A DNA stretch of 64,000 bases from Rugosimonospora africana (GTDB lineage: Bacteria; Actinomycetota; Actinomycetes; Mycobacteriales; Micromonosporaceae), in the NCBI RefSeq assembly GCF_016862975.1, contig NZ_BONZ01000013.1, forward strand, positions 434,001 to 498,000, given 5' to 3'. The notes beneath the pieces are model-generated. The model had not been told where the DNA came from. It saw only the letters and a list, made by a program, of their open reading frames with translations, and did not search any database. A program made the position numbers and the translations under genes. Positions 1 through 64,000 of the stretch are shown piece by piece. Within the stretch, counting starts at the first letter, position 1. The number at the start of each line of letters is the position of its first letter.

Positions 1-2
1 TG

Positions 3-992
3 CTCCTCGCCGCGCTGGGCGCCGGGCTCGGCTCGGTACGCCCGTCCTACGACCCGGTGGGGCAGTTGCCCGCGGGTACCGAGGCCAGTCGCGCGTTCCG
101 TGAACTCCAGGTCGGCTTCCCGGCCGGAGCGCTCAACCCGACCACGGTGTACCTGCGCACCGCCGCCCCGCTCGCCGCGACCCAGCTGGACCAGTTCACC
201 GCGCGGCTCGCCGCCGTACCCGGAGTGGCGTCGCCGCTGCCCCCGGTCGTGTCCGCCGACGGCCGGACCGCCGGGGTACCGCTCGTGCTGTCCGGCGCGC
301 CGTACTCGACCGCTGCTCTGAACCTGGTGGACGGGCCGCTGCGCGACGCCGCCAGAGCCGCCGCCCCGGCCGGCTCCACGGTGCTGCTCGGCGGCCAGAC
401 GATGGCGTACGCGGAGATCCGCAACGCGACCCACCGCGACCTCGCCGTCATCTTCCCGGTCGCGGCCGCGCTGTTCGCGCTGATCCTCGCCGGGCTCTTG
501 CGCGCGTTGCTGGCGCCGGTGCAGCTGGTCGTGCTCGTGATCGCCGGGTTCGCGGCCACACTCGGGGCGACCGCCTGGCTGTTCACCAGCTCGCTCGCGT
601 TCAGCATCCCGATCGTGCTGTACCTGTTCGTCACCGCGATCGGCACCGACTACAACATCCTGATCACCGCCCGGCTGCGCGAGGAGATCCGGGACGGGCG
701 CCGGCCACGGGAGGCAGCCGCCCTTGCCGTGGCGCACGCCGGGCCGTCGGTCGCCGCCGCGGCGGCGATCCTCGCCGGTACGTTCGCCGCACTGCTGATC
801 TCCGGTGTCCCGTTCTTCGTGCAGATCGGGTTCGCCGTGACGCTGGGGATCGCGCTGGTCGCGTACGTGGTGTCGATCCTGCTGGTACCGGCGTGCGGGG
901 CGCTGACCGGATCGGCGGCATGGTGGCCCGCCCGGCCGCGCCCAACGATGGCCGCCGACATGAATCCACCACGCGTCGTCGCCGGGCGGTAG
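3..992 (+). CDS. MMPL/RND-family membrane transporter, 3' part only
   Basis: The reading frame is already open at the left edge, so this is the C-terminal part of a larger protein. What is visible is an extracytoplasmic stretch, then about five hydrophobic segments from residue ~140. Between them lies GTDYNILITARLREE, which contains the Asp-Tyr pair that MMPL exporters use in proton relay (family knowledge), followed by a basic GRRPREA loop and Ala-rich transmembrane helices. MMPL proteins export lipids or other hydrophobic metabolites across the actinobacterial membrane; the substrate cannot be read here. A small anchored protein and a PrsW protease follow on the same strand within 10 bases, suggesting one transcript. 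Family call is firm, substrate unknown. Confidence 0.85.
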   Translation, partial: LLAALGAGLGSVRPSYDPVGQLPAGTEASRAFRELQVGFPAGALNPTTVYLRTAAPLAATQLDQFTARLAAVPGVASPLPPVVSADGRTAGVPLVLSGAPYSTAALNLVDGPLRDAARAAAPAGSTVLLGGQTMAYAEIRNATHRDLAVIFPVAAALFALILAGLLRALLAPVQLVVLVIAGFAATLGATAWLFTSSLAFSIPIVLYLFVTAIGTDYNILITARLREEIRDGRRPREAAALAVAHAGPSVAAAAAILAGTFAALLISGVPFFVQIGFAVTLGIALVAYVVSILLVPACGALTGSAAWWPARPRPTMAADMNPPRVVAGR

Positions 993-1001
993 CGTCAGGG
1001 A

Positions 1002-1553
1002 GTGCGTTCCCGGCTGCTGCGCAACCTGTTGTGGAGCCTGGCCGTGCTCGCTGTGCTGGCCGGGCTGAGCTTCGGGCTGCCCGCACTCGACAACGCCGTC
1101 GCCTCGGCACGACCGGTTCCGGCCGGCGTCCGGTACGACATCGGTGCCGGAGTCAGCCTGGTCCCACCGGTCGGGGCACAGCTGGACGTCGCGCACACGG
1201 TTCCGGGCGAGGACGAGGGCACCGCGTTGTTCCTGCTCGGCGGCGTGCGCTACTCGGTACGGGCGCTGCCGTTCACCGGTGGCCTCGATGAGGTCACCGC
1301 CCAGTTGCGGGAGAGCATCACGAGGACCCGCGGGTACCAGGTGACCGGGGCCGAGATGCCGGTGCGCACCGACGCCGGAGTGGCCGGGCGGCAGGGCGGG
1401 TACACGTCGCCGGGCCGGCAGGGCAGATACTGCGCCTTTCTCGCCGCCGGTACCGCCGTCGAGGTGACCTTCGCCGGCGGCGACCTGGAACTGCACGACT
1501 CCCTGCAGGCGCTGGAGACCAGCGTCCAGAGCATCACCTTCGGCCGGTCATGA
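1002..1553 (+). CDS. membrane-anchored protein of unknown function
   Basis: 183 residues from a GTG start 9 bases after the MMPL stop. Residues ~10-30 form one uncleaved or signal-like hydrophobic helix after an Arg-rich start (RSRLLRNLLW), so the rest should lie outside the membrane. The ectodomain has alternating beta-type sequence and no motif I recognise. Its stop overlaps the ATG of the next gene (ATGA), so translational coupling with the PrsW-like protease is likely. It may be an accessory or substrate of its neighbours; that is only a guess from position. Confidence 0.7.
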   Translation: MRSRLLRNLLWSLAVLAVLAGLSFGLPALDNAVASARPVPAGVRYDIGAGVSLVPPVGAQLDVAHTVPGEDEGTALFLLGGVRYSVRALPFTGGLDEVTAQLRESITRTRGYQVTGAEMPVRTDAGVAGRQGGYTSPGRQGRYCAFLAAGTAVEVTFAGGDLELHDSLQALETSVQSITFGRS

Positions 1554-2875
1554 ACCTACCCACCGAGGACCGGGCACCCGGTCCGGACAGCGTTCCCGCG
1601 GTACCCGAGGCCGGGCTGGTCATCCCGACTCCGGCCTGGGCCCGGGCCCGCCGGTCGCTGCGGCTGCCGGCGTTCTGGCTGCTGATCGCGCTGCTCCTGG
1701 TCGGCGGCTGGCAGATCGGCGCCCTGCTGCGCCAGGTCGCGGCAGGGTACCCGGCGGCCACCGGCCTCGCGATCGGCCTGTTCGGCCTGTACGCCGTGCT
1801 GTTCGTGGTGTTCGTCCGCAGCCTCGACTACTTCGAGCGGGAGCCGCCGCTGCTGCTGCTCACCGCGCTCGGCTGGGGCGCGCTCACGGCCACCGCGACG
1901 GCGGTGCGTGGCGACGCCGCAGTGCACGACCTGCTGGCCAAGCTGGTGTCCCCGGCGTTCGCGGCCAGCTGGGGTCCGGCTGTGGCCGGGCCGACCGTCG
2001 AGGAACTGGCCAAGACGCTGGGCGTGGTGGTCATCGTGCTCATCGCCCGGGCGCAGGTCAACAGCGTGGTGGACGGGTTCGTCTACGGGGCGTTCGTCGG
2101 GCTGGGCTTCCAGGTGGTCGAGGACGTCGTGTACGCGCTCAACGCGGTCGCGCTGGCCGGCGACGGGGACAGCCTGAGGCCGGTCGTCGGCACCTTCCTG
2201 CTGCGCGGGTTCCTCGGCGGGCTGTGGAGCCACACGCTGTTCTCCGCGCTGGCCGGTTCCGGGATCGCGTACGCCGCGCTGCACCACGACCGTTCGGCCT
2301 GGCGGCGCTGGGGAGCCGCGCTCGGCGCACTGGCCGGCGCGTGGCTGTTCCACTTCGGCTGGAACTCCCCGCTGCTCGCCGACGGGTTCGGGTACGGCGG
2401 CCCGGGCGTGCTGGCCGCGCTGCTCATCAAGGGCATCCCGGCCCTGCTGCTGGTCACGCTGCTGATTCGGCAGGCCAGCCGGCGGGAGGCCGGGTATTAC
2501 CTGGACAAGCTGGTCGGCGACGAGCGGATCGCCACCGTACGGGAGTTGGCGGCGCTGGGCTCCGGCCGCACCCGGACGGCGGCCCGCCGGTACGCGCAAA
2601 CGCGGTGTGGCCGGCCCGGGCGGCGGGCGGTACGGCGGCTGCAGCGGGCCCAGGCGCTACTGGCGCTGGAGCTGTCCCGGGGCGGGCGGCGGGCCGGACG
2701 GTACCGGGCCGTGGCGCTGGCCCAGCGGGAGCTGCTGGAGGCCCGTGGCCACCCCGACGCGTACGCCCCGGACAGCTCGTCCACGGCCGACTGGTCCTGG
2801 CTGGTCGGGTGCCTGTGCGCCGCGGCGCTGGCGGTGGCTCTGGCGCTGGCTATCCGCGCGCTGGGCGGCAGCTGA
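1550..2875 (+). CDS. PrsW-family intramembrane metalloprotease
   Basis: 441 residues with about eight hydrophobic helices. The family signature is visible in order: YFEREP near residue 95, PTVEELAK with the Glu pair at 151-152, FQVVEDV with Glu191, GLWSHTLF with His228 and FHFGWN with His268. In PrsW proteases these Glu and His residues line the active site within the membrane. Bacillus PrsW cuts an anti-sigma factor; the substrate here is unknown. After the last helix pair at about residue 300 there is a cytoplasmic Arg-rich stretch (310-420) and one more C-terminal helix, which is longer than minimal PrsW proteins. Start chosen at the ATG overlapping the previous stop. Confidence 0.85.
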   Translation: MNLPTEDRAPGPDSVPAVPEAGLVIPTPAWARARRSLRLPAFWLLIALLLVGGWQIGALLRQVAAGYPAATGLAIGLFGLYAVLFVVFVRSLDYFEREPPLLLLTALGWGALTATATAVRGDAAVHDLLAKLVSPAFAASWGPAVAGPTVEELAKTLGVVVIVLIARAQVNSVVDGFVYGAFVGLGFQVVEDVVYALNAVALAGDGDSLRPVVGTFLLRGFLGGLWSHTLFSALAGSGIAYAALHHDRSAWRRWGAALGALAGAWLFHFGWNSPLLADGFGYGGPGVLAALLIKGIPALLLVTLLIRQASRREAGYYLDKLVGDERIATVRELAALGSGRTRTAARRYAQTRCGRPGRRAVRRLQRAQALLALELSRGGRRAGRYRAVALAQRELLEARGHPDAYAPDSSSTADWSWLVGCLCAAALAVALALAIRALGGS

Positions 2876-2901
2876 GCCCAGTTCGGGGGCCGGCGGTGGC
2901 C

Positions 2902-2951
2902 GACTGGTCCGGGTCGCGGCGCGGCGCCGGACGCGCCGAGCCGGACTGGTC
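2902..2951. repeat. 50-bp dispersed intergenic repeat, copy A
   Basis: A 50-base unit bounded by GACTGGTC at both ends, with an internal GGCGCG...CGCGCC dyad. Near-identical or diverged units occur at 3295-3340, 3344-3392 and 35635-35684, always outside genes. It looks like a REP-type extragenic element rather than an operator, because its neighbours are unrelated. Confidence 0.7.
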
Positions 2952-2962
2952 GTTGCCCGGAC

Positions 2963-3006
2963 ACGTTGCCGGCAGCGGGCACGCCCGGCGCGGCTGCCGG
3001 CAACGT
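2963..3006. terminator. 14-bp perfect hairpin between convergent genes
   Basis: ACGTTGCCGGCAGC (2963-2976) pairs perfectly with 2993-3006 around a 16-base loop. It lies between the PrsW gene and the convergent small repeat-protein gene, so it can serve as a bidirectional terminator. There is no U-tract, which is usual for actinomycete hairpin terminators. Confidence 0.7.
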
Positions 3007-3026
3007 GATGGTCGACGGGAACGTGA

Positions 3027-3272
3027 TCAGACCTGCGGGGCGTGGCCGCCGTCGCCGTCCACGATCTTGTCGGGGGTACCGTCCTGGTTCAGGTCGACCA
3101 TCGTGACGTCGACCTTGCCGTCGCCATCGGTGTCGAACTGGAACAGGTCGGCCTTGCCGTCGCCGTCCGTATCCGTCGCCCACAGGTCGGCCTTGCCGTC
3201 CTTGTTGGTGTCCGCGGCGATCAGGTCGTGCCGGTCGTCTCCACGAGTCTCTACGGTCTCGCCCTCAGCCAT
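3027..3272 (-). CDS. small Asp-rich DxDxDGK repeat protein, putative Ca-binding
   Basis: 81 residues from an ATG with a GAGAGGGA ribosome site just upstream (a GTG five codons earlier is possible). Almost the whole protein is tandem 14-residue units of the form D-T-D-x-D-G-K-x-D-L: DTNKDGKADL, DTDGDGKADL, DTDGDGKVDV, DLNQDGTPDK. This resembles EF-hand or dockerin calcium loops and the FG-GAP units seen in the GH25 protein at 22.2 kb. There is no signal peptide or membrane helix, so it is predicted to be cytoplasmic. Metal binding is inferred from spacing of acidic residues only; the cellular role is unknown. Confidence 0.7.
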   Translation of the reverse strand: MAEGETVETRGDDRHDLIAADTNKDGKADLWATDTDGDGKADLFQFDTDGDGKVDVTMVDLNQDGTPDKIVDGDGGHAPQV

Positions 3273-3294
3273 CGCATTCCCTCTCACGGTCGGC

Positions 3295-3392
3295 GACTGG
3301 TCTGGCCCGGCGCGTATCGGAGGCGCGAGCCAGAACAGTCGGCGACCAGTCCGGGTCGTCGCGCGGCGTCAGACGCGCGAACCAGACTGGTC
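3295..3392. repeat. 50-bp dispersed intergenic repeat, two adjacent copies B1 and B2
   Basis: Two units sit back to back in the promoter gap of the small repeat-protein gene: 3295-3340 (diverged) and 3344-3392. B2 begins with GACCAGTC, the reverse complement of the usual GACTGGTC end, so this copy has inverted termini and an internal GCGTC/GACGC dyad. Confidence 0.65.
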
Positions 3393-3458
3393 GGTACATG
3401 TCGGCGTTCACCGTAAGCCCCTTGCCCAATGAGGGCGAGCGGGGCACACAATCCGAGC

Positions 3459-4298
3459 ATGAGTGATCGTTTCGTTGTGATCGGGGCCGGCACCATGGGG
3501 ATCGGCATCGCCTACGTGGCCGCCGGCGCCGGGTACCGGGTCGAAGTCGTTGAGACGTCGCCGACCTGCGTGGACGCCGCCCGGGAACGGCTGCGCGTGC
3601 TGTGGGCCGGGGCGGTGGCCCGGGGCCGGATGTCCGAGGCGGACGCTTCGGAGGCCGGTACCCGAATCGCGTGGTTCAACGCGTTGGCCGAGGTGGACGA
3701 CGGACCGGACGTGATCGTGGAGGCCGTACCCGAGCGTCTCGACCTGAAGCGGGCGGTCCTCGCCGAGGCCGCCGGGAAGCACCCGGCCCTGCTCGGCTCG
3801 AACACCTCCAGCATCCCGATCGGCTCGCTCGGCGAGCGGGTGATCGGCCTGCACTTCTTCAACCCGGTGTGGGTCATGCCACTGCTGGAGATCGTCGTGG
3901 CGGACGGCACCGGGCCGGATCTCGTGGACGCCGCTCGGGCGCTGGCCACCCGGCTCGGGAAGGACCCGATCGTGGTGCGGGACATGCCCGGCTTCGCGAC
4001 CTCGCGGCTGGGTATCGCCCTCGGGCTGGAGGCGATCCGGATGGTCGAGGACGGCGTTGCCAGCGCGGCCGACATCGACAAGGCGATGATGCTCGGGTAC
4101 CGACACCCGATGGGGCCGCTGGAGCTGACCGACCTGGTCGGCCTCGACGTACGGCTGGACATCGCGCGGACGCTCCGCGACGCGTACGGTCCACGGTTCG
4201 AGCCGCCCGCCCTGCTTGAATCGCTGGTGGAGCAGGGGCGACTCGGTCGCAAGACCGGGCACGGCTTCTACGAGTGGAGAGACGGGGTACGCCAGTGA
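3459..4298 (+). CDS. 3-hydroxyacyl-CoA dehydrogenase (3-hydroxybutyryl-CoA type)
   Basis: 279 residues; NAD-dependent oxidation of L-3-hydroxyacyl-CoA in fatty-acid or butanoate metabolism. The Rossmann glycine motif GAGTMG is at residues 9-14, SNTSSIPI near 114-121, and HFFNPVWVMPLLEIV near 132-146 supplies the catalytic His and Glu. The position that is usually Asn in GFxxNR is Ser here (GFATSR), a variation to note. The C-terminal dimerisation domain includes GYRHPMGPLELTDLVGLD and ends with the typical HGFYEW. The ATG at 3459 is preferred because the family begins directly with the Rossmann strand. The stop overlaps the start of the enoyl-CoA hydratase, indicating an operon. Confidence 0.88.
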   Translation: MSDRFVVIGAGTMGIGIAYVAAGAGYRVEVVETSPTCVDAARERLRVLWAGAVARGRMSEADASEAGTRIAWFNALAEVDDGPDVIVEAVPERLDLKRAVLAEAAGKHPALLGSNTSSIPIGSLGERVIGLHFFNPVWVMPLLEIVVADGTGPDLVDAARALATRLGKDPIVVRDMPGFATSRLGIALGLEAIRMVEDGVASAADIDKAMMLGYRHPMGPLELTDLVGLDVRLDIARTLRDAYGPRFEPPALLESLVEQGRLGRKTGHGFYEWRDGVRQ

Positions 4299-5035
4299 AC
4301 TCGCTGCGGATCGAGGAGCGCGACGACCGGGTGATCGTGACCCTGAACCGCCCGGAGAAGCGCAACGCGATCGACGCCGGCATGGTGGCGGCCCTGCACG
4401 AGCTGTGCGCGTCACTCGAGGAGCGGCCAAGGTTGCTGCTGCTCACCGGCGGTGCGGCGGGCGTGTTCGCGGGTGGCGCGGACATCGGGCAGCTGCGCGA
4501 CCGCGGCCGGATCGAGGCGCTGGCCGGGATCAACGTGGGCATCTTCGAGCGGCTGCGCCGGCTGCCCATGCCCTCGCTGGCGGCGGTCGACGGTCCGGCG
4601 CTGGGTGGCGGGGCGGAGCTGGCGTACGCCTGCGACCTGCGGATCTGCACGTCCCGGGCGTTCTTCGGGCAGCCGGAGGTGCGGCTGGGCATCATGGCGG
4701 GAGCGGGTGCCACGTACCGGCTGCCGGCGCTGGTCGGCGAGACGCTGGCCAAGGAGATGCTGTTCACCGGCCGACGGGTACCGGCTGCGGAGGCGCTCGC
4801 CATCCGGCTGGTCAACCGGGTCGTCGAGGAACCGGACGAGCTGCTGCCGGCGGCTCACGCGCTGTTGGACGAGATCGCGGCCGGCTCCGCCCTCGCGGTA
4901 CGGCTGACGAAGCTCGCGGTCGACGCGCCGGCCGCCCACCCGGTCGCCGAGTTGCTGGGTCAGGCCGTGCTGTTCGAGGACGACGAGAAGCGCGAGCGGA
5001 TGGAGGAATTCCTGTCCCGCCGCCGGCCGTCCTGA
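4295..5035 (+). CDS. enoyl-CoA hydratase/isomerase family protein
   Basis: 246 residues of the crotonase fold, which hydrates trans-2-enoyl-CoA or performs a related acyl-CoA reaction. NRPEKRNAID lies near the N terminus, GGADIGQL gives the first oxyanion-hole strand and DGPALGGGAELAYACDL the second. Both glutamates expected for a hydratase are present (GGGAEL and GQPEVRLG). The GTG start overlaps the TGA of the upstream dehydrogenase (GTGA), so the two are coupled and probably act in sequence in beta-oxidation or a ketone/aromatic degradation branch. Substrate chain length is not deducible. Confidence 0.88.
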   Translation: MNSLRIEERDDRVIVTLNRPEKRNAIDAGMVAALHELCASLEERPRLLLLTGGAAGVFAGGADIGQLRDRGRIEALAGINVGIFERLRRLPMPSLAAVDGPALGGGAELAYACDLRICTSRAFFGQPEVRLGIMAGAGATYRLPALVGETLAKEMLFTGRRVPAAEALAIRLVNRVVEEPDELLPAAHALLDEIAAGSALAVRLTKLAVDAPAAHPVAELLGQAVLFEDDEKRERMEEFLSRRRPS

Positions 5036-5040
5036 ACCAC

Positions 5041-5073
5041 GAAGGCCGCCCGGCGTGTCGGCGGGCGGCCTTC
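5041..5073. terminator. 11-bp hairpin terminator
   Basis: GAAGGCCGCCC pairs perfectly with GGGCGGCCTTC around an 11-base loop, six bases after the enoyl-CoA hydratase stop and just before the convergent binding-protein gene ends. It probably terminates both transcripts. Confidence 0.8.
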
Positions 5074-5100
5074 GAGATCGGTCCTGTGCGCGACCGCTGT

Positions 5101-6426
5101 CTACGACTGGGCGAACTTGATCCCATCGGCCTGCAGCGCCGAGATCACACTCGCCGACTCCTCGTAGCCGGCCACCATGACCGCGTCCGGCTTGAAGTCC
5201 TTCACCGCCTTGGTGATCGCACCGAAGTCCTTCTGGTCGTCGGAGTAGGTCTTGCTGGTCAGGTCGTCCTGCTTGATGCCGGCCGCCATGAGATCCTTGC
5301 TGACCCCGTCGCGCAGGCCGGCGCCGTACGCGTCGTCCCGGGCCACGATGAACACCCGGCGCGCGCCGCCGCGCATGATGACGTCGGCCAGCGCCTGCGA
5401 CTGGTACGAGTCGGGCGGGCAGGACCGGAAGAACAGGCCGTGGTCGTCGATCGTGGACAGGCCGTCCGACGTGGCGGACGGGGAGAACAGGATCCGGCCG
5501 GCGGCCACCGCCTTCGGTACCAGCGCGGTCGCCTCGCCCGAGGACGGCGGCCCGATCATGATCGGGACGTTCTGGCTGACGAACGCGTTGAACTGCGCGG
5601 TCGCCTTGTTGACGTCGGTACCGTCGTCGCCGTCGATCGCGACGACCGGCTTGCCCAGGATGCCTCCGGCGGCGTTGAGCTCCCTGACCGCGAGGTGCGC
5701 GCCGGCGAACATCTGCGGACCCAGGTACGCCACGGCACCGGTCTTCGGCAGGAGCAGCCCGAGGGTCAGCTGGGTGCTCTTGGCGCCGTGCGCGCCGGAC
5801 GACGGCGCCGTCTGCTTGCTGGCGTCCTCGGTGTTGCCAGCCGACACGAATTCGGTCTTGGCGTCGTCGATCTTGTTGTTCTGGCCGAAGTGCAGCGTGC
5901 CGTACGAGGCGGTCGCCGGCTCACCGGCAGGGGTCAGGCCATTGCGCACGGCAACGCCGCGGTACGCGATGTCCTTGCCCTCCGCGATCGCATCCAGGCA
6001 GTCCTTGACCTGGGTGCACTCGACTCCGCCGGGCTGCAGGTTGGTCACCCCGTCGACATACTTGGCGACGGTCGTCGGATTCGTGGTGCCCGCGACGGCC
6101 ACGGCCAGCGCGCTGATCACCACGGCGTCGTATGACTCGCCGGCGTAGTTGTCGTCCGCGAGATTCGGGTCGACCTGGTCCAGCCGCTGCTTGAAGTCGT
6201 CCGTGAGCGCGGTCAGCGGCGTGGTGCCGACCATCCCGGTGATCGCACCGGGCTTCTTGAAGTCGGCGCCGAACGAGTTGCTCATGTTACCGTCCGTGCC
6301 GTACAGCCGGATGCCCGTATCGATCGATCCGGTGCCGGCCGGTCTGGTCGGATTCGAGGCGCAGCCGCCAGCGGCAACCAGCAGGGTCGCTGTGATCGCC
6401 ACGAGGGCTCTGCGTGTTGGGCGCAT
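5101..6426 (-). CDS. ABC transporter substrate-binding lipoprotein (LivK type), circularly permuted
   Basis: 441 residues. An export signal ends in LLVAAGGC with the lipidation Cys at 22, so this is a surface-anchored solute-binding protein. Standard LivK-like proteins read: start strand, NAAGG, FSPSATS, AYGxGL, then LYGTDGN, SYDA, CxxxxDC, ASYG. Here the order is swapped. Residues 38-195 hold the normal C-terminal half (LYGTDGNMSN at 41-50, ESYDAVVI at 97-104, CTQVKDCLDA at 137-146, ASYGTLHFG at 173-181). A Ser/Thr/Ala linker follows at ~196-217. Residues 219-441 hold the normal N-terminal half (LTLGLLLPKTG to LQADGIKFAQS). Nothing appears missing, so binding may be retained. No permease or ATPase is adjacent. 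Confidence 0.85.
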   Translation of the reverse strand: MRPTRRALVAITATLLVAAGGCASNPTRPAGTGSIDTGIRLYGTDGNMSNSFGADFKKPGAITGMVGTTPLTALTDDFKQRLDQVDPNLADDNYAGESYDAVVISALAVAVAGTTNPTTVAKYVDGVTNLQPGGVECTQVKDCLDAIAEGKDIAYRGVAVRNGLTPAGEPATASYGTLHFGQNNKIDDAKTEFVSAGNTEDASKQTAPSSGAHGAKSTQLTLGLLLPKTGAVAYLGPQMFAGAHLAVRELNAAGGILGKPVVAIDGDDGTDVNKATAQFNAFVSQNVPIMIGPPSSGEATALVPKAVAAGRILFSPSATSDGLSTIDDHGLFFRSCPPDSYQSQALADVIMRGGARRVFIVARDDAYGAGLRDGVSKDLMAAGIKQDDLTSKTYSDDQKDFGAITKAVKDFKPDAVMVAGYEESASVISALQADGIKFAQS

Positions 6427-6517
6427 GGCGCCGTCTCCCTCCCAATGGTCCCGGGCAGCACCCTAGCGCGCCGGTGACTTCGATCGCTTCCGGGTCTCTC
6501 GCCGAGGAGTACCGTCC

Positions 6518-6943
6518 GTGTTCATGGACGCGCTGGAGAAGATCCACCAGGACCAGGAAGCGACTGTTGGCGCCCTGCTCCCGGAACGGCTGGGCATCAC
6601 GATCAGTGAGGCTTCGCCGCAGCGCGTGGTCGGCTCCATGCCGGTCGAGGGCAACACCCAGCCGTACGGGCTGCTGCACGGCGGGGCGTCCTGCGTACTG
6701 GCCGAGACGCTCGGGTCGGTCGGCGCCGCCCTGCACGCGGCGGCCACCCACGGCGGCATCGCGGTGGGCATCGACATCAATGCCACCCACCACCGGTCGG
6801 CGCGCAGCGGCCGGGTGACCGGAGTGGCCACTCCGCTCTCCCTGGGCGGCACGCTGGCAAGCTACGAGGTCGTCATCTCCGATGAGCAGGGCGAGCGCAT
6901 CTGCACCGCCCGGATCAGCTGCCTTTTGCGCCGCCCGGCTTGA
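6518..6943 (+). CDS. hotdog-fold thioesterase, YdiI/MenI or PaaI-like
   Basis: 141 residues. YGLLHGGASCVLAETLGS carries the hotdog helix with the catalytic-type Glu, and GIDINATHHRSARSGRV follows, both closely resembling Escherichia coli YdiI/EntH sequences. These enzymes hydrolyse acyl-CoA or aroyl-CoA thioesters; YdiI acts on dihydroxynaphthoyl-CoA in menaquinone synthesis. The organism appears to use the futalosine-type trio at 57-60 kb, so a general or phenylacetate-type acyl-CoA role is as likely. The GTG at 6518 is preferred to the ATG at 6524 because GAGGAGT sits 7 bases before it. Confidence 0.82.
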   Translation: MFMDALEKIHQDQEATVGALLPERLGITISEASPQRVVGSMPVEGNTQPYGLLHGGASCVLAETLGSVGAALHAAATHGGIAVGIDINATHHRSARSGRVTGVATPLSLGGTLASYEVVISDEQGERICTARISCLLRRPA

Positions 6944-6966
6944 CCCAGCGATTTAGGCTGACTCCT

Positions 6967-7356
6967 GTGAATTCGCTGGAGAGTGACCCGTACCGCGACG
7001 CCGAACTGGTTCTCCGCTCGGCCCTCGGCGAAGATCGGGAGGCCCTCGCCGGCACCTTCAACGACGTGGTGGACCGAGCCGGGGTCTCCGGCGCATATGA
7101 CGTGGCCGTCTGCCTGGCCGCCACCATGGTCGGCGAGGGCACCCGGCCGGGTGGCTGGACCCTGGACTTCCCGGACATCGACGAGGTCGCGTACGACGCC
7201 CGCTGGGTCGCCCGGTTCGTCAGCGCGTACGTCAACTCCGACCCGTCCATGGGCCGGGCGCTGTTCGGCGCGGCGCTGGCCGACGGTCAGCTGCCGGAGT
7301 GCCTGGCCACCCTGGCCGGCTCCACGGTCGCCACGCTGCGCCGCCGGGCGACCTGA
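6967..7356 (+). CDS. conserved protein of unknown function
   Basis: 129 residues from a GTG; a TTG 27 bases upstream would overlap the thioesterase stop. The sequence is acidic and predicted helical, with no signal peptide or membrane helix. VNSLESDPYRDAELVL begins a helix and WTLDFPDIDEVAYDARWVAR forms a central Trp/Asp-rich segment. I do not recognise a family. Codon use matches the neighbours, and close spacing after the thioesterase suggests co-transcription. It converges with the acetyltransferase gene 18 bases further on. Confidence 0.6.
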   Translation: MNSLESDPYRDAELVLRSALGEDREALAGTFNDVVDRAGVSGAYDVAVCLAATMVGEGTRPGGWTLDFPDIDEVAYDARWVARFVSAYVNSDPSMGRALFGAALADGQLPECLATLAGSTVATLRRRAT

Positions 7357-7374
7357 CCCGTCCTGCCCGGGCGC

Positions 7375-7869
7375 TCACCAGCGCTGGTACATGACGTGCA
7401 GGTCGACGAGGCCGTGCCGGCTGTGCCGGAACGCCTGCGGCACCGTTCCGACGATCTCGAAACCGAGCGACCGCCAGAGCCGTACCGCGCGGTCGTTCGT
7501 GCTGACCACGGCGTTGAACTGCATCGCCCGGTACCCGATCTCCTTCGCCCGGTCGATGACGCGCAGGGCCAACGCCCGGCCGATTCCTCGGCCGCCCGAA
7601 TCCGGATCGACCATGAACCCGGCGTTGGCCACGTGGTCGCCGAGTCCCGGTTGGTTGGGCTTGAGCAGCGCGGTACCCACGACGACGGCGCCCTCCACGG
7701 CGACCCACACCTCAGCCGGCGGCGGCATCATCCACAGTCCTCGCGCTGTCGTCTCGCCAGTGTCGGGATCCCAACAGTAGGTGTCTCCGGCAGCCACCAC
7801 CCGGTGCCAGATCGGCCAGATCAGGGGCCATTCGTCGGCGTTCGCCGGTCGTATCCGCATGGATGGCAT
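7375..7869 (-). CDS. GNAT-family N-acetyltransferase
   Basis: 164 residues. The acetyl-CoA pyrophosphate loop is clear in VDPDSGGRGIGRALALRVID (about residues 87-106), followed by the beta-bulge region FNAVVSTNDRAVRLWRSLGF typical of acetyltransferases acting on small amines or protein N-termini. The N-terminal IRPANADEWPLIWPIWHRVV is the usual strand-helix start. The substrate is not deducible. Met4 is an alternative start. It is transcribed away from the STAS gene, sharing a 57-base divergent gap. Confidence 0.85.
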   Translation of the reverse strand: MPSMRIRPANADEWPLIWPIWHRVVAAGDTYCWDPDTGETTARGLWMMPPPAEVWVAVEGAVVVGTALLKPNQPGLGDHVANAGFMVDPDSGGRGIGRALALRVIDRAKEIGYRAMQFNAVVSTNDRAVRLWRSLGFEIVGTVPQAFRHSRHGLVDLHVMYQRW

Positions 7870-7926
7870 CCTGCCGGTCCGGTCAAACGACCGCGTTCTG
7901 TCGGTGGTTCCGAATATTGTGGCGGC

Positions 7927-8226
7927 ATGCCGGGACCGGGGTTCGACTGGGAACGACGCGACGACAGCGCGGAGCTCGTGGTGGATGGTGACCTGGATGT
8001 CGAGGCCGCCGAAGATCTCGCGAGTCGGGCGCGCGCCCTGCTCGACGACGGGCCGACCGAGCTGGTGCTGGACATGTCGGGGGTGACGCGCTGCGGGCCC
8101 GAGGGCATCTCGGCGCTGTTCACGATGTATGGCCGGGCCGAGGAGCGCGGCACGCAGCTCAGCCTGCGCAATCTCAACGCGTCGCTGTATGTGTCACTCG
8201 ACGCGAAGACCGGCGCCCCGGAGTAG
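7927..8226 (+). CDS. STAS-domain protein lacking the usual phosphorylated Ser
   Basis: 99 residues, one STAS domain (sulfate transporter/anti-sigma antagonist fold). The fold is recognisable from GDLDVEAAEDLASRARALL, ELVLDMSGVTRCGPEGISAL and the C-terminal strand-helix. In anti-sigma antagonists the loop normally reads D-S-S/Q-G with a serine phosphorylated by the partner kinase; here it is R-C-G-P-E-G. A Ser-switch therefore seems impossible, so it may be constitutively active or act as an unphosphorylated scaffold. No partner anti-sigma gene is adjacent. Compare the canonical protein at 50759-51076. Confidence 0.75.
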   Translation: MPGPGFDWERRDDSAELVVDGDLDVEAAEDLASRARALLDDGPTELVLDMSGVTRCGPEGISALFTMYGRAEERGTQLSLRNLNASLYVSLDAKTGAPE

Positions 8227-8232
8227 CAGGCA

Positions 8233-9762
8233 TCATGCGGGGATGACCTGGGTCGAACTCGTGTCCCGGTCGATTCCGTGGTCCCCGTCGATCCCGTGGT
8301 TCCCCGTGATCGCGGCCGAGGAGCGGGGACGGATCACGGTCTGGGTCAGCGCCCCCGCGTCTTCGATGACCTCGAGCCGGCGTGGCGGGCTCTGCTCCAG
8401 GGTCGCCGGGACGCCGGGAGCCTCGCCGCGGCGGTTCGCGGCGTTGAGCATTCCGCGAATGATCCAGACGAGTGCGGCCAGCAGCACGAATCCGCGCATG
8501 ATCGTGATGTAGACCACCGGGCCGGACTCGTAGAGCATCACGCATTGCGCGAGTCCGACGGCGAGGATCAGACGGGTCGGGCTGGCCGCCTTGCTGATAA
8601 CCGCTTCGGCGGCGGCGAACGCGACGGCGATCAGGATGGCCGCGATGGGCAGGCCCCAGGGCCCGTAGTAAGCGACGATCGTGCCGAGGACGCTGGTCAG
8701 GTAGTCGATGGCGGGATTCAGGCCCATGTGGACGTCGACGTACTGCTCCTCGTTGCGGGTCTCGACGGAGCTGTCCAGCTTGTCGGGCTGCAGAGCGCTG
8801 GGTACGCCCAGCAGCACGTCGTTGCGGACGGTGGCAAGGCCCACGGGCTGGTAGCCGTGCTTGAGCGACTGCAGGACCATCGCGCCGTAGCTGTTGTCGT
8901 CGAACCGGTAGGCCAGATCGGACAGGATCGCCTGGCCGTTGCCGGGGCTGGTCAGGTGGGTGACGCCGTCGGTCAGTGCGGTGAGCCGTCCGCCGGTTCC
9001 CTGGTCGGCGAGGAACGCGGTTCGCCCGTCGGTGGCACGGCTGGCGGAGATCGTGACGATGAAGAACCCGGCGACGGCGACGATCAGAGCCAGTTGACGG
9101 CGGCTGGGTCGTACTCCGGCGAGCCGGATGCCGAGGATGGTCAGCACCGCGGCAATGACGATCATGGATCGGATTCCGGCAAGCGCGAGCAGGACTGCCT
9201 GGGCGAGAAAGACCGGTAGGAGCCAGCGTCGCCCGCGGCGGGCCACCACGACGACGCCGGTCAACGCGGTCAGCAGCAGGAGGTACTGGGTGGCCAGGCC
9301 GGAGATCAGGTAGTTGCTGTTGTCGGGGATGGTGTCGGTGCCGACGGCGCGTGGAGCGAGGACGCCCTGGCCGCGCGCGGTGGCGATCAGCAGTGGTGCG
9401 GTGAGGAGAAGCAGCCAGGGCAGCCGCAGCCGGGCGATGTACCTCGCCGGTTGTGGAGTCGGCTGTTCACCGGTGGTACGGCGGCGGAGCAGGATGAGGG
9501 CGGCGTAGGTGACCGCGTAGAGCAGGATCGCCACGGAGACCAGGACGACCCAGTTGTCGATCGCCGCCTGGGAGACCAGGGCGCGGAAGGTGTTCCGGCC
9601 GGGCCAGATCCACTGGATGAGTTCGGTCAGCCCGTGCCCGAGGATGGCCATGGCGGCGAACAAGGCGCCGAGGTGGTCGAGCCACCTTCCCTTGATCGCG
9701 AAATGAATGATCGTCGCGGCGACGAGTTGAAGCAGTAGGCCGATCATGACGGGCACGGTCAT
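8233..9762 (-). CDS. polytopic membrane protein, possible Wzy-type polysaccharide polymerase
   Basis: 509 residues with about eleven hydrophobic helices from residue 1 to ~440 and a long soluble loop near 240-340 (DGRTAFLADQGTGG through EQYVDVHMGLNPAIDYL). The layout of many helices with one large extracytoplasmic loop resembles O-antigen polymerase/ligase proteins, but no diagnostic motif is seen, so the function is tentative. The cytoplasmic tail ends in a duplicated GNHGID/GDHGID segment encoded by two 18-base tandem repeats (8269-8304). No glycosyltransferases are next to it. Confidence 0.6.
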   Translation of the reverse strand: MTVPVMIGLLLQLVAATIIHFAIKGRWLDHLGALFAAMAILGHGLTELIQWIWPGRNTFRALVSQAAIDNWVVLVSVAILLYAVTYAALILLRRRTTGEQPTPQPARYIARLRLPWLLLLTAPLLIATARGQGVLAPRAVGTDTIPDNSNYLISGLATQYLLLLTALTGVVVVARRGRRWLLPVFLAQAVLLALAGIRSMIVIAAVLTILGIRLAGVRPSRRQLALIVAVAGFFIVTISASRATDGRTAFLADQGTGGRLTALTDGVTHLTSPGNGQAILSDLAYRFDDNSYGAMVLQSLKHGYQPVGLATVRNDVLLGVPSALQPDKLDSSVETRNEEQYVDVHMGLNPAIDYLTSVLGTIVAYYGPWGLPIAAILIAVAFAAAEAVISKAASPTRLILAVGLAQCVMLYESGPVVYITIMRGFVLLAALVWIIRGMLNAANRRGEAPGVPATLEQSPPRRLEVIEDAGALTQTVIRPRSSAAITGNHGIDGDHGIDRDTSSTQVIPA

Positions 9763-9854
9763 GCTTTGGTCAACTCTGATCAGCTAGCGCAAGTAATGGG
9801 CGAAATCGGTCAAGACTGGGATTAATCACGATCAACGGCGCATCGAGCCAGCGC

Positions 9855-10775
9855 TCAGGGCTCCAACCTGGCCGGCATGCCGAACGCCATCACATGACGG
9901 GCGCCGACGAACGCGTTGCTCTCCACGATCTTCCCGTCCTCGATGCGTAGCACGTCGACGACCAGTGCCTCGTAGAGCGGACTGCCGAGCCGGCGGAGAT
10001 AGCAGATCAGCGCCGGGCGCCCGTTGGCCGAGCTGGGGAAGGTACGCCAGTCGAGCGGCCGAGCCAGGAACTCCGTGGCCGCGTCGATTCCGACTACCGG
10101 GGGATCGGGTGGCATCGTGATCCGTACGTCCGCGGCGAGCAGTGTCCGGACCGCCTCGGGGTCCTTCGCGTCGGCGTAGCGCCGGAGGATCGCTTCGTCC
10201 TCGCTGGTGAGCCGCGGACGGCGCCAGTCGCTCGGGTCTGACGGCGCATGCCGCCGCAGCGTGCCGCGGGCCCGCTGGAGCAGGCTGTTGGCGGCCGGAA
10301 CGGCGGTGCCGAGCGCGGTGGCGATCTCTTGCGGCGTCCAACCGTGGATGTCGCGCAGCACGAAGGCTGCCCGCTGCCGTGGGGGCAGGTACCTGAGCGC
10401 GGCGATCAGGGCCAACTCGACGGTCTCCCGGGCGGCGAGACCGGTCTGCGGGTCGTCCGCGAGCAGGGTGTCGGGATAGGGGCCGAGTTCCGTGGACCAC
10501 TCCAGCGGGTCACCTGACGGCACGGTCCGGTGACTGGCTGCCTTGCGGCTGTCGAGAAAGATGTTCGTGGCGATCCGGTACAGCCAGGTTCGCGCGGACG
10601 CCCGCCCCTCGAAGCGGTCACGGCTCCGCCAGGCGCGCAGGAAGGTCTCCTGTACCAGGTCGTCCGCGTCGGCGACGTTCCCGGCGAGGCGGTAGCAGTG
10701 CCTGTGCAGCTCGCCCCGGTGCTGATCGAAGGAGCGTCGCAGCCAAACCGCCCGCTCGTCAGACGGTGGGAACAT
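9855..10775 (-). CDS. ECF sigma factor with SnoaL-like C-terminal domain (SigG type)
   Basis: 306 residues. The sigma-2 region includes HRHCYRLAGNVADADDLVQ and ARTWLYRIATNIFLD; the sigma-4 region includes LPPRQRAAFVLRDIHGWTP and ANSLLQRARGTLRR. From about residue 195 a SnoaL-like alpha/beta barrel domain follows (ADAKDPEAVRTLLAADVRI to the end), as in SigG/ECF56 or SigJ/ECF41 groups, where it controls sigma activity instead of a separate anti-sigma. The ATG at 10775 is chosen because AGGGGAGA lies at ribosome-binding distance; an upstream start would add 19 residues. The divergent DUF899 gene is a likely target. Confidence 0.88.
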   Translation of the reverse strand: MFPPSDERAVWLRRSFDQHRGELHRHCYRLAGNVADADDLVQETFLRAWRSRDRFEGRASARTWLYRIATNIFLDSRKAASHRTVPSGDPLEWSTELGPYPDTLLADDPQTGLAARETVELALIAALRYLPPRQRAAFVLRDIHGWTPQEIATALGTAVPAANSLLQRARGTLRRHAPSDPSDWRRPRLTSEDEAILRRYADAKDPEAVRTLLAADVRITMPPDPPVVGIDAATEFLARPLDWRTFPSSANGRPALICYLRRLGSPLYEALVVDVLRIEDGKIVESNAFVGARHVMAFGMPARLEP

Positions 10776-10833
10776 GCGATCTCCCCTGGGCTCAATCGTC
10801 GTCACAACCGTACCGACGACTGGATGCCCCACT

Positions 10834-10854
10834 CGTCATCGGTGACCGATGACG
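10834..10854. promoter_or_regulatory. 21-bp palindrome in the sigma/DUF899 divergent gap
   Basis: Two 10-base arms, CGTCATCGGT and ACCGATGACG, flank a single G, a perfect inverted repeat midway between the divergent starts at 10775 and 10912. It fits a dimeric repressor operator or an overlapping control site of both promoters. A CGTCACA element at about 10802 could be an ECF -35 box. No regulator is assigned. Confidence 0.5.
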
Positions 10855-10911
10855 GATCGCCGGCTCGCTCGTCCATACCGCGAACGGCTCCATTCCTGAA
10901 AGGAGACAGCG

Positions 10912-11637
10912 ATGACGGCAAAGCTCACGTCCAGTGCCGCCCTGCCCCCGGTCGTCGACCGGGAGACGTGGCTGCGCGAGCGCAACCAACTGCTGACCCG
11001 TGAGAAGGCTCATACCCGTGAGGGAGACGCGATCGCGGCCGCGCGGCGGCGGCTGCCGATGACCGAGGTCGGGCCGGTCTCGCTGGTCGGCGAGCACGGC
11101 CCCACTCCGCTGCTGGACATCTTCCGGGAGCGCGACCAACTCGTCGTCTACAAACACATGTGGCACCTCGGGAAGCCGTTCGAGGAGCAGTGCGAGGGTT
11201 GCACGCTCTCGATCTGGGACTTCCAGAACCCGGTGTACCTCGAGGCGCGCGGCATCACCTTCGCCGTCTTCGGTGAAGGGCCGTACGACGAGATGGCACC
11301 GTTCCGAGAGTTCATGGGCTACACCCACCCGTGGTACTCCAGCTACGGCATCGATGACCCCGCCATCGTCGGTGGTGGCAACATCGCCTGCTTCCTCCGC
11401 GACGGCGACCGGATCTACCTCACGTACGAGACGGGCGACCGCGGTACCGAGCCGATCGTGGCATCCCTCAAGCTGCTCGACATGACGGTCTATGGCCGGC
11501 AGGAGTCCTGGGAGGACTCGCCGGAGGGCTGGCCACAGGATCCGACCTACAGCTTCTGGCGCAGGGACGGCCGCCCGACCGCGCAGTGGACCCGACCCGG
11601 CGCCACGCCGGTGAAGGCGGCCGAGGGCTCACGCTGA
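10912..11637 (+). CDS. DUF899 family thioredoxin-like protein
   Basis: 241 residues, start fixed by AAAGGAG seven bases upstream. The family pattern is visible: VVDRETWLRERNQLLTREKA near the start, LLDIFRERDQLVVYKHMW, then LGKPFEEQCEGCT with the Cys pair, and the late FWRRDGRP. DUF899 proteins adopt a thioredoxin/peroxiredoxin-like fold; activity is poorly defined and a redox or antioxidant role is inferred. In actinobacteria such genes often accompany SnoaL-type ECF sigma genes, as here. The downstream DNA changes abruptly to degenerate sequence. Confidence 0.85.
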   Translation: MTAKLTSSAALPPVVDRETWLRERNQLLTREKAHTREGDAIAAARRRLPMTEVGPVSLVGEHGPTPLLDIFRERDQLVVYKHMWHLGKPFEEQCEGCTLSIWDFQNPVYLEARGITFAVFGEGPYDEMAPFREFMGYTHPWYSSYGIDDPAIVGGGNIACFLRDGDRIYLTYETGDRGTEPIVASLKLLDMTVYGRQESWEDSPEGWPQDPTYSFWRRDGRPTAQWTRPGATPVKAAEGSR

Positions 11638-11654
11638 TCGCCGGGAAGCCCACC

Positions 11655-11959
11655 TCAAGTCAGCGCGTCGAGGAGGAGTTCGCGTGTGACCTGCGGTGGC
11701 GTCATGCAGCTCGCGCAGCATCCGGCTGCTCGTTGACTGGGGTGGTCGGTGGTGCGGCCCGGGATGAAGCTGAGGATGTCTCTGCCGTACTCGTCGATGC
11801 CCAGGTGGCGTGGTGCGTAGGGGAAGTCGACGGATTCAGGTAGGTCAGCACCCGAGCGGCATACGGCGCCCGGGCACCCCGCGTGCGCCGGACCGTATCC
11901 GCGATCCGTACCACCTCGTGAGTAATGTTCCCCCCGGTCAGAGGCCCGTCGGTCACCAC
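11655..11959 (-). pseudogene. aminoglycoside phosphotransferase-like gene, frameshifted remnant
   Basis: Three frames must be joined to read a phosphotransferase N-terminal lobe. The first starts at 11959 with PLTGGNITHEVVRIADTVRR and runs to RVLTYL. The second continues with FPYAPRHLGIDEYGRDILSF. The third has ARELHDATAGH. Together they match the opening of APH-family kinases (nucleotide-binding hairpin, FxGAPRxLGxDE, ELHDAT). At least two frameshifts and loss of the whole C-terminal lobe leave it non-functional. It lies at the left edge of the degenerate, tRNA-linked region. Confidence 0.7.
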
Positions 11960-12151
11960 TCCATGATGCTCGTACTGGGTACTGCCTTGATCGACGGTCG
12001 TCAGGCGACGCGGCGCGCGGGCCGCAGCAGTGCCAGTGCACGCAGCGCGTCGCTACGCGAGATCGGCTGATCTTCGTCGGCCTGCATCGTCCGGAAGCTG
12101 ACTTCGGAACATCGCGTCCGCCTCGGGATCAGCCGGCGGCAGCCCGTCTGC

Positions 12152-12469
12152 TTAGGCGATCGCGGCGATGTCGCCGTCGTCGAAGTAGATCGCCTGGTGG
12201 AGTCGGCCGCCCAGGGCCGCCGCGGATCTCGCCAGCACGTCTTGGCCGGACACTTTCCCCTGCTCGATCTGGGAGACGCGGCCCTTGGTGACGCCCATCC
12301 GGTCGGCCACCTGCTGCTGTGTCAGGCCACGAGCGCGACGGACCTCGGCTAGGCGGTGACCGATGACCTCTGCCAGCAACTCCTGCTTGCCAGCCTCGAC
12401 GGCCTCCTCGCCGCCCGCGCGCTCCACATGGTCGGCGCGGATGTCGGTCCAGCGGACGTAGCTGTTCAT
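12152..12469 (-). CDS. XRE-family helix-turn-helix protein, antitoxin-like
   Basis: 105 residues; ATG preceded by GGAGGG. A Cro/C1-type HTH occupies about residues 37-90: RLAEVRRARGLTQQQVADRM, GVTKGRVSQIEQGKVSGQDV. The N-terminal WTDIRADHVERAGGEEAVEA and C-terminal FDDGDIAAIA extensions are typical of small actinobacterial regulators that act as type II antitoxins next to HigB/RelE-like toxins. No toxin gene can be read on either side, so if it belonged to a toxin-antitoxin pair the partner has been lost. It may instead be a stand-alone repressor. Confidence 0.75.
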   Translation of the reverse strand: MNSYVRWTDIRADHVERAGGEEAVEAGKQELLAEVIGHRLAEVRRARGLTQQQVADRMGVTKGRVSQIEQGKVSGQDVLARSAAALGGRLHQAIYFDDGDIAAIA

Positions 12470-12663
12470 CGCGGACCCTCCAACAAGGTTGATTGATCTC
12501 GATTAGCGACACCGGCTCGGCATCAGGTCCCGCTGGTCGTGGCCCAGAATGCTCAAGGGAACTGGTGGGACAGGGCTCTTGTTCGGCGCCGTTGCTACAG
12601 CGGCGGGCCATGAGCGGCGGTTTCAAGAGCGCAGGCGCTGCGGATCTGCCCCGGAAAGACCGT

Positions 12664-13053
12664 TCAGCCGTCGAGATTGATCTCCAGCCCTACCGCCCGT
12701 CCACCGTGCTTTCGAAGGCTGCCGAACAGAGTGGTGATCACAAACACCCGAAACCTGTTGCCATACTTCACGGTCATCGCCTGCTTGGCAGTGCGCAACT
12801 CACGCCCGGACAGCACCCGCGCCCACCCGGACCGCCACGGTCCGGTCGGAGTTCCCTCGAACGTCGACGGTGCGACCTCGACCCGAGGATTGCGGCGAAT
12901 CCGTCCGACCTTCCACGAACGAGCAGGCGTGTACCCGTACCAACGGCCACCACCAGATGCCAGCCACACCGGCGTCGAGCTCGCAGAACCGTCTCCGCGG
13001 AACGTGCGCAGCGCAAAGAACTGGTCACCGTTGGGATCATCACGAAACGCCAC
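12664..13053 (-). CDS. PPOX-class F420-dependent flavin/deazaflavin reductase-like protein, N terminus disturbed
   Basis: About 129 residues of the split beta-barrel (pyridoxamine-phosphate oxidase-like) fold. Visible are ALRTFRGDGSASSTPVWLA, the characteristic RWYGYTPARSWKVGRIRRNP, then VEVAPSTFEGTPTGPW. Such proteins bind F420 or flavin and reduce small substrates; the substrate is unknown. The natural start is unclear: a GTG at 13053 is used, a TTG at 13089 would extend it into the integrase relic on the other strand. The family homology begins within a few residues of that junction, which suggests an insertion replaced the original 5' end. Confidence 0.65.
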   Translation of the reverse strand: MAFRDDPNGDQFFALRTFRGDGSASSTPVWLASGGGRWYGYTPARSWKVGRIRRNPRVEVAPSTFEGTPTGPWRSGWARVLSGRELRTAKQAMTVKYGNRFRVFVITTLFGSLRKHGGRAVGLEINLDG

Positions 13054-13064
13054 GGCGCCCAGTG

Positions 13065-13267
13065 TTCGTGAGGACTTGATACACCGCAACGTCGCGAAGC
13101 TCGTGCAGATCGGCGGGCCGTTCTACGAGGTCACCGGGTCGGCTATCGAGCCGGACAACCTACGGCGGAGTTGGTACCCGCTGCGAGCGGTGATCGACCT
13201 GCCAGAGATGCGGCTTCACAATCTTCGTCACAGTTGTGCCGCCCTGCTACTGGATACGGCTGGATGA
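13065..13267 (+). pseudogene. tyrosine recombinase (integrase) relic with internal deletion
   Basis: A short frame contains two separated pieces of a phage/ICE integrase. SVREDLIHRNVAKLVQI matches the end of the core-binding domain. It runs directly into FYEVTGSAIEPDNLRRSW and then RLHNLRHSCAALLL, the catalytic H-x-L-R-H box. The first catalytic Arg region between them and everything after the HxLRH box, including the Tyr, is missing. The relic ends about 115 bases before the duplicated tRNA-Phe 3' end, the usual int-att arrangement. Confidence 0.75.
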
Positions 13268-13325
13268 CCGGCTGACATGAGCGCGTGGCCACAAGATCGG
13301 AGACGAGATCGAGACTGCTGAAAAG

Positions 13326-13364
13326 CGAAGCGGCGACCAGGAGCTTTCACTGGTCACCGCTTCG
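13326..13364 (-). terminator. duplicated copy of the tRNA-Phe terminator
   Basis: 15-base arms (13326-13340 and 13350-13364) around a 9-base loop. It equals the hairpin at 16362-16400 except for paired substitutions that keep the stem, plus one change that gives a G-U pair in the minus-strand RNA. It sits beside the truncated tRNA copy. Confidence 0.75.
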
Positions 13365-13382
13365 TTCAGCCCGGCGAAGAGC

Positions 13383-13428
13383 TGGTGGCCAGGGGCGGGG
13401 TCGAACCGCCGACCTTCCGCTTTTCAGG
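13383..13428 (-). other. attachment-site copy: 3' 46 bp of tRNA-Phe
   Basis: These 46 bases are identical to 16418-16463, which run from the encoded CCA through the T arm and variable loop into the anticodon loop of tRNA-Phe. Identity stops abruptly just past the anticodon. This is the expected core of an attL/attR pair left by a tyrosine integrase acting at the anticodon stem-loop. The piece cannot fold as a tRNA on its own. Confidence 0.85.
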
Positions 13429-13949
13429 GCCACGGTGGGATGTCCGCGGGGGTACTTAGTTGGCCGGTGAGCCTGGTCAAGTGGCTTCACAGGCCCCGGC
13501 GGTAACCGGCGAACGCCAACGAATGAGACCACAAGTGAGACCAACAGGGGCGGGTTAGCGGCTTTCAAGAGCGCGACCACTAGCGTCCGGACCTGCGCAC
13601 GCCGACCAGGTCGTGCGGCGACATGTAGCCGACACGGCCACGTTCTAGCGGCGCCGAAGGCCCGTGAGCCGATCCGCGTGCGTTCCGCCTACATCAGGGC
13701 CGATGAACGGCTCAGGCCATACGAAGAAGCTCAGTCCGAGGTGGTCTCCCACGGGCTGCCATTGTCTGGTGCCGCTGCTACACCGTCTGGAGTTGTCGCA
13801 AGTTGGTCGTACTCTGCGGCTGTGCCCCTGGTAAACCGGGTTCCTCGACTTGACATCGGCTACAGAACAGCAAGCGTTCGAAACGTAAGGACGGCCCCAA
13901 GATCAGTGAAGGCCGGCCGTCTAGGCATCCATCCCGGACCGGCCGCTTT
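13429..13949. other. island stretch without a supportable gene
   Basis: About 520 bases of mixed composition. The possible frames are short, lack ribosome sites and show no recognisable motif. I see no repeats or RNA genes here beyond the flanking att copy. Confidence 0.5.
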
Positions 13950-13984
13950 GGTGCCACCCCAGCCACATTGACTCAGGTGGCACC
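13950..13984 (-). terminator. 9-bp hairpin after a small membrane-protein gene
   Basis: GGTGCCACC (13950-13958) pairs perfectly with 13976-13984. It lies 20 bases beyond the stop of the minus-strand gene ending at 14005. Confidence 0.6.
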
Positions 13985-14004
13985 GTCGCGGCGTCGGATC
14001 GGTG

Positions 14005-14208
14005 TTACCTGCTTCGGGGGGAACCTCCGCCCGGCACGGCTCGCCTTTCCACGGCAGCGAGCAGAGCGGTGCCGATAAACGGACCTAGGTTGACAAGGTT
14101 CACGCCAAGCCTGCTAGCTGCAGTAGCAGCAAGGGTTACCGTCACCACGACTAGGATCACAACGACCCAACGCGCATGTGGCCTCTGGGACGCCCTGGCG
14201 TCGACCAA
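14005..14208 (-). CDS. small island membrane protein A
   Basis: 67 residues from a TTG. After a short basic start, residues ~14-35 (VVVILVVVTVTLAATAA) and ~38-54 (NLVNLGPFIGTALLAAV) form one or two membrane helices, ending in a basic tail. It resembles the second small protein at 14786-14989 in length, TTG start, the VTLAAT segment and a basic tail, suggesting an ancient duplication. Small hydrophobic proteins of this kind are common in actinomycete integrative elements, where some affect transfer spread; no such role is shown here. A palindrome precedes it and a hairpin follows it. Confidence 0.5.
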   Translation of the reverse strand: MVDARASQRPHARWVVVILVVVTVTLAATAASRLGVNLVNLGPFIGTALLAAVERRAVPGGGSPRSR

Positions 14209-14217
14209 AGACCACAG

Positions 14218-14234
14218 AAGGTGATCTTCACCTT
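14218..14234. promoter_or_regulatory. 7-3-7 palindrome upstream of small membrane protein A
   Basis: AAGGTGA and TCACCTT arms flank three bases, ten bases upstream of the TTG start on the minus strand. It could be an operator or a small hairpin covering the start region. Confidence 0.4.
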
Positions 14235-14356
14235 TTCCTCCGGTAGCTCAAATGATGGATGACAGACCGGGTTGCAGACCGAGTCGTCCGTCATCTGTTG
14301 GACATCTCTAACAACGACGCTCGTGCTCGGGGGACGCGGGAACTTTTCGCATGCAA

Positions 14357-14504
14357 GCGGCCCCCAGGCTGCAACCCCCGGGGACCGCCCCTTGCACCCA
14401 ATCTGTCCGAGCTACCGGATACCTTGGGTTATCAGCGCGTATTCACGTGCCGACACTGAGTAAAGAAACCCTAGCCGAGTTGCGACTCGGCGGACAGCTT
14501 GTCC
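14357..14504. other. cluster of three hairpins in island non-coding DNA
   Basis: Three dyads occur in about 150 bases. GCGGCCCCC (14357-14365) pairs with 14380-14388, allowing one mismatch. GCCGAGT-TGCG-ACTCGGC occupies 14474-14491. It is immediately followed by GGACA-GCT-TGTCC at 14492-14504. The stretch 14209-14785 otherwise has no supportable gene. Adjacent small hairpins are typical of plasmid double-strand origins or transfer origins, but no Rep or relaxase gene is present, so the function is open. Confidence 0.4.
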
Positions 14505-14743
14505 GACATGGATTCAGACTTTACGGCGGTATGCGGGCGTAGGGCCTAAAAGGATTCTTCGTCCGGCCCCGATCAGACGCTCCGTTGGAGCAGCGCGCCG
14601 GACAGGTGACCACGTCAAGGGTTCGGACGTCGAAATCCCGTGCGCAAGGTAGTACCGGTGTAGTGGCTCGTTGCGTCCAGACGTCGATACGCAACCATGC
14701 CTTGTTCAGCGATGGGGTCTTCACACCGAGTGGGCCGGCACAA

Positions 14744-14777
14744 GGAGGCTGCAACACGAAGGAGTGTTCCAGCCTCC
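14744..14777 (-). terminator. hairpin terminator of small membrane protein B
   Basis: GGAGGCTG (14744-14751) pairs with 14770-14777, extended by an inner ACAC/GTGT helix around a 6-base loop. It begins nine bases after the stop at 14786 on the minus strand. Confidence 0.7.
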
Positions 14778-14785
14778 TGCCTGCC

Positions 14786-14989
14786 CTATCGGTGTCGCTT
14801 GGTCAGCCGGTCGATTGCGACGAGCACCGCCACGGCAAGGGTTACCGGCCGGCTAATCGTGGGCCACCGCCAGGCGAGCACGCCAATAGTGGCTGCCAAG
14901 GTCACCAAAGCAAGCCCGCGAACGGTGAGATCAGCCGTCTTGCGCGTGACCTCGTGGCTCCCTCGTCGGTGCCGGTCTACAGTTACCAA
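14786..14989 (-). CDS. small island membrane protein B
   Basis: 67 residues from a TTG with a good AGGAG six bases before it. A basic N-terminal segment is followed by a hydrophobic run (VRGLALVTLAATIGVLAWRW), a second run (PVTLAVAVLVAIDR) and the basic tail LTKRHR, so two membrane helices with both ends cytoplasmic are likely. It shares layout and the VTLAAT segment with the 14005-14208 protein. It is flanked by a strong hairpin terminator and an unusually structured 5' leader (15008-15080), which argues that it is a real, regulated gene. Function unknown. Confidence 0.6.
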   Translation of the reverse strand: MVTVDRHRRGSHEVTRKTADLTVRGLALVTLAATIGVLAWRWPTISRPVTLAVAVLVAIDRLTKRHR

Positions 14990-15007
14990 CGGGTTCTCCT
15001 ACTGCTA

Positions 15008-15080
15008 GGTGGGTGGACACGAGAACGGCATCCGGGGTGCACTCCCGGGTGCCGTTTTGGCACTGCCGTTCTCACCCACC
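15008..15080 (-). ncRNA. structured leader RNA candidate with two alternative folds
   Basis: In minus-strand sense the 73 bases fold as an outer stem GGTGGGT/ACCCACC (with a 6-base bulge) and a 10-bp stem GAGAACGGCA/TGCCGTTCTC. These enclose two small hairpins, GTGCC-AAAAC-GGCAC and CCGGG-AGTGCA-CCCGG, giving a three-way junction. A second copy of AACGGCA in the middle can instead pair with the same 3' strand, enclosing only the CCGGG hairpin. The element ends 9 bases before the ribosome site of small membrane protein B. An attenuator-like switch is an inference; a plasmid origin hairpin is the alternative. Confidence 0.5.
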
Positions 15081-15558
15081 ATGTTCTCAGCAACGACCTC
15101 ACGGACGGTCAGCGTCGTACGCTGGTGCGTAGGTAACGCAGCGTAATTTTGAACTCGTATTCGTTCGTCTTCGTTCGGGTTAGCTTGACGGCCATTCCAT
15201 TTGCACCAATTGGGCGTGGGGCACGTCACAGAACTTCTTGCGAGACGCTCCGTAAACCCGCGTCGTGCGCTGTGCGTCCAGACGGACGGCTACAGCCAGT
15301 AATGTGGCCTTCAGAACTGGGAGCCTACGACGGTCGCGATCTCGTTCGATGCGCATGCAGCTGGGCCGGCATTGCCGACGCGGGACCTGCTGGGCTATAC
15401 GGCCTTGATCTTCCTGATCTCGTGATCGTTGAAGGTGGAGTCCTCCTTCGGGAGCACCTACGGCGTCTTCGTGCGACCAGAGACGAGCGGTGTGCGGTGG
15501 TGACACTTGATGTAGTCGATGCCACTCGATCCATGAGTACGCTACCGGCCGCCTCTAT
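15081..15558. other. island stretch without a supportable gene
   Basis: About 480 bases with reduced GC near 15140-15180, including a TTCGTTCGTCTTCGTTCGGG direct repeat at about 15158-15178. Open frames on both strands show no motif, no ribosome site and no consistent codon use. Confidence 0.45.
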
Positions 15559-16059
15559 TCAGGCGCGGCGTTTCACCGACAGCCAGGCGGCGAGCTTGGG
15601 TACCAGCGACTCGACCAGCGCGGTGCCGAAGATGCACAGCGTCTGCCGCCAGGGATGGCCAAACGTGCCGACGGTCATGTCCTCGGTCAGGAAGATGTAG
15701 TAGTCCCCGTTGGGGAACACTTCCACCGGCCACTCCTGCTTGGGATGCAGCGCCTGTCGATGCGGCCAGAACCAGTGGCTGGGATGCTGCCAGTCGAGGA
15801 CCAGCAGACGCTGATCGGCCGAGAAGACCTCAGTCATCGCAAGCAGAGCCAGGGCGTTGAGCGCATCCTCACCGGCTGCGAACTGCGAACGCTGCCCAGC
15901 GAAGATCGGGCTCAAATCGATGGTTACCGAGCCGGGCGGCTCGTCGATCCCTGTCCCGTTCTCCCGCATCTTGGGTCGGAACCGGTACCGCGCATCGAAC
16001 AGCGCCCAGAAGTCATCGTCCCTCTCGCCTGGGATCGTTTCCCACGCCGCCTCTGTCAC
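15559..16059 (-). CDS. DUF2716 family protein
   Basis: About 166 residues from the GTG at 16059. Conserved stretches of this actinobacterial family are clear: FWALFDARYRFRP near the start, SVTIDLSPIF, LLVLDWQHPSHWFWPHRQ in the middle, and FPNGDYYIFLTEDMTVGTFG with HPWRQTLC near the end. The family has no assigned biochemical function; no signal or membrane helix is present. An ATG at 16128 is possible, but a hairpin at 16095-16114 would then be coding, so the shorter form is preferred. It is probably cargo of the tRNA-linked island. Confidence 0.75.
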   Translation of the reverse strand: MTEAAWETIPGERDDDFWALFDARYRFRPKMRENGTGIDEPPGSVTIDLSPIFAGQRSQFAAGEDALNALALLAMTEVFSADQRLLVLDWQHPSHWFWPHRQALHPKQEWPVEVFPNGDYYIFLTEDMTVGTFGHPWRQTLCIFGTALVESLVPKLAAWLSVKRRA

Positions 16060-16361
16060 CGCTGCACCGTAGCCGCCTGAAGGCCACATCGCACAGGCCG
16101 CTTCACTGCGGCCTCTTCTCGTTGGCATCCCACCTCCCTCTCGGGGCGGCCCCGATCGTCGATCTGGGAGTCGCCGGCCCCGCGCGGGTGCGTCGGCGAC
16201 CAGGCCACGAGGGCGGTGAAATACCGGTGAGACCGTAACCGGCGGCCGGGCCGATTAGCTGGACGACACGCGCGACGGAGGGTGAGACCCCGAGCCGGGG
16301 TGCAATTGAGACCAGAACCGAGACCACAAGATCACTTGGGTTTGTGATCTAGGTGAAAAAG
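16060..16361. other. non-coding gap at the right end of the island
   Basis: About 300 bases without a convincing gene. It contains one hairpin, AGGCCGC-TTCACT-GCGGCCT at 16095-16114, upstream of the DUF2716 start. It also contains repeated GAGACCA-type short words near 16310-16330 that recur near 13530, another hint of related element ends. Confidence 0.4.
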
Positions 16362-16400
16362 CGAAACGGTGACCAGGAGTCTTCACTGGTCACCGTTTCG
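16362..16400 (-). terminator. terminator of the tRNA cluster
   Basis: Perfect 15-bp arms (16362-16376 and 16386-16400) around a 9-base loop, followed in the minus-strand RNA by CTTTTT. A clear intrinsic terminator 17 bases after the tRNA-Phe CCA end. Confidence 0.9.
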
Positions 16401-16417
16401 TTCAGCCCGGCGAGAGC

Positions 16418-16494
16418 TGGTGGCCAGGGGCGGGGTCGAACCGCCGACCTTCCGCTTTTCAGGCGGACGCTCGTACCAACTGAGCTACCTGGCC
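16418..16494 (-). tRNA. tRNA-Phe (anticodon GAA)
   Basis: 77 bases including encoded CCA. The acceptor pairs GGCCAGG with CCTGGCC, the D arm reads AGCTCAGTTGGTA, the anticodon loop is CTGAAAA with GAA at 16458-16460 (read on the minus strand), and the T loop is TTCGACC. Its 3' 46 bases are duplicated at 13383-13428. Confidence 0.97.
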
Positions 16495-16590
16495 GTGCTC
16501 CGGCTCATGTTACCCGTCCCGGATCCGGGGGCAGGGCTCCATGTGCCCATAAGCCAGACGCCGCACGAAACTCCGCGCGGCGTCCAAGCT

Positions 16591-16667
16591 TGGCGGTCCT
16601 GACGGGACTTGAACCCGCGACCTCCGCCTTGACAGGGCGGCGAGCACTCCAACTGCTCCACAGGACC
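16591..16667 (-). tRNA. tRNA-Asp (anticodon GTC)
   Basis: 77 bases including encoded CCA. Acceptor GGTCCTG pairs with CAGGACC, discriminator G, anticodon loop CTGTCAA gives GTC, and the T arm contains GGTTCAAGTCC. It lies between tRNA-Glu and tRNA-Phe in a co-oriented cluster. Confidence 0.97.
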
Positions 16668-16703
16668 TTGCATCGGCCGGCTAAGCGTACGCCAACCTGA
16701 CCG

Positions 16704-16776
16704 TGCCCCCAACGGGATTCGAACCCGTGCTACCGCCTTGAAAGGGCGGCGTCCTGGGCCGCTAGACGATGAGGGC
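16704..16776 (-). tRNA. tRNA-Glu (anticodon TTC)
   Basis: 73 bases without encoded CCA (the next bases read CGG). Acceptor GCCCTCA opens the molecule, the anticodon loop CTTTCAA gives TTC and the T arm contains GGTTCGAATCC. First gene of the Glu-Asp-Phe cluster that is common in actinobacteria. Confidence 0.96.
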
Positions 16777-16898
16777 GGCCCCGTCATCATCGCATACTGC
16801 GATGTGGACGGCTTGTGCTCCCATCCGGCCCCGCCGGAGGCCAGCAAAGCATACGTGATGGGAGTTGGAACGCCAAAACGACGGCCGCCGGCCGGGCA

Positions 16899-17744
16899 CT
16901 AGCTGGCCGGTTCGACGACGGTCGGCAGCGGTACCAGCTGATACCGGCTCTTCAGGGCCGGCAGGATCGTCCTCAGGGCCGCCACCGTCTGGGCCTGGTT
17001 CCCGCCGCCGTCGTGCATCAGGACGATCGAACCGGAATGGGTGTGACTCATCACATTGCTGATGATGGCTCCGGTGCCGGGCTCCTTCCAGTCGTCCGGG
17101 TCGACGCTCCAGTACAGAGACCTCATGCCCATGCGGGCCGCGATCGACATGGTCAACGGGCTGAACTCACCGCCGGGGTTGCGGAAGTACTCGATGCGGG
17201 CGCCCGGCACGATCGCGCGGATCGCGTCGTTGGTCCGGCTCAGCTCGCTGGCGATCTGCAGCGGCGAGCGGGTGCGCAGTTTCTCGTCGTGGCTCCACGT
17301 GTGATTGCACAGCGTGTGCCCCTCTCGGACGATCCGCTTGATCACGGCCGCCTGGGCCTTGACCTGCTCGCCGATGATGCAGAACGTGGCGTGCACGCCG
17401 TACTGCTTCAACACGTCGAGGATCTGGTTGGTGTAGCGCCCGGGCCCGTCGTCGAAGGTCAGCGCCACGGCGTTGGAGCCGGTCCGGGACATCGAGCCGT
17501 GCGGACCGTGCAGACCGTTCGGGCCGAGCAGCGGCGGGAGCGGGATGGGCGACGGGCTGGCCAGTACGGCCGGTTTCTCGTTCGGTACCGGCTTGGCTGA
17601 CGGTGAGGCGGTATGCCCGGCGGGTGAGCTCGTCGTGTCGGGGGCTGCCGCGACGGCTCGCCAGGTGGCCGGGTCGCTGGCGGTGCAGCCGGCGAGTACG
17701 AGCAGGACGGACAACGCGATGGCGACCGTGCGGCGCCGATCCAT
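16899..17744 (-). CDS. polysaccharide deacetylase lipoprotein (NodB domain)
   Basis: 281 residues. LLVLAGC is a lipobox with the modified Cys at 20, followed by a Pro/Ser-rich tether to about residue 85. The NodB homology domain then shows its motifs in order: ALTFDDGPG (metal and base Asp), NHTWSHDE (metal His pair), YFRNPGGE, WSVDPDDW and IVLMHDGGGN. Such carbohydrate esterase family 4 enzymes remove N- or O-acetyl groups from peptidoglycan or chitin-like polymers outside the cell. All catalytic motifs are intact. It stands alone between the tRNA cluster and the carotenoid genes. Confidence 0.92.
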   Translation of the reverse strand: MDRRRTVAIALSVLLVLAGCTASDPATWRAVAAAPDTTSSPAGHTASPSAKPVPNEKPAVLASPSPIPLPPLLGPNGLHGPHGSMSRTGSNAVALTFDDGPGRYTNQILDVLKQYGVHATFCIIGEQVKAQAAVIKRIVREGHTLCNHTWSHDEKLRTRSPLQIASELSRTNDAIRAIVPGARIEYFRNPGGEFSPLTMSIAARMGMRSLYWSVDPDDWKEPGTGAIISNVMSHTHSGSIVLMHDGGGNQAQTVAALRTILPALKSRYQLVPLPTVVEPAS

Positions 17745-17877
17745 TGATGACTCCGGACTGAGGGGGTACCGGCATGTGCGGCATCACGGTATCCAGAATC
17801 CTGCTCGGATCGAAGCCCCCACCGCCCACCGATTCGCACACACAGTGAAGCGTGGCTGCTGGGCGTACCCGTCAAAG

Positions 17878-18765
17878 TCAGTACGAACCAGCGGTGAGAA
17901 TCGCCACCGCCTCACTCAGCGTTCGAGGTCGGCTCACGCTCGGCGGTAGCCGCACTTCGTCCCAGCCGGGACCGACCGCGAGGAGCAGCGTCGGCGGGTC
18001 GGGCAACTCGGCGAGATCGAGCAACTGCGCCGGTACGGCGTACCGCGCGGCATGCGCCCACAGCCCGACGGCGGCCGGCCCGGTGCGGCGGGCGGCGTCG
18101 CGCAGCGCCCGGGGCGGCACCCGGGCACCGAGCTGCCGTACCGCCAGCCCGGCCTCGGCGAGGCCGGCGGCGAGCGCCTCGATGGGCAGGCTGTGCATCT
18201 CCTCGTCGGCGCAGCCGAGCAGCACCCGGGGCGGCCCGCTGGGTTCGGGGCGGGGGATCCCGGCCAGCGCGGCCGACACACACGCGCTGAGCAGGTGCTC
18301 CACCTCGACCATGGCGCCGGTGGACGCGTGCCGGGCGCCGATCCCGCGCAGTACCGGAACGACGACGTCCTCCCACGCGCGTACCACGCCGGTCGCGGTC
18401 AGCTGTTCGTTCAGCAGGCCGGCGACGGCGGCGGCGTCGAGCCGCAGCGCGGCCCTGGACAGTCCCCGCGCGGCGGGGTGGGACCGGCCCACTCCGATCG
18501 CCCGGCCGCCGCCGTCGCGCGCCGGGGTGTCCGGCTCACGGGCACCGAGCGCCTTCTGGGCGGCACGGGCTGGCGGCACGCCGCGCGTGATGAGTTCGCG
18601 CATCCGCGAAAGGAGCGTCAGGTCGTCGGCGGTGTACCGGCGGTGCTGTCCGGGCACGTGGCCGGTGGGGCCGAGCCCGTACCGCTGGTGCCAGGTGCGC
18701 AGGGTGGTGACGGCGATTCCGAGCTGGCGGGCGACCTCGCCTGCGGACAGGTCGTCAACGGTCAC
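17878..18765 (-). CDS. MerR-family regulator with B12-binding domain (LitR/CarH-like)
   Basis: 295 residues; GTG start overlapping the end of idi by 11 bases. An N-terminal MerR helix-turn-helix (GEVARQLGIAVTTLRTWHQR, then HRRYTADDLTLLSRM) is joined to a cobalamin-binding module. This has a four-helix cap (residues ~105-180) and a Rossmann-like part with DEEMHSLPIEAL, whose ExH supplies the lower axial His. CarH/LitR proteins use adenosylcobalamin as a light sensor and repress carotenoid genes in the dark. The cap EH pair is present (VEVEHLL) but the Trp-His usually ten residues earlier reads His-Ala. Position beside idi, crtI and crtB supports control of carotenoid synthesis. Confidence 0.82.
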   Translation of the reverse strand: MTVDDLSAGEVARQLGIAVTTLRTWHQRYGLGPTGHVPGQHRRYTADDLTLLSRMRELITRGVPPARAAQKALGAREPDTPARDGGGRAIGVGRSHPAARGLSRAALRLDAAAVAGLLNEQLTATGVVRAWEDVVVPVLRGIGARHASTGAMVEVEHLLSACVSAALAGIPRPEPSGPPRVLLGCADEEMHSLPIEALAAGLAEAGLAVRQLGARVPPRALRDAARRTGPAAVGLWAHAARYAVPAQLLDLAELPDPPTLLLAVGPGWDEVRLPPSVSRPRTLSEAVAILTAGSY

Positions 18766-19300
18766 CGGCGTCGTCCGGCAGCAGCGCGACCACGCCGGCC
18801 AGCCAGGGAGCGTACCGGGTCGGATCGGTGACCAGCCCGGACCGGAGCGCGTCGGCCTCGACCCAGTCGACCTGGGCCACCTCGGCCGGGTCGGGCCGCA
18901 TGGCCACATCCGGCCGGACCCGGCCGAGCAGCACGTGATCGTACTCGTGCTCCACCCGGCCGGTGGCCGGGTCGACGGCCCGGTAGAGGTGCACCCCGAG
19001 CTGCTCGAACGGTACGCCGGTGATGCCCAACTCCTCGTCCAGCCGGACCGCAGCCGCCTCGGGCACTGGTACACCGGGAGCGGGGTGGCCGCAGCAGGCG
19101 TTGGCCCAGCGCAGCGGGAACCGGGTCTTGACGGTCGCCCGTTGCTGGAGCAGCAGCCGGCCGTCCGGGTCCATCAGCAGGACGGAGAACGCCCGGTGCA
19201 GGCGGCCGTGCGGCGCCTGGTGCGCGTCCTCCACGGTGGACTGTCCGACGTGGACTCCGTCGTCCCCGACCAGTTCGACGAGGTGTGATTCGCGATTCAT
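18755..19300 (-). CDS. idi: isopentenyl-diphosphate delta-isomerase, type I
   Basis: 181 residues of the Nudix fold; interconverts IPP and DMAPP to start isoprenoid synthesis. HRAFSVLLMD opens the Nudix core, NACCGHPAPG carries the catalytic Cys and a metal His, AAAVRLDEELGI is the Nudix helix, and EHEYDHVLLG contains the second catalytic Glu and metal ligands. Its ATG overlaps the crtI stop by four bases, and its 3' end overlaps the regulator gene, so crtI-idi-litR form one operon. Confidence 0.93.
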   Translation of the reverse strand: MNRESHLVELVGDDGVHVGQSTVEDAHQAPHGRLHRAFSVLLMDPDGRLLLQQRATVKTRFPLRWANACCGHPAPGVPVPEAAAVRLDEELGITGVPFEQLGVHLYRAVDPATGRVEHEYDHVLLGRVRPDVAMRPDPAEVAQVDWVEADALRSGLVTDPTRYAPWLAGVVALLPDDAGDR

Positions 19301-20784
19301 GAAACGGTACCTGTGATTCGTTGAGCGGCGAGCTTGCCGGAGATCAACACCATGGGCACTCCGACACCGGGTTGGGTACCCGACCCGACGAACACCACGT
19401 TGGGCAGTGTCGGATGCAGGTTGGCCGGGCGGAACGGTCCAGTCTGTCGCAGCGTGTGCGCGGCGGCGAACGGGGTGCCGGCGGCCATTCCCGCCGCCGC
19501 CCAGTCGACCGGGGTGACCACCCGAGACATCTCGATGCCGGCGCCGAAATCGTAGTAGCCGCGGGCTTCCAGCGTGGCGACGAGTTCGCCGGCGTACTCC
19601 CGCGCGACCCGCTCGGACCAGTCGAACGTCGCGGTGGCCAGGTTGGGGGCCGGGGCGAGTACGTAGTAGATCTCCCGCCCGGGTGGGGCCAGGGTCCGAT
19701 CGCTCCGGGTCGGGTTGCTGACCAGCAGGGACGGGTCGCTCATCAGCTGACCCTTGCGGATGACCTCGTCGAACGTGCCCCGCCAGGACCGCCCGAAATG
19801 GATGTTGTGGTGGGCGATCTTCTCGTACCGGAGGTTCGACCCGATGTGCAGCACGACGGCGGACGGCGAGTGACGCAGCCGGTTCAGCCGTCGCGGCGTA
19901 TCGGGCAGCAGATCGCGGTATGCGATCGGCAGGTCCGGGTTGAGGATCACGACGTCCGCCGGGATGCGCTCGCCGCCCTCCGTGATCACACCGACCGCCC
20001 GCCCACCCGCGACGTCCACGGACGCGACGGCTGTCGAATATCGCAGGCGCACGCCCGCCTTCTCAGCGGCGCCGGCCAGCGCCCGGGACACCGCGTGGAT
20101 GCCGCCGCGCGGGAAGTAGACCCCGGCGACCGCGTCGAGGTACGAGATGACGGCGTACAAGGCGAGGGCGTCGTGCGGCGCCACCCCGGCGTACAGGGAC
20201 TGGAACGAGAAGATCCGCCGGGTGCGCGGGTCACGGAAGAACTGGTTCACCTTGGTCTGCAGGCGCCGGAACCCGCCGGCCGCGATCAGCCGCAGCAGGT
20301 TCCCGGTCAGCAGGTCGCGGGGCGCGTCCAGGTTGCGGTCGATGAAGTCGTGCCGCTCCAACTGCCACAGGTGCCGGGCGTAGTCGACGAACCGCAGGTA
20401 GTTGTCGGCCTCGCGGGGTCCGCAGACCCGGGAGATCTCGCCCGCCATCCGGGTGGTGTCGCTGATCACGTCGAGCGTCGAACCGTCGTGGAAGTGCGCC
20501 CGGTATGCCGGGTCGACCGGCGTGAGGTCGAGCCAGTCGGACAGGTCTTCGCCGACCGCGTCGAGCGCCTCGGCGATGAGGTCCGGCATGGTCAGCACGG
20601 TCGGGCCGGTGTCGAACTCGTACCCGCCCAGGGTCAGCCGGCCGGCTCGCCCGCCCGGTACCGGCTCCCGCTCCAGTACCGTGACTTCGCGCCCGGACCC
20701 GGCGAGGTGCAGCGCGCACGACAGGCCGCCAAGGCCGGCGCCGACAATGACCACCCGGTCGGTGCGCCCCGAAACAGTCCGCAC
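19297..20784 (-). CDS. crtI: phytoene desaturase (CrtI family)
   Basis: 495 residues. The FAD dinucleotide fold starts at once with VVIVGAGLGGLSCALHLA and continues with REPVPGGRAGRLTLGGYEFD. The CrtI signature region appears at the C terminus: NVVFVGSGTQPGVGVPMVLI. The enzyme introduces double bonds into phytoene to give neurosporene or lycopene-type carotenoids at the membrane; the number of steps cannot be read. GTG start with an AGAGGGGG purine tract upstream. First gene of the crtI-idi-regulator operon, divergent from crtB. No crtE, crtY or crtU is in the window. Confidence 0.92.
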   Translation of the reverse strand: MRTVSGRTDRVVIVGAGLGGLSCALHLAGSGREVTVLEREPVPGGRAGRLTLGGYEFDTGPTVLTMPDLIAEALDAVGEDLSDWLDLTPVDPAYRAHFHDGSTLDVISDTTRMAGEISRVCGPREADNYLRFVDYARHLWQLERHDFIDRNLDAPRDLLTGNLLRLIAAGGFRRLQTKVNQFFRDPRTRRIFSFQSLYAGVAPHDALALYAVISYLDAVAGVYFPRGGIHAVSRALAGAAEKAGVRLRYSTAVASVDVAGGRAVGVITEGGERIPADVVILNPDLPIAYRDLLPDTPRRLNRLRHSPSAVVLHIGSNLRYEKIAHHNIHFGRSWRGTFDEVIRKGQLMSDPSLLVSNPTRSDRTLAPPGREIYYVLAPAPNLATATFDWSERVAREYAGELVATLEARGYYDFGAGIEMSRVVTPVDWAAAGMAAGTPFAAAHTLRQTGPFRPANLHPTLPNVVFVGSGTQPGVGVPMVLISGKLAAQRITGTVS

Positions 20785-20973
20785 TCTTCGTCGCCCCCTC
20801 TTGGTCGCCGCCGACCATCATGCCCGCTTCCCGGCACCGGTGGTCTGCTATCTCGCGCCTACCGTTGTCGTGCTGCCGACCGCGGACGCGGCGAGGGGGA
20901 CGCGGATCACGGAGGCAGCATAACGTATGGTACGAGTTGCATCGATTGATGAGTCGATCCGGGGGCCGGCACG
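20785..20973. promoter_or_regulatory. crtI/crtB divergent control region
   Basis: 189 bases between the two divergent carotenoid starts. Most is GC-rich, but about 20920-20965 is AT-richer with overlapping dyads such as CATC-GATT-GATG and TCGA-N8-TCGA. This is where the LitR/CarH-like repressor would be expected to bind. No -10/-35 pair is convincing enough to place. Confidence 0.4.
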
Positions 20974-21990
20974 GTGGGCGAGGGCAGGACAGTGGGAGCG
21001 AGCCTGTCGGCTTCCTACGAGCGGTGCCGCGCGCTGCATCGGCGCCACGGCCGGACGTATTACCTGGCAACGCTTCTGCTGCCGCGCTGGAAACGGCGAC
21101 ATGTGCACGCGCTGTACGGATTCACCCGATACGCGGACGAAATCGTGGACGCGTTCGACGACAGTACGCCGGAGCGGCGGGCCGCCCGGCTGCGCGAGTG
21201 GGGCGACCGGTTCTTCTCCGGCGACCTGGACGATCCGCTCCTGCCCGCGGTGCTGCACACGATCGAGATCTTCGGGCTGGATCGGGCCGACTTCGAGAGG
21301 TTCCTCCGCTCGATGGCGATGGACCTCACGGTCGCCGAGTACCAGACCTATGACGACCTGCTCGGATACATGGAGGGTTCGGCGGCGGCGATCGGCACCA
21401 TGATGCTGCCGATCCTGATGGCCGGCGACCGGCCGGCCCGGACGCAAGCAGCCGGCGACCGGCTGGCCGGGACGCGAGCGCGCGACCGGGTGACTCCGAT
21501 GCGAGCAGCCGGCGACCGGCCGGCCGGGACGCACGCGGCGGAACTCGCCCGGGAGCCCGCCCGTCAGCTCGGCCTCGCCTTCCAGCTCACCAACTTCATC
21601 CGCGACGTCGGCGAGGACCTGGAGCGCGACCGGCTGTACCTGCCGGTGGAGGATCTCGACCGGTTCGGCGTGACCGTTAGCGATCTGCGCGCGGCGCACC
21701 GGGCCGGCGCGGCCACCGGGCCGATCCGGGAACTGATCGAGTTCGAGGTCGCGCGGGCTCAGCGGCATTACGAGTTGGCCGTGCCGGGCGTGGCCATGCT
21801 GGCGCCGACGTCGCAGGCGTGCATCCGGACCGCGCTGCTGCTGTACCGCGGGATCCTGGACGAGATCGCCGCCGTCGGCCACGACGTGCTGGCGAAGCGG
21901 GCGAGGGTACCGCTGCCGAGGCGGCTGTCGGTGGCGGCCGGCAGCCTGCTCACCCCTCCGGGGCACCCGGTTCCGTCGGCGAGCGTCTGA
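20974..21990 (+). CDS. crtB: phytoene synthase with in-frame repeat insertion
   Basis: 338 residues; condenses two geranylgeranyl diphosphates to phytoene. The first Asp-rich motif is YADEIVDAFDD and the second is NFIRDVGEDLERDRLYLP, both intact. Between GTMMLPIL and the LGLAFQLTNF helix, where homologues have a short loop, there is a ~40-residue insertion of GDRPAGT-type units, encoded by four tandem 30-base repeats (21421-21537, the third unit 27 bases). The loop is expected at the surface, so activity may survive. A GTG at 20992 is an alternative start. Divergent from crtI. Confidence 0.9.
   Translation: MGEGRTVGASLSASYERCRALHRRHGRTYYLATLLLPRWKRRHVHALYGFTRYADEIVDAFDDSTPERRAARLREWGDRFFSGDLDDPLLPAVLHTIEIFGLDRADFERFLRSMAMDLTVAEYQTYDDLLGYMEGSAAAIGTMMLPILMAGDRPARTQAAGDRLAGTRARDRVTPMRAAGDRPAGTHAAELAREPARQLGLAFQLTNFIRDVGEDLERDRLYLPVEDLDRFGVTVSDLRAAHRAGAATGPIRELIEFEVARAQRHYELAVPGVAMLAPTSQACIRTALLLYRGILDEIAAVGHDVLAKRARVPLPRRLSVAAGSLLTPPGHPVPSASV
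21421..21537 (+). repeat. four 30-bp tandem repeats inside crtB
   Basis: Units at 21421-21450, 21451-21480, 21481-21507 (27 bases, diverged) and 21508-21537, each beginning GCCGGCGACCGG or a variant. All keep the reading frame. Confidence 0.8.
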
Positions 21991-22182
21991 GCCGGCCACC
22001 GTACGAGGCGTTCCTGCCGATTCAAGCCCCGATGCGGGGAGCCTCGCCTAGCGTTACGTGTGTCTCCTTCAGTTGCCCGTTGTGCCGCTTTGGGAGTTTC
22101 CGACGGGCGGCCGGCGTACAGGAGACCAACCTCCGCGCGTGAACCCTGCCGCCGCAAGTGGATTCGTACGGGGGGATTCCAC

Positions 22183-23844
22183 ATGGCATCGCTTGGCGAA
22201 AGCGTCTCCACGACATCGACCGGCCTGGGTGCGGCGACCGCGAGACGAGTGAGCGCGCTGGTTCTGTCGGCGGTGCTGTCGGCCGGAACCGTGGCGGCGT
22301 CGCCGTCCTCCGCGCTGGCCGCCGAACCGGCCGTGGTGAACGGGGGCGGGTGGGCACATGCCGGTAGCGGCCCCGGCGCACCGGGCCTCGTCGCGCCCGC
22401 CGCCCCGGTCGGGTACCCGGTCACCGGCGTCGACGTGTCCAGCAACGATCACACCGGCGGCCGGAGCATCGACTGGGCCGGGCAGGCCAGAGCCGGCGTG
22501 AAGTTCGCGTACGTCAAGGCGACCGAGGGCACCGGATACGTCAACCCGTACTTCGACTCCGACTACCACGCCGCCAAGAACCAGGGCATCTTCGTCGGCG
22601 CGTACCACTTCGCCCGGCCCGACCGCGGCAACCCCGTCGGCCAGGCGGACGCCCTGGTCAACAACGCGCAGTACGCCAACGACGGGCTCACCCTGGTGCC
22701 GTTCCTGGACATCGAGTGGCCCTACGCGGCCCTCGGGCTGCCGGCCTGCTGGGGGCTGAGCACGGCGCAGATGTCGGCGTGGATCGGCGCGTTCGTCAAC
22801 GAGGTGCAGGCGCGCATCGGCAAGCCGCCGATGATCTATACCAACAGCAACTGGTGGAACCCGTGTACCGGTAACAACGCGACCTTCGGGTACCTGCCGC
22901 TGGACGTCGCCGCGTACACCACCTCGCCGCCGGTCCTGCCGGCCGGCTGGAACCGGTTCACCATCTGGCAGTACGCGGACGGCCCGTGGCCCGGCGACAA
23001 GGACGCCTTCAACGGGTCGCTGGCGGAGCTGGCCGCGTTCGCCGGCGTGAGCACCGTGCCGCTGACGCCGCGGTACGACTCGACGCTGGCCCGGACGCCG
23101 CAGGGCGACCTGCTGGTGTACCCGAACATCCACGGGCGCGGGGTGAACACCTTCGGCGCGCCGGCCCGCGTCGGCATCGGCTGGAACGGCATGGAGCCGA
23201 TCGACGCGGCCGACATCAACGGCGACGGCTTCGACGACATCCTGGCCCGGGATGGCCTGGGCCGGCTGTGGGTGTACTTCGACCGGCACGGCACCGGTAC
23301 CAGCTTGTTCGCGCCGCCGGTCCTGGTCGGTATCGGCTGGGGAGGCATGAACAACATCCAGCTCGGCGACGTGACCGGCGATCATCGGGCCGACATCGTG
23401 GCGCGCGACGGTTCCGGGCGCCTCTGGCTGTACCCGAGCGCGGGCGGCACCGGCACCACGACGTTCGGTGGGCCGGCGCTGGTCGGGGTCGGCTGGCAGG
23501 TGATGAACATCATCCGGGTGGGCGACCTGAACTCCGACGGCAAGGCCGACCTGGTCGCCCGAGACTCGTCCGGCAAGCTCTGGCTGTACCCGCGCAGCAG
23601 TGGCGTGAACGCCGGGACGTTCAGCGGCCCGATCCTGCTGGGCGTCGGCTGGAACCTGATGAACTCCATCTCGCTCGGCGACGTGAACGGCGACGGGCGC
23701 ACCGACCTGGTGGCGCGCGACAACCGGGGCGTGCTCTGGCTGTACCCGAACTCCGGCGGTGCCGGCGTCTATACCCTGGCCGGCCCGAGCCAGCTGGGCT
23801 TCGGCTGGGGCTCGATGACCGCACTGGACCTCGGTACGTTCTGA
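22183..23844 (+). CDS. secreted GH25 muramidase with FG-GAP/VCBS repeats
   Basis: 553 residues, ATG preceded by GGGGGGA at good distance. A Sec signal peptide ends near ASPSSALAAE (residue ~45). The GH25 lysozyme domain (~80-295) shows GVDVSSNDH, FAYVKATEGTGY, GAYHFARP and the catalytic strand PFLDIEWP (Asp-x-Glu). Four beta-propeller-type FG-GAP units follow at ~350-550, each with a D-x-N-x-D-G calcium loop and RLWVYF/LWLYP end: DINGDGFDD, DVTGDHRAD, DLNSDGKAD, DVNGDGRTD. It probably cleaves peptidoglycan outside the cell, with the repeats aiding substrate or metal binding. The first 190 bases upstream are non-coding leader. Confidence 0.92.
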   Translation: MASLGESVSTTSTGLGAATARRVSALVLSAVLSAGTVAASPSSALAAEPAVVNGGGWAHAGSGPGAPGLVAPAAPVGYPVTGVDVSSNDHTGGRSIDWAGQARAGVKFAYVKATEGTGYVNPYFDSDYHAAKNQGIFVGAYHFARPDRGNPVGQADALVNNAQYANDGLTLVPFLDIEWPYAALGLPACWGLSTAQMSAWIGAFVNEVQARIGKPPMIYTNSNWWNPCTGNNATFGYLPLDVAAYTTSPPVLPAGWNRFTIWQYADGPWPGDKDAFNGSLAELAAFAGVSTVPLTPRYDSTLARTPQGDLLVYPNIHGRGVNTFGAPARVGIGWNGMEPIDAADINGDGFDDILARDGLGRLWVYFDRHGTGTSLFAPPVLVGIGWGGMNNIQLGDVTGDHRADIVARDGSGRLWLYPSAGGTGTTTFGGPALVGVGWQVMNIIRVGDLNSDGKADLVARDSSGKLWLYPRSSGVNAGTFSGPILLGVGWNLMNSISLGDVNGDGRTDLVARDNRGVLWLYPNSGGAGVYTLAGPSQLGFGWGSMTALDLGTF

Positions 23845-23868
23845 TACCGACGTCCGTAAGCTGGGCGG

Positions 23869-24849
23869 ATGCCGTACCGCCCGCAGGTTGACCTGGATCG
23901 CCCGATCAAGGATCAGCTGATCCTGCGGACCGTGCCCGGTGCCGTGGACTACCTGGCCGAGGACGTGCGGGCGCTGGGGGCGCGGGTGCTGCGCCGGTAC
24001 CCGGACGGGCTGCTCGTCGAGTACGCCGGGCCGCTGCGCCCGCTGGCCGCCAGCCGGTACTTCGACGTGCTGGCGGTCGACCCGGCCGGGCTGGACGACT
24101 CCCGCGCGGACGGAGTGCTGGCCGCGCTGAACCCCGGCGGCGACACCGCGCCGGTCCGGTTCCGGGTCGGCGACCTGGGCGAGGACCGCTGGGCGATGCG
24201 CGACCGGTTGGAGTCGGGGTACGGCTGGGTGAACAGCCCGAACGCCTGGGACGTCAACGTCGAGCCGGGCGGCCTGGAGATCGGCGCCCTGTACCTGACC
24301 CAGCGCTTCGGCGAACTTCAGCGCACCCCCGCGTCGACCAATCCGGTCGTCGCCGCCGTGCTGACCCGGCTGGCGAAGATCGAGCCCGGGCAGACCGTGC
24401 TCGACCCGTTCTGCGGCGCGGGAACCCTGCTCGTGCACGCCGCCGAGATGGCCCGGCCCGGGCGGCTGCTCGGGTTCGACGTGCAGACCCGCTGGCTGCG
24501 CATGTCGGCCGAGAACCTGCGTACCCGCCGGGTCGCCGCGCTGCTGGGCCGGGCGGACGCCGCCGCCCTGCCGGTCGCCACCGGTGCGGTGGACCGGGTA
24601 CTGGCGAACCTCCCGTTCGGCAAGCGGGTCGGCTCGCACCGGGTCAACGCGCAGCTGTATCCGGCCGCGCTCGGTGAGATCGCCCGGGTGCTTCGGGGCA
24701 ACGGCCGGGCCGTGCTGCTGACCGACGACAAGCGGCTGTTCCGGGAGACCGTGCAACGCACCCGCCTGATTCGTGTGATCAAGGAGATAGTGCTGGCCAG
24801 GGGCGGTTTGCACCCATCCGCGTATGTGGTGGCGAAGCGCGGGCGATAG
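23869..24849 (+). CDS. Trm11/RlmKL-type RNA (guanine-N2) methyltransferase
   Basis: 326 residues. The Rossmann methyltransferase part begins near residue 160: TPASTNPVVAAVLTRLA, then LDPFCGAGTLLVHAAE (SAM motif I), LGFDVQTRWL, and VLANLPFGKRVG, the N-L/P-P-F motif IV that contacts the target base amine. The N-terminal third is a THUMP-like RNA-binding region without strong motifs. By family it should methylate tRNA or rRNA guanosine; the exact position is unknown. Starts 24 bases after the muramidase stop, but functions are unrelated. Confidence 0.8.
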   Translation: MPYRPQVDLDRPIKDQLILRTVPGAVDYLAEDVRALGARVLRRYPDGLLVEYAGPLRPLAASRYFDVLAVDPAGLDDSRADGVLAALNPGGDTAPVRFRVGDLGEDRWAMRDRLESGYGWVNSPNAWDVNVEPGGLEIGALYLTQRFGELQRTPASTNPVVAAVLTRLAKIEPGQTVLDPFCGAGTLLVHAAEMARPGRLLGFDVQTRWLRMSAENLRTRRVAALLGRADAAALPVATGAVDRVLANLPFGKRVGSHRVNAQLYPAALGEIARVLRGNGRAVLLTDDKRLFRETVQRTRLIRVIKEIVLARGGLHPSAYVVAKRGR

Positions 24850-24888
24850 CGGACTGTGAGCGACATCATCGCTCCCTGTACTGTGTTT

Positions 24889-24904
24889 GTAACAAGCACT
24901 TAAC
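24889..24904 (+). promoter_or_regulatory. tandem GTAAC-N6-TTAAC box upstream of otsA
   Basis: Two GTNAC-like half-sites 11 bases apart, the spacing of an OmpR-family dimer. It resembles boxes described for MtrA, and the boxes at 41750 and 42956 in this window. It lies about 90 bases before the otsA start. Assignment is inferred from pattern only. Confidence 0.35.
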
Positions 24905-24991
24905 GTTCCATCGGTAAGAACAGCGAGAACAGGTCATACCTCGCAGAAGGAATGACCTTCGCAGCTCCCTCCCCCAGGAGGTTCACCGGTC

Positions 24992-26386
24992 ATGCCGCAC
25001 AGTGCTCTCGTCGTGGTCGCCAACCGTCTGCCCATCGATGAGGCCGTGTTGGAATCCGGCGCACGGGAGTGGCGGCGCAGCCCGGGAGGGCTGGTCAGCG
25101 CGCTGCGGCCGATCCTGCAGGGCGACGGGACCAGCTGGATCGGTTGGGCCGGCAGCACCGGGCCCGCGCCCGACCTGCCGGACATCGACGGGGTGGCGCT
25201 GCGCGCCGTACCGCAGTCGCAGGAGGAGTTCGAGAACTACTACGAGGGGTTCGCCAACTCCACCATCTGGCCGCTGTACCACGACGCGGTCGAGCAGCCG
25301 ACCTTCCACCGCCGCTGGTGGGAGGCGTACCAGCGGATCAACCGCCGGTTCGCGGCGGCCGCCGCCGAGGCCGCGCCGCCGGGCGCGCTGGTCTGGGTGC
25401 AGGACTACCACCTGCAACTGGTCCCGGCGATGCTCCGTGAGCTGCGTCCCGACCTGCGCATCGGCTTCTTCATGCACATCCCGTTCCCGCCGCCGGAGCT
25501 GTTCAAGCAGATCCCGCGCCGGGCCGACCTACTGCGCGGGCTGCTCGGCGCCGACCTGGTCGGCTTCCAGGTGCCGGGTGGTGCCCGCAACTTCGTCCGG
25601 CTGATCGAGCGGGTGCTGGGGCTGCGTACCCGGCACAACGAGATCGAGGTCGACGGGCGGGTGGTACACGTCGGCGCGTTCCCGATCTCGGTCGACGTCG
25701 GGGAGTTGGAGGAGCTGGCCCGCTCCGAGGAGGTACGCGCCCAGGCCGCGCAGATCCGGGCGGACCTCGGCAACCCGGACCGCATCCTGCTCGGCGTGGA
25801 CCGGCTGGACTACACCAAGGGCATCGAGCACCGGCTCAAGGCATACCGGGAACTGCTCGCCGACGGCCGGGTGAAGGTGCCGAACACGGTGCTCGTCCAG
25901 GTCGCGGTACCGAGCCGGGAGCGTGTCGAGCACTACAAGGCGCTGCGCGAGAAGGTGGAGCGTGAGGTCGGCGGGATCAACGGCGAGTACGGCCGGCTCG
26001 GCGTGCCAGCCGTGCACTACCTCAACTGCTCGTACAACCGGGCCGAGTTGGCCGCGCTGTACCTGGCGGCCGACGTCATGGTGGTGACGCCACTGCGCGA
26101 CGGGATGAACCTGGTCGCCAAGGAGTACGTCGCCTGCCGGCACGACAACGGCGGCGCGCTGGTGCTCTCCGAGTTCGCCGGCGCGGCCCACGAACTGAAG
26201 CAGGCGTACCTGGTCAACCCGCACGACCTCGACGACTTGAAGGATTCTCTGGTGGGTGCGCTGGAGGCGGACCCGTCGGACACCGCCCGCCGGATGCGCG
26301 CGATGCGCCGGTACCTGCGCACCCACGACGTGACCGCCTGGGCCCGCGCGTACCTCTCCGCGCTGGAGTTCCCGGTCGGCCTCTGA
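24992..26386 (+). CDS. otsA: trehalose-6-phosphate synthase (GT20)
   Basis: 464 residues; joins UDP- or GDP-glucose to glucose-6-phosphate. All GT20 landmarks are present: GGLVSALRP (glucose phosphate loop), VWVQDYHLQLVPAMLR, FFMHIPFPPPELF, VDRLDYTKGIEHRLKAYREL (nucleotide-sugar binding), PLRDGMNLVAKEYVA and LSEFAGAAHEL. Start is fixed by AGGAGG ten bases upstream. No otsB phosphatase follows, so dephosphorylation is encoded elsewhere. A perfect hairpin terminates the gene. Confidence 0.95.
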   Translation: MPHSALVVVANRLPIDEAVLESGAREWRRSPGGLVSALRPILQGDGTSWIGWAGSTGPAPDLPDIDGVALRAVPQSQEEFENYYEGFANSTIWPLYHDAVEQPTFHRRWWEAYQRINRRFAAAAAEAAPPGALVWVQDYHLQLVPAMLRELRPDLRIGFFMHIPFPPPELFKQIPRRADLLRGLLGADLVGFQVPGGARNFVRLIERVLGLRTRHNEIEVDGRVVHVGAFPISVDVGELEELARSEEVRAQAAQIRADLGNPDRILLGVDRLDYTKGIEHRLKAYRELLADGRVKVPNTVLVQVAVPSRERVEHYKALREKVEREVGGINGEYGRLGVPAVHYLNCSYNRAELAALYLAADVMVVTPLRDGMNLVAKEYVACRHDNGGALVLSEFAGAAHELKQAYLVNPHDLDDLKDSLVGALEADPSDTARRMRAMRRYLRTHDVTAWARAYLSALEFPVGL

Positions 26387-26394
26387 ACGCGACG

Positions 26395-26423
26395 CGGCCG
26401 GGCACACACCGTGTGCCCGGCCG
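26395..26423. terminator. 13-bp hairpin between otsA and chitinase
   Basis: CGGCCGGGCACAC (26395-26407) pairs perfectly with 26411-26423 around a 3-base loop, placed between the two convergent stops. Confidence 0.85.
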
Positions 26424-26440
26424 CCGACTGTGCTCCGGTG

Positions 26441-28321
26441 TCAGCAGGCGCCGTTGTCGGTCCAGACGCCTTGGCTGTTGTTGCCGGGGATGTCGCCCTG
26501 GGTCCACCACTTGGCGGTCCATTTGTGGCCGTTGTAGGAGACGACGGCTCCGCCGGTGTAGGCGGTGGAGGAGTTCCAGGCGGTCAGGCCGGTGCAGGAG
26601 CCGCCGGCTGGTGGGGTGGTGGGTCCTCCGCCGGTGCAGGCGCCGTTGTCGGTCCAGACGCCTTGGCTGTTGTTGCCGGGGATGTCGCCCTGGGTCCACC
26701 ACTTCGCGGTCCAGGTGTGGCCGTTGTAGGACACGACCGCTCCGCCGTTGTACGCGGTGCCCGCACTCCACGCCGCCGCCGTGCAGCCGCCGGTACCGCC
26801 GGTCGGGGTCGGCGACGAACTCGGTGACGGGCTCGGCGATCCCGGCCTGGTCGCGGACGGTGACGCGCTCGGCTGTGCGGTGGAGCAGCCGGCCGTCGCG
26901 CCGTTGGTGTCGTTGACGATGTCGTTGAACAGGGTGGCCGCCGGATCCATCGCCTCCAGCGAGTACATCATCGCCCCGGCCAGGCCGTTGCAGTGCTGGT
27001 AGTCGGCCTTCGCCTGGATCGACTGGGCCGAGTCACCGGACCACAGCGTGGTGCCGTCGTAGAACCAGGCGCCCTTGGTGGTCGGGTCGAAGAACGTGCG
27101 CGACGGGTTGTCGACGAAGCCGGTCAGCTCTTTGTAGAAGGAGACACCGGCGACGCTGCCGGAGTACACGTGGCCGGGCGCCGGGGCGCTGGCCGGCTGG
27201 TACAGGCCGTGGTTGCTGCCGGCGGCCACTCCGGTCCAGCCGCGGTAGTACAGCGGGTACCCGAGGGTGAGCTTGCTCGCCGGGAAGCCGCCCGGAATGC
27301 CGTAGCTCGCGTCGCCGGTGAGGTACGCCTTGACCGCCGCGTCGGTCGAGTACTTCCCGTTGCCCGGCGGCACCGGGGCGGACGGGTCGTTGGGCGAGCC
27401 GTACAAGGGATCCTGGAGATTGGTCGGGCCGGTGGGCTCGAAGCCGCCGTGCATGTCGTAGGTCATCGCGTTGGCGTAGTCCAGGTACTGACCGATCTTG
27501 TTGGTCTCCACGTTCGCGATCTTGTCCTGGCCGGCCGGCACCGCCGCGGTCAGGTATTTCCTCGTCCCGCCGAGCGCGTTCAGCTCGGTACGGAACTCGG
27601 CCAGCAGGGCGGTGTAGTTCTGCTTGTCGGCCGCGCTGAGGTGGTTGCCGAGGTGCCCGGCGGTGCCCGGGTACTCCCAGTCGATGTCGAAGCCGTCGAA
27701 GATGCCGGCGCCGGTGCCCGGGCCGCCGTACCCGGCGTCGGTCGGCAGGTTGCCCTTGATGAACATGTCGACGCAGGAGCCGACGAACTTCTTCCGGGAG
27801 GCGTCGGTCGCCGCGACGTCGGAGAAGTATTTCGAGTACGTCCAACCGCCGATCGACAGCAGGATCTTCAGGTTCGGATACTTGGCCTTCAGCTGCTTGA
27901 GCTGGTTGAAGTTGCCGGCGATCGGCTGGCCCCAGGCGTCGGCGACGCCGCTGACGCTGGTCGACGCGTCGTAGGTCTTCTCGTAGTCGGCGAACTGATC
28001 GCCCGCGCCGTCGCCGGCATTCGGGTTGTTCTCGTCCTGCGAGGCGGCGTGGTTGGCCTCGAAACAGGTCAGGTTCGTCGGGTCGATGTTCTCGAAGGCG
28101 TAGATCAGGTAGTCCAGCTTGCCCGCGATGCCCTCGGTGTCGAGGTTCTTCGGATAGAACGCGTTCTGATAGATGCCCCACTGGGTGAAGTAGGCGAACT
28201 TCACGCCACCGCTCGTCGTCGCCGCCGAGGCGGTACCGCTGGCGAGCGTGGCGAACGCCGCGCCGCCCGCCGCCACCAACGCCGCCGCGGCGACCGCGGC
28301 CAGGCGCATGGATCTGCGCAT
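26441..28321 (-). CDS. secreted GH18 chitinase with two C-terminal chitin-binding modules
   Basis: 626 residues; ATG with AAGGGAG upstream. Signal peptide to about residue 40 (ATLASGTASAA). The GH18 barrel runs to ~455 with LLSIGGWTYS and the catalytic DGFDIDWEYP (D-x-x-D-x-D-x-E). After a Pro/Ser linker come two CBM5/12-like modules, each with NGHTWTAKWWTQGDIPGNN or the same with K for T. The two modules are almost identical over about 130 bases (26441-26570 and 26630-26760), pointing to recent duplication or gene conversion. It should cleave chitin extracellularly. An AT-rich palindrome upstream (28359-28384) is a candidate operator. Confidence 0.95.
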   Translation of the reverse strand: MRRSMRLAAVAAAALVAAGGAAFATLASGTASAATTSGGVKFAYFTQWGIYQNAFYPKNLDTEGIAGKLDYLIYAFENIDPTNLTCFEANHAASQDENNPNAGDGAGDQFADYEKTYDASTSVSGVADAWGQPIAGNFNQLKQLKAKYPNLKILLSIGGWTYSKYFSDVAATDASRKKFVGSCVDMFIKGNLPTDAGYGGPGTGAGIFDGFDIDWEYPGTAGHLGNHLSAADKQNYTALLAEFRTELNALGGTRKYLTAAVPAGQDKIANVETNKIGQYLDYANAMTYDMHGGFEPTGPTNLQDPLYGSPNDPSAPVPPGNGKYSTDAAVKAYLTGDASYGIPGGFPASKLTLGYPLYYRGWTGVAAGSNHGLYQPASAPAPGHVYSGSVAGVSFYKELTGFVDNPSRTFFDPTTKGAWFYDGTTLWSGDSAQSIQAKADYQHCNGLAGAMMYSLEAMDPAATLFNDIVNDTNGATAGCSTAQPSASPSATRPGSPSPSPSSSPTPTGGTGGCTAAAWSAGTAYNGGAVVSYNGHTWTAKWWTQGDIPGNNSQGVWTDNGACTGGGPTTPPAGGSCTGLTAWNSSTAYTGGAVVSYNGHKWTAKWWTQGDIPGNNSQGVWTDNGAC

Positions 28322-28358
28322 CGGACTCCCTTCCCGAACCGACCCCCGCAATCAGTTA

Positions 28359-28384
28359 ATAAACCTAAATGTTTAGAGGTTTAT
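28359..28384. promoter_or_regulatory. AT-rich nested palindrome upstream of chitinase
   Basis: An 8-base arm pair ATAAACCT...AGGTTTAT surrounds an inner CTAAA-TG-TTTAG dyad, 38 bases before the start codon. Its base composition contrasts sharply with the surroundings. It is not the usual DasR site (ACTGGTCTAGACCA-like); a ROK- or GntR-family sugar repressor is a guess. Confidence 0.55.
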
Positions 28385-28515
28385 ATCAGCAACGGAGATC
28401 GATCGACAAGAGTCAGTGTGCGACTCGGCCGCGGAATCGGGTCGACGGCGGGACGCGGCGCGGGCCAGCGCTCGGCCCACGTGGGTGGCTGGGCCGAGCG
28501 ACGGCCCAGTTGGGG

Positions 28516-29229
28516 TCAGCCCCGATCGCGGCCGTCGTCCCCGGCAAGGCGCCGAAGCCACTGGCGCAGCAGCGCGGTCTCGGCCGGGGTCAGCCGGTCC
28601 GGGGTCTCGGGCAGCGCCGCGTCCAGGGCCAGCGCGCGGGCGGCGAGCGGGCTGGCGGTCTCGTCCCGTACCGGGTGCGTCCCGGTCGCGATCGCGTCCA
28701 GTACGGCCTCCCGTACCCGCGCCGACAGTTCCCCGTCGCGCTGCTGTTCCGGCTGGGCGATCAGGGTCAGGGCCACCCCGAGCCCGGCGGCGTGCAGCAT
28801 CGTGGCCGCCGCCTCGACCGGTACCCGGAGCCGTCCGGCGTGCGCGACCCGGCGGAGTATGCCGAGCAGGATCTCGTGCGCCTCGGTGGCCGCGGCCGGC
28901 GTGTGCCCGGGTCGGACATTCTGGTACATGAGGGCGTAAAAGGTCGGATGGGTGAGCGCGAACTCGACGTGTACGTCCCAGCCGTGGCGCAGGTCCTCGA
29001 TCGGGTCCTCGCTCGCACCGGCCGCCTGCTTGCCCTCCAGGTATCGCTCGAACCCGTATGCGGTCACCGCCTCGATCAGGCCCCGCTTGTCGCCGAAGAT
29101 CCGGTACAGCGTGGGTGCCTGCACGTTCGCCGCTGCCGCCACGGCGCGCGTGGACAGGGCGTCGCTCCCGGACTCGACCAGCAGTCGAGCGGTGGCGTCG
29201 AGGATGCGTTCACGGACGTCTGGGCTCAC
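28516..29229 (-). CDS. TetR-family transcriptional repressor
   Basis: 237 residues from a GTG. The N-terminal helix-turn-helix reads RERILDATARLLVESG, STRAVAAAANVQAPTLYRIF and GDKRGLIEAV. The C-terminal helical ligand domain is long and Ala/Arg-rich, with a tail (RLTPAETALLRQWLRRLAG) that may aid dimerisation. It is divergent from an aldo-keto reductase gene, and two inverted repeats sit in the 88-base gap, so autoregulation plus control of the reductase is likely. The inducer is unknown. Confidence 0.9.
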   Translation of the reverse strand: MSPDVRERILDATARLLVESGSDALSTRAVAAAANVQAPTLYRIFGDKRGLIEAVTAYGFERYLEGKQAAGASEDPIEDLRHGWDVHVEFALTHPTFYALMYQNVRPGHTPAAATEAHEILLGILRRVAHAGRLRVPVEAAATMLHAAGLGVALTLIAQPEQQRDGELSARVREAVLDAIATGTHPVRDETASPLAARALALDAALPETPDRLTPAETALLRQWLRRLAGDDGRDRG

Positions 29230-29252
29230 GCTTGCAACGCTATCAGATCGGT

Positions 29253-29293
29253 GTTAGCGTCGCTAACGACTGATGTTAACGACGCTAGCTAAC
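29253..29293. promoter_or_regulatory. pair of TetR-type operators
   Basis: Site 1 (29253-29267) is the perfect dyad GTTAGCG-T-CGCTAAC. Site 2 (29275-29293) has the same outer half-sites GTTA...TAAC with an inserted TAGC and one change. Both lie between the divergent TetR and reductase starts. Confidence 0.75.
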
Positions 29294-29317
29294 AGCGATA
29301 GCACGAGGAGACTCGCA

Positions 29318-30313
29318 ATGAAGATCCACAACCTGGGAGCGACCGGCCCACGTGTCTCCGCGCTCGGCCTCGGCCTCATGGGCATGTCTGACATGTACGG
29401 GCCGGCCGACGAGGCCGAGTCGATCGCCACGATCCACGCCGCGCTCGACGCCGGCATCACGCTGCTCGACACCGGCGACTTCTACGGCATGGGCCGCAAC
29501 GAGCTGCTCCTGCGGGAGGCGCTGCGCGGGCGCGACCGGGACAGCGTGGTGATCAGTGTCAAGTTCGGCGCGCAGCGCGACCCGGGCGGCAACTGGATCG
29601 GGTACGACGCCCGGCCCAGCGCGGTGAAGACCGCCCTGTCGTACAGCCTGAACCGGCTCGGCACCGACTACATCGACGTCTACCGGCCGGCCCGGCTGGA
29701 CCCGTCGGTACCCGTCGAGGACACCATCGGCGCCATCGCCGAGATGGTGGACGCCGGTTACGTACGGCACATCGGCCTGTCCGAGGTCGGTGCGGCGACC
29801 CTGCGCCGGGCCGCGGCCGTCCACCCGATCGCGGACCTGCAGATCGAGTACTCGCTGCTCTACCGCGGCATCGAGAAGGAGATCCTGCCGACCGCCCGGG
29901 AACTCGGGATCGGCATCACCGCCTACGGCGTGCTGACCCGTGGCCTGCTCTCCGGCCACTGGACGGCGGACCGGGAGCTGTCCGCCCGCGACTTCCGCGG
30001 CCACAGCCCGCGGTTCCAGGGCGACAACCTGCGCCAGAACCTGGTCCTGGTGGAGGCGCTGCGGAAGGTCGCCGAGCAGCGCAACGTCACGGTGGCCCAG
30101 GTGGCCATCGCCTGGGTCGCGTCCCGGGGCGAGGACATCGTGCCGCTGGTCGGCGCGCGCCGCCGCGACCGGCTGGCCGAGGCGCTCGGTGCCAGCGAGC
30201 TCACCCTGTCGCCGGAGGACCTGGTCGCCATCGAAGCGGCGGTACCCGCCGGCGCGGCGGTCGGCGACCGCTACCCGACCGCGCAGCTGGGCTCGCTGGA
30301 CAGCGAGCGCTGA
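29318..30313 (+). CDS. aldo/keto reductase, actinobacterial subgroup lacking the usual active-site His
   Basis: 331 residues; ATG after GAGGAG. The barrel carries LDTGDFYG (catalytic Asp and Tyr), ISVKFGAQRD (catalytic Lys) and the NADPH-binding end PLVGARRRDRLAEALGA. At the strand that normally reads Y-x-x-H-R-x-D, this protein has YRPARLDP, so the catalytic His is replaced. The same PARLDP form is common in related actinobacterial reductases (recalled, not searched). It probably reduces a small carbonyl compound; control by the divergent TetR suggests a xenobiotic or metabolite-induced detoxification step. Confidence 0.88.
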   Translation: MKIHNLGATGPRVSALGLGLMGMSDMYGPADEAESIATIHAALDAGITLLDTGDFYGMGRNELLLREALRGRDRDSVVISVKFGAQRDPGGNWIGYDARPSAVKTALSYSLNRLGTDYIDVYRPARLDPSVPVEDTIGAIAEMVDAGYVRHIGLSEVGAATLRRAAAVHPIADLQIEYSLLYRGIEKEILPTARELGIGITAYGVLTRGLLSGHWTADRELSARDFRGHSPRFQGDNLRQNLVLVEALRKVAEQRNVTVAQVAIAWVASRGEDIVPLVGARRRDRLAEALGASELTLSPEDLVAIEAAVPAGAAVGDRYPTAQLGSLDSER

Positions 30314-30319
30314 CGCGCT

Positions 30320-30363
30320 CCGCCCGGTGACGGTGAGCGGTGCCGCTCACCGTCACCGGGCGG
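30320..30363. terminator. 21-bp near-perfect long hairpin
   Basis: Arms 30320-30340 and 30343-30363 are exact reverse complements separated by two bases. It follows the reductase stop by seven bases and overlaps the last codons of the convergent small membrane gene, so it serves both. Confidence 0.85.
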
Positions 30364-30622
30364 CCGGGCGATCGCTCACCGGGTCCGGTCGGCTGCCGGC
30401 CGGTGGCCGCCCGTACCGTCGCACCAGCGCGGTCACGACCGCCGCGCCGAAGACCAGCCCAGGTCCACAGTGGACCGCGAGTACGCCGATCAGGCTCGGC
30501 CCACCCCAGTCGTGCCGGTACGTCGACGGGTCGCTCAGGTTGATGACGAACGGTTCCACGACCGCCCGGCCGAACAGGTAGAGACCGACGATGAAACCAA
30601 ATGCCAAGAGGACTTTCCGCAC
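30353..30622 (-). CDS. small two-helix membrane protein, unknown function
   Basis: 89 residues. Residues 5-25 (LLAFGFIVGLYLFGRAVVEP) and ~42-65 (SLIGVLAVHCGPGLVFGAAV) are membrane helices; the C-terminal tail is Pro/Arg-rich. I recognise no family. Its 3' end forms half of the long terminator hairpin shared with the reductase gene. Confidence 0.6.
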   Translation of the reverse strand: MRKVLLAFGFIVGLYLFGRAVVEPFVINLSDPSTYRHDWGGPSLIGVLAVHCGPGLVFGAAVVTALVRRYGRPPAGSRPDPVSDRPAAR

Positions 30623-30779
30623 GTTGGGCTCCTTACCTCTGCTAACGCGTCAACGGTAGGAACGCGCGACCCCGAAACACCTCAGGGACGTTCCCCTCAG
30701 ATCCCGGATCTCGACCGGCGGTACCGGCGGATTCCACGCGGCCACGGTTAGCCACGCGCCGAGCGGGAAAACCGCGGCA

Positions 30780-31760
30780 ATGAGCAAGCAGATGGAGGGC
30801 GACAACCCGCACCGGCGCAAGCTGGCTCAGAAGGCTCGCAGCGAGGGGCGCCAGCCCAGCGAGTCGGGGGCCACGCTGGGCTCCACGAAACAGCCGAACC
30901 AGGCGTCACACGGGCAACGCCAGGGTCCGCCGCCGGTCGGGGCGCACAAGCCGGCCGCAGGATCCCAGTCGCGCCAGACCCGGCCGTCGCCCAGCCCTTC
31001 GTGGCCCCGTCCCGATCCCGAACTGACCGGTACGGCACCGCCGCCGGAGCCGCTGGTCATGCGGTACCGGGAGGTCGTCGGTGAGGTCGGCCGGCGCATC
31101 GGGGTCGGATTCGAGGAGGCGAAATCGGCCGCCGAGGCCACGGTGACCGTACTGGCCCGGGCGTTGAACGCGACCGACCGGGAACGGTTCCTCGGCAAGG
31201 TACCGGCCGAGCTGCACGAGGACTACGCGGTCAACGTGCCGTACCCGCCCCGGGGCCTGCAAGGCTTCGTCGAGGAGGTCGGTCGCATTTCGCACCGGAC
31301 GCCGGATGTCGCCCGGTATCAGGCGCAGACCGTGATCAGTGTGCTGAGCGAGCAGGACGACGGGCTGGTCGAGTCGCTGTACCTGCCGCCCGACCTGCGT
31401 GATCTGGTCGAGCCGCCGCCGCAGCCCGGGGGCGGGCTGGTCGACTCCAGCGGGGGACCCTCGCCACTGGACGACGGCGAACTGCGTGCCGCGCTGGGCC
31501 GGCTGCCGTACTGGTCGGGCAACCGCCGCGCGCTGACCCGCACGATCACCCTGCCGGCCGCCAACCTGGACCGGGTGCTGGCCCAGATCGAGTCGGTGCG
31601 GCGCGACCTGGGGCGGGGGCCGCGGGTGACCCGGGCCGACCGGGACAATGCCACGCTGGTGGTGCGTACCACGAGCGTGGACGCCGTCACCGCGGCGGAC
31701 GTCGAACTCGCGCACCGGCTGGATGACGCGATCGACGCCGCCGGCGCCGGGATCGCCTGA
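30780..31760 (+). CDS. DUF2267 protein fused to a pterin dehydratase-like domain
   Basis: 326 residues. The first ~90 are disordered, basic and Pro/Gln-rich (NPHRRKLAQKARSEGRQPSE is the start). Residues ~95-200 match DUF2267: VVGEVGRRIGVGFEEAKSAA, VLARALNATDRERFLGKVPA, then GFVEEVGRISHRTPDVA. Residues ~238-326 resemble the pterin-4a-carbinolamine dehydratase fold: ALGRLPYWSGNRRALTRTIT and ATLVVRTTSVDAVTAADVEL with AHRLDDAIDAAG. Catalytic His residues of true dehydratases are not obvious, so the domain may be structural. No signal peptide. Stress-related expression is common for DUF2267 genes; a role here is unknown. Confidence 0.72.
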   Translation: MSKQMEGDNPHRRKLAQKARSEGRQPSESGATLGSTKQPNQASHGQRQGPPPVGAHKPAAGSQSRQTRPSPSPSWPRPDPELTGTAPPPEPLVMRYREVVGEVGRRIGVGFEEAKSAAEATVTVLARALNATDRERFLGKVPAELHEDYAVNVPYPPRGLQGFVEEVGRISHRTPDVARYQAQTVISVLSEQDDGLVESLYLPPDLRDLVEPPPQPGGGLVDSSGGPSPLDDGELRAALGRLPYWSGNRRALTRTITLPAANLDRVLAQIESVRRDLGRGPRVTRADRDNATLVVRTTSVDAVTAADVELAHRLDDAIDAAGAGIA

Positions 31761-31861
31761 GCGCAGCCGGAGCTGATTTGTGGCGGAGGCGAGCACAGGC
31801 CCGTGCAGCTCAGCCTGAGCGCAGCCGGAGCTGATTTGTGGCGGAGGCGAGTACAGGCCCG
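31755..31861. repeat. 49-bp direct repeat pair in intergenic DNA
   Basis: 31755-31803 and 31813-31861 are identical except at one base, separated by 9 bases. The first copy contains the stop codon of the DUF2267 gene, so the duplication includes the gene's last two codons. Confidence 0.85.
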
Positions 31862-31888
31862 CGTTGCGCTGCTGAATCCGCCTGCGGG

Positions 31889-32350
31889 TCAGTCGCCGGA
31901 ACCGAGCAGCCGGGCGACGATCCGGTCCAGCGCGGCGATGTCGGCCGAGTCCAGCTGGAGTACCGGCTCCGGGGGCTCGTTGAGGATGTCCTCGGCCCGT
32001 CGTGCGGCCGCCACCCCGTCGGGCGTCGCGGTGACGATCTTCGACCGCCGGTCGGTGGGGTGCGCGCTGCGCGCCACGAGCCCGCGCCGCTCCAGGTCGC
32101 CGACGACCAGCGTGGTGTACGGCGCGTCGGTGGACAGCCGGGCGGCCAGCTCCCGCATGGTCAGCGGTTCCTCGGCGAGATACCGCAGCGCCTTGACCCG
32201 GATGAAGCTCATGTCGAGCGAGTCGCAGACCTCTTTGCGCCGGTCGTACCGGTCCAGGACCAGCGCGCGGATCCCGCGCCAGGCCCGGGCCTCCAGCGCG
32301 GCGCGCTGATCCGGCGTCTGCCGCCGTGCGGCCGGCGCCCCGCCGTTCAT
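31889..32350 (-). CDS. MarR-family regulator
   Basis: 153 residues. The winged helix is clear: ALRYLAEEPLTMRELAARLS, YTTLVVGDLERRGLVAR, then the wing PTDRRSKIVTATPDG. It follows the MFS exporter gene on the same strand after 13 bases, so both are probably one transcript controlled by the regulator itself through the dyad at 33821-33860. MarR proteins release DNA when they bind phenolic or drug-like ligands or are oxidised; no Cys sensor is evident. Confidence 0.9.
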   Translation of the reverse strand: MNGGAPAARRQTPDQRAALEARAWRGIRALVLDRYDRRKEVCDSLDMSFIRVKALRYLAEEPLTMRELAARLSTDAPYTTLVVGDLERRGLVARSAHPTDRRSKIVTATPDGVAAARRAEDILNEPPEPVLQLDSADIAALDRIVARLLGSGD

Positions 32351-32363
32351 CCGTGTCCTCCGT

Positions 32364-33809
32364 TCATCGCACGCCCGCCGGCACCTTCGGTGACTCGGTG
32401 GAGAACTCGGCCGCGACGTTGGCCGCGGTCTGCCGGGCCCACCGCCCGGTGGTGATGAAGCCCAGCGCGAGGATCACCAGGCCGCACCCCACGATAATGA
32501 GCCAACCCGCGTGGCTGGCGGAGGCGAAGCCGACCCGCAGCGGCCCGTGGACCGCCGAGGTGACCACCGACCCCACCACCGCGATGCCGAGCGACTGGCC
32601 GACCTGCCGGCTCGTGGACGCGACCGCCGCCGCGACGCCGGCCTGTGACACCGGCATGCCGGACACGGCGGTGTTGGTGATCGGCGGGTTCAGCAGGCCG
32701 AAGCCGATGCCGAAGATGACGTACGACGCGATCAGCAGCGCGATCGGTGTCCGCTCGGTGAGGTTGACCAGCAGTCCGGCCCCGAGCGCCATCGCGATCC
32801 CGCCGGCCGCCAGTGGCAGCCGGGCGCCGCGTGCGCTGACAAGCCGGCCGGCCAGCGGCGCGCACAGCGACATGACCAGCGCCAGCGGCAGGGTGAGCAG
32901 CCCGGAGTCCAGTGCCGAGTAGCCGCGCGCGTCCTGCAGGTACAGCGTGTTGAGGAAGAGGAACGAGCCGATCCCGCCGAACCCGCAGATGGCGATGATG
33001 GTCGCCCCGCTGAACGGCGCGCTGCGGAAGAACCGTAGGTCGAGCAGGGGTTCCGGGCGCCGCGGCTCGTACCGCAGCAGGCCGATCACGGCGGCGATCG
33101 CGACCAGGAAGCAGCCGAGGATCTCAGGCGAGGACCAGCCCCGGCCCGGTCCCTCGATGATTCCGTAGGTCAGCGTCGCCAGCGTGAGGAACACCAGGAC
33201 CTGGCCGACCGGGTCCACGCGGCGGCTCCGGGCCGCCCGGGACTCGGGAACGAACACAGCAGTCAGCACGATCGCGGCCACCACGACCGGAATGTTGATC
33301 CAGAAGATGGACTGCCAACCGATCGACTGGACGAGCAGGCCGCCGACTGTCGGGCCGAGCGCGAAGCTGATGCCGACCACGCCGCCCCACACGCCGATCG
33401 CCTTGGCACGCTGCCGCCGGTCGGTGAACACGTTGGTGATGATGGACATCGCGACCGGGTTGAGCATCGAGCCACCGATCGCCTGCAGGGCACGGAACCC
33501 GACGAGCGTGCCGATGTTCGGAGCGAGGCTGCACAGCAGCGAGCCGACCCCGAAGATGACCAGCCCGATCTGGAAGACCCTGCGCCGGCCGACCCGGTCC
33601 GCGGTCGAGCCGGACAGCATCAACAGGCTCGCCAGGACCAGGGTGTACGCGTCGATGGTCCACTGCAGCCCGGAGACCGAGGCGTGCAGGTCGCGCTGGA
33701 TGGCCGGGAGCGCGACGTTCACGATCGTGTTGTCCAGCGAGACGATGAACAGGCTCAGGCAGCAGATCGCCAAGATCAAGTATCGGCGACGGTCGCTGAG
33801 TTCGGGCAC
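32364..33809 (-). CDS. MFS multidrug exporter, DHA2 (14-helix) family
   Basis: 481 residues with about fourteen helices. Early SLDNTIVNVALPAIQRDLHA carries the D1 motif of drug/H+ antiporters, DRVGRRRVFQIGLVIFGVGS is motif A, and FALGPTVGGLLVQSIGWQSI is motif C, all typical of EmrB/QacA-type exporters. It should expel drugs or a secondary metabolite using the proton gradient. It is followed by a MarR regulator gene and preceded by an 11-base inverted repeat, the standard layout of a MarR-controlled efflux operon. Confidence 0.92.
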   Translation of the reverse strand: MPELSDRRRYLILAICCLSLFIVSLDNTIVNVALPAIQRDLHASVSGLQWTIDAYTLVLASLLMLSGSTADRVGRRRVFQIGLVIFGVGSLLCSLAPNIGTLVGFRALQAIGGSMLNPVAMSIITNVFTDRRQRAKAIGVWGGVVGISFALGPTVGGLLVQSIGWQSIFWINIPVVVAAIVLTAVFVPESRAARSRRVDPVGQVLVFLTLATLTYGIIEGPGRGWSSPEILGCFLVAIAAVIGLLRYEPRRPEPLLDLRFFRSAPFSGATIIAICGFGGIGSFLFLNTLYLQDARGYSALDSGLLTLPLALVMSLCAPLAGRLVSARGARLPLAAGGIAMALGAGLLVNLTERTPIALLIASYVIFGIGFGLLNPPITNTAVSGMPVSQAGVAAAVASTSRQVGQSLGIAVVGSVVTSAVHGPLRVGFASASHAGWLIIVGCGLVILALGFITTGRWARQTAANVAAEFSTESPKVPAGVR

Positions 33810-33820
33810 CAGGCAACCCC

Positions 33821-33860
33821 ATTAGTTGTACGAGTGAAACATTTTCAAAGTACAACTAAT
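33821..33860. promoter_or_regulatory. MarR-type operator: ATTAGTTGTAC inverted repeat
   Basis: ATTAGTTGTAC at 33821-33831 and its exact reverse complement at 33850-33860, with 18 bases between. The first half begins 12 bases before the MFS start codon. The AT-rich sequence is exceptional in this genome. It should bind the MarR product encoded downstream. Confidence 0.75.
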
Positions 33861-33912
33861 TTTTGGGCGCGGACCAGTGATCTGGGTCCCTCGTGATTCC
33901 GCTCTCGGTTCG

Positions 33913-34692
33913 TCAGACCCGGGCGGTGTCCCGCCGGAACAGCCGCATGGCCCCGAAGCCGAACAGTGCCGTCCAGATCACGACGTTCGCCACCGCAGTT
34001 GCGGTGAACCCGCCGACCAGTGGGGAGCGGGCGATCACGCCGACGCCGTATACCGGGGTGAACTTGGCGATGTCCTGGAGCGTGTGCGAGAACACATCGA
34101 GCGGTACGAACACTCCGCCGAACACGGCGAGTATCGCCAGCAGCGGACCGACGTACTGCATCACGTTTTCCGAGGGCAGCAGGAAGCCCACGAACAGGCC
34201 GAACGCGGCGAACACCAGCGAGCACAGCCAGGCGGCCAGCGCGGACAGGAGCCACACGTGCAGCGGCATCCGCACGCCGGTCAGCGCGCCGACCACGAAC
34301 ACCACCACCACCGCGATCAGGCCGAGGACCATCGCGGTGACGAGCTTCATCAGCACGTACGCGACCGGCCGCAGCGGGGTGAGCCGCAGCTGGCGGCTCC
34401 AGCCGAGGCTGCGCTCGACAGCCACCGCCGCGCCGCCGGACGTCGTGCCCACCATCGCGCCGTACACCGCCATGCTGATCATGATGTATGCGAGCGCGGA
34501 GTGGCCGGCCAGCACCTCGTGCTTGGCCGGTAGCCCGAAGAGTACGAAGAAGACGGTCGGGAAGATCAGGATGAAGACGAGCGTCCGGCGGTTGCGCAGT
34601 ACCCGGCGGATCTCCAACCGCAGCGCGGTGAGGTTGAGCCCGCCGAGCGGCGGCACCTGCCGCGTCTGTGGTTGCGCGGTGCTCGACGTCAT
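33913..34692 (-). CDS. ABC-2 type transporter permease
   Basis: 259 residues with six helices. RNRRTLVFILIFPTVFFVLF is the first helix entry, followed by a loop with GTTSGGAAVAVERSLGW (the ABC-2 conserved segment), and VFVPLDVFSHTLQDIAKFTP marks the typical last-loop motif before the final helix. It pairs with the ATPase whose gene overlaps its start by four bases. Together they form a drug- or lipid-export ABC system, substrate unknown. Confidence 0.9.
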   Translation of the reverse strand: MTSSTAQPQTRQVPPLGGLNLTALRLEIRRVLRNRRTLVFILIFPTVFFVLFGLPAKHEVLAGHSALAYIMISMAVYGAMVGTTSGGAAVAVERSLGWSRQLRLTPLRPVAYVLMKLVTAMVLGLIAVVVVFVVGALTGVRMPLHVWLLSALAAWLCSLVFAAFGLFVGFLLPSENVMQYVGPLLAILAVFGGVFVPLDVFSHTLQDIAKFTPVYGVGVIARSPLVGGFTATAVANVVIWTALFGFGAMRLFRRDTARV

Positions 34693-35621
34693 CGTTCGCT
34701 CCCCGTGGCCGCGGCAATGGTCTCCGGCGCGTCATCGCTGGTCAGCGCGATGAACGCTTCTTCCAGGTTTCTGGAAGTGATCTCCAGGTCGCGCGCTTCC
34801 GTCTGCGTCAGCAGGTGACGGGCCACGCCGTCGGAGTCCGCCGCGCGTACCACGACGGTGTCGCCGTGCAGCTCCACCGACTCCACGCCGGGCAGCGCCG
34901 CCAGCGCCGCCTGATCGGCGCCGGGCAAGGTGGCCCGGACGACCCGGCCCGACGCGAGAGCCTTGATCTCGCCAGTGGTGCCGTCCGCGACGATGCTGCC
35001 CTGCCGGATCAGCACGATGCGGTCGGCGTACGCGTCGGCCTCGTCCAGGTAGTGCGTGGCGAACATGACGGTCCGGCCGTGCTCGGCGTCCTTCCGGATG
35101 GCGGACCAGAACTCGCGCCGCCCCTCGACGTCCATGCCGGCCGTGGGCTCGTCGAGCAGCAGCAGCCGGGGATCGGACAGCAGCGCGAGCGCGAACCGCA
35201 GCCGCTGCTGCTGGCCGCCCGAGCACTTGCCGACCCGCCGGTCCGCGATGTCGGTGATGCCGGCCCGCTCCAGTACCTCGGCGACCGACCGGGCGTGCGC
35301 GTACAGCGACGCCGTGTACTGCAGGGTCTCCCCGACCGTGAAGTCCTTGAGCAGGCCGCCGGTCTGCATCACGGCGGACACCTCACCTCGGGCGATCGCT
35401 TCGGCCGGTGTCTTGCCGTAGACCCGGACCGTGCCGGCGTCCGGCCGGCTCAGGCCGAGCAGCATGTCGATCGTCGTGGTCTTGCCGGCACCGTTCGGTC
35501 CGAGGAAGGCGACAATTTCGCCGGACTCCACGGCGAGCGTGAGGTCGTTGACCGCCGTCACCGGCCCGAACCGCTTGGTCAGCCCGCGCAGGTCCACCGC
35601 GAGTTCCTGGTCTGTGGCCAC
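34689..35621 (-). CDS. ABC exporter ATP-binding protein (DrrA type)
   Basis: 310 residues; GTG preceded by GGGGGGAG. Walker A is GPNGAGKTT, the signature CSGGQQQRLRFALALLSDP, Walker B LLLLDEPTAGMD, and the switch His follows in MFATHYLDEADAYA. The C-terminal extension (residues ~215-310) resembles the regulatory tail of DrrA-like drug exporters. The gene overlaps the permease start (ATGA). A copy of the 50-bp dispersed repeat lies 13 bases upstream of its start codon. Confidence 0.93.
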   Translation of the reverse strand: MATDQELAVDLRGLTKRFGPVTAVNDLTLAVESGEIVAFLGPNGAGKTTTIDMLLGLSRPDAGTVRVYGKTPAEAIARGEVSAVMQTGGLLKDFTVGETLQYTASLYAHARSVAEVLERAGITDIADRRVGKCSGGQQQRLRFALALLSDPRLLLLDEPTAGMDVEGRREFWSAIRKDAEHGRTVMFATHYLDEADAYADRIVLIRQGSIVADGTTGEIKALASGRVVRATLPGADQAALAALPGVESVELHGDTVVVRAADSDGVARHLLTQTEARDLEITSRNLEEAFIALTSDDAPETIAAATGSER

Positions 35622-35634
35622 GGGCTCTCCCCCC

Positions 35635-35684
35635 GACTGGTCTGGGTCGTAGCGCGGCCTCGGACGCGCCGAGCCAGACTGGTC
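35635..35684. repeat. 50-bp dispersed intergenic repeat, copy C
   Basis: Bounded by GACTGGTC at both ends and differing from copy A (2902-2951) at only a few positions, 33 kb away. It occupies the leader of the ABC ATPase gene. Confidence 0.75.
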
Positions 35685-35804
35685 GCCGTCCCCATCTGGT
35701 CGTGGGAAGCATAGGCCACGGCGGCCGGGCACAGGGGGCGGCGAACCTGCCGAGGCGGAAACCGGCCGGCGGACCAGCGGAGATGGCGTCGTTACCATGG
35801 CGCC

Positions 35805-36785
35805 ATGGATCTGATCTCCCTGGACGACGTCAACCGGGCCGCCGACGTGATCGAGGGCGTCGCGGTACGCACGCCGCTGCTGCCCGCCCGGTGGGCGCAG
35901 GAGCGCGGCGGCGACGCGACCGGTGACGGCGGCCTGTGGCTCAAGCCGGAGAGCCTCCAGCCGATCGGGGCGTTCAAGATCCGAGGGGCCTACCACGCCA
36001 TCGCGTCGCTGCCGGCCGGGCGGCGGGCGGCCGGCGTCATCGCGCACTCGTCCGGCAACCACGCGCAAGCGGTCGCGTACGCCGCGCGGGCGTTCTCCGT
36101 GCCGTGCGTGGTGGTCATGCCGAACGTCTCGGCGCCCACGAAGATCGCCGCGACCGAGGCGCTGGGCGCCCGGGTGGTGCTGGTCGAACCGGACCAGCGG
36201 GAGATTGTCACGAGCGAGCTGGCCGAGGCGGAGGGGTACGCGATCATTCCGCCGTACGACCACCCCGACGTCATCGCCGGCCAGGGCACCGTGGGTCTGG
36301 AGATCGTCGCTGACCTGCCGATCGTCGACGTGGTACTGGTACCGGTCGGGGGCGGTGGCCTCGCGTCCGGGGTGGCGACCGCGGTCAAGGCGCTGCGGCC
36401 GTCCACCGCGGTCATCGGGGTGGAGCCGGAGCTTGCCGCCGACGCGCAGGAGAGCCTGCGTGAGGGGCGACTGATCAGCTGGTCGGCCGAGCGGACCTAC
36501 CGCACGGCGGCCGACGGCCTGCGTACCCCCACGTCCGAACTGACCCTGGCGCACCTGGCGGCCCGGCTGGACGGCATCATCACGGTCTCGGAGGACGAGA
36601 TCCTGGACACCGTGGGACAGCTCGCCCGCTCCGCCCGGCTCGTGGTGGAGCCGAGCGGAGCGGTGTCGGTCGCCGGGTATCTGCACCACCGTTCGGAGTT
36701 GCCGCCGGGCCTGACCGTCGCGGTCATCTCCGGCGGCAACATCGATCCCGCGCTGCTCGCCCGGCTGGTGACACCAGCCGCCTGA
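35805..36785 (+). CDS. PLP-dependent threonine/serine dehydratase
   Basis: 326 residues, the length of catabolic-type enzymes or serine racemases without an ACT regulatory domain. ESLQPIGAFKIRGAYHA contains the PLP Lys, SSGNHAQAVAYAAR is the substrate-binding loop, and PVGGGGLASGVA is the glycine-rich phosphate-binding loop. It deaminates threonine to 2-oxobutanoate or serine to pyruvate. The last codons form a short hairpin, and the gene converges with oligopeptidase B with only three bases between stops. Confidence 0.9.
   Translation: MDLISLDDVNRAADVIEGVAVRTPLLPARWAQERGGDATGDGGLWLKPESLQPIGAFKIRGAYHAIASLPAGRRAAGVIAHSSGNHAQAVAYAARAFSVPCVVVMPNVSAPTKIAATEALGARVVLVEPDQREIVTSELAEAEGYAIIPPYDHPDVIAGQGTVGLEIVADLPIVDVVLVPVGGGGLASGVATAVKALRPSTAVIGVEPELAADAQESLREGRLISWSAERTYRTAADGLRTPTSELTLAHLAARLDGIITVSEDEILDTVGQLARSARLVVEPSGAVSVAGYLHHRSELPPGLTVAVISGGNIDPALLARLVTPAA
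36762..36780. terminator. hairpin inside the last codons of the dehydratase gene
   Basis: CGGCTGG-TGACA-CCAGCCG, a 7-bp stem with 5-base loop, ends two bases before the stop. Since only three bases separate the convergent stops, terminator function here would have to be encoded within the coding sequence. Confidence 0.55.
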
Positions 36786-36788
36786 CGG

Positions 36789-38888
36789 TCAGCCTCCGGC
36801 CGGGGCGAACCGGTCGAGCACCCAGGCGATGACGAACGCCTCGTCCTTCCAGGCGTTGTACCGGCCAGACGGTCCGCCGTGCCCGGCCTCCATCTCGGTC
36901 TTCAGCAGCACGTCGGAGCGGGGCGAACGGTCGCGCAGCCGGGCCACCCACTTCGCCGGCTCGTGGTAGAGCACCCGGGTGTCGTTGAGGCTGGTCATGG
37001 CGAGGATCGCCGGGTAGTCCACTGTGGACACGTTCTCGTACGGCGTGTACGACTTCATGTACTCGTACACCTCGGGGTTCTCCAGCGGGTTGCCCCACTC
37101 CTCCCACTCGGTGACGGTCAGCGGCAACGACGGGTCGAGGATCGAGTTGAGCGCGTCCACGAACGGCACCTGCGCGACGATGCCGGCGAACGCGTCCGGT
37201 GCCAGGTTGGCCACCGCACCCATCAGCAGCCCGCCCGCCGAGCCGCCGCGCGCGACCAGCCGGTCCGGGGCCGTCCAGCGCTCGTAGACCAGGTGCCGGG
37301 CGCACGCGACGAAATCGCTGAACGTGTTCTTCTTCGCCAGCATCTTGCCGTTGTCGTACCAGGCCCGGCCCAGTTCGCCGCCGCCGCGCACGTGCGCCAC
37401 GGCGAACACCACGCCACGGTCCAGCAGGGACAGCCGGGAGATGGAGAACCCCGGGTCGATGCTGTGCTCGTACGAGCCGTAGCCGTAGAGCAGCATCGGG
37501 GCGGAGCGGTCCCGGGGTACCCCCTTGCGGCAGACCAGAGACACCGGCACCCGGGTGCCGTCGTCGGCCAGCGCCCACTCCCGGTGCTGCTCGTAGTCCT
37601 CCGGCCGGTACGGCTCACCGGACGGGGAGGGGAGCACCGGGTAGCGCTTGCGCAGCACCAACTCGCCGGTACCGAGGTTGCAGTCGAAGATCGAGCCAGG
37701 CGTCACCATCGACGTGTAGCTCAGCCGGAACACGTCGGTGTCGTACTCCAGGTTGTCGTCCGGCCCCACCGAGTACAGCGGCTCGGGGAACTGCATGTCG
37801 TACTGGCCGCCCCCGTCCAGCGGCAGCACGCGCAGGCCGGTCAGGCCGTCCTTGCGCAGCGACACCACCAGGTACCGGCTGAACGCGTCGACCGACAGCA
37901 GTCGGGTGCCGCGCTCGTGCTCGATGAGCGTGGTCCATCCGCCGGGCCCGTCGACCGGCGTGTACGCCAGCGCGAAGTCCTCGGCACCGTCGTTGTGCAG
38001 GATCAGGAAGCGGTGACCGTGGTGCTCGACGGAGTACTCCACACCCTGCCGGCGTGGTGCGATGACGGTCGGGGCGGCCAGCGGTTCGGCGGCCGGAATG
38101 AAGCTGACCTCGGACGTCAGCTTGCTGGACACGTCGATCAGGATGAACCGCTCCGAGCGGGTCAGCTCGACGCCGACCCAGAAGCGCTCGTCCGGCTCCT
38201 CGTAGACGACCTGGTCGGTGTCCGCCGCGGTGCCCAGGACGTGCCGCCACACCCGGTACGGCCGCCAGCTCTCGTCGACCGTCAGATAGAACAGTGTCGA
38301 CGCGTCGGACGACCAGGCCGAGCCGTAGAACGTGTCCGGGATCTGGTCGGGCAGCACCTCGCCGGTGGACAGGTCCTTGACCTGGAGCGTGAACCGCTCG
38401 TCGCCGGCGAAGTCGGTGGAGTAGGCGAGCCAGCGGCCGTCCGGAGACACGTCGAACGCGCCGAGCGAGAAGAAGTCGTGTCCCTGCGCCAACTCGTTGC
38501 CGTCGAGCAGGATCTCCTCACCCGGCAGCGCGGCGCCGTCGCCGGTGTCCGGCGGGTCGACCTCGCCCGGCTCGACCGCGCGCCGGCAGTAGATGCCGTA
38601 CTGCTGCCCCTCGACCGTACGGGTGTAGTACCAGTACTGGCCCTTGCGCGCCGGTACGGACAGGTCGGTCTCCTGGGTACGAGCCTTGATCTCGCCGAAC
38701 ACGGTCTCCCGCAGGCCGGCCAGGTGCGCCGTCCGGCTCTCCGTGTACGTGTTCTCCGCGGTCAGGTACCCGATGGTGTCCGGATTTTCCTTGTCGGCGA
38801 GCCAGAAATACTCGTCGCCGACCGAATCGCCGTGCTGAACCCGTTCGTGGGGAACCTTTTTCGCCACCGGTGGCTGAGAACTCGTCAC
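36789..38888 (-). CDS. ptrB: oligopeptidase B (prolyl oligopeptidase family, S9A)
   Basis: 699 residues. An N-terminal seven-bladed propeller (from ~70 to 420) precedes the alpha/beta-hydrolase domain. There LLYGYGSYEHSIDPGFS, AHVRGGGELGRAWYDNGK, the nucleophile ARGGSAGGLLMGAVANL, QVPFVD and the catalytic-His segment EAGHGGPSGRYNAW are all visible. The enzyme cuts short peptides after basic residues in the cytoplasm. A TTGACA-N14-TAGTCT element ends 8 bases before the GTG, so a leaderless transcript is possible, though the spacer is short. Confidence 0.93.
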   Translation of the reverse strand: MTSSQPPVAKKVPHERVQHGDSVGDEYFWLADKENPDTIGYLTAENTYTESRTAHLAGLRETVFGEIKARTQETDLSVPARKGQYWYYTRTVEGQQYGIYCRRAVEPGEVDPPDTGDGAALPGEEILLDGNELAQGHDFFSLGAFDVSPDGRWLAYSTDFAGDERFTLQVKDLSTGEVLPDQIPDTFYGSAWSSDASTLFYLTVDESWRPYRVWRHVLGTAADTDQVVYEEPDERFWVGVELTRSERFILIDVSSKLTSEVSFIPAAEPLAAPTVIAPRRQGVEYSVEHHGHRFLILHNDGAEDFALAYTPVDGPGGWTTLIEHERGTRLLSVDAFSRYLVVSLRKDGLTGLRVLPLDGGGQYDMQFPEPLYSVGPDDNLEYDTDVFRLSYTSMVTPGSIFDCNLGTGELVLRKRYPVLPSPSGEPYRPEDYEQHREWALADDGTRVPVSLVCRKGVPRDRSAPMLLYGYGSYEHSIDPGFSISRLSLLDRGVVFAVAHVRGGGELGRAWYDNGKMLAKKNTFSDFVACARHLVYERWTAPDRLVARGGSAGGLLMGAVANLAPDAFAGIVAQVPFVDALNSILDPSLPLTVTEWEEWGNPLENPEVYEYMKSYTPYENVSTVDYPAILAMTSLNDTRVLYHEPAKWVARLRDRSPRSDVLLKTEMEAGHGGPSGRYNAWKDEAFVIAWVLDRFAPAGG

Positions 38889-38972
38889 GAGCGCTGAGAC
38901 TACCCGTTCGGCCCAATGTCAAGCCCTGACACTGAGGTCGCACACTCGTACGATGGTCCGGTGGGGCTCCCC

Positions 38973-40274
38973 ATGGTGGCTCATCGACTCCGTCGTGACC
39001 TCGGCGATGCTGCGGTCATCACGGATCCGGTCGCCCGGCGCACCTATGAGTGCGTTGGCCTCACCCCCTACCGATGCACGCCCGGTCTGGTCGTGTGGCC
39101 CGAGGACGCCGAGGGGGTCCAGGCCGCCGTGCTGGCCTGCCGGGAGGCTGGCGTCCCGTTCGTCGCCCGCGGCTCCGGCACCGGCCCGTCCGGCGGTGCC
39201 CTGGCGGAGGCGAAGGGTGCCCTGCCGGGGACCGACGTTGGCCTGCCGCAGGCCGACAGAGCTCTGCCGGAGGCCGACGGCGTAGTGATCGTGACCGGGC
39301 GGATGCGCCGGATCATCGAGGTCGACCTGCCCAATCGGCGCGCCGTGGTCGAGCCCGGCGTGCTCAACCTGGCCGTCAGCGACACCGTCGGCCCGACCGG
39401 CTACTTCTACGCGCCCGACCAGTCCAGCCAGCGGATGCGCTCCATCGGTGGCAACGTCGCGGAAAATTCGGGCGGCCCGCACTGCGTGAAATACGGGTTC
39501 ACTACGCAGCATGTGAGCGGCCTTGAGGTGTGCACCCCAGACGGCGACCTGGTCCGGCTCGGCGTGGGCAAGGCGGTGCGGAGCCCGGGATACGACCTGA
39601 CCGGGGTGTTCATCGGTTCGGAGGGCACGCTGGGCATCGCCACGAAGATCGTGGTGAAGCTCCTGCGGGCCCCGGAGTCGGTGCGCACGATCCTGGCCGC
39701 CTTCGACAGCATCGACCGGGCGGGCGCCGCGGCGAGCGCGATCACGACGGCCGGCGTTCAGCCGGCCGCCGCCGAGATCATGGACACGCTCGCCATTCGG
39801 GCCGCCGAGGCCGTGGTGGACCGCGGCTATCCGGCCGGCACGCGGGCCGTGCTGATCGTTGAGCTGGACGGTCCCGCGGTGGAGGTCGAGGCCGAGACGG
39901 CCGCGCTCACCGCGCTGTTCGCGGGGGCCCTCGCACTGCGCACGGCCGACGATCCGGCCGGTCGCGCGGCCATCTGGAAGGGGCACGAAACGGCGGTCGG
40001 CCGGATCCGCCGGGACCACCCCGTTGGCTCGATCAGCGGCGAGTCCGGCGTCGGCGACCACACGTCGGCGAAGCTCCCGAGCATGTTCTCCGTCGACGAT
40101 CTGGCCACGACGCAAGACGATCTGGCCACGATGCAACTGGTCCGCCGCGCGTTCGACCCGGGCAACCGGGCGAACCCCGGTAAGGTCTTCCCGACCCCGC
40201 GGCTGTGCGGCGAGCGCTCACCCGCAGCCCTCGCGCCCTGCCGGACGGGCGAGCGGATCCGCGGTGCCGGATGA
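38973..40274 (+). CDS. glcD: glycolate oxidase-like FAD-linked subunit (GlcD)
   Basis: About 433 residues from the ATG at 38973, which has GGTGGGG six bases before; an ATG at 38916 would leave only 27 bases to the divergent gene. The FAD-binding PCMH fold is clear: VARGSGTGPSGGAL, RRAVVEPGVLNLAVSD, GYFYAPDQSSQ, IGGNVAENSGGPHCVKYG and FIGSEGTLGIATKIVVKL. The C-terminal cap ends FDPGNRANPGKVFP. Inside the first domain four 21-base tandem repeats add three extra heptads (39198-39281). It oxidises a 2-hydroxy acid with glcE. Confidence 0.88.
   Translation: MVAHRLRRDLGDAAVITDPVARRTYECVGLTPYRCTPGLVVWPEDAEGVQAAVLACREAGVPFVARGSGTGPSGGALAEAKGALPGTDVGLPQADRALPEADGVVIVTGRMRRIIEVDLPNRRAVVEPGVLNLAVSDTVGPTGYFYAPDQSSQRMRSIGGNVAENSGGPHCVKYGFTTQHVSGLEVCTPDGDLVRLGVGKAVRSPGYDLTGVFIGSEGTLGIATKIVVKLLRAPESVRTILAAFDSIDRAGAAASAITTAGVQPAAAEIMDTLAIRAAEAVVDRGYPAGTRAVLIVELDGPAVEVEAETAALTALFAGALALRTADDPAGRAAIWKGHETAVGRIRRDHPVGSISGESGVGDHTSAKLPSMFSVDDLATTQDDLATMQLVRRAFDPGNRANPGKVFPTPRLCGERSPAALAPCRTGERIRGAG
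39198..39281 (+). repeat. four 21-bp in-frame tandem repeats in glcD
   Basis: Units at 39198, 39219, 39240 and 39261 encode ALAEAKG, ALPGTDV, GLPQADR and ALPEADG. Homologues normally have a single such segment after the SGGAL motif. Confidence 0.8.
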
Positions 40275-40331
40275 GCGGACGTACTGAGGCGTTGCGATGA
40301 ATAGGCGGTACGGGCACGGCGGGGCGGCCGA

Positions 40332-41603
40332 ATGAGCCTCGACGCTCTGGCCGAGGCCGCCGGGATGGCTCGGGCGGCCGGACCGGCCGATGCCGTGGGC
40401 GGGTGCCCGGCCCGGTTCGTCGCCACTCCCGGCCGGGCCGACCAGCTCTCGGCGCTGCTGCGGCAGTGTGCCACCGAGGGGTTGACGGCGGTACCGAGGG
40501 GCGACGGCACCAAGATCGATTGGGGGCAGCAGCCCACCACGGTCGACGTCATCGTGGACACCGCGCGCTTGACCGGGGTCCGCGAGCACTCGTCCGCGGA
40601 CCTCGTCGTCACGGTCGGCGCGGGCACCCCGCTGCGCGCGCTCCAGGCGACGCTGGGCCAGTCCGGCCAGCGGATCGCGCTCGATCCCGGATCGACCGAG
40701 GCCACCGTCGGCGGGATCCTCGCCACCAATGAGGCCGGCCCGCTCTCGCACACCTACGGCGCGCCGCGGGACCTGCTGGTCGGCGTGCAGTTCGTCCGCG
40801 CGGACGGCACCGTGTCGCGCTCCGGCGGCAAGGTCGTGAAGGACGTCGCCGGGTACGACCTCGGCAAGCTGCTCTGCGGCTCGTACGGCACGCTGGGCGT
40901 GATCACCGAGGCCACGTTCCGGCTGCACCCGCTGCCGATCAGCCGGGTCTTCCTGATCCGGTCGGTCTCCACCCCGGCCGAAGTCGACGAGTTGGTCGGC
41001 GAGATGCTCGACTCCCGTCTGGCCCCGACCGCGATCGAGGTCGACCTGCCGCCGCCGGTCGAGCGCCCGGTGCCCCGGCAGCTCGACGGGACCGGGCCTA
41101 GCGGCTCCGGCACCCTGGCCGTGCTGTTCGAGGGGTCGGCGTTGGGTGCCCAGGCCCGGGCTGACGCCGCCGCCGAGCTGATCGGTGGCCGGGTCTGCCC
41201 GGAGGAGCAGGCGCCGACCTGGTGGGGCCGGTACCCGTTCGGTCCGGACGACGTCGGCCTGCGGCTGTCGGTGCCGGTGGCAGACCTGCCGGCCGTCATC
41301 TACGCACTGGGAGACGCGGCCGGTGCCCCGGTACCGGTGCGCGGAGCCGCCGGCATCGGCGTGGTGTACGCGGCGCTGCCGGGTGACCTGCCGGTCGTCC
41401 GGGTGGCCGGGGTTCTCGACGCCGTGCGTCGGGTCCTGCTCGCGCGCAGCGGATCGTGCGAGGTGCTGACCGCGCCCGAGCAGCTGCGCGCCGAGCTGGA
41501 CCTGTGGGGACCGGTACCGGGGCTGGAGCTGATGCACCGGATCAAGGAGCAGTTCGACCCCCAGCGGCTGTTGTCGCCCGGCCGGTTCGTGGGTGGCATC
41601 TGA
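40332..41603 (+). CDS. glcE: glycolate oxidase-like FAD-binding subunit (GlcE)
   Basis: 423 residues, 57 bases after glcD. PCMH-type FAD fold with VPRGDGTKIDWG, VTVGAGTPLRALQATLGQ, DPGSTEATVGGILATNEAG, the GGKVVKDVAGYDLGKLLCGS segment typical of GlcE, and GTLGVITEATFRLHPLP. C terminus ends QFDPQRLLSPGRFVGGI. In E. coli the complex needs an iron-sulfur subunit GlcF; none follows here, so it is either elsewhere or replaced. It probably completes 2-hydroxyacid oxidation to the respiratory chain. Confidence 0.88.
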   Translation: MSLDALAEAAGMARAAGPADAVGGCPARFVATPGRADQLSALLRQCATEGLTAVPRGDGTKIDWGQQPTTVDVIVDTARLTGVREHSSADLVVTVGAGTPLRALQATLGQSGQRIALDPGSTEATVGGILATNEAGPLSHTYGAPRDLLVGVQFVRADGTVSRSGGKVVKDVAGYDLGKLLCGSYGTLGVITEATFRLHPLPISRVFLIRSVSTPAEVDELVGEMLDSRLAPTAIEVDLPPPVERPVPRQLDGTGPSGSGTLAVLFEGSALGAQARADAAAELIGGRVCPEEQAPTWWGRYPFGPDDVGLRLSVPVADLPAVIYALGDAAGAPVPVRGAAGIGVVYAALPGDLPVVRVAGVLDAVRRVLLARSGSCEVLTAPEQLRAELDLWGPVPGLELMHRIKEQFDPQRLLSPGRFVGGI

Positions 41604-41749
41604 CGGCTGTCGCCGAGCCGCTTTCACGCTTCGCCGCGCCCTATCGCTCATTCCTGACAAGTCCGGCTACGCCCGATCAGCCGTGCGTATCCATATCTGG
41701 CGTGACATACCCCACGATTAACGCCGCGCCGCTTTCGCTGAAGTACCTG

Positions 41750-41765
41750 GTCACGGCAGTGTGAC
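41750..41765 (+). promoter_or_regulatory. GTCAC-N6-GTGAC box upstream of secreted protein gene
   Basis: Half-sites GTCAC (41750) and GTGAC (41761) start 11 bases apart. The same box with identical central GGCAG bases precedes the paralogous gene at 43025. It resembles tandem sites of the OmpR-family regulator MtrA, which controls wall hydrolase genes in actinobacteria; that assignment is inference. Confidence 0.45.
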
Positions 41766-41835
41766 GGTGGGTGCGGTGCCGTGCCCTCGTCACTGGCGAA
41801 ACACCTGCCGCCGGGAACCACCGAAGGAACGAGCT

Positions 41836-42579
41836 ATGCCCGCCCACCGCCGCCAGGCTCCCGCCCATCGACGGACTGGCCGCCGACAGGTCAATCCGTG
41901 GCGCCGTCCGAGCCTCGACGCCACCACCGATCCGATGGCCGACGCCATCACCGATCCGACGCTCCAGCCGGTACCCGAGCCGCTCGGCGGCCGGCGCGGT
42001 CTCCGCTCGACGCTGGTCGTGAGCCTCGTCGCCGCCGGGATCGTCGGCGTGGGCGGGGTCGGTGGGCTCGCCATCGCGTACCTGGGGGACGGCAGCCCGG
42101 GTCCGGCCAGCGCCGCGCTGAGCGTCGCCGGGCGAGGTACCCCGCCGGCCAGCCGGGACCTGAACCGGACCGCCTCCACGGCGGCGGCGACTGCCGGTTC
42201 CGCCGCCTCGGATTCGGCCCCACCGGTGCTGCCGTCGCCGACCCCGGCATCGGTAGCGCCGGCCGTGCCGGTACCCCCGGCGGTCCTGAACGCTCCGGCC
42301 GCGCCCACCGGCACGACGTCCCGGCCGACGCCGTCGCCGAGCGCGACGAGCCCGAGGCCGTCGGCGTCCCCGAGTTCCTCGCACTCGCCGAGGCCGCCCG
42401 CGTCGCAGAGCCCGTCGCACTCGCCCGAGCCGCCCGCGTCGCAGAGCCCGTCGGCGTCGCCGAGCCCCACTGCGTCGCAGAGCCCGTCCGACACGCCCAG
42501 CACGCCGGCCACCGCGGACCCGTCGCGGACGCCGGACTCGTCCGGCTCGGCCGACCCGTCGGGGTCGACCGGGGGCTGA
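41836..42579 (+). CDS. secreted Ser/Pro-rich protein, paralogue of the next gene but without its catalytic domain
   Basis: 247 residues. A basic start (APAHRRTGRRQ) leads to a hydrophobic anchor near residues 58-85 (LVVSLVAAGIVGVGGVGGLA). The rest is low-complexity Ser/Pro/Thr, ending in several SPxxSxSPS-type repeats. The region after the anchor (GPASAALSVAGRG, then SRDLNRTAS) matches the same region of the 43025-43729 protein (GPAPAAVSLADR, SRDLVRTDPS). It therefore looks like a duplicate that lost, or never had, the transglycosylase domain. The leader sequences are also similar. It could be a wall-spanning spacer or a decaying copy. Confidence 0.65.
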   Translation: MPAHRRQAPAHRRTGRRQVNPWRRPSLDATTDPMADAITDPTLQPVPEPLGGRRGLRSTLVVSLVAAGIVGVGGVGGLAIAYLGDGSPGPASAALSVAGRGTPPASRDLNRTASTAAATAGSAASDSAPPVLPSPTPASVAPAVPVPPAVLNAPAAPTGTTSRPTPSPSATSPRPSASPSSSHSPRPPASQSPSHSPEPPASQSPSASPSPTASQSPSDTPSTPATADPSRTPDSSGSADPSGSTGG

Positions 42580-42954
42580 TCCCGGCGCGGATTCCTGCCC
42601 CGCAGCGGACCCTGCCCGCGCGGGCGAAGCGTTCTCGCCCAGTTACCGTTAGTAATCTCCGCCACTCCGGCGGTCGGTGGCCATATTTCGTGGTGGCCAC
42701 GCCGTGCCCCGGCACCCCCTCGATCGCCGGCTCATCAGAGCCCGGGCAGCGCCTCTAGCTGCGAAAACCGTCCGAGCCGGCGGCCGCTGCGCTCGCGCTC
42801 CCGGCATTCGATGAGCCCGTTGACTCTCATGCCCGAGCCGGCGATCTATCGTTCATGTCCGGCAAATCGGGCTCACGAGGTCCGATGGCGAATGATCGAT
42901 ATCGATGGTGACACTATTCACTATCACTCTCGGTCGACTTGAATCTCGCGACGA
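42580..42954. other. long intergenic region between the two secreted-protein genes
   Basis: About 375 bases without a gene. It holds a 7-bp hairpin GTGGCCA...TGGCCAC near 42690-42710 that may end the upstream gene. It also has an AT-richer stretch at 42890-42930 with GATCGATATCGAT and a duplicated CACTAT word. A possible TTGACT -35 at 42820 lacks a well-spaced -10. Confidence 0.4.
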
Positions 42955-42955
42955 G

Positions 42956-42971
42956 GTCACGGCAGGGTAAC
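42956..42971 (+). promoter_or_regulatory. GTCAC-N6-GTAAC box upstream of lytic transglycosylase gene
   Basis: Half-sites GTCAC (42956) and GTAAC (42967), 11 bases apart, in a segment (42955-42975) nearly identical to 41749-41769. Followed within 54 bases by a strong ribosome site. Candidate MtrA-type site by pattern. Confidence 0.45.
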
Positions 42972-43024
42972 GGGTCGGTGCGTCTCCCCGCGTGCCGCGA
43001 CCTATCCCCCGGAGGGAGCGAGCT

Positions 43025-43729
43025 TTGCCCGCCGACAACACGGCCGACAGCACGCCGGCCCGGCATCGCCGGATCGGACCCATTCGCCGCAGGCTAGGCA
43101 GCCGCCCAATCATGATCAGTGGCGCGGTGGCCGGCGTCCTCGTCGTCGCCGGTACCGTCCTGGTGCTCCACGAGGGCAGCGGAAAGCCCGGTCCCGCTCC
43201 GGCAGCGGTGAGCCTGGCCGACCGTACCGACGCCGACCGGGTCTCCCGTGACCTCGTCCGTACCGACCCCTCGTCGGCGTCCCCGTCGCCGGTACCGTCG
43301 TCGGCCTCTCCGTCGCCGTCGTCCCCGTCGCCGTCCCCGACGCACGCCTCTCCCCGGCCGACCCACAAGGTGACACCCACCCACGCGGCGACGACGAAGG
43401 CGCCCACCCCGACCGGCTGCACGCACTACTCCGGCAACCAGCTGACCGCCTGCAAGCTGCTGCCCTCGTTCGGGTTCTCGACCAGCGAGATGTCGGCCCT
43501 CGTGCCGATGTGGAACAAGGAGAGCAGCTGGAACGTCTCGGCGGAGAACCCCGGCTCCGGCGCGTACGGCATCCCGCAGGCGCTGCCCGGCGACAAGATG
43601 GCCAGCGTCGCGTCCGACTGGCGGACCAACGCGGCCACCCAGATCAAGTGGGGCCTGGGCTACATCAAGGACCGGTACGGCACGCCGTCCGACGCCTGGG
43701 CGTTCTGGCAGGCCAACGGCTGGTACTGA
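43025..43729 (+). CDS. secreted lytic transglycosylase-like protein (SLT fold)
   Basis: 234 residues from a TTG, chosen because GGAGGGAG lies six bases before it and the paralogue starts at the same place. One hydrophobic anchor near residues 35-55 is followed by a Ser/Pro-rich tether to ~130. The C-terminal domain (~145-234) is SLT-like: MWNKESSWNVSAENPGSGAY has the catalytic-type Glu in the ES motif, GIPQALPGDKMASV the conserved Q-A-L-P, and GYIKDRYGTPSDAWAFWQAN the final helix. It should cleave glycan strands of peptidoglycan outside the membrane, like actinobacterial wall-remodelling enzymes. Confidence 0.85.
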   Translation: MPADNTADSTPARHRRIGPIRRRLGSRPIMISGAVAGVLVVAGTVLVLHEGSGKPGPAPAAVSLADRTDADRVSRDLVRTDPSSASPSPVPSSASPSPSSPSPSPTHASPRPTHKVTPTHAATTKAPTPTGCTHYSGNQLTACKLLPSFGFSTSEMSALVPMWNKESSWNVSAENPGSGAYGIPQALPGDKMASVASDWRTNAATQIKWGLGYIKDRYGTPSDAWAFWQANGWY

Positions 43730-43735
43730 GCGGTC

Positions 43736-43776
43736 CGCGCGACCCCGGGGCCTCGCGGAGACCTTGGGGTCCCGCG
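43736..43776. terminator. 11-bp hairpin between convergent genes
   Basis: 43736-43746 pairs with 43766-43776, ten of eleven positions matching, between the transglycosylase stop and the end of the phosphatase gene. Confidence 0.65.
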
Positions 43777-43783
43777 ACCTGAG

Positions 43784-45859
43784 CTAGGGCAGTTGGTCGT
43801 TTCGCAGCGCCAGGATCGCGATGTCGTCCCGCGGCGGCTCCGCGGAGAAGCCCAGAGCCGCCGCGCGCAGCCGGGCCGCCACCACGTCGGCCTCGTACCC
43901 GGCCAGCTCGGCGGCGGCGGCGCGCAGCCGGTCGATGCCGAACAGTTCGCTGCCCCGGCGCCGCTCGGTGACCCCGTCGGTGAAGAAGATCATCGTGTCC
44001 CCGGGTGCCAGCTCGACCGCCGTGCTCGGCGTGCGTACCCGGTCCAGCAGGCCGAGGGCCGTGCCCGGGGAGCCGACGAACGTGGCGTTGCCCTCGCTGC
44101 GCAGCAGTATCGGCCGGTCGTGGCCGGCCAGGTGGAGAGTCACCCGCAGCTGGTTGTCCGCCCCGGTGGCCAGGGCCGCCATGGCGAGCGTGCAGTACCG
44201 GCCGCCGCCGCGCTCGACCAGGGTGTCGTTGATCCGGTCGAGCATCTCCGGCAGCGGCCGGCCGTCCCGGATCAGTACCCGGATCACGTCCCGGACCAGG
44301 CCGGTCACGGTCGCCGCCTGGACGCCCTTGCCGGACACGTCCCCGATCACCACCAGCCACCGGCCGTCCGGCATCGGTACGACGTCGTAGAAGTCCCCGC
44401 CAACGTCGGCGTCGCGCTGGGTCGGCACGTACTCGGCGCCGAGGCCGATCCCGTTCACGATGGGCAGCGCGGGCGGCAGCAGCGACTGCTGGAGGGTCTG
44501 CGCGACGCGCCGCCGTTCAGCGTGGATCCGGGCGTTGTCCAGGGCCAGGGCGGCGCGCCGGGCGAGGTCCTCGACGATCGCCACCTCCTCCGGCTCCTGC
44601 CGCCGGTCGAGGTGCCGGCCGACGGCCAGCGCACCGATCCGGCCGCCCCGGGCGATCAGCGGGACAGCGAGCCCTTCCACCGGCGCCGTGAGCGGCACCT
44701 GGAACCCGCCGTGGATGGCCTCGCGCAGCCGTGCCGGAACGCTGTCCGGTCCGGCCTGGCTCAGCTCCGCCAGCAGGCTGGGCAGGGCGGCCTCGTCGGC
44801 GTGGGCAGCCGCCGCGTATACCGGCTCGCCCCACTCGTCGACGCCGTACACCGCGCTCCACTGGCCGAGCCGCGGAACCACGAGCCGGGGGATGAGCGCC
44901 ATGGTCAGCTCGACGTCCAGCGACTGGGCGAGCAGCTCGCTGGCCTCCGCCAGGAACGTGAGCCAGGCTTGCCGGCGCAGGTCGGTACGGCGCAGCCGGT
45001 CGTTCTCGAGCGCCAGACCCAGGCGCTCGGCGGTCAGCTGGGCCAGCGGGGCCGCGTACGGTCCGGGAGTCGCGGGCGTGACCAGCACCAACTCGCCCCG
45101 CCACGGCCACGAGACGGCCAGCTTGGCCCGGACGTCGGCGGCGTCGGGCGAAAAGGCCAGCCCGTACTCCGCGAACGGCAGCGTGCCCCGCCCGTCGGCC
45201 TGGTCCAACCGGATCGCCCCGCCCGTCGCTCCGGTCGCGCCGCAGAGCCGGCTGAGCAGGTGGGTGGCGACCTGGGTCAGGGTGCCCGGCTCAGCGTCGG
45301 GCAGGTCGACGCCGGCGAGCGCGGACAGCGCGGCCGCGCTCGGCACGTCTCCGGCTGCGGGCGCGCGGCCGTCGAGCGCTCGGCCGTCGATGGCGGTCAA
45401 GACGCCGGGCTGCAGGTCCAGCGCGATGGTGGCGGGCGGCTCGCCGTCGACCGGCTCGGGTGCGGCGCCGTCGGCGCCGGGTCGAGCCAGCCGGAACCAG
45501 ACGCCCTTGCCCTTGCCGTGGTGGGTGGTGCCCCAGCTGGCCGAGAAGTGGTCGACAAGCAGCAGGCCCCGGCCGCGCTCGCTGAGTTCGGCGGTGAGCG
45601 GCGTCAGGGCCGCGTTGCCGCCGCCGTAGTCGGTGACCGTGACGGTCAGCCCCTGAGGGTCGGCGATCACCTCAAGATCGATGTCCGTACCGGCGTGCTG
45701 GACCCCGTTGGTGGACAGCTCGGTGGTCAGCAGCAGCGCCTCGTCGAGCAGTACGGGCAGGTCAGCCTCGTCGAGGACGGCCCGTACGACGGCACGGGCG
45801 GCGGCCGGCGTACGGCTGTCGGCGGGAAGACGTATCCGGCGAGTAACGCTGGCTGCCAC
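43784..45859 (-). CDS. HATPase-GAF-PP2C (SpoIIE/RsbU-type) serine phosphatase
   Basis: 691 residues with three modules. Residues ~1-130 are an RsbW-like ATPase (LLTTELSTNGVQHAGTDI, TDYGGGNAAL, RGLLLVDHFS). Residues ~170-440 hold GAF-type sensor regions (LARRAALALDNARIHAERRR ends the second). Residues ~445-691 are the PP2C/SpoIIE domain (VGGDFYDVVPMPDGRW, VIGDVSGKGVQAA, TMIFFTDGVTERR, PRDDIAILAL) with the metal Asp residues intact. Kinase-like and phosphatase domains in one chain suggest partner-switching control of a STAS antagonist, perhaps the one at 50759. Divergent from the hybrid kinase across a 185-base gap that contains a TCCACC-GAAA-GGTGGA hairpin (45871-45886). Confidence 0.9.
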   Translation of the reverse strand: MAASVTRRIRLPADSRTPAAARAVVRAVLDEADLPVLLDEALLLTTELSTNGVQHAGTDIDLEVIADPQGLTVTVTDYGGGNAALTPLTAELSERGRGLLLVDHFSASWGTTHHGKGKGVWFRLARPGADGAAPEPVDGEPPATIALDLQPGVLTAIDGRALDGRAPAAGDVPSAAALSALAGVDLPDAEPGTLTQVATHLLSRLCGATGATGGAIRLDQADGRGTLPFAEYGLAFSPDAADVRAKLAVSWPWRGELVLVTPATPGPYAAPLAQLTAERLGLALENDRLRRTDLRRQAWLTFLAEASELLAQSLDVELTMALIPRLVVPRLGQWSAVYGVDEWGEPVYAAAAHADEAALPSLLAELSQAGPDSVPARLREAIHGGFQVPLTAPVEGLAVPLIARGGRIGALAVGRHLDRRQEPEEVAIVEDLARRAALALDNARIHAERRRVAQTLQQSLLPPALPIVNGIGLGAEYVPTQRDADVGGDFYDVVPMPDGRWLVVIGDVSGKGVQAATVTGLVRDVIRVLIRDGRPLPEMLDRINDTLVERGGGRYCTLAMAALATGADNQLRVTLHLAGHDRPILLRSEGNATFVGSPGTALGLLDRVRTPSTAVELAPGDTMIFFTDGVTERRRGSELFGIDRLRAAAAELAGYEADVVAARLRAAALGFSAEPPRDDIAILALRNDQLP

Positions 45860-46044
45860 GCATAGCAGTGTCCACCGAAAGGTGGATTGAGGCCAACTGC
45901 GTGTCGGGGTGGTCTGCCGCCGCGCCGGCCATTCGCTCCCGCCGCAGCTCAGTTCCGGCTGTGCTCGCCGTAGGTGGGTCGCAATTCGGACCTGAGCGGG
46001 CCATGATGGGTGCGGTCACGCCGCCCGCGACTGTGAGGAGTGAC

Positions 46045-49000
46045 ATGACTACGGTGGACAAGGAGCTGGTGGGCCTGCAGGGCGAGGCCCCCGTGCTGGC
46101 CGCGCTCGCCGATGCGCTGCGCCGGGTCCGCGACGGAGACTTCAAGGTCCGGATGTCCCGCCGGACCGGCGCCGCAGGCGAAGTCGTCGACCGGTTCAAC
46201 GAGGTCATGGCGTTGCTGGAGCGGCGAAATCGGGAGCTTCTTCGCATCGGCCGGGTAGTCGGACGAGACGGCCGGATGACCGAACGTGTCGACGAGGAGC
46301 ACTTCGACGGCGCCTGGGCCGACGGCGTACGCGCGGTGAACAGTCTGATCGACGACCTGGGGCGGCCCACCACCGAGATCGCCCGGGTGATCGTGGCGGT
46401 GGCCGAGGGCGACCTGTCCCAACACATGGCCAACGAGATCGACGGCCGGCCGCTGCGCGGCGAGTTCCTGCGCATCGGGCGGGCCGTGAACACGATGGTC
46501 GATCAGCTGTCGTCGTTCGCCGACGAGGTGACCCGGGTGGCCCGCGAGGTGGGCACCGAGGGGAAGCTGGGCGGCCAGGCCGACGTCCGGGGCGTCTCCG
46601 GCACCTGGCGCGACCTGACCGACAACGTGAACGTCATGGCCGCCAACCTGACCGGTCAGGTGCGCTCGATCGCGCAGGTCACGACCGCCATCGCGCACGG
46701 CGACCTGTCCCAGAAGATCACCGTTTCGGCCAAGGGCGAGGTCGCCGAGCTGGCCGACACGATCAACTCACTCACTGACACCCTCCGGCTGTTCGCCGAG
46801 GAGGTGACCCGGGTGGCCCGCGAGGTGGGCACCGAGGGGAAGCTGGGCGGCCAGGCGGAGGTGCCGGGGGTCGCGGGCACCTGGAAGGACCTCACCGACA
46901 ACGTCAACTCGATGGCGTCGAACCTGACCAGCCAGGTGCGGAACATCTCTCAGGTCTCCACCGCGGTGGCCCGGGGCGACCTCAGCCAGAAGATCACGGT
47001 GGCTGCCCAGGGCGAGATCCTGGAACTCAAGGACATCGTGAACACGATGGTCGACCAGCTGTCGTCGTTTGCCGATGAGGTGACCCGGGTGGCCCGTGAG
47101 GTGGGTACCGAGGGGAAGCTGGGCGGGCAGGCGCAGGTACGCGGCGTGTCGGGCACCTGGCGGGACCTCACCGAGAGCGTGAACCAGCTGGCCTCGAACC
47201 TGACCAGCCAGGTGCGGAACATCGCGCAGGTGACCACGGCGGTGGCCCGGGGCGACCTGAGTCAGAAGATCACGGTCGACGCCCGGGGCGAGATCCTGGA
47301 GTTGAAGTCGACGGTGAACACGATGGTGGATCAGCTGTCGTCGTTCGCCGACGAGGTGACCCGGGTGGCCCGTGAGGTGGGTACCGAGGGGAAGCTGGGC
47401 GGGCAGGCGCAGGTACGCGGCGTGGCCGGCACCTGGCGGGACCTCACGGACAACGTGAACCAGCTGGCCGCCAACCTCACCGGCCAGGTGCGGAACATCG
47501 CGCAGGTGACCACTGCGGTGGCCCGGGGCGACCTGAGCCAGAAGATCACGGTCGACGCTCAGGGCGAGATCCTGCAGTTGAAGTCGACGGTGAACACGAT
47601 GGTCGGCCAGCTGTCGTCGTTCGCCGACGAGGTGACCCGGGTGGCCCGTGAGGTGGGTACCGAGGGGAAGCTGGGCGGCCAGGCGCAGGTCAAGGGCGTC
47701 GAAGGCACGTGGCGGGACCTCACCGACAACGTCAACTCGATGGCGTCGAACCTGACCAGCCAGGTGCGGAACATCGCGCAGGTGACCACGGCGGTGGCCC
47801 GGGGCGACCTGAGCCAGAAGATCACCGTTGACGCTCAGGGCGAGATCCTGGAGTTGAAGTCGACCGTGAACACCATGGTGGATCAGCTCTCGTCGTTCGC
47901 CGACGAGCTGACCCGGGTCGGTCGCGAGGTGGGCATCGAGGGGAAGCTGGGCGGCCAGGCACAGGTCAAGGGCGTCGCCGGCACCTGGCGCGACCTCACC
48001 GAGAATGTCAACCAGCTGGCCTCCACGCTCACCAACCAGTTGCGCGCGATCTCTCAGGTGTCCACCGCGGTGACCCGGGGCGACCTGACCCAGCGGATCA
48101 CCGTCGAGGCCCAGGGCGAAGTCCTGGAGCTGAAGGACAACATCAACCAGATGATCGTGACGCTCCGCGAGACCACGAAGAAGAACGCGGAGCAGGGCTG
48201 GCTGGACTCCAACCTGGCGCGCATCGGCGGGCTGCTCCAGGGCCAGCGCGACCTGGTCGAGGTCGGCCGCATGATCATGAACGAGGTGACCCCGCTGGTC
48301 GAAGGCCAGCTCGGCGCCTTCTTCCTGGCCCGGCTGGACGACGGCGCGATCCGGCTCGCGCTGACCGCGTCCTACGGGTACGTCGCGCCGGACACCGAGG
48401 TCGTCTTCGCGCCCGGTGAGGGGCTGGTCGGGCAGGCGGCAGTGTCCCGCCGGCTGATCCGGGTCGACGCGCCGTCCGGGCGCCGGCTGACCATCCGTTC
48501 CGGGTTCACCGAGATCGCGCCGGTCGACCTGGTCGTCCTGCCGGTGCTGTTCGAGGGCGAACTGCTCGGCGTGATCGAGTTCGCGTCGGTACGCGCGTTC
48601 TCCGAACTGCACCTGTCCTTCCTGGAGCGGCTGGTCGCCGCGATCGGGGTGGCGCTCAACACCATTCAGGCCAACCGGCGCACCGAGGAACTACTGGCGC
48701 AGTCCCAGCGCCTGGCGCACGAGATGCAGGAACAGTCCGCGGAACTCCAGCGCACGAACGCCGAGCTGGAGGACAAGACCATGGTGCTGTCCGAGCAGAA
48801 CGTGAACATCGAGACCAAGAACCGGGAGATCGAGCTGGCCCGGCTGGGTCTGGAGGAGAAGGCGCAGCAGCTCGCGCAGGCGTCTCAGTACAAGTCCGAG
48901 TTCCTCGCGAACATGAGCCACGAGCTGCGCACCCCGCTCAACTCGCTGCTGCTGCTGGCCCGGTTGCTCGCCGACAACTCCGACCTCAACCTCACCGCCA

Positions 49001-50166
49001 AGCAGATCGAGTTCGCCCGGACCATCCACAGCGCCGGGTCCGACCTGCTCGCGCTGATCGACGACATCCTCGACCTGGCCAAGATCGAGGCGGGCCGGAT
49101 GGACGTCGAGCCGGCCGAGGTACGCCTCGCCGACGTGCGCGGGTACGTCGAGCAGGCGTACGCGCCGCAGGCCGAGGAGAAGGGCCTGCGGATGGAGGTG
49201 GAGCTGGCGCCGGACGTACCGCCGGTGATCGTCACCGATCCTCAGAAGCTCCAGCAGGTACTGCGCAACCTGCTGTCCAACGCGCTGAAGTTCACCGACT
49301 CCGGCTCGGTGACGATGCGGATCTCCAAGGCGGAGCCGGGTGCCAGCGTCGACGAGCCCGCGTTGCGGACCGCCCGCAACGTCATCGGGTTCACCGTGAC
49401 GGACACCGGCATCGGGATCCCGGACGACAAGCTGGCGCTCATCTTCGAGGCGTTCCAGCAGGCGGACGGCACGACCAGCCGCAAGTACGGCGGCACCGGC
49501 CTGGGCCTGTCCATCAGCCGCGACCTGGCCCGGCTGATCGGCGGCGGGATCGCAGTGTCCTCCACGCCGGGCGCGGGCTCCAGCTTCACCCTGTACCTGC
49601 CGGATGTCCTGCTGCCGGACACCGTGGTGAACATCGCCCCGCCGATCACCGCGAACCACCAGGCCCGGTCCGGTCCGGCGATCCTGCGCCCGGCGCCGGC
49701 CAGCTCTCCGGCCCGGATCGCGTCGCAGGCGGCGCACCAGCTCGACGGCGCCACCGTGCTGATCGTGGACGACGACGTACGCAACGTGTTCGCCCTGACC
49801 AGTGCCCTGGAGCTGCACGGCATGACGGTGCTGTACGCGGACAACGGCGCGGACGGCATCCGCCTGCTCACCGAGCATCCCCGGGTACACATCGTGCTGA
49901 TGGACGCGATGATGCCGGACCAGGACGGGTACGAGACCACCCGCGCAATCCGGCGCAACCGCAACTTCGCAGACCTGCCGGTCGTGTTTCTCACGGCGAA
50001 GGCGATGCCCGGCGACCGGGAGTCGGCGCTGTCGGCCGGTGCGAGCGACTACATCACCAAGCCTGTCGATCTCGACGAACTGCTTGAGCTGATGGCCTCA
50101 TGGGTATCAGGAAAGAACGCGTGGCCGGGTGGCACCGGCGGCGACAAGGAGGGCTGGGCGCCATGA
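46045..50166 (+). CDS. soluble hybrid histidine kinase with poly-HAMP array, GAF and receiver domains
   Basis: 1373 residues from an ATG with GAGGAG upstream; no membrane helix. After a ~60-residue start come six 92-residue HAMP-type units, each with [11 protein letters not shown] ([11 protein letters not shown] in the sixth) and GDLSQKIT-like segments, encoded at an exact 276-base period. Then: a GAF domain (~735-880), a coiled coil ([16 protein letters not shown]), HisKA with [15 protein letters not shown] (phospho-His), HATPase with [19 protein letters not shown] and GGTGLGLS, and a receiver (~1240-1360) with [15 protein letters not shown] and TKPVD. It matches the group III osmosensing-type kinases (Nik1-like layout). 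Overlaps the next regulator gene. Confidence 0.93.
46490..48145 (+). repeat. 276-bp tandem repeats encoding the HAMP array
   Basis: The landmark GAGGGGAAGCTGGGCGG recurs at 46558, 46834, 47110, 47386, 47662 and 47938, an exact 276-base spacing. Identity between central units is very high at the DNA level, indicating recent duplication or ongoing conversion. Confidence 0.9.
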
Positions 50167-50708
50167 CGATGAGCGGTCGGATTGACGGTGTGCCGGCGAA
50201 GGCACTTCTGGTTGACGACCGGCGGGACAACCTCATCGCGCTGGAGGCGATCCTCCAGGGGCTGCCGGTAGTACCGGTGGCCGTGGAGAGCGGCGAGGCG
50301 GCGCTCAAGCAACTGTTGATCGACGATTTCGCGGTGATCCTGCTCGACGCCCAGATGCCGGAGATGGACGGCTTCGAGACGGCTGCCCACATCAAGCAGC
50401 GCGAACGCACCCGGCACGTGCCGATCATCTTCTTGACCGCGGCGGATCGCGACGCCCAACTGGCCCTGCGCGGGTACGCGGCCGGTGCGGTGGACTACCT
50501 CACGAAGCCGTTCGACCCGTGGGTGCTGCGAGCCAAGGTGTCGGTGTTCGTCGAGCTGTGGACGAAGACCCGGCTGCTGGAGGCCCAGGCCGACGCCGCC
50601 CGGCAGTTCAAGTCGCTGACCACGGCGGTCGACGACGCGGTGACGATCCTGCGTGCCGGAGAGGACCCGGACCGGGCGCTGGAGATCCTGGAGAGTGCCC
50701 GCGGCTAG
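50163..50708 (+). CDS. single-domain-type response regulator with coiled C terminus
   Basis: 181 residues; ATG overlaps the kinase stop (ATGA). Receiver domain: LLVDDRRDNL, LLDAQMPEMDG with the phospho-Asp, FLTAADRD and the conserved Lys in YLTKPFDP. After ~125 residues there is only a helical tail (VELWTKTRLLEAQADAARQF) and no DNA-binding domain. It probably relays phosphate within the hybrid-kinase system or acts by protein contact. Confidence 0.9.
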   Translation: MTMSGRIDGVPAKALLVDDRRDNLIALEAILQGLPVVPVAVESGEAALKQLLIDDFAVILLDAQMPEMDGFETAAHIKQRERTRHVPIIFLTAADRDAQLALRGYAAGAVDYLTKPFDPWVLRAKVSVFVELWTKTRLLEAQADAARQFKSLTTAVDDAVTILRAGEDPDRALEILESARG

Positions 50709-50737
50709 GCCCGGGTCCGCCGCCTGAGTCCGCCGTG

Positions 50738-50755
50738 GGTCGGGCTGCCCCGACC
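50738..50755. terminator. 7-bp hairpin between convergent regulator and STAS genes
   Basis: GGTCGGG-CTGC-CCCGACC, a perfect stem with a 4-base loop, four bases before the STAS gene stop. Confidence 0.65.
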
Positions 50756-50758
50756 GGC

Positions 50759-51076
50759 TCAGTGAATCATCAGGGCCGGGCGCAGCCCGGTGATGTCCAG
50801 TACCCGCAGGAGGAAGTCGCCGACCTGGGTGAGCACAAGGCAACTCTGTGCCATCGTCGCCTTGCGGGACAACACCACGAGCGTGCCCAGACCCTGTGAG
50901 TCACAGAATGTGACACCGGCCATATCGAGCACCACCCGCGGCGGGGCATCGCTGAACAATTCGGTGATCGTGCTTGACAGTTTGGGTGCTGTGGACATGT
51001 CGATCTCGCCAACGAGAGTCACGACCGCTTCGGACGGCTCGTTACGCACCGAGATGGACAACTCCGGACGCTCCAC
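50759..51076 (-). CDS. STAS-domain anti-sigma factor antagonist
   Basis: 105 residues, a complete STAS domain. VVTLVGEIDMSTAPKLSS opens the fold, VVLDMAGVTFCDSQGLGTL contains the Asp-Ser switch with the serine that the partner kinase phosphorylates. It likely binds an RsbW-like anti-sigma factor in its unphosphorylated form; the ATPase/PP2C protein at 43784-45859 is a plausible partner. Divergent from hemL with a 98-base gap. Confidence 0.9.
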   Translation of the reverse strand: MERPELSISVRNEPSEAVVTLVGEIDMSTAPKLSSTITELFSDAPPRVVLDMAGVTFCDSQGLGTLVVLSRKATMAQSCLVLTQVGDFLLRVLDITGLRPALMIH

Positions 51077-51174
51077 CCGCTAAGCCTATCGTGGGTATCC
51101 GCATCTGGCAGCGCCGCGAATCTTGCCGGCCCCCCTGCGGTCAATATGTAGCGTGCTGACATAATGGCCGAGCC

Positions 51175-52563
51175 GTGACCGAGACTGACCGTGCCCTGCA
51201 GGACGCCGACGCGTCGGCGCCGTCCACCGGCGCCCCGAAGACCTCGGCGCCTTCCGCGTACCCCTCAGACGCCCCCGCCTCCCAGGCGCTGTTCGACCGC
51301 GCCCGGGCGATCGTGCCGGGCGGAGTCAATTCGCCGGTACGGGCCTTCCGTGCGGTGGGCGGCACACCCAGATTCATGGTCAGCGGCTCGGGCTGCTGGC
51401 TGACCGATGCCGACGGGCGCCGCTACGTCGACCTGGTCTGCTCGTGGGGCCCGCTGATCCTGGGCCACGCGCACCCGGCCGTGATCGACGCGGTGACCGC
51501 CGCCGCCTCCAGGGGGACCAGCTTTGGCACCCCGACACCGGGCGAGGTCGACCTGGCCGAGGAGATGGTCCGGCGCACCGCTGTCGACGAGGTACGGCTG
51601 GTCAACTCCGGCACCGAGGCCACCATGTCGGCGATCCGGCTGGCCCGCGGGTACACGGGGCGGACCCGGATCGTGAAGTTCGCCGGGTGCTACCACGGCC
51701 ACGTGGACGCGTTGCTGGTCTCGGCCGGCTCCGGAGTCGCCACGCTCGGCCTGCCGGACACGCCGGGGGTGACCGGGGCGTCGGCCGGCGAGACGATCGT
51801 GCTGCGCTACAACGACATCGACGCCGTCGAGGCCCTGTTCGCCGAGCAGGGCGACCGGATTGCCGCGGTGATCACCGAAGCCGCGGCCGGAAACATGGGC
51901 GTGATCGCGCCCCGGCCGGGGTTCAACGCCGCGCTCGCCCGGATCGCTCACGAGCACGGTGCGCTGCTGATCGTCGACGAGGTGATGACCGGGTTCCGGG
52001 TGTCGGCCGGCGGCTGGAACGGCCTGGAGCCGGTGGACGCCGACCTGTGGACGTTCGGCAAGGTGATGGGTGGCGGCCTGCCCGCCGCGGCGTTCGGTGG
52101 CCGGCGAGACATCATGTCCCGGCTCGCCCCGGCCGGCCCGGTCTACCAGGCCGGCACGCTGTCTGGAAACCCGCTGGCCTGCGCCGCCGGGCTGACCACG
52201 CTCCGGCTGGCCACCCCCGAGGTGTACGCGCGGCTGGATGCCACCTCGGTCACGATCCGGGACTTGGTGACCAGTGCTCTGGCCCGGCACGGCGTGCCGC
52301 ATCGCCTGTCGGTCGCCGGCAACATGTTCTCGATCTTCTTCACCGATGTCGAAGTGTCCAACTACCTCGACGCGCAGACTCAGGACGTGGCCGCCTTCCG
52401 CGCGTTCTTCCACGCCATGCTCGCGCACGGCGTCTACCTGCCGCCCAGCGCGTACGAGGCGTGGTTCGTCTCGACCGCGATCGACGACGAGGCACTGGAC
52501 CGGATCGAGGCGGCGGTGGACGTCGCGGCTGCAGCGGCCGCCGAGGTGGGAGGCACGGCGTGA
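51175..52563 (+). CDS. hemL: glutamate-1-semialdehyde 2,1-aminomutase
   Basis: 462 residues; makes 5-aminolevulinate from glutamate-1-semialdehyde, the last committed step of C5 heme synthesis. [19 protein letters not shown] is the family start, [20 protein letters not shown] and [10 protein letters not shown] follow, DEVMTGFRV binds PLP, and [19 protein letters not shown] carries the PLP Lys. The GTG start adds about 35 disordered residues before the core. First gene of an eight-gene same-strand run leading into cytochrome c assembly and menaquinone genes, each overlapping the next. Confidence 0.95.
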
Positions 52564-53204
52564 AGACCGTCGTCCACGTACTGCGTCACGGCGAGGTGTT
52601 CAACCCGGCGAAGGTGCTGTATGGGCGACTGCCCGGGTACCAGCTCTCCGAGCTGGGCGTACAGATGGCCAAGGCGGCGGCCGAGTCGCTGGCCGGGCAC
52701 GACGTGACGCACCTGGTCGCCAGCCCGCTGGAGCGGGCCCAGCAGACCGCCGAGCCGTTCGCCGACCAGTTCGGGCTGAAGACCGCCGTGGAGGAGCGGC
52801 TCATCGAGGCCGCGAACGTGTTCGAGGGCAAGCGGGTGTCGGTCGGCGACGGTGCGCTGCGCGATCCGCGCAACTGGTGGGCCCTGCGCGATCCGTTCAT
52901 GCCCTCGTGGGGCGAGCCGTACAAGGTGATCGCCGAGCGGATGACCGCGGCGCTGCACGCGGCCCGGGACGCCGCCGCCGGACACGAGGCGGTCTGCGTC
53001 TCCCACCAGCTGCCGATCTGGACGCTGCGGATGGCCATGGAGGGCAAGCGGCTGTGGCACGACCCGCGCCGCCGCCAGTGTGCGCTGGCGAGCCTGACCA
53101 GCTTCCACTTCGAGGACGCCCGGATGACCGGGGTCTCGTACAGCGAGCCGGCCGCCCACCTGATCGTGAAGTCACCCACCGCCCGTACCGCCAAGGGGGC
53201 CTGA
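52560..53204 (+). CDS. histidine phosphatase family protein (phosphoglycerate mutase-like)
   Basis: 214 residues from a GTG overlapping the hemL stop. [11 protein letters not shown] is the RHG nucleophile loop, [15 protein letters not shown] the phosphate pocket, [14 protein letters not shown] the acid region, and [16 protein letters not shown] the second catalytic His. Its conserved place between hemL and the cytochrome c genes in actinomycetes is known, but the substrate is not. Confidence 0.88.
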
Positions 53205-53782
53205 TGCGTCGCATCCTGCTCGCAGCCGCCGCGGTCGCCGCGCTCGCCGTGGCCGCCGCCGGGTGTTCGACCGGCGCGAACGCGGTCAGCCAGACCGCCG
53301 GGGACAGCAACGGGTACGTCGCCGGTGACGGCAAGACGCTGGTGTTCCCGGTCGCCGAGCGCAAGGCGGCGCCCACGATCAGCGGCGCCACCGTGGACGG
53401 CGGCAACTACAGCCTCGCGGCGAGCAAGGGCGACGTTGTCGTGCTGAACTTCTGGGCGTCGTGGTGCGCGCCGTGCCGGCTGGAGGCATCCGCGCTGGAG
53501 TCGACGTACCAGGCGACGAAGACCAGCGGGGTCACCTTCGTCGGTGTGAACAGCCGGGACGAGAAGGACCGGGCCCAGTCGTTCGAGTCCGACCACACCA
53601 CGTACCCGAGCCTGTTCGACCCGAAGGGCAAGGTCGCGCTGCGCTTCGCGGAGGTGTCGACCGCGCTGCCGTGCACCGTGATCATCGACCGGTCGGGCAA
53701 GGTCGCCGTGGTCATCCGCAATACCGTGACCCAGGACAAGCTGACCCCGCTCATCGACCAGGTCTCGGCAGAGAAGTCCTAG
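53204..53782 (+). CDS. resA: TlpA/ResA-type thiol-disulfide lipoprotein
   Basis: 192 residues; ATG overlaps the previous stop (TGATG). Lipobox AAAGC with the Cys near residue 21 anchors it outside the membrane. The thioredoxin-like domain has FWASWCAPCRLEAS with the C-x-x-C pair and the ResA-type GVNSRDEKDRAQ insert, then the cis-Pro segment STALPCTVIID. It should reduce the heme-binding cysteines of apocytochrome c using electrons from CcdA. Confidence 0.93.
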   Translation: MRRILLAAAAVAALAVAAAGCSTGANAVSQTAGDSNGYVAGDGKTLVFPVAERKAAPTISGATVDGGNYSLAASKGDVVVLNFWASWCAPCRLEASALESTYQATKTSGVTFVGVNSRDEKDRAQSFESDHTTYPSLFDPKGKVALRFAEVSTALPCTVIIDRSGKVAVVIRNTVTQDKLTPLIDQVSAEKS

Positions 53783-54583
53783 ATGGGCCATTCGTTCGCG
53801 ACCATCGCCAGCAGCGGTCCCTTGCTGCTGGCCATCGGCGTCGCGGCGCTGGCCGGACTGGTGAGCTTCCTGTCTCCCTGCGTACTTCCGCTGGTACCGG
53901 GCTACGTGTCATACGTGACCGGGATGGCCGGCGCCGACCTGGACGCCGCCCTCGGTACCGACCCGCTGGGCAGGCCGGTCGTCCGAAACGGCCGGGCCGC
54001 CTGGGTCCGCGGCCGGATCGTGCTCGGCAGCCTGCTGTTCATCGCCGGCTTCACCGTGGTCTTCACACTCGCCATCGTGCTGGTCGCGCGGGCCGGACGG
54101 TCGCTGCAGGCGCACGAGCGGGTCGAGGAGATCGTGGTCGGCGCCGTGATCATCGTGCTCGGTCTCGCGTTCATGGGGTTCATCCCGGGGCTGCAGCGGG
54201 AACTGCGGCTGCACCGGCTTCCCGGTGCCGGGCTGGCCAGCGCGCCGCTGCTGGGCGCCGTCTTCGCGCTGGGGTGGAGCCCGTGCACCGGGCCGACCCT
54301 GGCGGCGGTGTTCGGCCTGGCCCTGAACGGCGGGCAGTCCGGGCGGGCGGTCACCCTCAGCATCGCGTACTGCCTGGGCCTGGGCATCCCGTTCCTCGCG
54401 TTCGGGCTGGGGCTGCGCCGCCTGCTCGGCGTGTTCGTCGTGGTGCGCCGGCACAGCCGGTGGGTGACCCGGATCGGCGGGGGCCTCCTGGTGCTGGTCG
54501 GGCTCGCGCTGCTCACCGGTGCCTGGGGCGAGTTCATCACCTGGTTCACAGCCACTGTCGGCTCGGGCACGGCGGGTATCTGA
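53783..54583 (+). CDS. ccdA: cytochrome c biogenesis protein CcdA
   Basis: 266 residues with six helices. The two redox cysteines sit in the usual helices: FLSPCVLPLVPGYVSYVTG near residue 30 and LGWSPCTGPTLAAVFGLAL near 170. It transfers electrons from cytoplasmic thioredoxin across the membrane to ResA. Starts directly after the resA stop. Confidence 0.95.
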   Translation: MGHSFATIASSGPLLLAIGVAALAGLVSFLSPCVLPLVPGYVSYVTGMAGADLDAALGTDPLGRPVVRNGRAAWVRGRIVLGSLLFIAGFTVVFTLAIVLVARAGRSLQAHERVEEIVVGAVIIVLGLAFMGFIPGLQRELRLHRLPGAGLASAPLLGAVFALGWSPCTGPTLAAVFGLALNGGQSGRAVTLSIAYCLGLGIPFLAFGLGLRRLLGVFVVVRRHSRWVTRIGGGLLVLVGLALLTGAWGEFITWFTATVGSGTAGI

Positions 54584-56205
54584 TGGCCGCGCTGGACGAA
54601 CTGACCACCGAGGCGCCGGCCGAGCCGCCGTCGCGGGGGCTCGGGCCGGGCCGGGCGCTGATCGGCGTCGGCCGGCGGCTGTGGCGCTGGCTGACCAGCA
54701 TGCGTACCGCGCTGATCCTGCTCTTCCTGCTCGCGCTCGCCGCGATCCCGGGCTCGCTGCTGCCCCAGCGGAACCTGAACATCGACAAGGTCAACCAGTA
54801 CCTGGCCCAGCACCCCACCCTGGGACCGCTGCTGGATCACCTGTGGGCGTACAACGTGTTCGCCTCGCCCTGGTTCTCCGCGATCTACCTGCTGCTGTTC
54901 GTCTCGCTGGTCGGGTGCCTGATCCCCCGGCTGCGCGCGCACATCGCCGCGGTGATGCGGGTACCGCCGGAGGCGCCGAGTCGGCTGGACCGGCTGCCGG
55001 CGCACGCCGAGAGTCTCGACCTGCCGGGGGATCCGGCGGAGATCGCCGGCCGGCTGAACGACCTGCTGCGCAAGCGCCGGTTCCGGGTGAAGGTGCGCGA
55101 GCAGGCCGGCGGCGGGCTCACGGTCAGCGCCGAGAAGGGTCACCTCAAGGAGACCGGGAACATCCTGTTCCACTTCTCCCTGCTTGCCATCCTGATCGCG
55201 GTGGCGCTCGGGTCCTGGTACGGGTACCACGCCGACCGGCTCGTGGTGCAGGGCGCCGACCAGGGGTTCTGCAACACCCTCCAGCAGTACGACGAGTACG
55301 GGCTGGGTGCCCGGGTCAGCCCCGGCAGCCTGGAGCCGTTCTGCCTCGACCTGACCAGCTTCGAGGCCAAGTACCTCTCCAACGGTGAGCCCAGCGTCTA
55401 CAAGGCGTTCGTCGACTACACCCTCGGCGACGGGCCGGCGAAGTCGACCACCATCCAGGTCAACCACCCGCTGCGGCTGTCCCACGCGCGGATCTACCTG
55501 CTCGGCACCGGGTACGCGCCGGTGGTCAAGTACACCGACAAGTACGGTCACTCGCAGACCGAGGTCGCTCCGTTCCTGTCGAGCGACGCGATGCAGACCA
55601 GCAGCGGCGTGATCGAGTTCCCGGACGCCAACGTCGATCCGGCCAAGGGTGTCGATCCGAACCACAAGCAGCAGGTCGCGTTCAGCGGGATCTACCTGCC
55701 GACGGTGCCCTCCGACCCGTCCGTCGGCCAGTCCGCGTTCCCGGCCGAGCGCAATCCGGCGCTGATGCTGACGGAGTACCAGGGCGACCTGGGCCTGGAC
55801 GCCGGCATCCCGAGTTCGGTCTACAGCCTCGACCAGCACCAGATCGACACCGGCCGGCTGAACAAGGTCGGCGACCCGATCCAGCTCAAGCCCGGGCAGA
55901 CCAAGACGCTGAGCGACGGTACGACGATCCAGTTCCTGGGTACCCGGCCGTGGGCGACCATGCAGGTGCGGTACGACCCCGGTGAGACGCTGGTCCTGGT
56001 CGGCGCCGTGTGCCTGCTGCTCGGCCTGATCGTGATGCTGCTCGGCAGGCGGCTGCGGGTCTGGTTCCGGATACCGCCGCAGGGTCCGGTGACCGCCGGT
56101 GCGCTGGCCCGCAGCGTGTATCCCGGATTCACCGCGGAATTCGAGTCGATAGTGCAAGACACCCGGGCCGATCAATCGCGGCCCACCTCGAGAGGAACAC
56201 AGTGA
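54583..56205 (+). CDS. resB: cytochrome c biogenesis protein ResB (Ccs1)
   Basis: 540 residues. Three N-terminal helices (LTSMRTALILLFLLALAAIP; WFSAIYLLLFVSLVGCLIPR; GNILFHFSLLAILIAVALGS), then a large extracytoplasmic domain (~230-465) and a last helix near 475-495. LFHFSLL supplies a conserved His, and HPLRLSHARIYLLGTGYAP is a ResB hallmark. With CcsB it forms the heme export and ligation complex. Overlaps ccdA and ccsB by one to three bases. Confidence 0.93.
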   Translation: MAALDELTTEAPAEPPSRGLGPGRALIGVGRRLWRWLTSMRTALILLFLLALAAIPGSLLPQRNLNIDKVNQYLAQHPTLGPLLDHLWAYNVFASPWFSAIYLLLFVSLVGCLIPRLRAHIAAVMRVPPEAPSRLDRLPAHAESLDLPGDPAEIAGRLNDLLRKRRFRVKVREQAGGGLTVSAEKGHLKETGNILFHFSLLAILIAVALGSWYGYHADRLVVQGADQGFCNTLQQYDEYGLGARVSPGSLEPFCLDLTSFEAKYLSNGEPSVYKAFVDYTLGDGPAKSTTIQVNHPLRLSHARIYLLGTGYAPVVKYTDKYGHSQTEVAPFLSSDAMQTSSGVIEFPDANVDPAKGVDPNHKQQVAFSGIYLPTVPSDPSVGQSAFPAERNPALMLTEYQGDLGLDAGIPSSVYSLDQHQIDTGRLNKVGDPIQLKPGQTKTLSDGTTIQFLGTRPWATMQVRYDPGETLVLVGAVCLLLGLIVMLLGRRLRVWFRIPPQGPVTAGALARSVYPGFTAEFESIVQDTRADQSRPTSRGTQ

Positions 56206-57218
56206 TGGCCGCCCTCTCCGATCACCTTCTGTTGCTGGCGATCCTGGCGTACGCCCTGGCGATGCTGACGTACGCGGCCGAGTACGCGTTCGGCAACCGC
56301 AGCGTCGTGGCCCGGGTCGCGGTGCGCGAGCACCGGCGTGAGCTGGTCGGCGCCGGGGCACCGGTCGTCGACACGCTCGACGAGCCGGGGCCGGTCGACC
56401 TGCTGGACGAGCCGCAGCCCACCGAGCCTCAGCCCACTGGGCCGGGCGCCGACCCCCGGATCGCGGTCTGGGCGGGCCGGGCGGCGGCCACGCTGACCCT
56501 GGTGGGCTGGCTGGCGCACCTCGGATGCGTGGTGACCCGCGGCTTCGCCGCCCACCGGGTGCCGTGGGGCAACATGTACGAGTTCGTGCTCGCGGTCACC
56601 CTGGTCGGCGCGACGGCCTGGTTCGTGCTGCTGCTGCGCCGGCCGAGCATCCGGCCGCTGGGGCTGTTCGTCACGCTGGCCCTGGTGATCCTGCTCGGCA
56701 TCGACGGGGTGAAGCTCTACACCCCGGTGGCTCCGCTGGTACCGGCGCTGAACTCGTACTGGCTGAAGATCCACGTCACGGCGGCGGTCACCGCGTCCGG
56801 CATCCTCATGGTGGGCTTCGTCGCGGCGGCGCTGACCCTGATCCGCACCGGTCACGAGGCCGGCAAGACCCGGTTCCCGTACTCGCTCGGCGCCCGCCTG
56901 CCCGCCGCCGACGGGCTGGAGCGGCTGGCGTTCCGGCTGCACGCGTTCGCGTTCCCGATCTGGACCTTCGCCATCATCTGCGGCGCGATCTGGGCGGAGG
57001 CGGCCTGGGGCCGGTACTGGGGCTGGGACCCGAAGGAGACCTGGGCGTTCATCGCGTGGGTGATCTACGCGGGGTACCTGCACGCCCGGGCCACGCCCAG
57101 CGTGAAGCGCACGATCGCGACCTGGATCGCGGTGGTCGGCTGGGGCGCCATGATGGTGAATCTTTTCGTGGTCAACCTGGTCGTTTCCGGCCTGCACTCG
57201 TACGCCGGGGTCAACTGA
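56205..57218 (+). CDS. ccsB: cytochrome c biogenesis protein CcsB (ResC)
   Basis: 337 residues; ATG preceded by GAGAGGA. About eight helices with the heme-handling Trp-rich motif WGRYWGWDPKETWAFIAW near residue 270 and conserved His residues in LKIHVTAAV and GLHSYAG. A ~60-residue acidic/Pro-rich loop (residues 50-85) after the first helix is longer than usual. Partner of ResB in covalent heme attachment to c-type cytochromes. Confidence 0.94.
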   Translation: MAALSDHLLLLAILAYALAMLTYAAEYAFGNRSVVARVAVREHRRELVGAGAPVVDTLDEPGPVDLLDEPQPTEPQPTGPGADPRIAVWAGRAAATLTLVGWLAHLGCVVTRGFAAHRVPWGNMYEFVLAVTLVGATAWFVLLLRRPSIRPLGLFVTLALVILLGIDGVKLYTPVAPLVPALNSYWLKIHVTAAVTASGILMVGFVAAALTLIRTGHEAGKTRFPYSLGARLPAADGLERLAFRLHAFAFPIWTFAIICGAIWAEAAWGRYWGWDPKETWAFIAWVIYAGYLHARATPSVKRTIATWIAVVGWGAMMVNLFVVNLVVSGLHSYAGVN

Positions 57219-57323
57219 GCCGAGGGGCGCCCGCCTCCTCCGCGACCCGGCTCCGGCCGCGCTGTGCGCGCAAGTGGCGGGGGTCATGTGGGAGCGCGCG
57301 GCGACGCTTGTCAGACTGGCGGC

Positions 57324-58784
57324 ATGGCGCCGCGCGGATTCCCGTACCCCGATCTCAAGGACTTCCTCTCCGCGCTGGAACGGGCGGGTGAGCTGCACCG
57401 GGTACGGGTACCGGTCGATCCGACCCTGGAGATCAGCGAGATCGTCACCCGTACCGTGCGCGCCGGCGGCCCGGCCCTGCTGTTCGAGAACCCGACCCGG
57501 GGCCGGATGCCGGTGGCCGTCAACCTGTTCGGTACGCACCGCCGGATGGCCATGGCGCTGGGCGTCGAGGATGTCAACGAGATCGGCGCCCGGATCGGTG
57601 AGCTGGTCCGGCCGGAGCTGCCGGTCGGCTGGTCCGGGATCCGCGAGGGCCTGGGCAAGCTCATGCAGCTCAAGTCGGTACCGCCGAAGCACGTCAAGTC
57701 CGCGCCCTGCCAGGAGGTCGTCTACAAGGGCGACGACGTCGACCTGAACCGGCTGCCCGGCCTGCAGACCTGGCCCGACGACGGCGGCACCTTCCACAAC
57801 TTCGGCCTGACCCACACCCGCCACCCGCAGACTGGTAAGCGCAACCTCGGCCTGTACCGGCTCCAGCAGCACGACGAGCGGACGCTGGGCATGCACTGGC
57901 AGATCCACAAGGACTCGACCGCGCACCACGCCGTCGCGGAGCGGCTGGGCGAGCGACTGCCGGTGGCGATCGCGATCGGCTGCGACCCGGTCGTGTCGTA
58001 CGCGGCGACCGCCCCGCTGCCGGCCGACATCGACGAGTACCTGTTCGCCGGCTTCCTGCGCGGCGAGCGGGTCGAGATGGTGGACTGCCTGACGGTACCG
58101 CTGCAGGTACCGGCGCACGCGCAGATCGTGCTGGAGGGATACGTGGAGCCGGGCGAGCGCCGGCCCGAGGGGCCGTTCGGCGACCACACCGGCTTCTACA
58201 CGCCGGTCGAGCCGTTCCCGGTGCTGCACGTCGAGTGCATGACGACCCAGCGGGACCCGGTGTACCACTCGATCGTCACGTCGAAGCCTCCGCAGGAGGA
58301 CGGCGGCATCGGGTACGCCACCGAGCGGATCTTCCTACCGCTGATCAAGATGCTGGTCCCGGACATCGTCGACTACGCCATGCCCGAGCCCGGTGTCTTC
58401 CACAACTGCCTGATCGTGTCGATCGACAAGCGGTACCCGAAGCACGCGCAGAAGGTGATGAACGCGATCTGGGGCGCCCACCTGCTGTCGCTGACCAAGC
58501 TCATCGTGGTGGTCGACGACGACTGCGATCCGCACGACTACCACGAGGTCGCGTTCCGGGCCTTCGGCAACGTGGACTACGCCCATGACCTGCTGCTCAC
58601 CGAGGGGCCGGTGGATCACCTGGACCACTCCTCGTACCAGCAGTTCTGGGGCGGCAAGGCGGGCGTCGACGCGACCCGCAAGTTGCCGACCGAGGGCTAC
58701 TCGCGTGGCTGGCCGCCGGCAGCGGTGATGTCGCCCGAGGTGGTGTCGCTGGTGGACCGGCGATGGCAGGAGTACGGCCTGTGA
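57324..58784 (+). CDS. mqnL: UbiD-family menaquinone biosynthesis decarboxylase
   Basis: 486 residues. Prenylated-FMN decarboxylase landmarks: PALLFENPTRGRMPVAVNLF near 55-75, WPDDGGTFHNFGLTHTRHPQ, NLGLYRLQQHDERTLGMHWQ, CDPVVSYAATAPLP, and EGPFGDHTGFYTP with the catalytic Glu. It should remove the carboxyl of the prenylated naphthoate in the futalosine-type pathway, using cofactor made by the UbiX protein encoded at 59804. Start at the ATG 57324 matches the family (RGFPYPDLKDFL). 105 bases separate it from ccsB. Confidence 0.9.
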   Translation: MAPRGFPYPDLKDFLSALERAGELHRVRVPVDPTLEISEIVTRTVRAGGPALLFENPTRGRMPVAVNLFGTHRRMAMALGVEDVNEIGARIGELVRPELPVGWSGIREGLGKLMQLKSVPPKHVKSAPCQEVVYKGDDVDLNRLPGLQTWPDDGGTFHNFGLTHTRHPQTGKRNLGLYRLQQHDERTLGMHWQIHKDSTAHHAVAERLGERLPVAIAIGCDPVVSYAATAPLPADIDEYLFAGFLRGERVEMVDCLTVPLQVPAHAQIVLEGYVEPGERRPEGPFGDHTGFYTPVEPFPVLHVECMTTQRDPVYHSIVTSKPPQEDGGIGYATERIFLPLIKMLVPDIVDYAMPEPGVFHNCLIVSIDKRYPKHAQKVMNAIWGAHLLSLTKLIVVVDDDCDPHDYHEVAFRAFGNVDYAHDLLLTEGPVDHLDHSSYQQFWGGKAGVDATRKLPTEGYSRGWPPAAVMSPEVVSLVDRRWQEYGL

Positions 58785-58804
58785 GCGGGGAAGGCAGCGG
58801 CATG

Positions 58805-58902
58805 AGCGAGGATGTGGCATGACCGAGCGTATGCGAGGGAATCGGAGTTGCAGCGTGCGTGTGCCTCATGCCAGACCGCAGCGCAGCGAGGATCTGGCAT
58901 GA
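58805..58902 (+). repeat. 18-bp direct repeats before mqnP
   Basis: AGCGAGGATGTGGCATGA (58805-58822) recurs at 58885-58902 with one base changed; the second copy supplies the ATG of mqnP. The first copy offers an ATG in another frame. Likely a local duplication of the translation start region. Confidence 0.7.
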
Positions 58903-59807
58903 GTGCTGTAGCGGCCGGGCCGCGGCCGAATCCGGTACGGGCGTTCCTGCGCCTGGTCATGATCGAGCACTCGATCTTCGCGCTGCCCTTCGCATACCTG
59001 GCCGCGCTGACCGCGATGGTGACCGCGCCCGGTGGTCCCAACGTGCAGTGGGGCACCCTCGGGCTGATCACGGTGGCGATGGTGGCCGGGCGCACAGTCG
59101 CCATGGCCGCCAACCGGATCATCGACCGGAAGATCGACGCGCAGAATCCGCGTACCGCCCACCGTGAGCTGATCACCGGCGCGGTGTCGTCCCGTACCGC
59201 CTGGCTCGGCCTCATCCTGTCGCTGGCCGTCTTCCTGGTCAGCGCGGCGGCGCTGAACTGGCTGAGCCTGGCGCTCGCCCCGCTGGCCGTGTTCGTGCTG
59301 GTCATCTACTCGTACGCCAAGCGGTTCACCAACTACCCCCAGGCGTTCCTGGGACTGGCTCAGGCGGTGGCGCCGCTGGGTGCCTGGATCGGGGTGACCG
59401 GGCGCTGGTCGTGGCCGGCATTCGTCCTCGGTCTGGCCGTGGGCAGCTGGATCGGCGGCTTCGACTGCATCTACGCCTGCCAGGACTACGAGGCCGACAA
59501 GCGGATCGGCATCGGGTCGGTGCCGGTGCGCTGGGGGATCGCCGGCGCGCTGCGGATCTCCTCGGCGGTACACGTCGTGACGGTGCTGCTGCTCGTCTGG
59601 TTCGGCGCGCTGACCGGCTACGGCTGGCTCTGGTGGCTGGGGCTGCTGCTGATCGCGGTGGTGTTCGTCTACGAGCACTCGATCGTGAAGGCCGACGACC
59701 TGTCCCGGGTCAACCGGGCCTTCTTCACCGCCAACGGAGTGATCGGGATCGCGCTGTTCGCGTTCGCCCTGGCGGATCTGGTGATCCGGCAGGGGCTGCG
59801 ACCGTGA
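58899..59807 (+). CDS. mqnP: UbiA-family prenyltransferase for menaquinone
   Basis: 302 residues with eight or nine helices. NRIIDRKIDAQNPRTAHREL contains the first Asp-rich, Mg-diphosphate motif, and CQDYEADKRIGIGSVPVRWG the second. SYAKRFTNYPQAFLGLAQA is typical of the bacterial 4-hydroxybenzoate/naphthoate group. It should attach the polyprenyl chain to the naphthoate ring in the membrane. Placed between the decarboxylase and the UbiX cofactor enzyme, the order known for the futalosine pathway in Streptomyces. Confidence 0.9.
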   Translation: MSAVAAGPRPNPVRAFLRLVMIEHSIFALPFAYLAALTAMVTAPGGPNVQWGTLGLITVAMVAGRTVAMAANRIIDRKIDAQNPRTAHRELITGAVSSRTAWLGLILSLAVFLVSAAALNWLSLALAPLAVFVLVIYSYAKRFTNYPQAFLGLAQAVAPLGAWIGVTGRWSWPAFVLGLAVGSWIGGFDCIYACQDYEADKRIGIGSVPVRWGIAGALRISSAVHVVTVLLLVWFGALTGYGWLWWLGLLLIAVVFVYEHSIVKADDLSRVNRAFFTANGVIGIALFAFALADLVIRQGLRP

Positions 59808-60619
59808 GCGCCGGCAACGCCGGGTCTGAGTCGGTGACGCCGGCCGAGGGCGCCGGTTCCGAGCCCGTGGCACCCGCCGCAGGCGGTGGGTCCGAGTCCG
59901 TGGCGCCCGCCGCGGACGGTGGGTCCGAGCCGGCCGCCGTCCGGGAGGACGGCCCTGTGCCCGTGGCGAACGCTCAGCGGGCGCCGCGCGTCCCGTGGGT
60001 GGTCGGCGTGTCCGGGGCGTCCGGAACGCCGTACGCGGCCTCGGTGATCACCGGTCTGCTCGACGCCGGGCTGCCGGTGGACCTCATCGTGTCCCGGGCG
60101 GCCCGGCTGACGTTGCTCGACGAGACCGGTGCCGGATTCCGGGACGCCCACTGGAAGGACGACCTGGCGGCCTGGCTCGACCGCGATCTCGCGACCGACG
60201 ACCTGGCGTACTGGCCGGCCGGTGACCTGGCCGCCGGTCCGAGCAGTGGCTCGTACCCGACCCGGGGCATGGTTGTCGTGCCGGCCAGTACGGCAGCGTG
60301 CGCCGGCATCGCCGTCGGGCTGTCCAAGGACCTGCTCCAGCGTGCAGCCGAGGTGAACCTCAAGGAGCGCCGGCCGATGGTGGTGGTGCCCCGCGAGACT
60401 CCGGTCTCCCGCAGCCACCTGGAACACCTGATAGTGCTGCTCGACGCGGGTGCCGTGGTGCTCCCGGCCAGTCCGGGCTTTTACGCCTCGGGAGCGCGGG
60501 CGACAGGGCGTCAGCTAGTCGACTTCGTCGCCGGCAAGGTGCTGGACGCCCTGGGCGTACCGCATTCGTTGTTCGCTCGCTGGCGCGGAGAGCTTGGCTC
60601 GGGCCGCGCCAGCGCCTAA
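59804..60619 (+). CDS. mqnM: UbiX-family flavin prenyltransferase with repeat-rich N-terminal extension
   Basis: 271 residues; GTG overlaps the mqnP stop. The first ~62 residues are not part of the family fold; they contain 11-residue units GSESVTPAEGA, GSEPVAPAAGG, GSESVAPAADG and a partial fourth, from 33-base DNA repeats (59822-59941). The UbiX core starts at VVGVSGASGTPYAA and includes IVSRAARLTL, VVPASTAACAGIAVGLSKD and LNLKERRP-like VNLKERRPMVVVPRETP. It prenylates FMN for the UbiD enzyme. Alternative internal starts would remove the repeats but lack better ribosome sites. Confidence 0.9.
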   Translation: MSAGNAGSESVTPAEGAGSEPVAPAAGGGSESVAPAADGGSEPAAVREDGPVPVANAQRAPRVPWVVGVSGASGTPYAASVITGLLDAGLPVDLIVSRAARLTLLDETGAGFRDAHWKDDLAAWLDRDLATDDLAYWPAGDLAAGPSSGSYPTRGMVVVPASTAACAGIAVGLSKDLLQRAAEVNLKERRPMVVVPRETPVSRSHLEHLIVLLDAGAVVLPASPGFYASGARATGRQLVDFVAGKVLDALGVPHSLFARWRGELGSGRASA

Positions 60620-60637
60620 CTGGCCCCTAGTCCGCCG

Positions 60638-60880
60638 TTAATAAGCGGCTCTGTTCCCATTGGGGTACTGTTGGGGCTGCTGTGCGTTATCTTCCGGTTC
60701 AGCGAGACCCTCGCCCTCAAGGAGGGCGCGTACCTCGGATTCCCGAAACCGGCGGTGCCCGCCGGGCGTACGGATACTGCCTATCCGTCCCGCCGCGGCC
60801 CACCGAGTGACGGTCTTCGGGTCCACCCGGAAAAGCGCTGCCACTTCTCCCGGCGTCAACAGGCGATCTCCCGTGTCCAC
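60638..60880 (-). CDS. bldC: BldC-family developmental regulator (MerR-like)
   Basis: 80 residues; GTG with AGGAGGGGG upstream. LLTPGEVAALFRVDPKTVTR and IRTPGGHRRFRESEVRALLE match the small winged-helix protein BldC of Streptomyces almost throughout. BldC binds direct repeats head-to-tail and controls the onset of differentiation. The 12-residue Gln/Pro/Asn tail is extra. Convergent with mqnM. A long non-coding region precedes it. Confidence 0.93.
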   Translation of the reverse strand: MDTGDRLLTPGEVAALFRVDPKTVTRWAAAGRIGSIRTPGGHRRFRESEVRALLEGEGLAEPEDNAQQPQQYPNGNRAAY

Positions 60881-61342
60881 GACCCCCTCCTCGCGTTCAG
60901 CGAAGCTCTGACCTGGCGCGATTTCGGTGCCCGACCAAGGTCTCCGATGGACGTACGCCCATTAAACACCGATGCGCGTGGCCCATCCCGGTAACAAGGA
61001 ATACGCCCATCTTGTACAGATAGTCGGTATGATTGCGAGCACTTCTCACACTTGCGGCCGATTCGATCATTCGAGAAGTGCCGAGGTGCGCTGATGAGTA
61101 TCGATGCGGCGAAGTGATTTCGGGTACCGGTGGCAGCCATCACGTCGAGGTGCGCCGGGGTCAGCTGTCCATTATGGACGGTGTGTACGACCCGGCCGGG
61201 CGACACGGGTCAGCAGCAACCGGCCCGGGTCGTCGGTGCGTCGCGGCGTGCCGCGAGGGTGGAGAAATGTAGTTCCTTGACCATGTGGCAGGCCCCCCGG
61301 TCCGCGACGTCGGCTTATCGAGGATTCTGCCAAAATCAATAT
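60881..61342. other. long intergenic region upstream of bldC
   Basis: 462 bases without a convincing gene, partly AT-richer (60960-61110). It contains the inverted repeat GCACTTCTC (61039-61047) and GAGAAGTGC (61073-61081). This probably carries the bldC promoter and regulatory sites; no promoter can be placed with confidence. Confidence 0.5.
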
Positions 61343-61969
61343 CTACGCGGGTAACTGCGAGGCCAAACCCGGATAATGCGTGACGTATCCGTTGGCGTCG
61401 ACGGACAGGTCCGCGGTGAAGTCGCCGCTGGCGAACCGGACGGTACCCGGATTCACCAGCGTGTACGTCTGCCGGGTCGGCATGACGACCAGCTCCGGCA
61501 CCAGCACCCAGGCGGCGGTGATGGTGTGCGCCGTGCCGGGAGGCGCGGAGAGCAGACCGAGCCGCCGGATCGGCAGCGTGTTGACCAGCGGGCAGTACGC
61601 CAGGTCCACGTCCAGCGCGCCGGCCAGCCGGTCGGGATCCTCGGTGCCGGGCAACCCGGAGCGGGGATGCCCGGCGGCCACCAGGGCGGCGTCGAGGTTG
61701 CCCTGCTCGCCGGACGTGACGTGCCACCGACCGTCGGGCCGCTCCAGCTTCACGCTGCGCAGCCAGCCGGCGCCCTCGACCGACACCGTCAGCCGGTGAC
61801 AGGACCAGCTGGCGTCGGCGAGCAGCTCATAGGTGCAGGTGTAGGGAACCGGGGTGGCAGCGACCATGGTCCCCCGCGCGTACAGGCCGGACCGGTCCTC
61901 GAACAGCACGTGCTCCATGCCGCTGGTGTCGAGTCGTTGCCACATCAGCGATCGGGGGGAGACAGCCAT
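61343..61969 (-). CDS. putative glycolipid-binding domain protein
   Basis: 208 residues, all one beta-rich domain. WQRLDTSGMEHVLFEDRSGL begins it, YCPLVNTLPIRRLGL is the family hallmark in the middle, and VRFASGDFTADLSVDANGYV with YPGL ends it. The family is named for binding glycolipids; enzymatic activity is unknown. No signal peptide. It stands alone, between bldC and the helicase. Confidence 0.8.
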   Translation of the reverse strand: MAVSPRSLMWQRLDTSGMEHVLFEDRSGLYARGTMVAATPVPYTCTYELLADASWSCHRLTVSVEGAGWLRSVKLERPDGRWHVTSGEQGNLDAALVAAGHPRSGLPGTEDPDRLAGALDVDLAYCPLVNTLPIRRLGLLSAPPGTAHTITAAWVLVPELVVMPTRQTYTLVNPGTVRFASGDFTADLSVDANGYVTHYPGLASQLPA

Positions 61970-62047
61970 GTCCCGACCTTAGTGGCCTTCGATGGGCTCT
62001 GGGCGCGACGCGCGGCGCGGCTTCGCCCGTGCCGGGCCCGGGTCGGG

Positions 62048-63685
62048 TCAGGCCGGGCGCCGGTCGGGACGCCAGCGCGAGCGGCCGTCGCCGTGCCGGC
62101 GGTCGTCAGTGTGCCGGCGGTCGTCCGTGTGACGCCGGTCGTCGCCGTGCCGGCGGTCGCCCCCGCGCCGGTCGTCTTCGCGCCGGTCGTCGTACCGCCG
62201 GTTGTCGCGGTACCCGCCGCGGTCGCTACGACGCCCGCCCGGGTGCCCGCCTCCGGTACGGTGGCCGTCCCGCCGCGGCGGCCGCGGCTCGTCCGGCGGC
62301 ACCGGTACGCCGCTCGGCTCCTGGGCACCGGTCAGCTCCACCAGCTCGGGTGTCTCCGGTCGTACCGGAGTCCTGGTCGCGCTGACCCCGGCCTTCTCCA
62401 TCAGCGCGAAGGTGCCGGCCCGCTGGCGGGGCAGCACCAGGGTGACCACGGTGCCCGCCTCACCGGCCCGCGCGGTGCGCCCGGCCCGGTGCAGGTAGTC
62501 CTTCGGGTCCTTCGGCGGGTCGACGTGTACCACCAGGGAGACGCCGTCCACGTGAATGCCCCGAGCCGCCACGTCGGTGGCGACGAGCACCTTCGTGCGC
62601 CCCTCCCGGAACTCGGCGAGCGTGCGGGTCCGTACCGCCTGGGTCTTGCCGCCGTGCAGCGCACCGGCCCGGACGCCGACCTGCGCCAGCTGGCCGGCCA
62701 GCCGGTCGACGGCGAGTTGGGTCCGGACGAACATGATGGTCCGCCCCTGCCGCGCGGCGATTCGCGAAACGATCTTCAGCTTCTCGGTCGGCGGGATCAG
62801 CAGCAGGTGGTGCTCCATCGTGGACACCGCCGCCTTCGGCGGATCCACTTCGTGGGTCACCGGATCGGTCATGAACTTGCTGACCAGCGTGTCGACGTCG
62901 CCGTCGAGGGTGGCGGAGAACAGCAGCCGCTGCGCGTCGGCCGGGGTCTGCTCCAGCAGGGCCGTGACGTCCGGCAGGAAGCCCATGTCGGCCATCTGGT
63001 CGGCCTCGTCGAGCACGCTGATCTCGATCTCCGAGAGCGAGCACTCCCGGCGCTCGATGAGATCGGCCAGCCGACCCGGCGTGGCCACCAGTACGTCCAC
63101 CCCGCGGCGCAGGTCGCGGATCTGCTTGTCGTACGAGGTGCCGCCGAACGCGGTGCGGTTGAACACGCCCAGCGACCGGGCCAACGGCGACAGCGCGTCG
63201 TTGACCTGCATGGCCAGTTCCCGGGTCGGTACCAGGATCAGCGCACGCGGCCGGCCGGGGGCGGCCTTCCCGCTCGCGGCGACCCGGGCCACGACGGGCA
63301 GTCCGAACGCGAGGGTCTTGCCGGACCCGGTCTGGCCGCGTCCGAGCACGTCGCGCCCGGCCAGTGCGTCCGGGATGGTCGCCACCTGGATGGGGAACGG
63401 TGCGGTGATGCCATCCCTGGTCAGCGTGCGGACCAGGGCCTCGGGCAGCCCCAGGGCGGCGAATCCGGCGCTCGCCGGGGCGGAGTCCGCCCGGCCGGGT
63501 GCCGGCTGGGCGTCGCCCGACTGGGCGTGGCTTGGCTGGGCGTGGCTCGGCTGGGCGTCGCTCGGTTGCTCGGAGGCGTGGTCCGGAGCGTCGCTCCGTC
63601 CGTTCGAAGCGTCGTTCAGCTGATCGAACACGGACGGGAAGGAACTCGGGTCGGTGAACGGTGGGCGGGCTGCGGGCAGCGTCAT
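62048..63685 (-). CDS. DEAD-box RNA helicase with repetitive N and C termini
   Basis: 545 residues from the ATG at 63685; an ATG at 63796 would add 37 residues. Core motifs: GITAPFPIQVATIP (Q motif), GRGQTGSGKTLAFGLP, PTRELAMQ, VATPGRL, VLDEADQMAD, FSATL, IMFVRTQ, VLVATDVAARG and HRAGRTARAG. The N terminus carries QPSHA-type 5-residue repeats (15-base units 63504-63563). The tail is a basic Arg/Asp array of DRRHTD units (18-base repeats 62090-62161). It should remodel RNA duplexes in ribosome assembly or decay, with the basic tail binding RNA. Confidence 0.92.
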   Translation of the reverse strand: MTLPAARPPFTDPSSFPSVFDQLNDASNGRSDAPDHASEQPSDAQPSHAQPSHAQSGDAQPAPGRADSAPASAGFAALGLPEALVRTLTRDGITAPFPIQVATIPDALAGRDVLGRGQTGSGKTLAFGLPVVARVAASGKAAPGRPRALILVPTRELAMQVNDALSPLARSLGVFNRTAFGGTSYDKQIRDLRRGVDVLVATPGRLADLIERRECSLSEIEISVLDEADQMADMGFLPDVTALLEQTPADAQRLLFSATLDGDVDTLVSKFMTDPVTHEVDPPKAAVSTMEHHLLLIPPTEKLKIVSRIAARQGRTIMFVRTQLAVDRLAGQLAQVGVRAGALHGGKTQAVRTRTLAEFREGRTKVLVATDVAARGIHVDGVSLVVHVDPPKDPKDYLHRAGRTARAGEAGTVVTLVLPRQRAGTFALMEKAGVSATRTPVRPETPELVELTGAQEPSGVPVPPDEPRPPRRDGHRTGGGHPGGRRSDRGGYRDNRRYDDRREDDRRGGDRRHGDDRRHTDDRRHTDDRRHGDGRSRWRPDRRPA

Positions 63686-63829
63686 GTGGGTGTGGAAACC
63701 TTCCGGAATGCTGGCGTACCTCCGCGCGGCCGTGACACAGCCGCCGCCATGTGGTCCCGGAAGAACGCCCGAACGCGCCCCTCCTGGGCGCGCCATCTCG
63801 ACAAGTGTACGAGCAGCGCGCAGCTACTT

Positions 63830-63867
63830 CCCGGGGCGGGTGTCGAGCGTCACCGACCCGCCCCGGG
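63830..63867 (-). terminator. 12-bp hairpin after the right-edge gene
   Basis: CCCGGGGCGGGT (63830-63841) pairs perfectly with 63856-63867 around a 14-base loop, 21 bases beyond the stop of the minus-strand gene at 63889. Confidence 0.75.
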
Positions 63868-63888
63868 TCCGGTACCACCTGCCGGGGG

Positions 63889-64000
63889 TCAGCCGCCCAG
63901 CGTAACGACCGCGCCGACCACCCCGAGGAGGATGAGTGCCACCACCAGGACGCCCATGCCGATCATGAACTTGGAGTGTCCGCCGGAGGATTCTTCGTCC
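63889..64000 (-). CDS. small membrane protein, C-terminal end only
   Basis: The frame enters from the right edge and gives the last 36 residues: an acidic/Ser-Gly stretch (DEESSGGHSKF) followed by one hydrophobic helix (GVLVVALILLGVVGAVVTLG) ending at the C terminus. A strong hairpin follows the stop. The rest lies outside the window; family unknown. Confidence 0.65.
   Translation of the reverse strand, partial: DEESSGGHSKFMIGMGVLVVALILLGVVGAVVTLGG

What the first reader, a model, noticed from the sequence alone, without database searches (positions are those of the whole stretch)
5101..6426. Circularly permuted LivK-type solute-binding lipoprotein
The conserved landmarks of the binding-protein fold occur in rotated order: normal C-terminal half (residues ~38-195), a flexible linker, then the normal N-terminal half (219-441). 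The protein ends with ADGIKFAQS exactly where the next element (LYGTDGN) now found near the N terminus would follow. The signal peptide remains at the front and no landmark seems lost, as expected from tandem duplication followed by loss of outer halves. I know of no described permuted member of this class.
Basis: partly seen in the sequence, partly recalled or inferred. Interest (0 to 1): 0.75.

Follow-up and report, generated by a model that had tools for sequence, protein, structure and literature searches.

The report
Repeatedly permuted LivK-type binding lipoprotein
An actinobacterial nutrient-binding lipoprotein has had its two halves swapped end to end; the swap is old, conserved in hundreds of genomes, and appears to have happened at least twice (probably three times) at two nearby break sites, which makes this protein family a natural experiment on how proteins get re-wired.

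Summary
ORF 5101-6426(-) encodes a 441-aa lipoprotein. Residues 39-195 match the normal C-terminal half of a LivK/HAAT-type solute-binding protein, residues 219-441 the normal N-terminal half. Pfam Peripla_BP_6 matches positions 2-216 of 343 in the natural order and 2-311 after rotation. It is no assembly artefact: collinear permuted orthologues occur in roughly 240 of 355 genomes of the window's family (hand count) and throughout a second family. A second permuted type, broken about 20 residues further on, occurs in distant families. On rotated trees the window type is one clade, sister to unpermuted proteins; a single clade of all permuted proteins is rejected (p=7e-6), as is one clade of the second type (p=4e-6), implying about three independent permutations. 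In the second family the permuted gene sits at the livHMGF locus that holds the unpermuted gene elsewhere. Nonomuraea has three tandem unpermuted copies there, as permutation by duplication requires. The window's family has lost the dedicated transporter. One natural precedent exists in another subfamily, Treponema MglB-2 (PMC4990184). Lobe closure is unconfirmed: the structure model was poor.

The parts
5101..6426 (-). CDS of the permuted LivK-type solute-binding lipoprotein (441 aa)
   Evidence: permuted orthologues
6361..6426 (-). lipoprotein signal peptide and lipobox Cys22 (residues 1-22)
   Evidence: matches the G+LPP-style lipobox pattern; Cys22 at 6361-6363
6313..6360 (-). membrane tether, residues 23-38
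   Evidence: low-complexity stretch between lipobox and domain; sequence reading
5842..6312 (-). normal C-terminal half (residues 39-195), now first; begins IRLYGTDGN; carries Asp45 (ligand-site Asp/Glu position) and the subfamily's conserved Cys137/Cys143
5773..5841 (-). linker joining the old C-terminus to the old N-terminus (residues 196-218)
   Evidence: low complexity, variable among orthologues
5104..5772 (-). normal N-terminal half (residues 219-441), now last; carries Ser296, Thr319, Tyr367, Glu422; ends ADGIKFAQS at the break
   Evidence: Pfam PF13458 positions 2-216; conservation; positions
6518..6943 (+). divergent neighbour: hotdog thioesterase (PaaI/EntH-like), conserved beside this gene in many genera of the family
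6940..7356 (+). conserved neighbour of unknown function (cluster c5; no NCBIfam hit)

Best explanation
The gene encodes a naturally circularly permuted Type I (LivK/HAAT-type) solute-binding lipoprotein. Shown: the order of the two halves is reversed relative to close relatives; all conserved positions, including those aligned with the LivJ/LivK ligand site, are retained on both sides of the break; the gene is under purifying selection; and the permuted form is a clade that in one family occupies the livHMGF locus held by the unpermuted sister gene elsewhere. Inferred: the protein folds into the same two-lobed flytrap, with the old termini joined by a 20-30 residue linker; it binds an amino-acid-like or amide ligand; and it arose by tandem duplication in place, fusion, and loss of the outer halves while the signal peptide stayed in front. 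The consequence of the swap is that the lipid anchor hangs on the second lobe, next to the ligand-site Asp, instead of on the first lobe. In one family and in the second permuted type it most likely feeds the adjacent LivHMGF importer. In the window's family that importer is lost, so the protein most likely delivers ligand to another Liv permease or acts as a stand-alone binding or sensing lipoprotein. The same kind of change occurred independently at least once more, probably twice, at a second site about 20 residues away.
For: Pfam collinear only after rotation. Two blocks in reversed order against 29 normal relatives, 83 permuted. Wide conserved distribution. Window type one clade 98/97, sister to unpermuted f8/f15 proteins. 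One clade for all permuted proteins rejected, p=0.0225 and 7.4e-6; one clade for the second type rejected, p=3.5e-6. The f30 pair of the second type is sister to unpermuted L181 in the full tree (98/93) and in the N-half tree. Shared locus livHMGF + SBP + ANTAR regulator in f16 (permuted) and f8/f15 (normal). Three intact tandem normal copies at the liv locus in Nonomuraea gerenzanensis, and neighbouring pairs in other genomes. Ligand-site Ser, Thr, Tyr, Glu and Asp at or near 100% in all groups. dN/dS 0.08-0.39. No orthologue of the cognate LivM in the window's genome; best match 35%.
Against: The AlphaFold model was confident only for the old N-terminal half (mean pLDDT 57.9, pTM 0.41), because few sequences were allowed in the alignment; lobe closure is therefore not shown. 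No fused or half-trimmed intermediate and no pseudogene remnant was found beside permuted genes, so the duplication route is indirect. The identical breakpoint of the two second-type lineages is what one event would predict, against the tree. The C-half tree alone is too short to place the f30 pair firmly. The ligand is unknown.
Confidence: 0.88

Rival explanations
1. One single permutation with later drift of the termini: an ancestral permuted protein kept the YGxDGN segment at both ends, and different lineages trimmed one copy or the other, giving the two breakpoints; unpermuted relatives between them would be reversions or the result of tree error.
For: The two breakpoints lie only about 20 residues apart in the same region. 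Both types lie in one subfamily and mostly next to the same operon.
Against: AU tests reject one clade for P1+P2 (p 0.0225 and 7.4e-6) and for P2 alone (p 3.5e-6). No protein with the segment at both ends was found. Reversion would need a second permutation back to the exact original order.
Confidence: 0.12
2. In the window's family the orphan permuted protein is not a transport component but a sensor or receptor lipoprotein, its transporter having been lost, and the anchor on the second lobe suits signalling.
For: The cognate LivM is absent from the window's genome and from the 11 other sampled family genomes without a normal-type liv locus, yet the gene is kept across about 29 genera (hand count), mostly single copy, under purifying selection. 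GlnH of Corynebacterium, a binding protein acting with GlnX upstream of PknG, is a precedent in the phylum (PMC9769921 abstract).
Against: No conserved kinase or transmembrane receptor gene was recognised beside it. Other Liv permeases exist in the genome and could be shared. In f16 and in the second type it sits with an importer.
Confidence: 0.35
3. The permutation arose by fission and fusion (two half-genes joined in the other order) rather than by tandem duplication.
For: A recognised alternative route (PMC3320104); not excluded by sequence.
Against: No separate half-genes were recognised in the searches made (they were not designed to find them); tandem whole copies are seen at the locus.
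Confidence: 0.12
4. Assembly error or chimera in the window's genome.
For: None found.
Against: The same order occurs in hundreds of independent assemblies, including single-contig genomes.
Confidence: 0.005

Closest known systems
LivJ/LivK-type (HAAT family, Type I / cluster B) solute-binding proteins, e.g. LivJ 4gnr, LBP 1usg, LIVBP 1z15, Atu2422 3ip5
   Same: Same homologous halves, collinear after rotation; positions aligned with the LivJ/LivK ligand site conserved; relatives encoded beside livHMGF
   Different: Order of halves reversed; new N-terminus just before the strand that carries the ligand-site Asp (aligned before Ala220 of 3ipc); lipid anchor moved to the second lobe; subfamily-specific Cys pair
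TpMglB-2 (Tp0684) of Treponema pallidum, 'Type Ic' permuted binding protein (PMC4990184)
   Same: A natural circular permutation of a Type I binding lipoprotein; its crystal structure and glucose binding show that such proteins still work
   Different: Sugar-binding MglB family; the first three N-lobe strands moved to the C-terminus, a different break; reported in treponemes and Gram-positives; no multiple origins described in the passages read
Unpermuted actinobacterial relatives beside livHMGF, e.g. three tandem copies in Nonomuraea gerenzanensis (L218)
   Same: Closest homologues (33-47% per half in most), same Cys pair, same locus in f8/f15
   Different: Normal order of halves

Membership tests
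LivK/HAAT Type I solute-binding proteins (Pfam Peripla_BP_6) | Profile match over the domain above the curated cut-off | tested here: met
   130 bits (cut-off 31.7) for the old N-half; collinear over profile 2-311 with 139 bits after rotation
LivK/HAAT Type I solute-binding proteins (Pfam Peripla_BP_6) | Canonical linear order of the halves | tested here: not met
   Order reversed
LivK/HAAT Type I solute-binding proteins (Pfam Peripla_BP_6) | Ligand-site residues (Ser, Thr in lobe 1; Tyr, Asp/Glu in lobe 2) | tested here: met
   At or near 100% conserved in permuted and normal groups; assignment to ligand contacts is from general knowledge of LivJ/LivK
LivK/HAAT Type I solute-binding proteins (Pfam Peripla_BP_6) | Genetic linkage to livHMGF (common, not strictly defining) | tested here: not met
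   Absent beside the window gene and no orthologous LivM in its genome; met in f16 and most second-type loci
LivK/HAAT Type I solute-binding proteins (Pfam Peripla_BP_6) | Two-lobed flytrap fold that closes on ligand | tested here: inconclusive
   Model confident only for one half
TpMglB-2-like 'Type Ic' binding proteins | Circularly permuted Type I domain in a lipoprotein | tested here: met
   lipobox
TpMglB-2-like 'Type Ic' binding proteins | Break after the third strand of the N-lobe, MglB homology | tested here: not met
   Break lies in the second lobe, residue 441/39; homology is to LivK-type proteins; TpMglB-2 description from PMC4990184
Bacterial lipoproteins | N-terminal signal peptide with lipobox Cys | tested here: met
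   AAGGC, Cys22; a lipobox-like motif upstream of the domain in 80 of 83 permuted relatives

The most novel reading that the evidence does not exclude
One LivK-type subfamily of the Actinomycetota has been circularly permuted three separate times, twice at the very same place and once about 20 residues upstream, each time by in-place tandem duplication next to its transporter; moving the lipid anchor from lobe 1 to lobe 2 is repeatedly favoured, and in one family it was followed by loss of the transporter and conversion to an orphan binding or sensing lipoprotein.
Probability: 0.5. Interest if true: 0.8.

Novelty: new variant of a known kind. Interest (0 to 1): 0.64.

Why it matters
Natural circular permutations are usually single curiosities whose route and benefit cannot be tested. 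Here permuted and unpermuted orthologues sit at the same locus in sister families, with two breakpoints, several apparent origins and tandem-copy genomes as possible precursors. That makes it possible to test whether permutation goes through tandem duplication, whether it is neutral or selected (for example by where the lipid anchor sits relative to the importer), and whether it precedes loss of the transporter. Practically, domain searches see only half of these proteins, so they are easily mis-annotated, and they are natural templates for permuted biosensors.

Tried and rejected
Assembly artefact: rejected. N-terminal half as an unrelated domain: rejected, since the C-half matches the C-half of normal relatives (mostly 30-47% identity) and the rotated profile match is collinear. 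A single origin for all permuted proteins: rejected by AU tests. Proteins with the YGxDGN segment at both ends: none among those extracted. Pseudogene remnants beside permuted genes: none by tblastn. Scans of viral contigs for more relatives gave one weak LivK locus or nothing. Rfam: no RNA element at 4500-7200. No promoter or terminator by the consensus scan, though a strong inverted repeat is visible at about 5042-5076. The outgroup was too distant to root the tree reliably, so later trees were used unrooted.

Full report
WHAT IS THERE. The ORF at 5101-6426 on the minus strand (441 aa) is intact, starts at an ATG preceded by GGGAGGGAG, and has a lipoprotein signal peptide with Cys22. Pfam Peripla_BP_6 matches only residues 220-437, which correspond to positions 2-216 of the 343-position profile. 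When the protein is rotated in silico so that residues 218-441 come before 39-195, the match becomes one collinear block, positions 2-311, E 2.9e-40, just like unpermuted relatives. Against PDB sequences the match extends from residues 217-430 to most of LivJ (4gnr) or LBP (1usg) after rotation. In the alignment to Atu2422 (3ipc) the break falls just before Ala220, and the Asp of YGTDGN aligns with Asp226.

IT IS CONSERVED, NOT AN ARTEFACT. Whole-genome searches found matches in 284 of 355 family genomes at E 1e-22 or better; subtracting genera whose hits are only at the level of unpermuted relatives leaves about 240 genomes and about 29 of 44 genera with a full-length collinear permuted orthologue (42-56% identity; hand count). 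A second family (f16) carries it in every matching genome listed (39-46%), and one f13 genome has it. dN/dS between close pairs is 0.08-0.39. Genomes in this collection are unnamed; that f1 is Micromonosporaceae and f16 Geodermatophilaceae is my inference from genome sizes and genus counts, not tested.

A SECOND PERMUTED TYPE. In distant families of the phylum (f43, f84, f126, f30) relatives are permuted too, but keep ...YGxDGNMGNALGxxFDAG at the C-terminus and begin about 20 residues later, at (E)L.GMKGT. Thus two breakpoints exist: P1 (window) just before the strand carrying the ligand-site Asp, and P2 after the next helix.

HOW MANY EVENTS. After rotating all sequences into normal order, P1 is a single clade (98/97), sister to unpermuted proteins of families f8/f15 (100/97). 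P2 falls in two places, one of them (f30) next to unpermuted L181 with support 98/93. Holding P1 and P2 together is rejected (p 0.0225; 7.4e-6), and so is holding P2 together (p 3.5e-6). The N-half alone again puts the f30 pair with L181 (98); the C-half alone is too short to decide firmly but leans the same way. The data therefore favour three independent permutations, two at the same site. The identical P2 site is the main reason for caution.

WHERE IT SITS. In f16 the permuted gene lies with livHMGF, a PaaI-type thioesterase, and a response regulator with an ANTAR domain, the same set of neighbours that surrounds the unpermuted sister gene in f8/f15. The permutation therefore seems to have happened at that locus. 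Second-type genes also mostly lie beside livHMGF. In the window's family the permuted gene instead stands divergently next to a thioesterase and a small conserved gene, without liv genes. A LivM close to the f16 one (53-58% identity) was found only in the three sampled family genomes that also hold an unpermuted binding protein in a liv locus; in the window's genome the best LivM is 35% identical and lies near another binding-protein gene. So the window gene is an orphan.

HOW IT COULD ARISE. Nonomuraea gerenzanensis carries three intact head-to-tail unpermuted copies between the ANTAR regulator and livFGMH, and other genomes show neighbouring pairs. This is the first step of permutation by duplication (PMC3320104). 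No fused or half-trimmed intermediate and no remnant was found, so this route remains inference.

HOW IT MOST LIKELY WORKS. The residues that correspond to the LivJ/LivK ligand site (Ser296, Thr319, Tyr367, Glu422, Asp45) are at or near 100% in P1, P2 and unpermuted groups (the assignment to ligand contacts is general knowledge of LivJ/LivK). The most likely picture is an ordinary two-lobed flytrap for an amino-acid-like ligand whose old ends are joined by a 20-30 residue linker and whose lipid anchor now hangs on lobe 2. This is inferred: the only model obtainable here was confident for one half only, and Foldseek matched LivJ-type structures through that half. That a permuted Type I protein can bind and change conformation is shown by Treponema TpMglB-2 (PMC4990184). 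For the orphan in the window's family, delivery to another Liv permease and a sensing role are both open; I put the transport reading slightly ahead.

COMPARISON AND NOVELTY. The only described natural precedent found is TpMglB-2, in another subfamily with another break. No paper found in the held library describes a permuted LivK-type protein; papers outside that library could. I rate this a new variant of a known kind, with above-average interest because of the recurrence, the shared locus and the available unpermuted sisters.

Noticed in passing
L133:1091-3082 (+), L152:532-1854 (+): LivH permeases of the cognate operon carry a long N-terminal extension with a secretion signal; in L133 it holds a CarboxypepD_reg Ig-like domain before the permease domain, unusual for LivH and a possible docking site for the binding protein.
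   Followed up: partly
L218:5417-10673 (+): Three head-to-tail copies of an unpermuted LivK-type binding protein beside livFGMH in Nonomuraea gerenzanensis; neighbouring pairs also in G1369, G1500, G1416 and G1346.
   Followed up: partly
window 5042-5076: Strong G+C-rich inverted repeat (GAAGGCCGCCCG...CGGGCGGCCTTC) between the convergent enoyl-CoA hydratase gene and the permuted gene, presumably a bidirectional terminator.
   Followed up: no
window 3429-5035 (+): 3-hydroxyacyl-CoA dehydrogenase and enoyl-CoA hydratase genes converge on the permuted gene; with the thioesterase at 6518-6943 they suggest an acyl-CoA metabolic neighbourhood, though the pair is not conserved in all genera.
   Followed up: partly
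window 45868-50166 (+): 1432-aa hybrid histidine kinase with a long tandem array of HAMP-like repeats ([19 protein letters not shown]...), resembling group III (Nik1-type) kinases; seen by eye in the ORF list.
   Followed up: no
window residues 137 and 143 (5998-6018): A Cys-x5-Cys pair is invariant in P1, P2 and unpermuted members of this subfamily and absent from most other LivK-type outgroup proteins, a candidate disulfide and family signature.
   Followed up: partly

Follow-up and report, generated by a model that had tools for sequence, protein, structure and literature searches.

What kind of element is the 73-base hairpin at 15008..15080 (minus strand), directly in front of a small membrane-protein gene, and does it occur beyond this locus? 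In the window, the whole 64-kb stretch of DNA analysed here, the gene behind it is an open reading frame (ORF) of 67 amino acids with a TTG start (14786..14989, minus strand). The first-pass annotation had proposed an attenuator or riboswitch design, with mutually exclusive pairings next to the start.

Fold and position of the element

The 73-base element proved to be real and is read on the minus strand. Its folding energy of -43.5 kcal/mol was far below the mean of shuffled sequences (-26.2 kcal/mol; z -4.9), and none of 200 dinucleotide shuffles was equally low. The plus strand folds likewise (z -5.2), because the element is near-palindromic. As annotated before, the minimum-energy fold is a three-way junction, built of an outer stem GGTGGGT/ACCCACC, a 10-bp stem GAGAACGGCA/TGCCGTTCTC and two inner hairpins. 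The position shortly before a ribosome site and a TTG codon was also confirmed: a Shine-Dalgarno sequence AGGAG is located at 14996..15000 (minus strand), and 18 bases separate the end of the hairpin from the TTG at 14989. This short gap leaves no room for a promoter, and a sigma-70 promoter-like site was not found between 14700 and 15560. From the missing promoter space we infer that the hairpin is transcribed within the mRNA. The sequence 3' of the stem, TAGCAGTAGG, lacks the U tract of a canonical intrinsic terminator; a terminator scan did not report the hairpin, whose stem is followed by no T-rich tail.

Within 15008..15080 the motif AACGGCA occurs twice and TGCCGTT once, and a capture of the 3' strand by the second AACGGCA copy can be drawn. 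The first-pass annotation had taken this alternative hairpin as a second state and had suggested a free-energy comparison. The alternative fold reached -38.5 kcal/mol against -43.5 kcal/mol for the junction, thus it is 5 kcal/mol weaker, and each of its seven pairs had an ensemble probability of at most 0.001, which is negligible at equilibrium. In a nascent-chain series the junction appeared once the 3' strand emerged. A near copy in the same genome (L002; 87 % identity over 61 bases) is diverged and partial: the 5' arm and the inner hairpin are retained, the 3' arm is lost, and the folding (z -1.44) was no better than that of ordinary sequence. The 5' arm that makes the junction is common only to the window and this copy, and as the latter lacks the 3' arm, the junction is unconserved even within its own genome. 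What is conserved is the simple hairpin 15022..15058 alone, not the junction. The proposed design by mutually exclusive pairing is consequently not supported, the two folds being neither comparable in stability nor conserved in the homologues.

Homologous genes, covariation and the mobile island

The product of the 67-amino-acid ORF has a single hydropathy peak above 1.5 (maximum 1.89). No family in Pfam, PHROGs or NCBIfam matched it above cut-off, and it is not a DUF6232 protein. An initial tblastn-confirmed search of genome contigs yielded no relative; when 300 genomes of its bacterial family, which we take to be the Micromonosporaceae (with Paractinoplanes polyasparticus as a member), were searched by tblastn, 36 had matches at E <=0.01, many of them weak. 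An alignment of nine family members (A1) reached 19 loci at E <=1e-6, the window and 18 further homologues of the same bacterial family. Most homologue loci carry a GC-rich hairpin with the arms GGCACCCG/CGGGTGCC shortly upstream of the start, and in P. polyasparticus an ORF of 60 amino acids is preceded by a simple hairpin alike in sequence type. The exact-arm pattern, searched over all genome contigs, was present in nine contigs of mostly unrelated bacteria, so that matching arms by themselves count for little. Model R2, built without the window, recognised the hairpin CGGCACCCG..CGGGUGCCG directly ahead of the start at 11 of the 19 loci, of which 10 belong to its training set; eight loci had no model match.

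In an alignment of 12 hairpins from loci of the window-protein type, comprising 12 pairs, 93.1 % of the cells were paired and five pairs had changed on both sides; the covariation score was 0.331, compared to 0.110 for shuffled alignments and at most 0.139 with slid partners. Thirty-one hairpins without the window were 93.3 % paired and presented two-sided compensatory changes in 8 of 12 pairs (score 0.371; shuffled alignments 0.128, slid partners 0.099 or less), one pair occurring in all four Watson-Crick types. The percentages are biased, since the hairpins were found through their pairing. The stronger point is the two-sided changes at aligned positions together with the core GGCAC/GUGCC, which is near-invariant while the outer pairs covary. 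A covariance search had been proposed in the first-pass annotation, with homologues lacking covariation as the counter-evidence; the simple hairpin does covary in the homologues. The underlying idea of a structured RNA leader in front of a small membrane-protein gene was supported as well, in that homologous genes in other genomes are preceded by this hairpin, with changes that compensate each other across the stem.

The surroundings agree with the earlier placement of the element within a mobile island. A tRNA-Phe gene (16418..16494, minus strand) forms one boundary. The other is a duplicated 3' part of this tRNA with the downstream hairpin (13321..13428, strand unassigned), which matches 16357-16463 with 94 % identity over 108 bases. 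The approximately 3 kb in between contain a DUF2716 gene, the hairpin, the 67-amino-acid ORF and another ORF that is likewise small and hydrophobic; just left of 13321 lies what we take, from a motif recognized by eye, to be the C-terminus of a tyrosine recombinase. The DUF2716 gene region (15543-16106) has a 97 % identical copy on contig C103 of the same genome (L024). The second hydrophobic ORF (14005-14208, minus strand) has its own upstream hairpin at about 14240-14290 with the loop CTGCAA; it gave no R2 match at E <=5 and is not counted as a class member. Other origins of the element were rejected. For a genome repeat, a 91-base query returned only one further partial copy at low E; for a plasmid or phage element, neither the hairpin nor two related proteins gave a useful match; and viral contigs yielded neither a relative nor the hairpin pattern.

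At six loci of one genus (L049-L052, L065, L073) the thyX promoter and first codons are copied just before the hairpin, and the hairpin-gene unit may have been mobilised together with this thyX fragment. Integration of the related elements beside an intact thyX was ruled out, the intact gene being located elsewhere in all six genomes. At two loci (L046, L047) the leader hairpin is preceded by the palindrome TGCACGTGCATATGCACGTGCA, a possible operator; a stretch resembling TGCACGTGCA likewise precedes the hairpin of L175.

The leader hairpin class in the Micromonosporaceae

Covariance model R1 gave matches at E <=0.1 in 143 of 200 family genomes, a wide spread due in part to the generic nature of the stem. 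Ninety places among the best-scoring R1 matches were examined (30 given loci and 60 fetched) with a DUF6232 model built from our own sequences and not taken from Pfam. Within 360 bases, the 5' end of a DUF6232 gene faced the hairpin at 34 places and that of an A1 family gene at four; a DUF6232 3' end did so at a single place (L115), where a DUF6232 start faces the hairpin, too. The assignment to DUF6232 (PF19744), the commonest gene behind the hairpin, was confirmed for three proteins. Similar leaders precede other tiny hydrophobic ORFs (L106, L109, L120, L126, L158, L182). Two places (L119, L152) present the same hairpin type about 45 bases upstream of a larger gene, with a product of 449 amino acids at L119. 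The window's own genome has a class leader before a DUF6232 gene on G000:C93, which scored 29.4 bits with R1 and is outside the R1 training set.

The class core reads CGGCAC-C-CG, a loop that is usually Y-K-S-C-M-R, and CG-G-GUGCCG; the hairpin is located about 15-220 bases upstream of genes for DUF6232 proteins or for tiny membrane proteins, the latter from several families. This loop type, in either sense, was present in 38 of 39 DUF6232/A1 leaders, 12 of 51 other matches in the family and 2 of 25 outside it, a type defined after inspection of the data; the group of other small membrane genes in this comparison was chosen by eye. Although class members were partly selected with the model itself, the sequences argue for a class of leader hairpins that is distributed across many Micromonosporaceae genomes and precedes small membrane-protein genes. 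The converse search, starting from 90 DUF6232 genes, revealed a model match around the gene for 19, nine of them outside the training set, and none for 71; 30 of the 90 sources span about 1500 bases on either side, and the upstream position of the matches was checked by coordinates. Thus, the hairpin class marks only part of the DUF6232 genes.

The window hairpin can be assigned to this class as a diverged member. On the 64-kb window, the best R2 match was 15021..15059 on the minus strand (31.5 bits, E 2.5e-4); the plus strand scored 26.8 bits and the next unrelated place 18.5 bits. Through this match the hairpin has the CGGCAC core with its GUGCCG partner, and the gene that follows it closely encodes a small membrane protein and has a Shine-Dalgarno sequence. 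Its loop AGTGCA departs from Y-K-S-C-M-R, as does that of L154; because this loop type is usual and not strict, the assignment is to a diverged member. Relative to the class, the window hairpin has gained a 5' arm.

The leader hairpin family is apparently undescribed. Rfam gave no family other than tRNA at the gathering threshold in the window, and across 20 related loci the matches were confined to tRNA and a fortuitous one to mir-614 at E 3.8. A full-text search, which left out subscription papers and preprints, did not find DUF6232. No publication was found with both Micromonosporaceae and 'RNA motif', and broader searches, judged from their listings, yielded no description of the hairpin. 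In its conserved stem, its compensatory changes and its location in the 5' leaders of one gene class, the hairpin is like the structured cis-regulatory leader RNAs of Rfam and of the 104-motif study (PMC2864571); unlike these, it has no Rfam match. A ligand-binding riboswitch is unlikely, since the class shows one conserved stem only.

Possible modes of action

We favour, if only by a modest degree of confidence, a terminator-like leader hairpin in the mRNA of a small membrane protein that most likely acts by attenuation; hairpin, covariation, leader position, the missing promoter space in the short leaders and the likeness to terminator stems can be read from the sequences, whereas transcription, termination and any regulation are inferred. 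With a U-less, GC-rich stem of the terminator type inside the leader, only some transcripts would be extended into the gene, and the output would depend on a factor or condition altering hairpin formation or the release of RNA polymerase. The assignment of the stem to the terminator type comes from the R2 matches outside the bacterial family, which lie mostly at gene 3' ends: with genes called by a simple composition rule, 16 of 25 loci had a 3' end within 100 bases and nine a 5' end (3' end only 12, 5' end only five, both four, neither four). According to the 3'-end study of Streptomyces clavuligerus (PMC8269248), 353 highly structured 3' ends lack a U tract; such ends are discussed there as candidates for I-shaped terminators, and upstream of genes the study reports premature transcription units. 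Such actinomycete terminators share with the class hairpin the GC-rich stem, the short loop and the missing U tract; the class hairpin differs by its recurrent core and loop and by its place in front of small membrane-protein genes. Against attenuation stand the missing T-rich tail after the window hairpin, its off-type loop and the homologues and DUF6232 loci that gave no model match.

The main alternative, to which we give a clearly lower probability, is that a trans-acting protein or a small RNA sequence-specifically recognises the hairpin in the RNA and thereby governs how well a set of small membrane-protein mRNAs is translated or how stable they are. This reading explains better than attenuation why core and loop are constant. 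The stem AACGGCACCCG..CGGGTGCCGTT is identical in 24 DUF6232 leaders with differing flanks, the loop type is concentrated in the DUF6232/A1 leaders, and the core is nearly fixed despite the covarying outer pairs. However, the 24 leaders were found with a model of the same stem and are mostly from one genus, the loop type is post hoc, the candidate factor is only postulated and the window loop is off-type. Several of the DUF6232 leaders, among them L125, L107 and L116, have a further conserved stem between hairpin and start codon, GCGAGG..CCTCGC, which encloses GCGCCAATGGTGGC. As a tentative extension, a lineage-wide post-transcriptional regulon is conceivable, in which one trans-acting factor would bind the leaders of DUF6232 and of unrelated tiny membrane proteins and so co-control them; the island would have carried one such RNA-gene unit elsewhere.

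Equally doubtful as the recognition site is an unregulated role, either as a terminator or insulator that shields a small, recently moved gene from transcription from outside, or as a plain stabiliser of the 5' end of the mRNA. The close resemblance of the stem to hairpins by gene 3' ends in other actinomycetes is consistent with shielding, and several homologues adjoin a tRNA gene or the duplicated 5' fragment of thyX, places at which stray transcription can be expected. In its pure form, however, shielding needs a promoter between hairpin and gene, and several leaders leave less than 50 bases for this; moreover, most of the 24 DUF6232 leaders have a conserved operator- and promoter-like block upstream of the hairpin.

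The near-palindromic stem and a loop that occurs in either orientation to the gene mean that the element may have a role as DNA, and a double-stranded operator palindrome under repressor binding would explain both. We consider it improbable. The GGCACCCG half-sites are spaced by 6 to about 11 bases with the extra bases mostly paired in the stem, which favours a hairpin over an operator of fixed spacing; the outer bases vary as complementary pairs, and the site is next to the start codon and not over a visible promoter. Least of all do we expect a two-state switch in which the second AACGGCA copy takes the 3' strand and toggles expression: both folds can be drawn, but the energy gap and the pair probabilities, the junction forming at once in the nascent chain and the extra 5' arm shared only with a copy devoid of the 3' arm speak against it.

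With attenuation by a leader hairpin as the preferred reading, the odd hairpin of the window becomes a member of a recognisable class, and this class offers a testable case of U-less terminator stems before genes and not after them. Hardly any small membrane protein of actinomycetes has been characterised, and Pfam lists DUF6232 without a function. A shared RNA leader would provide a direct handle on when these small membrane proteins are made and how they are linked.
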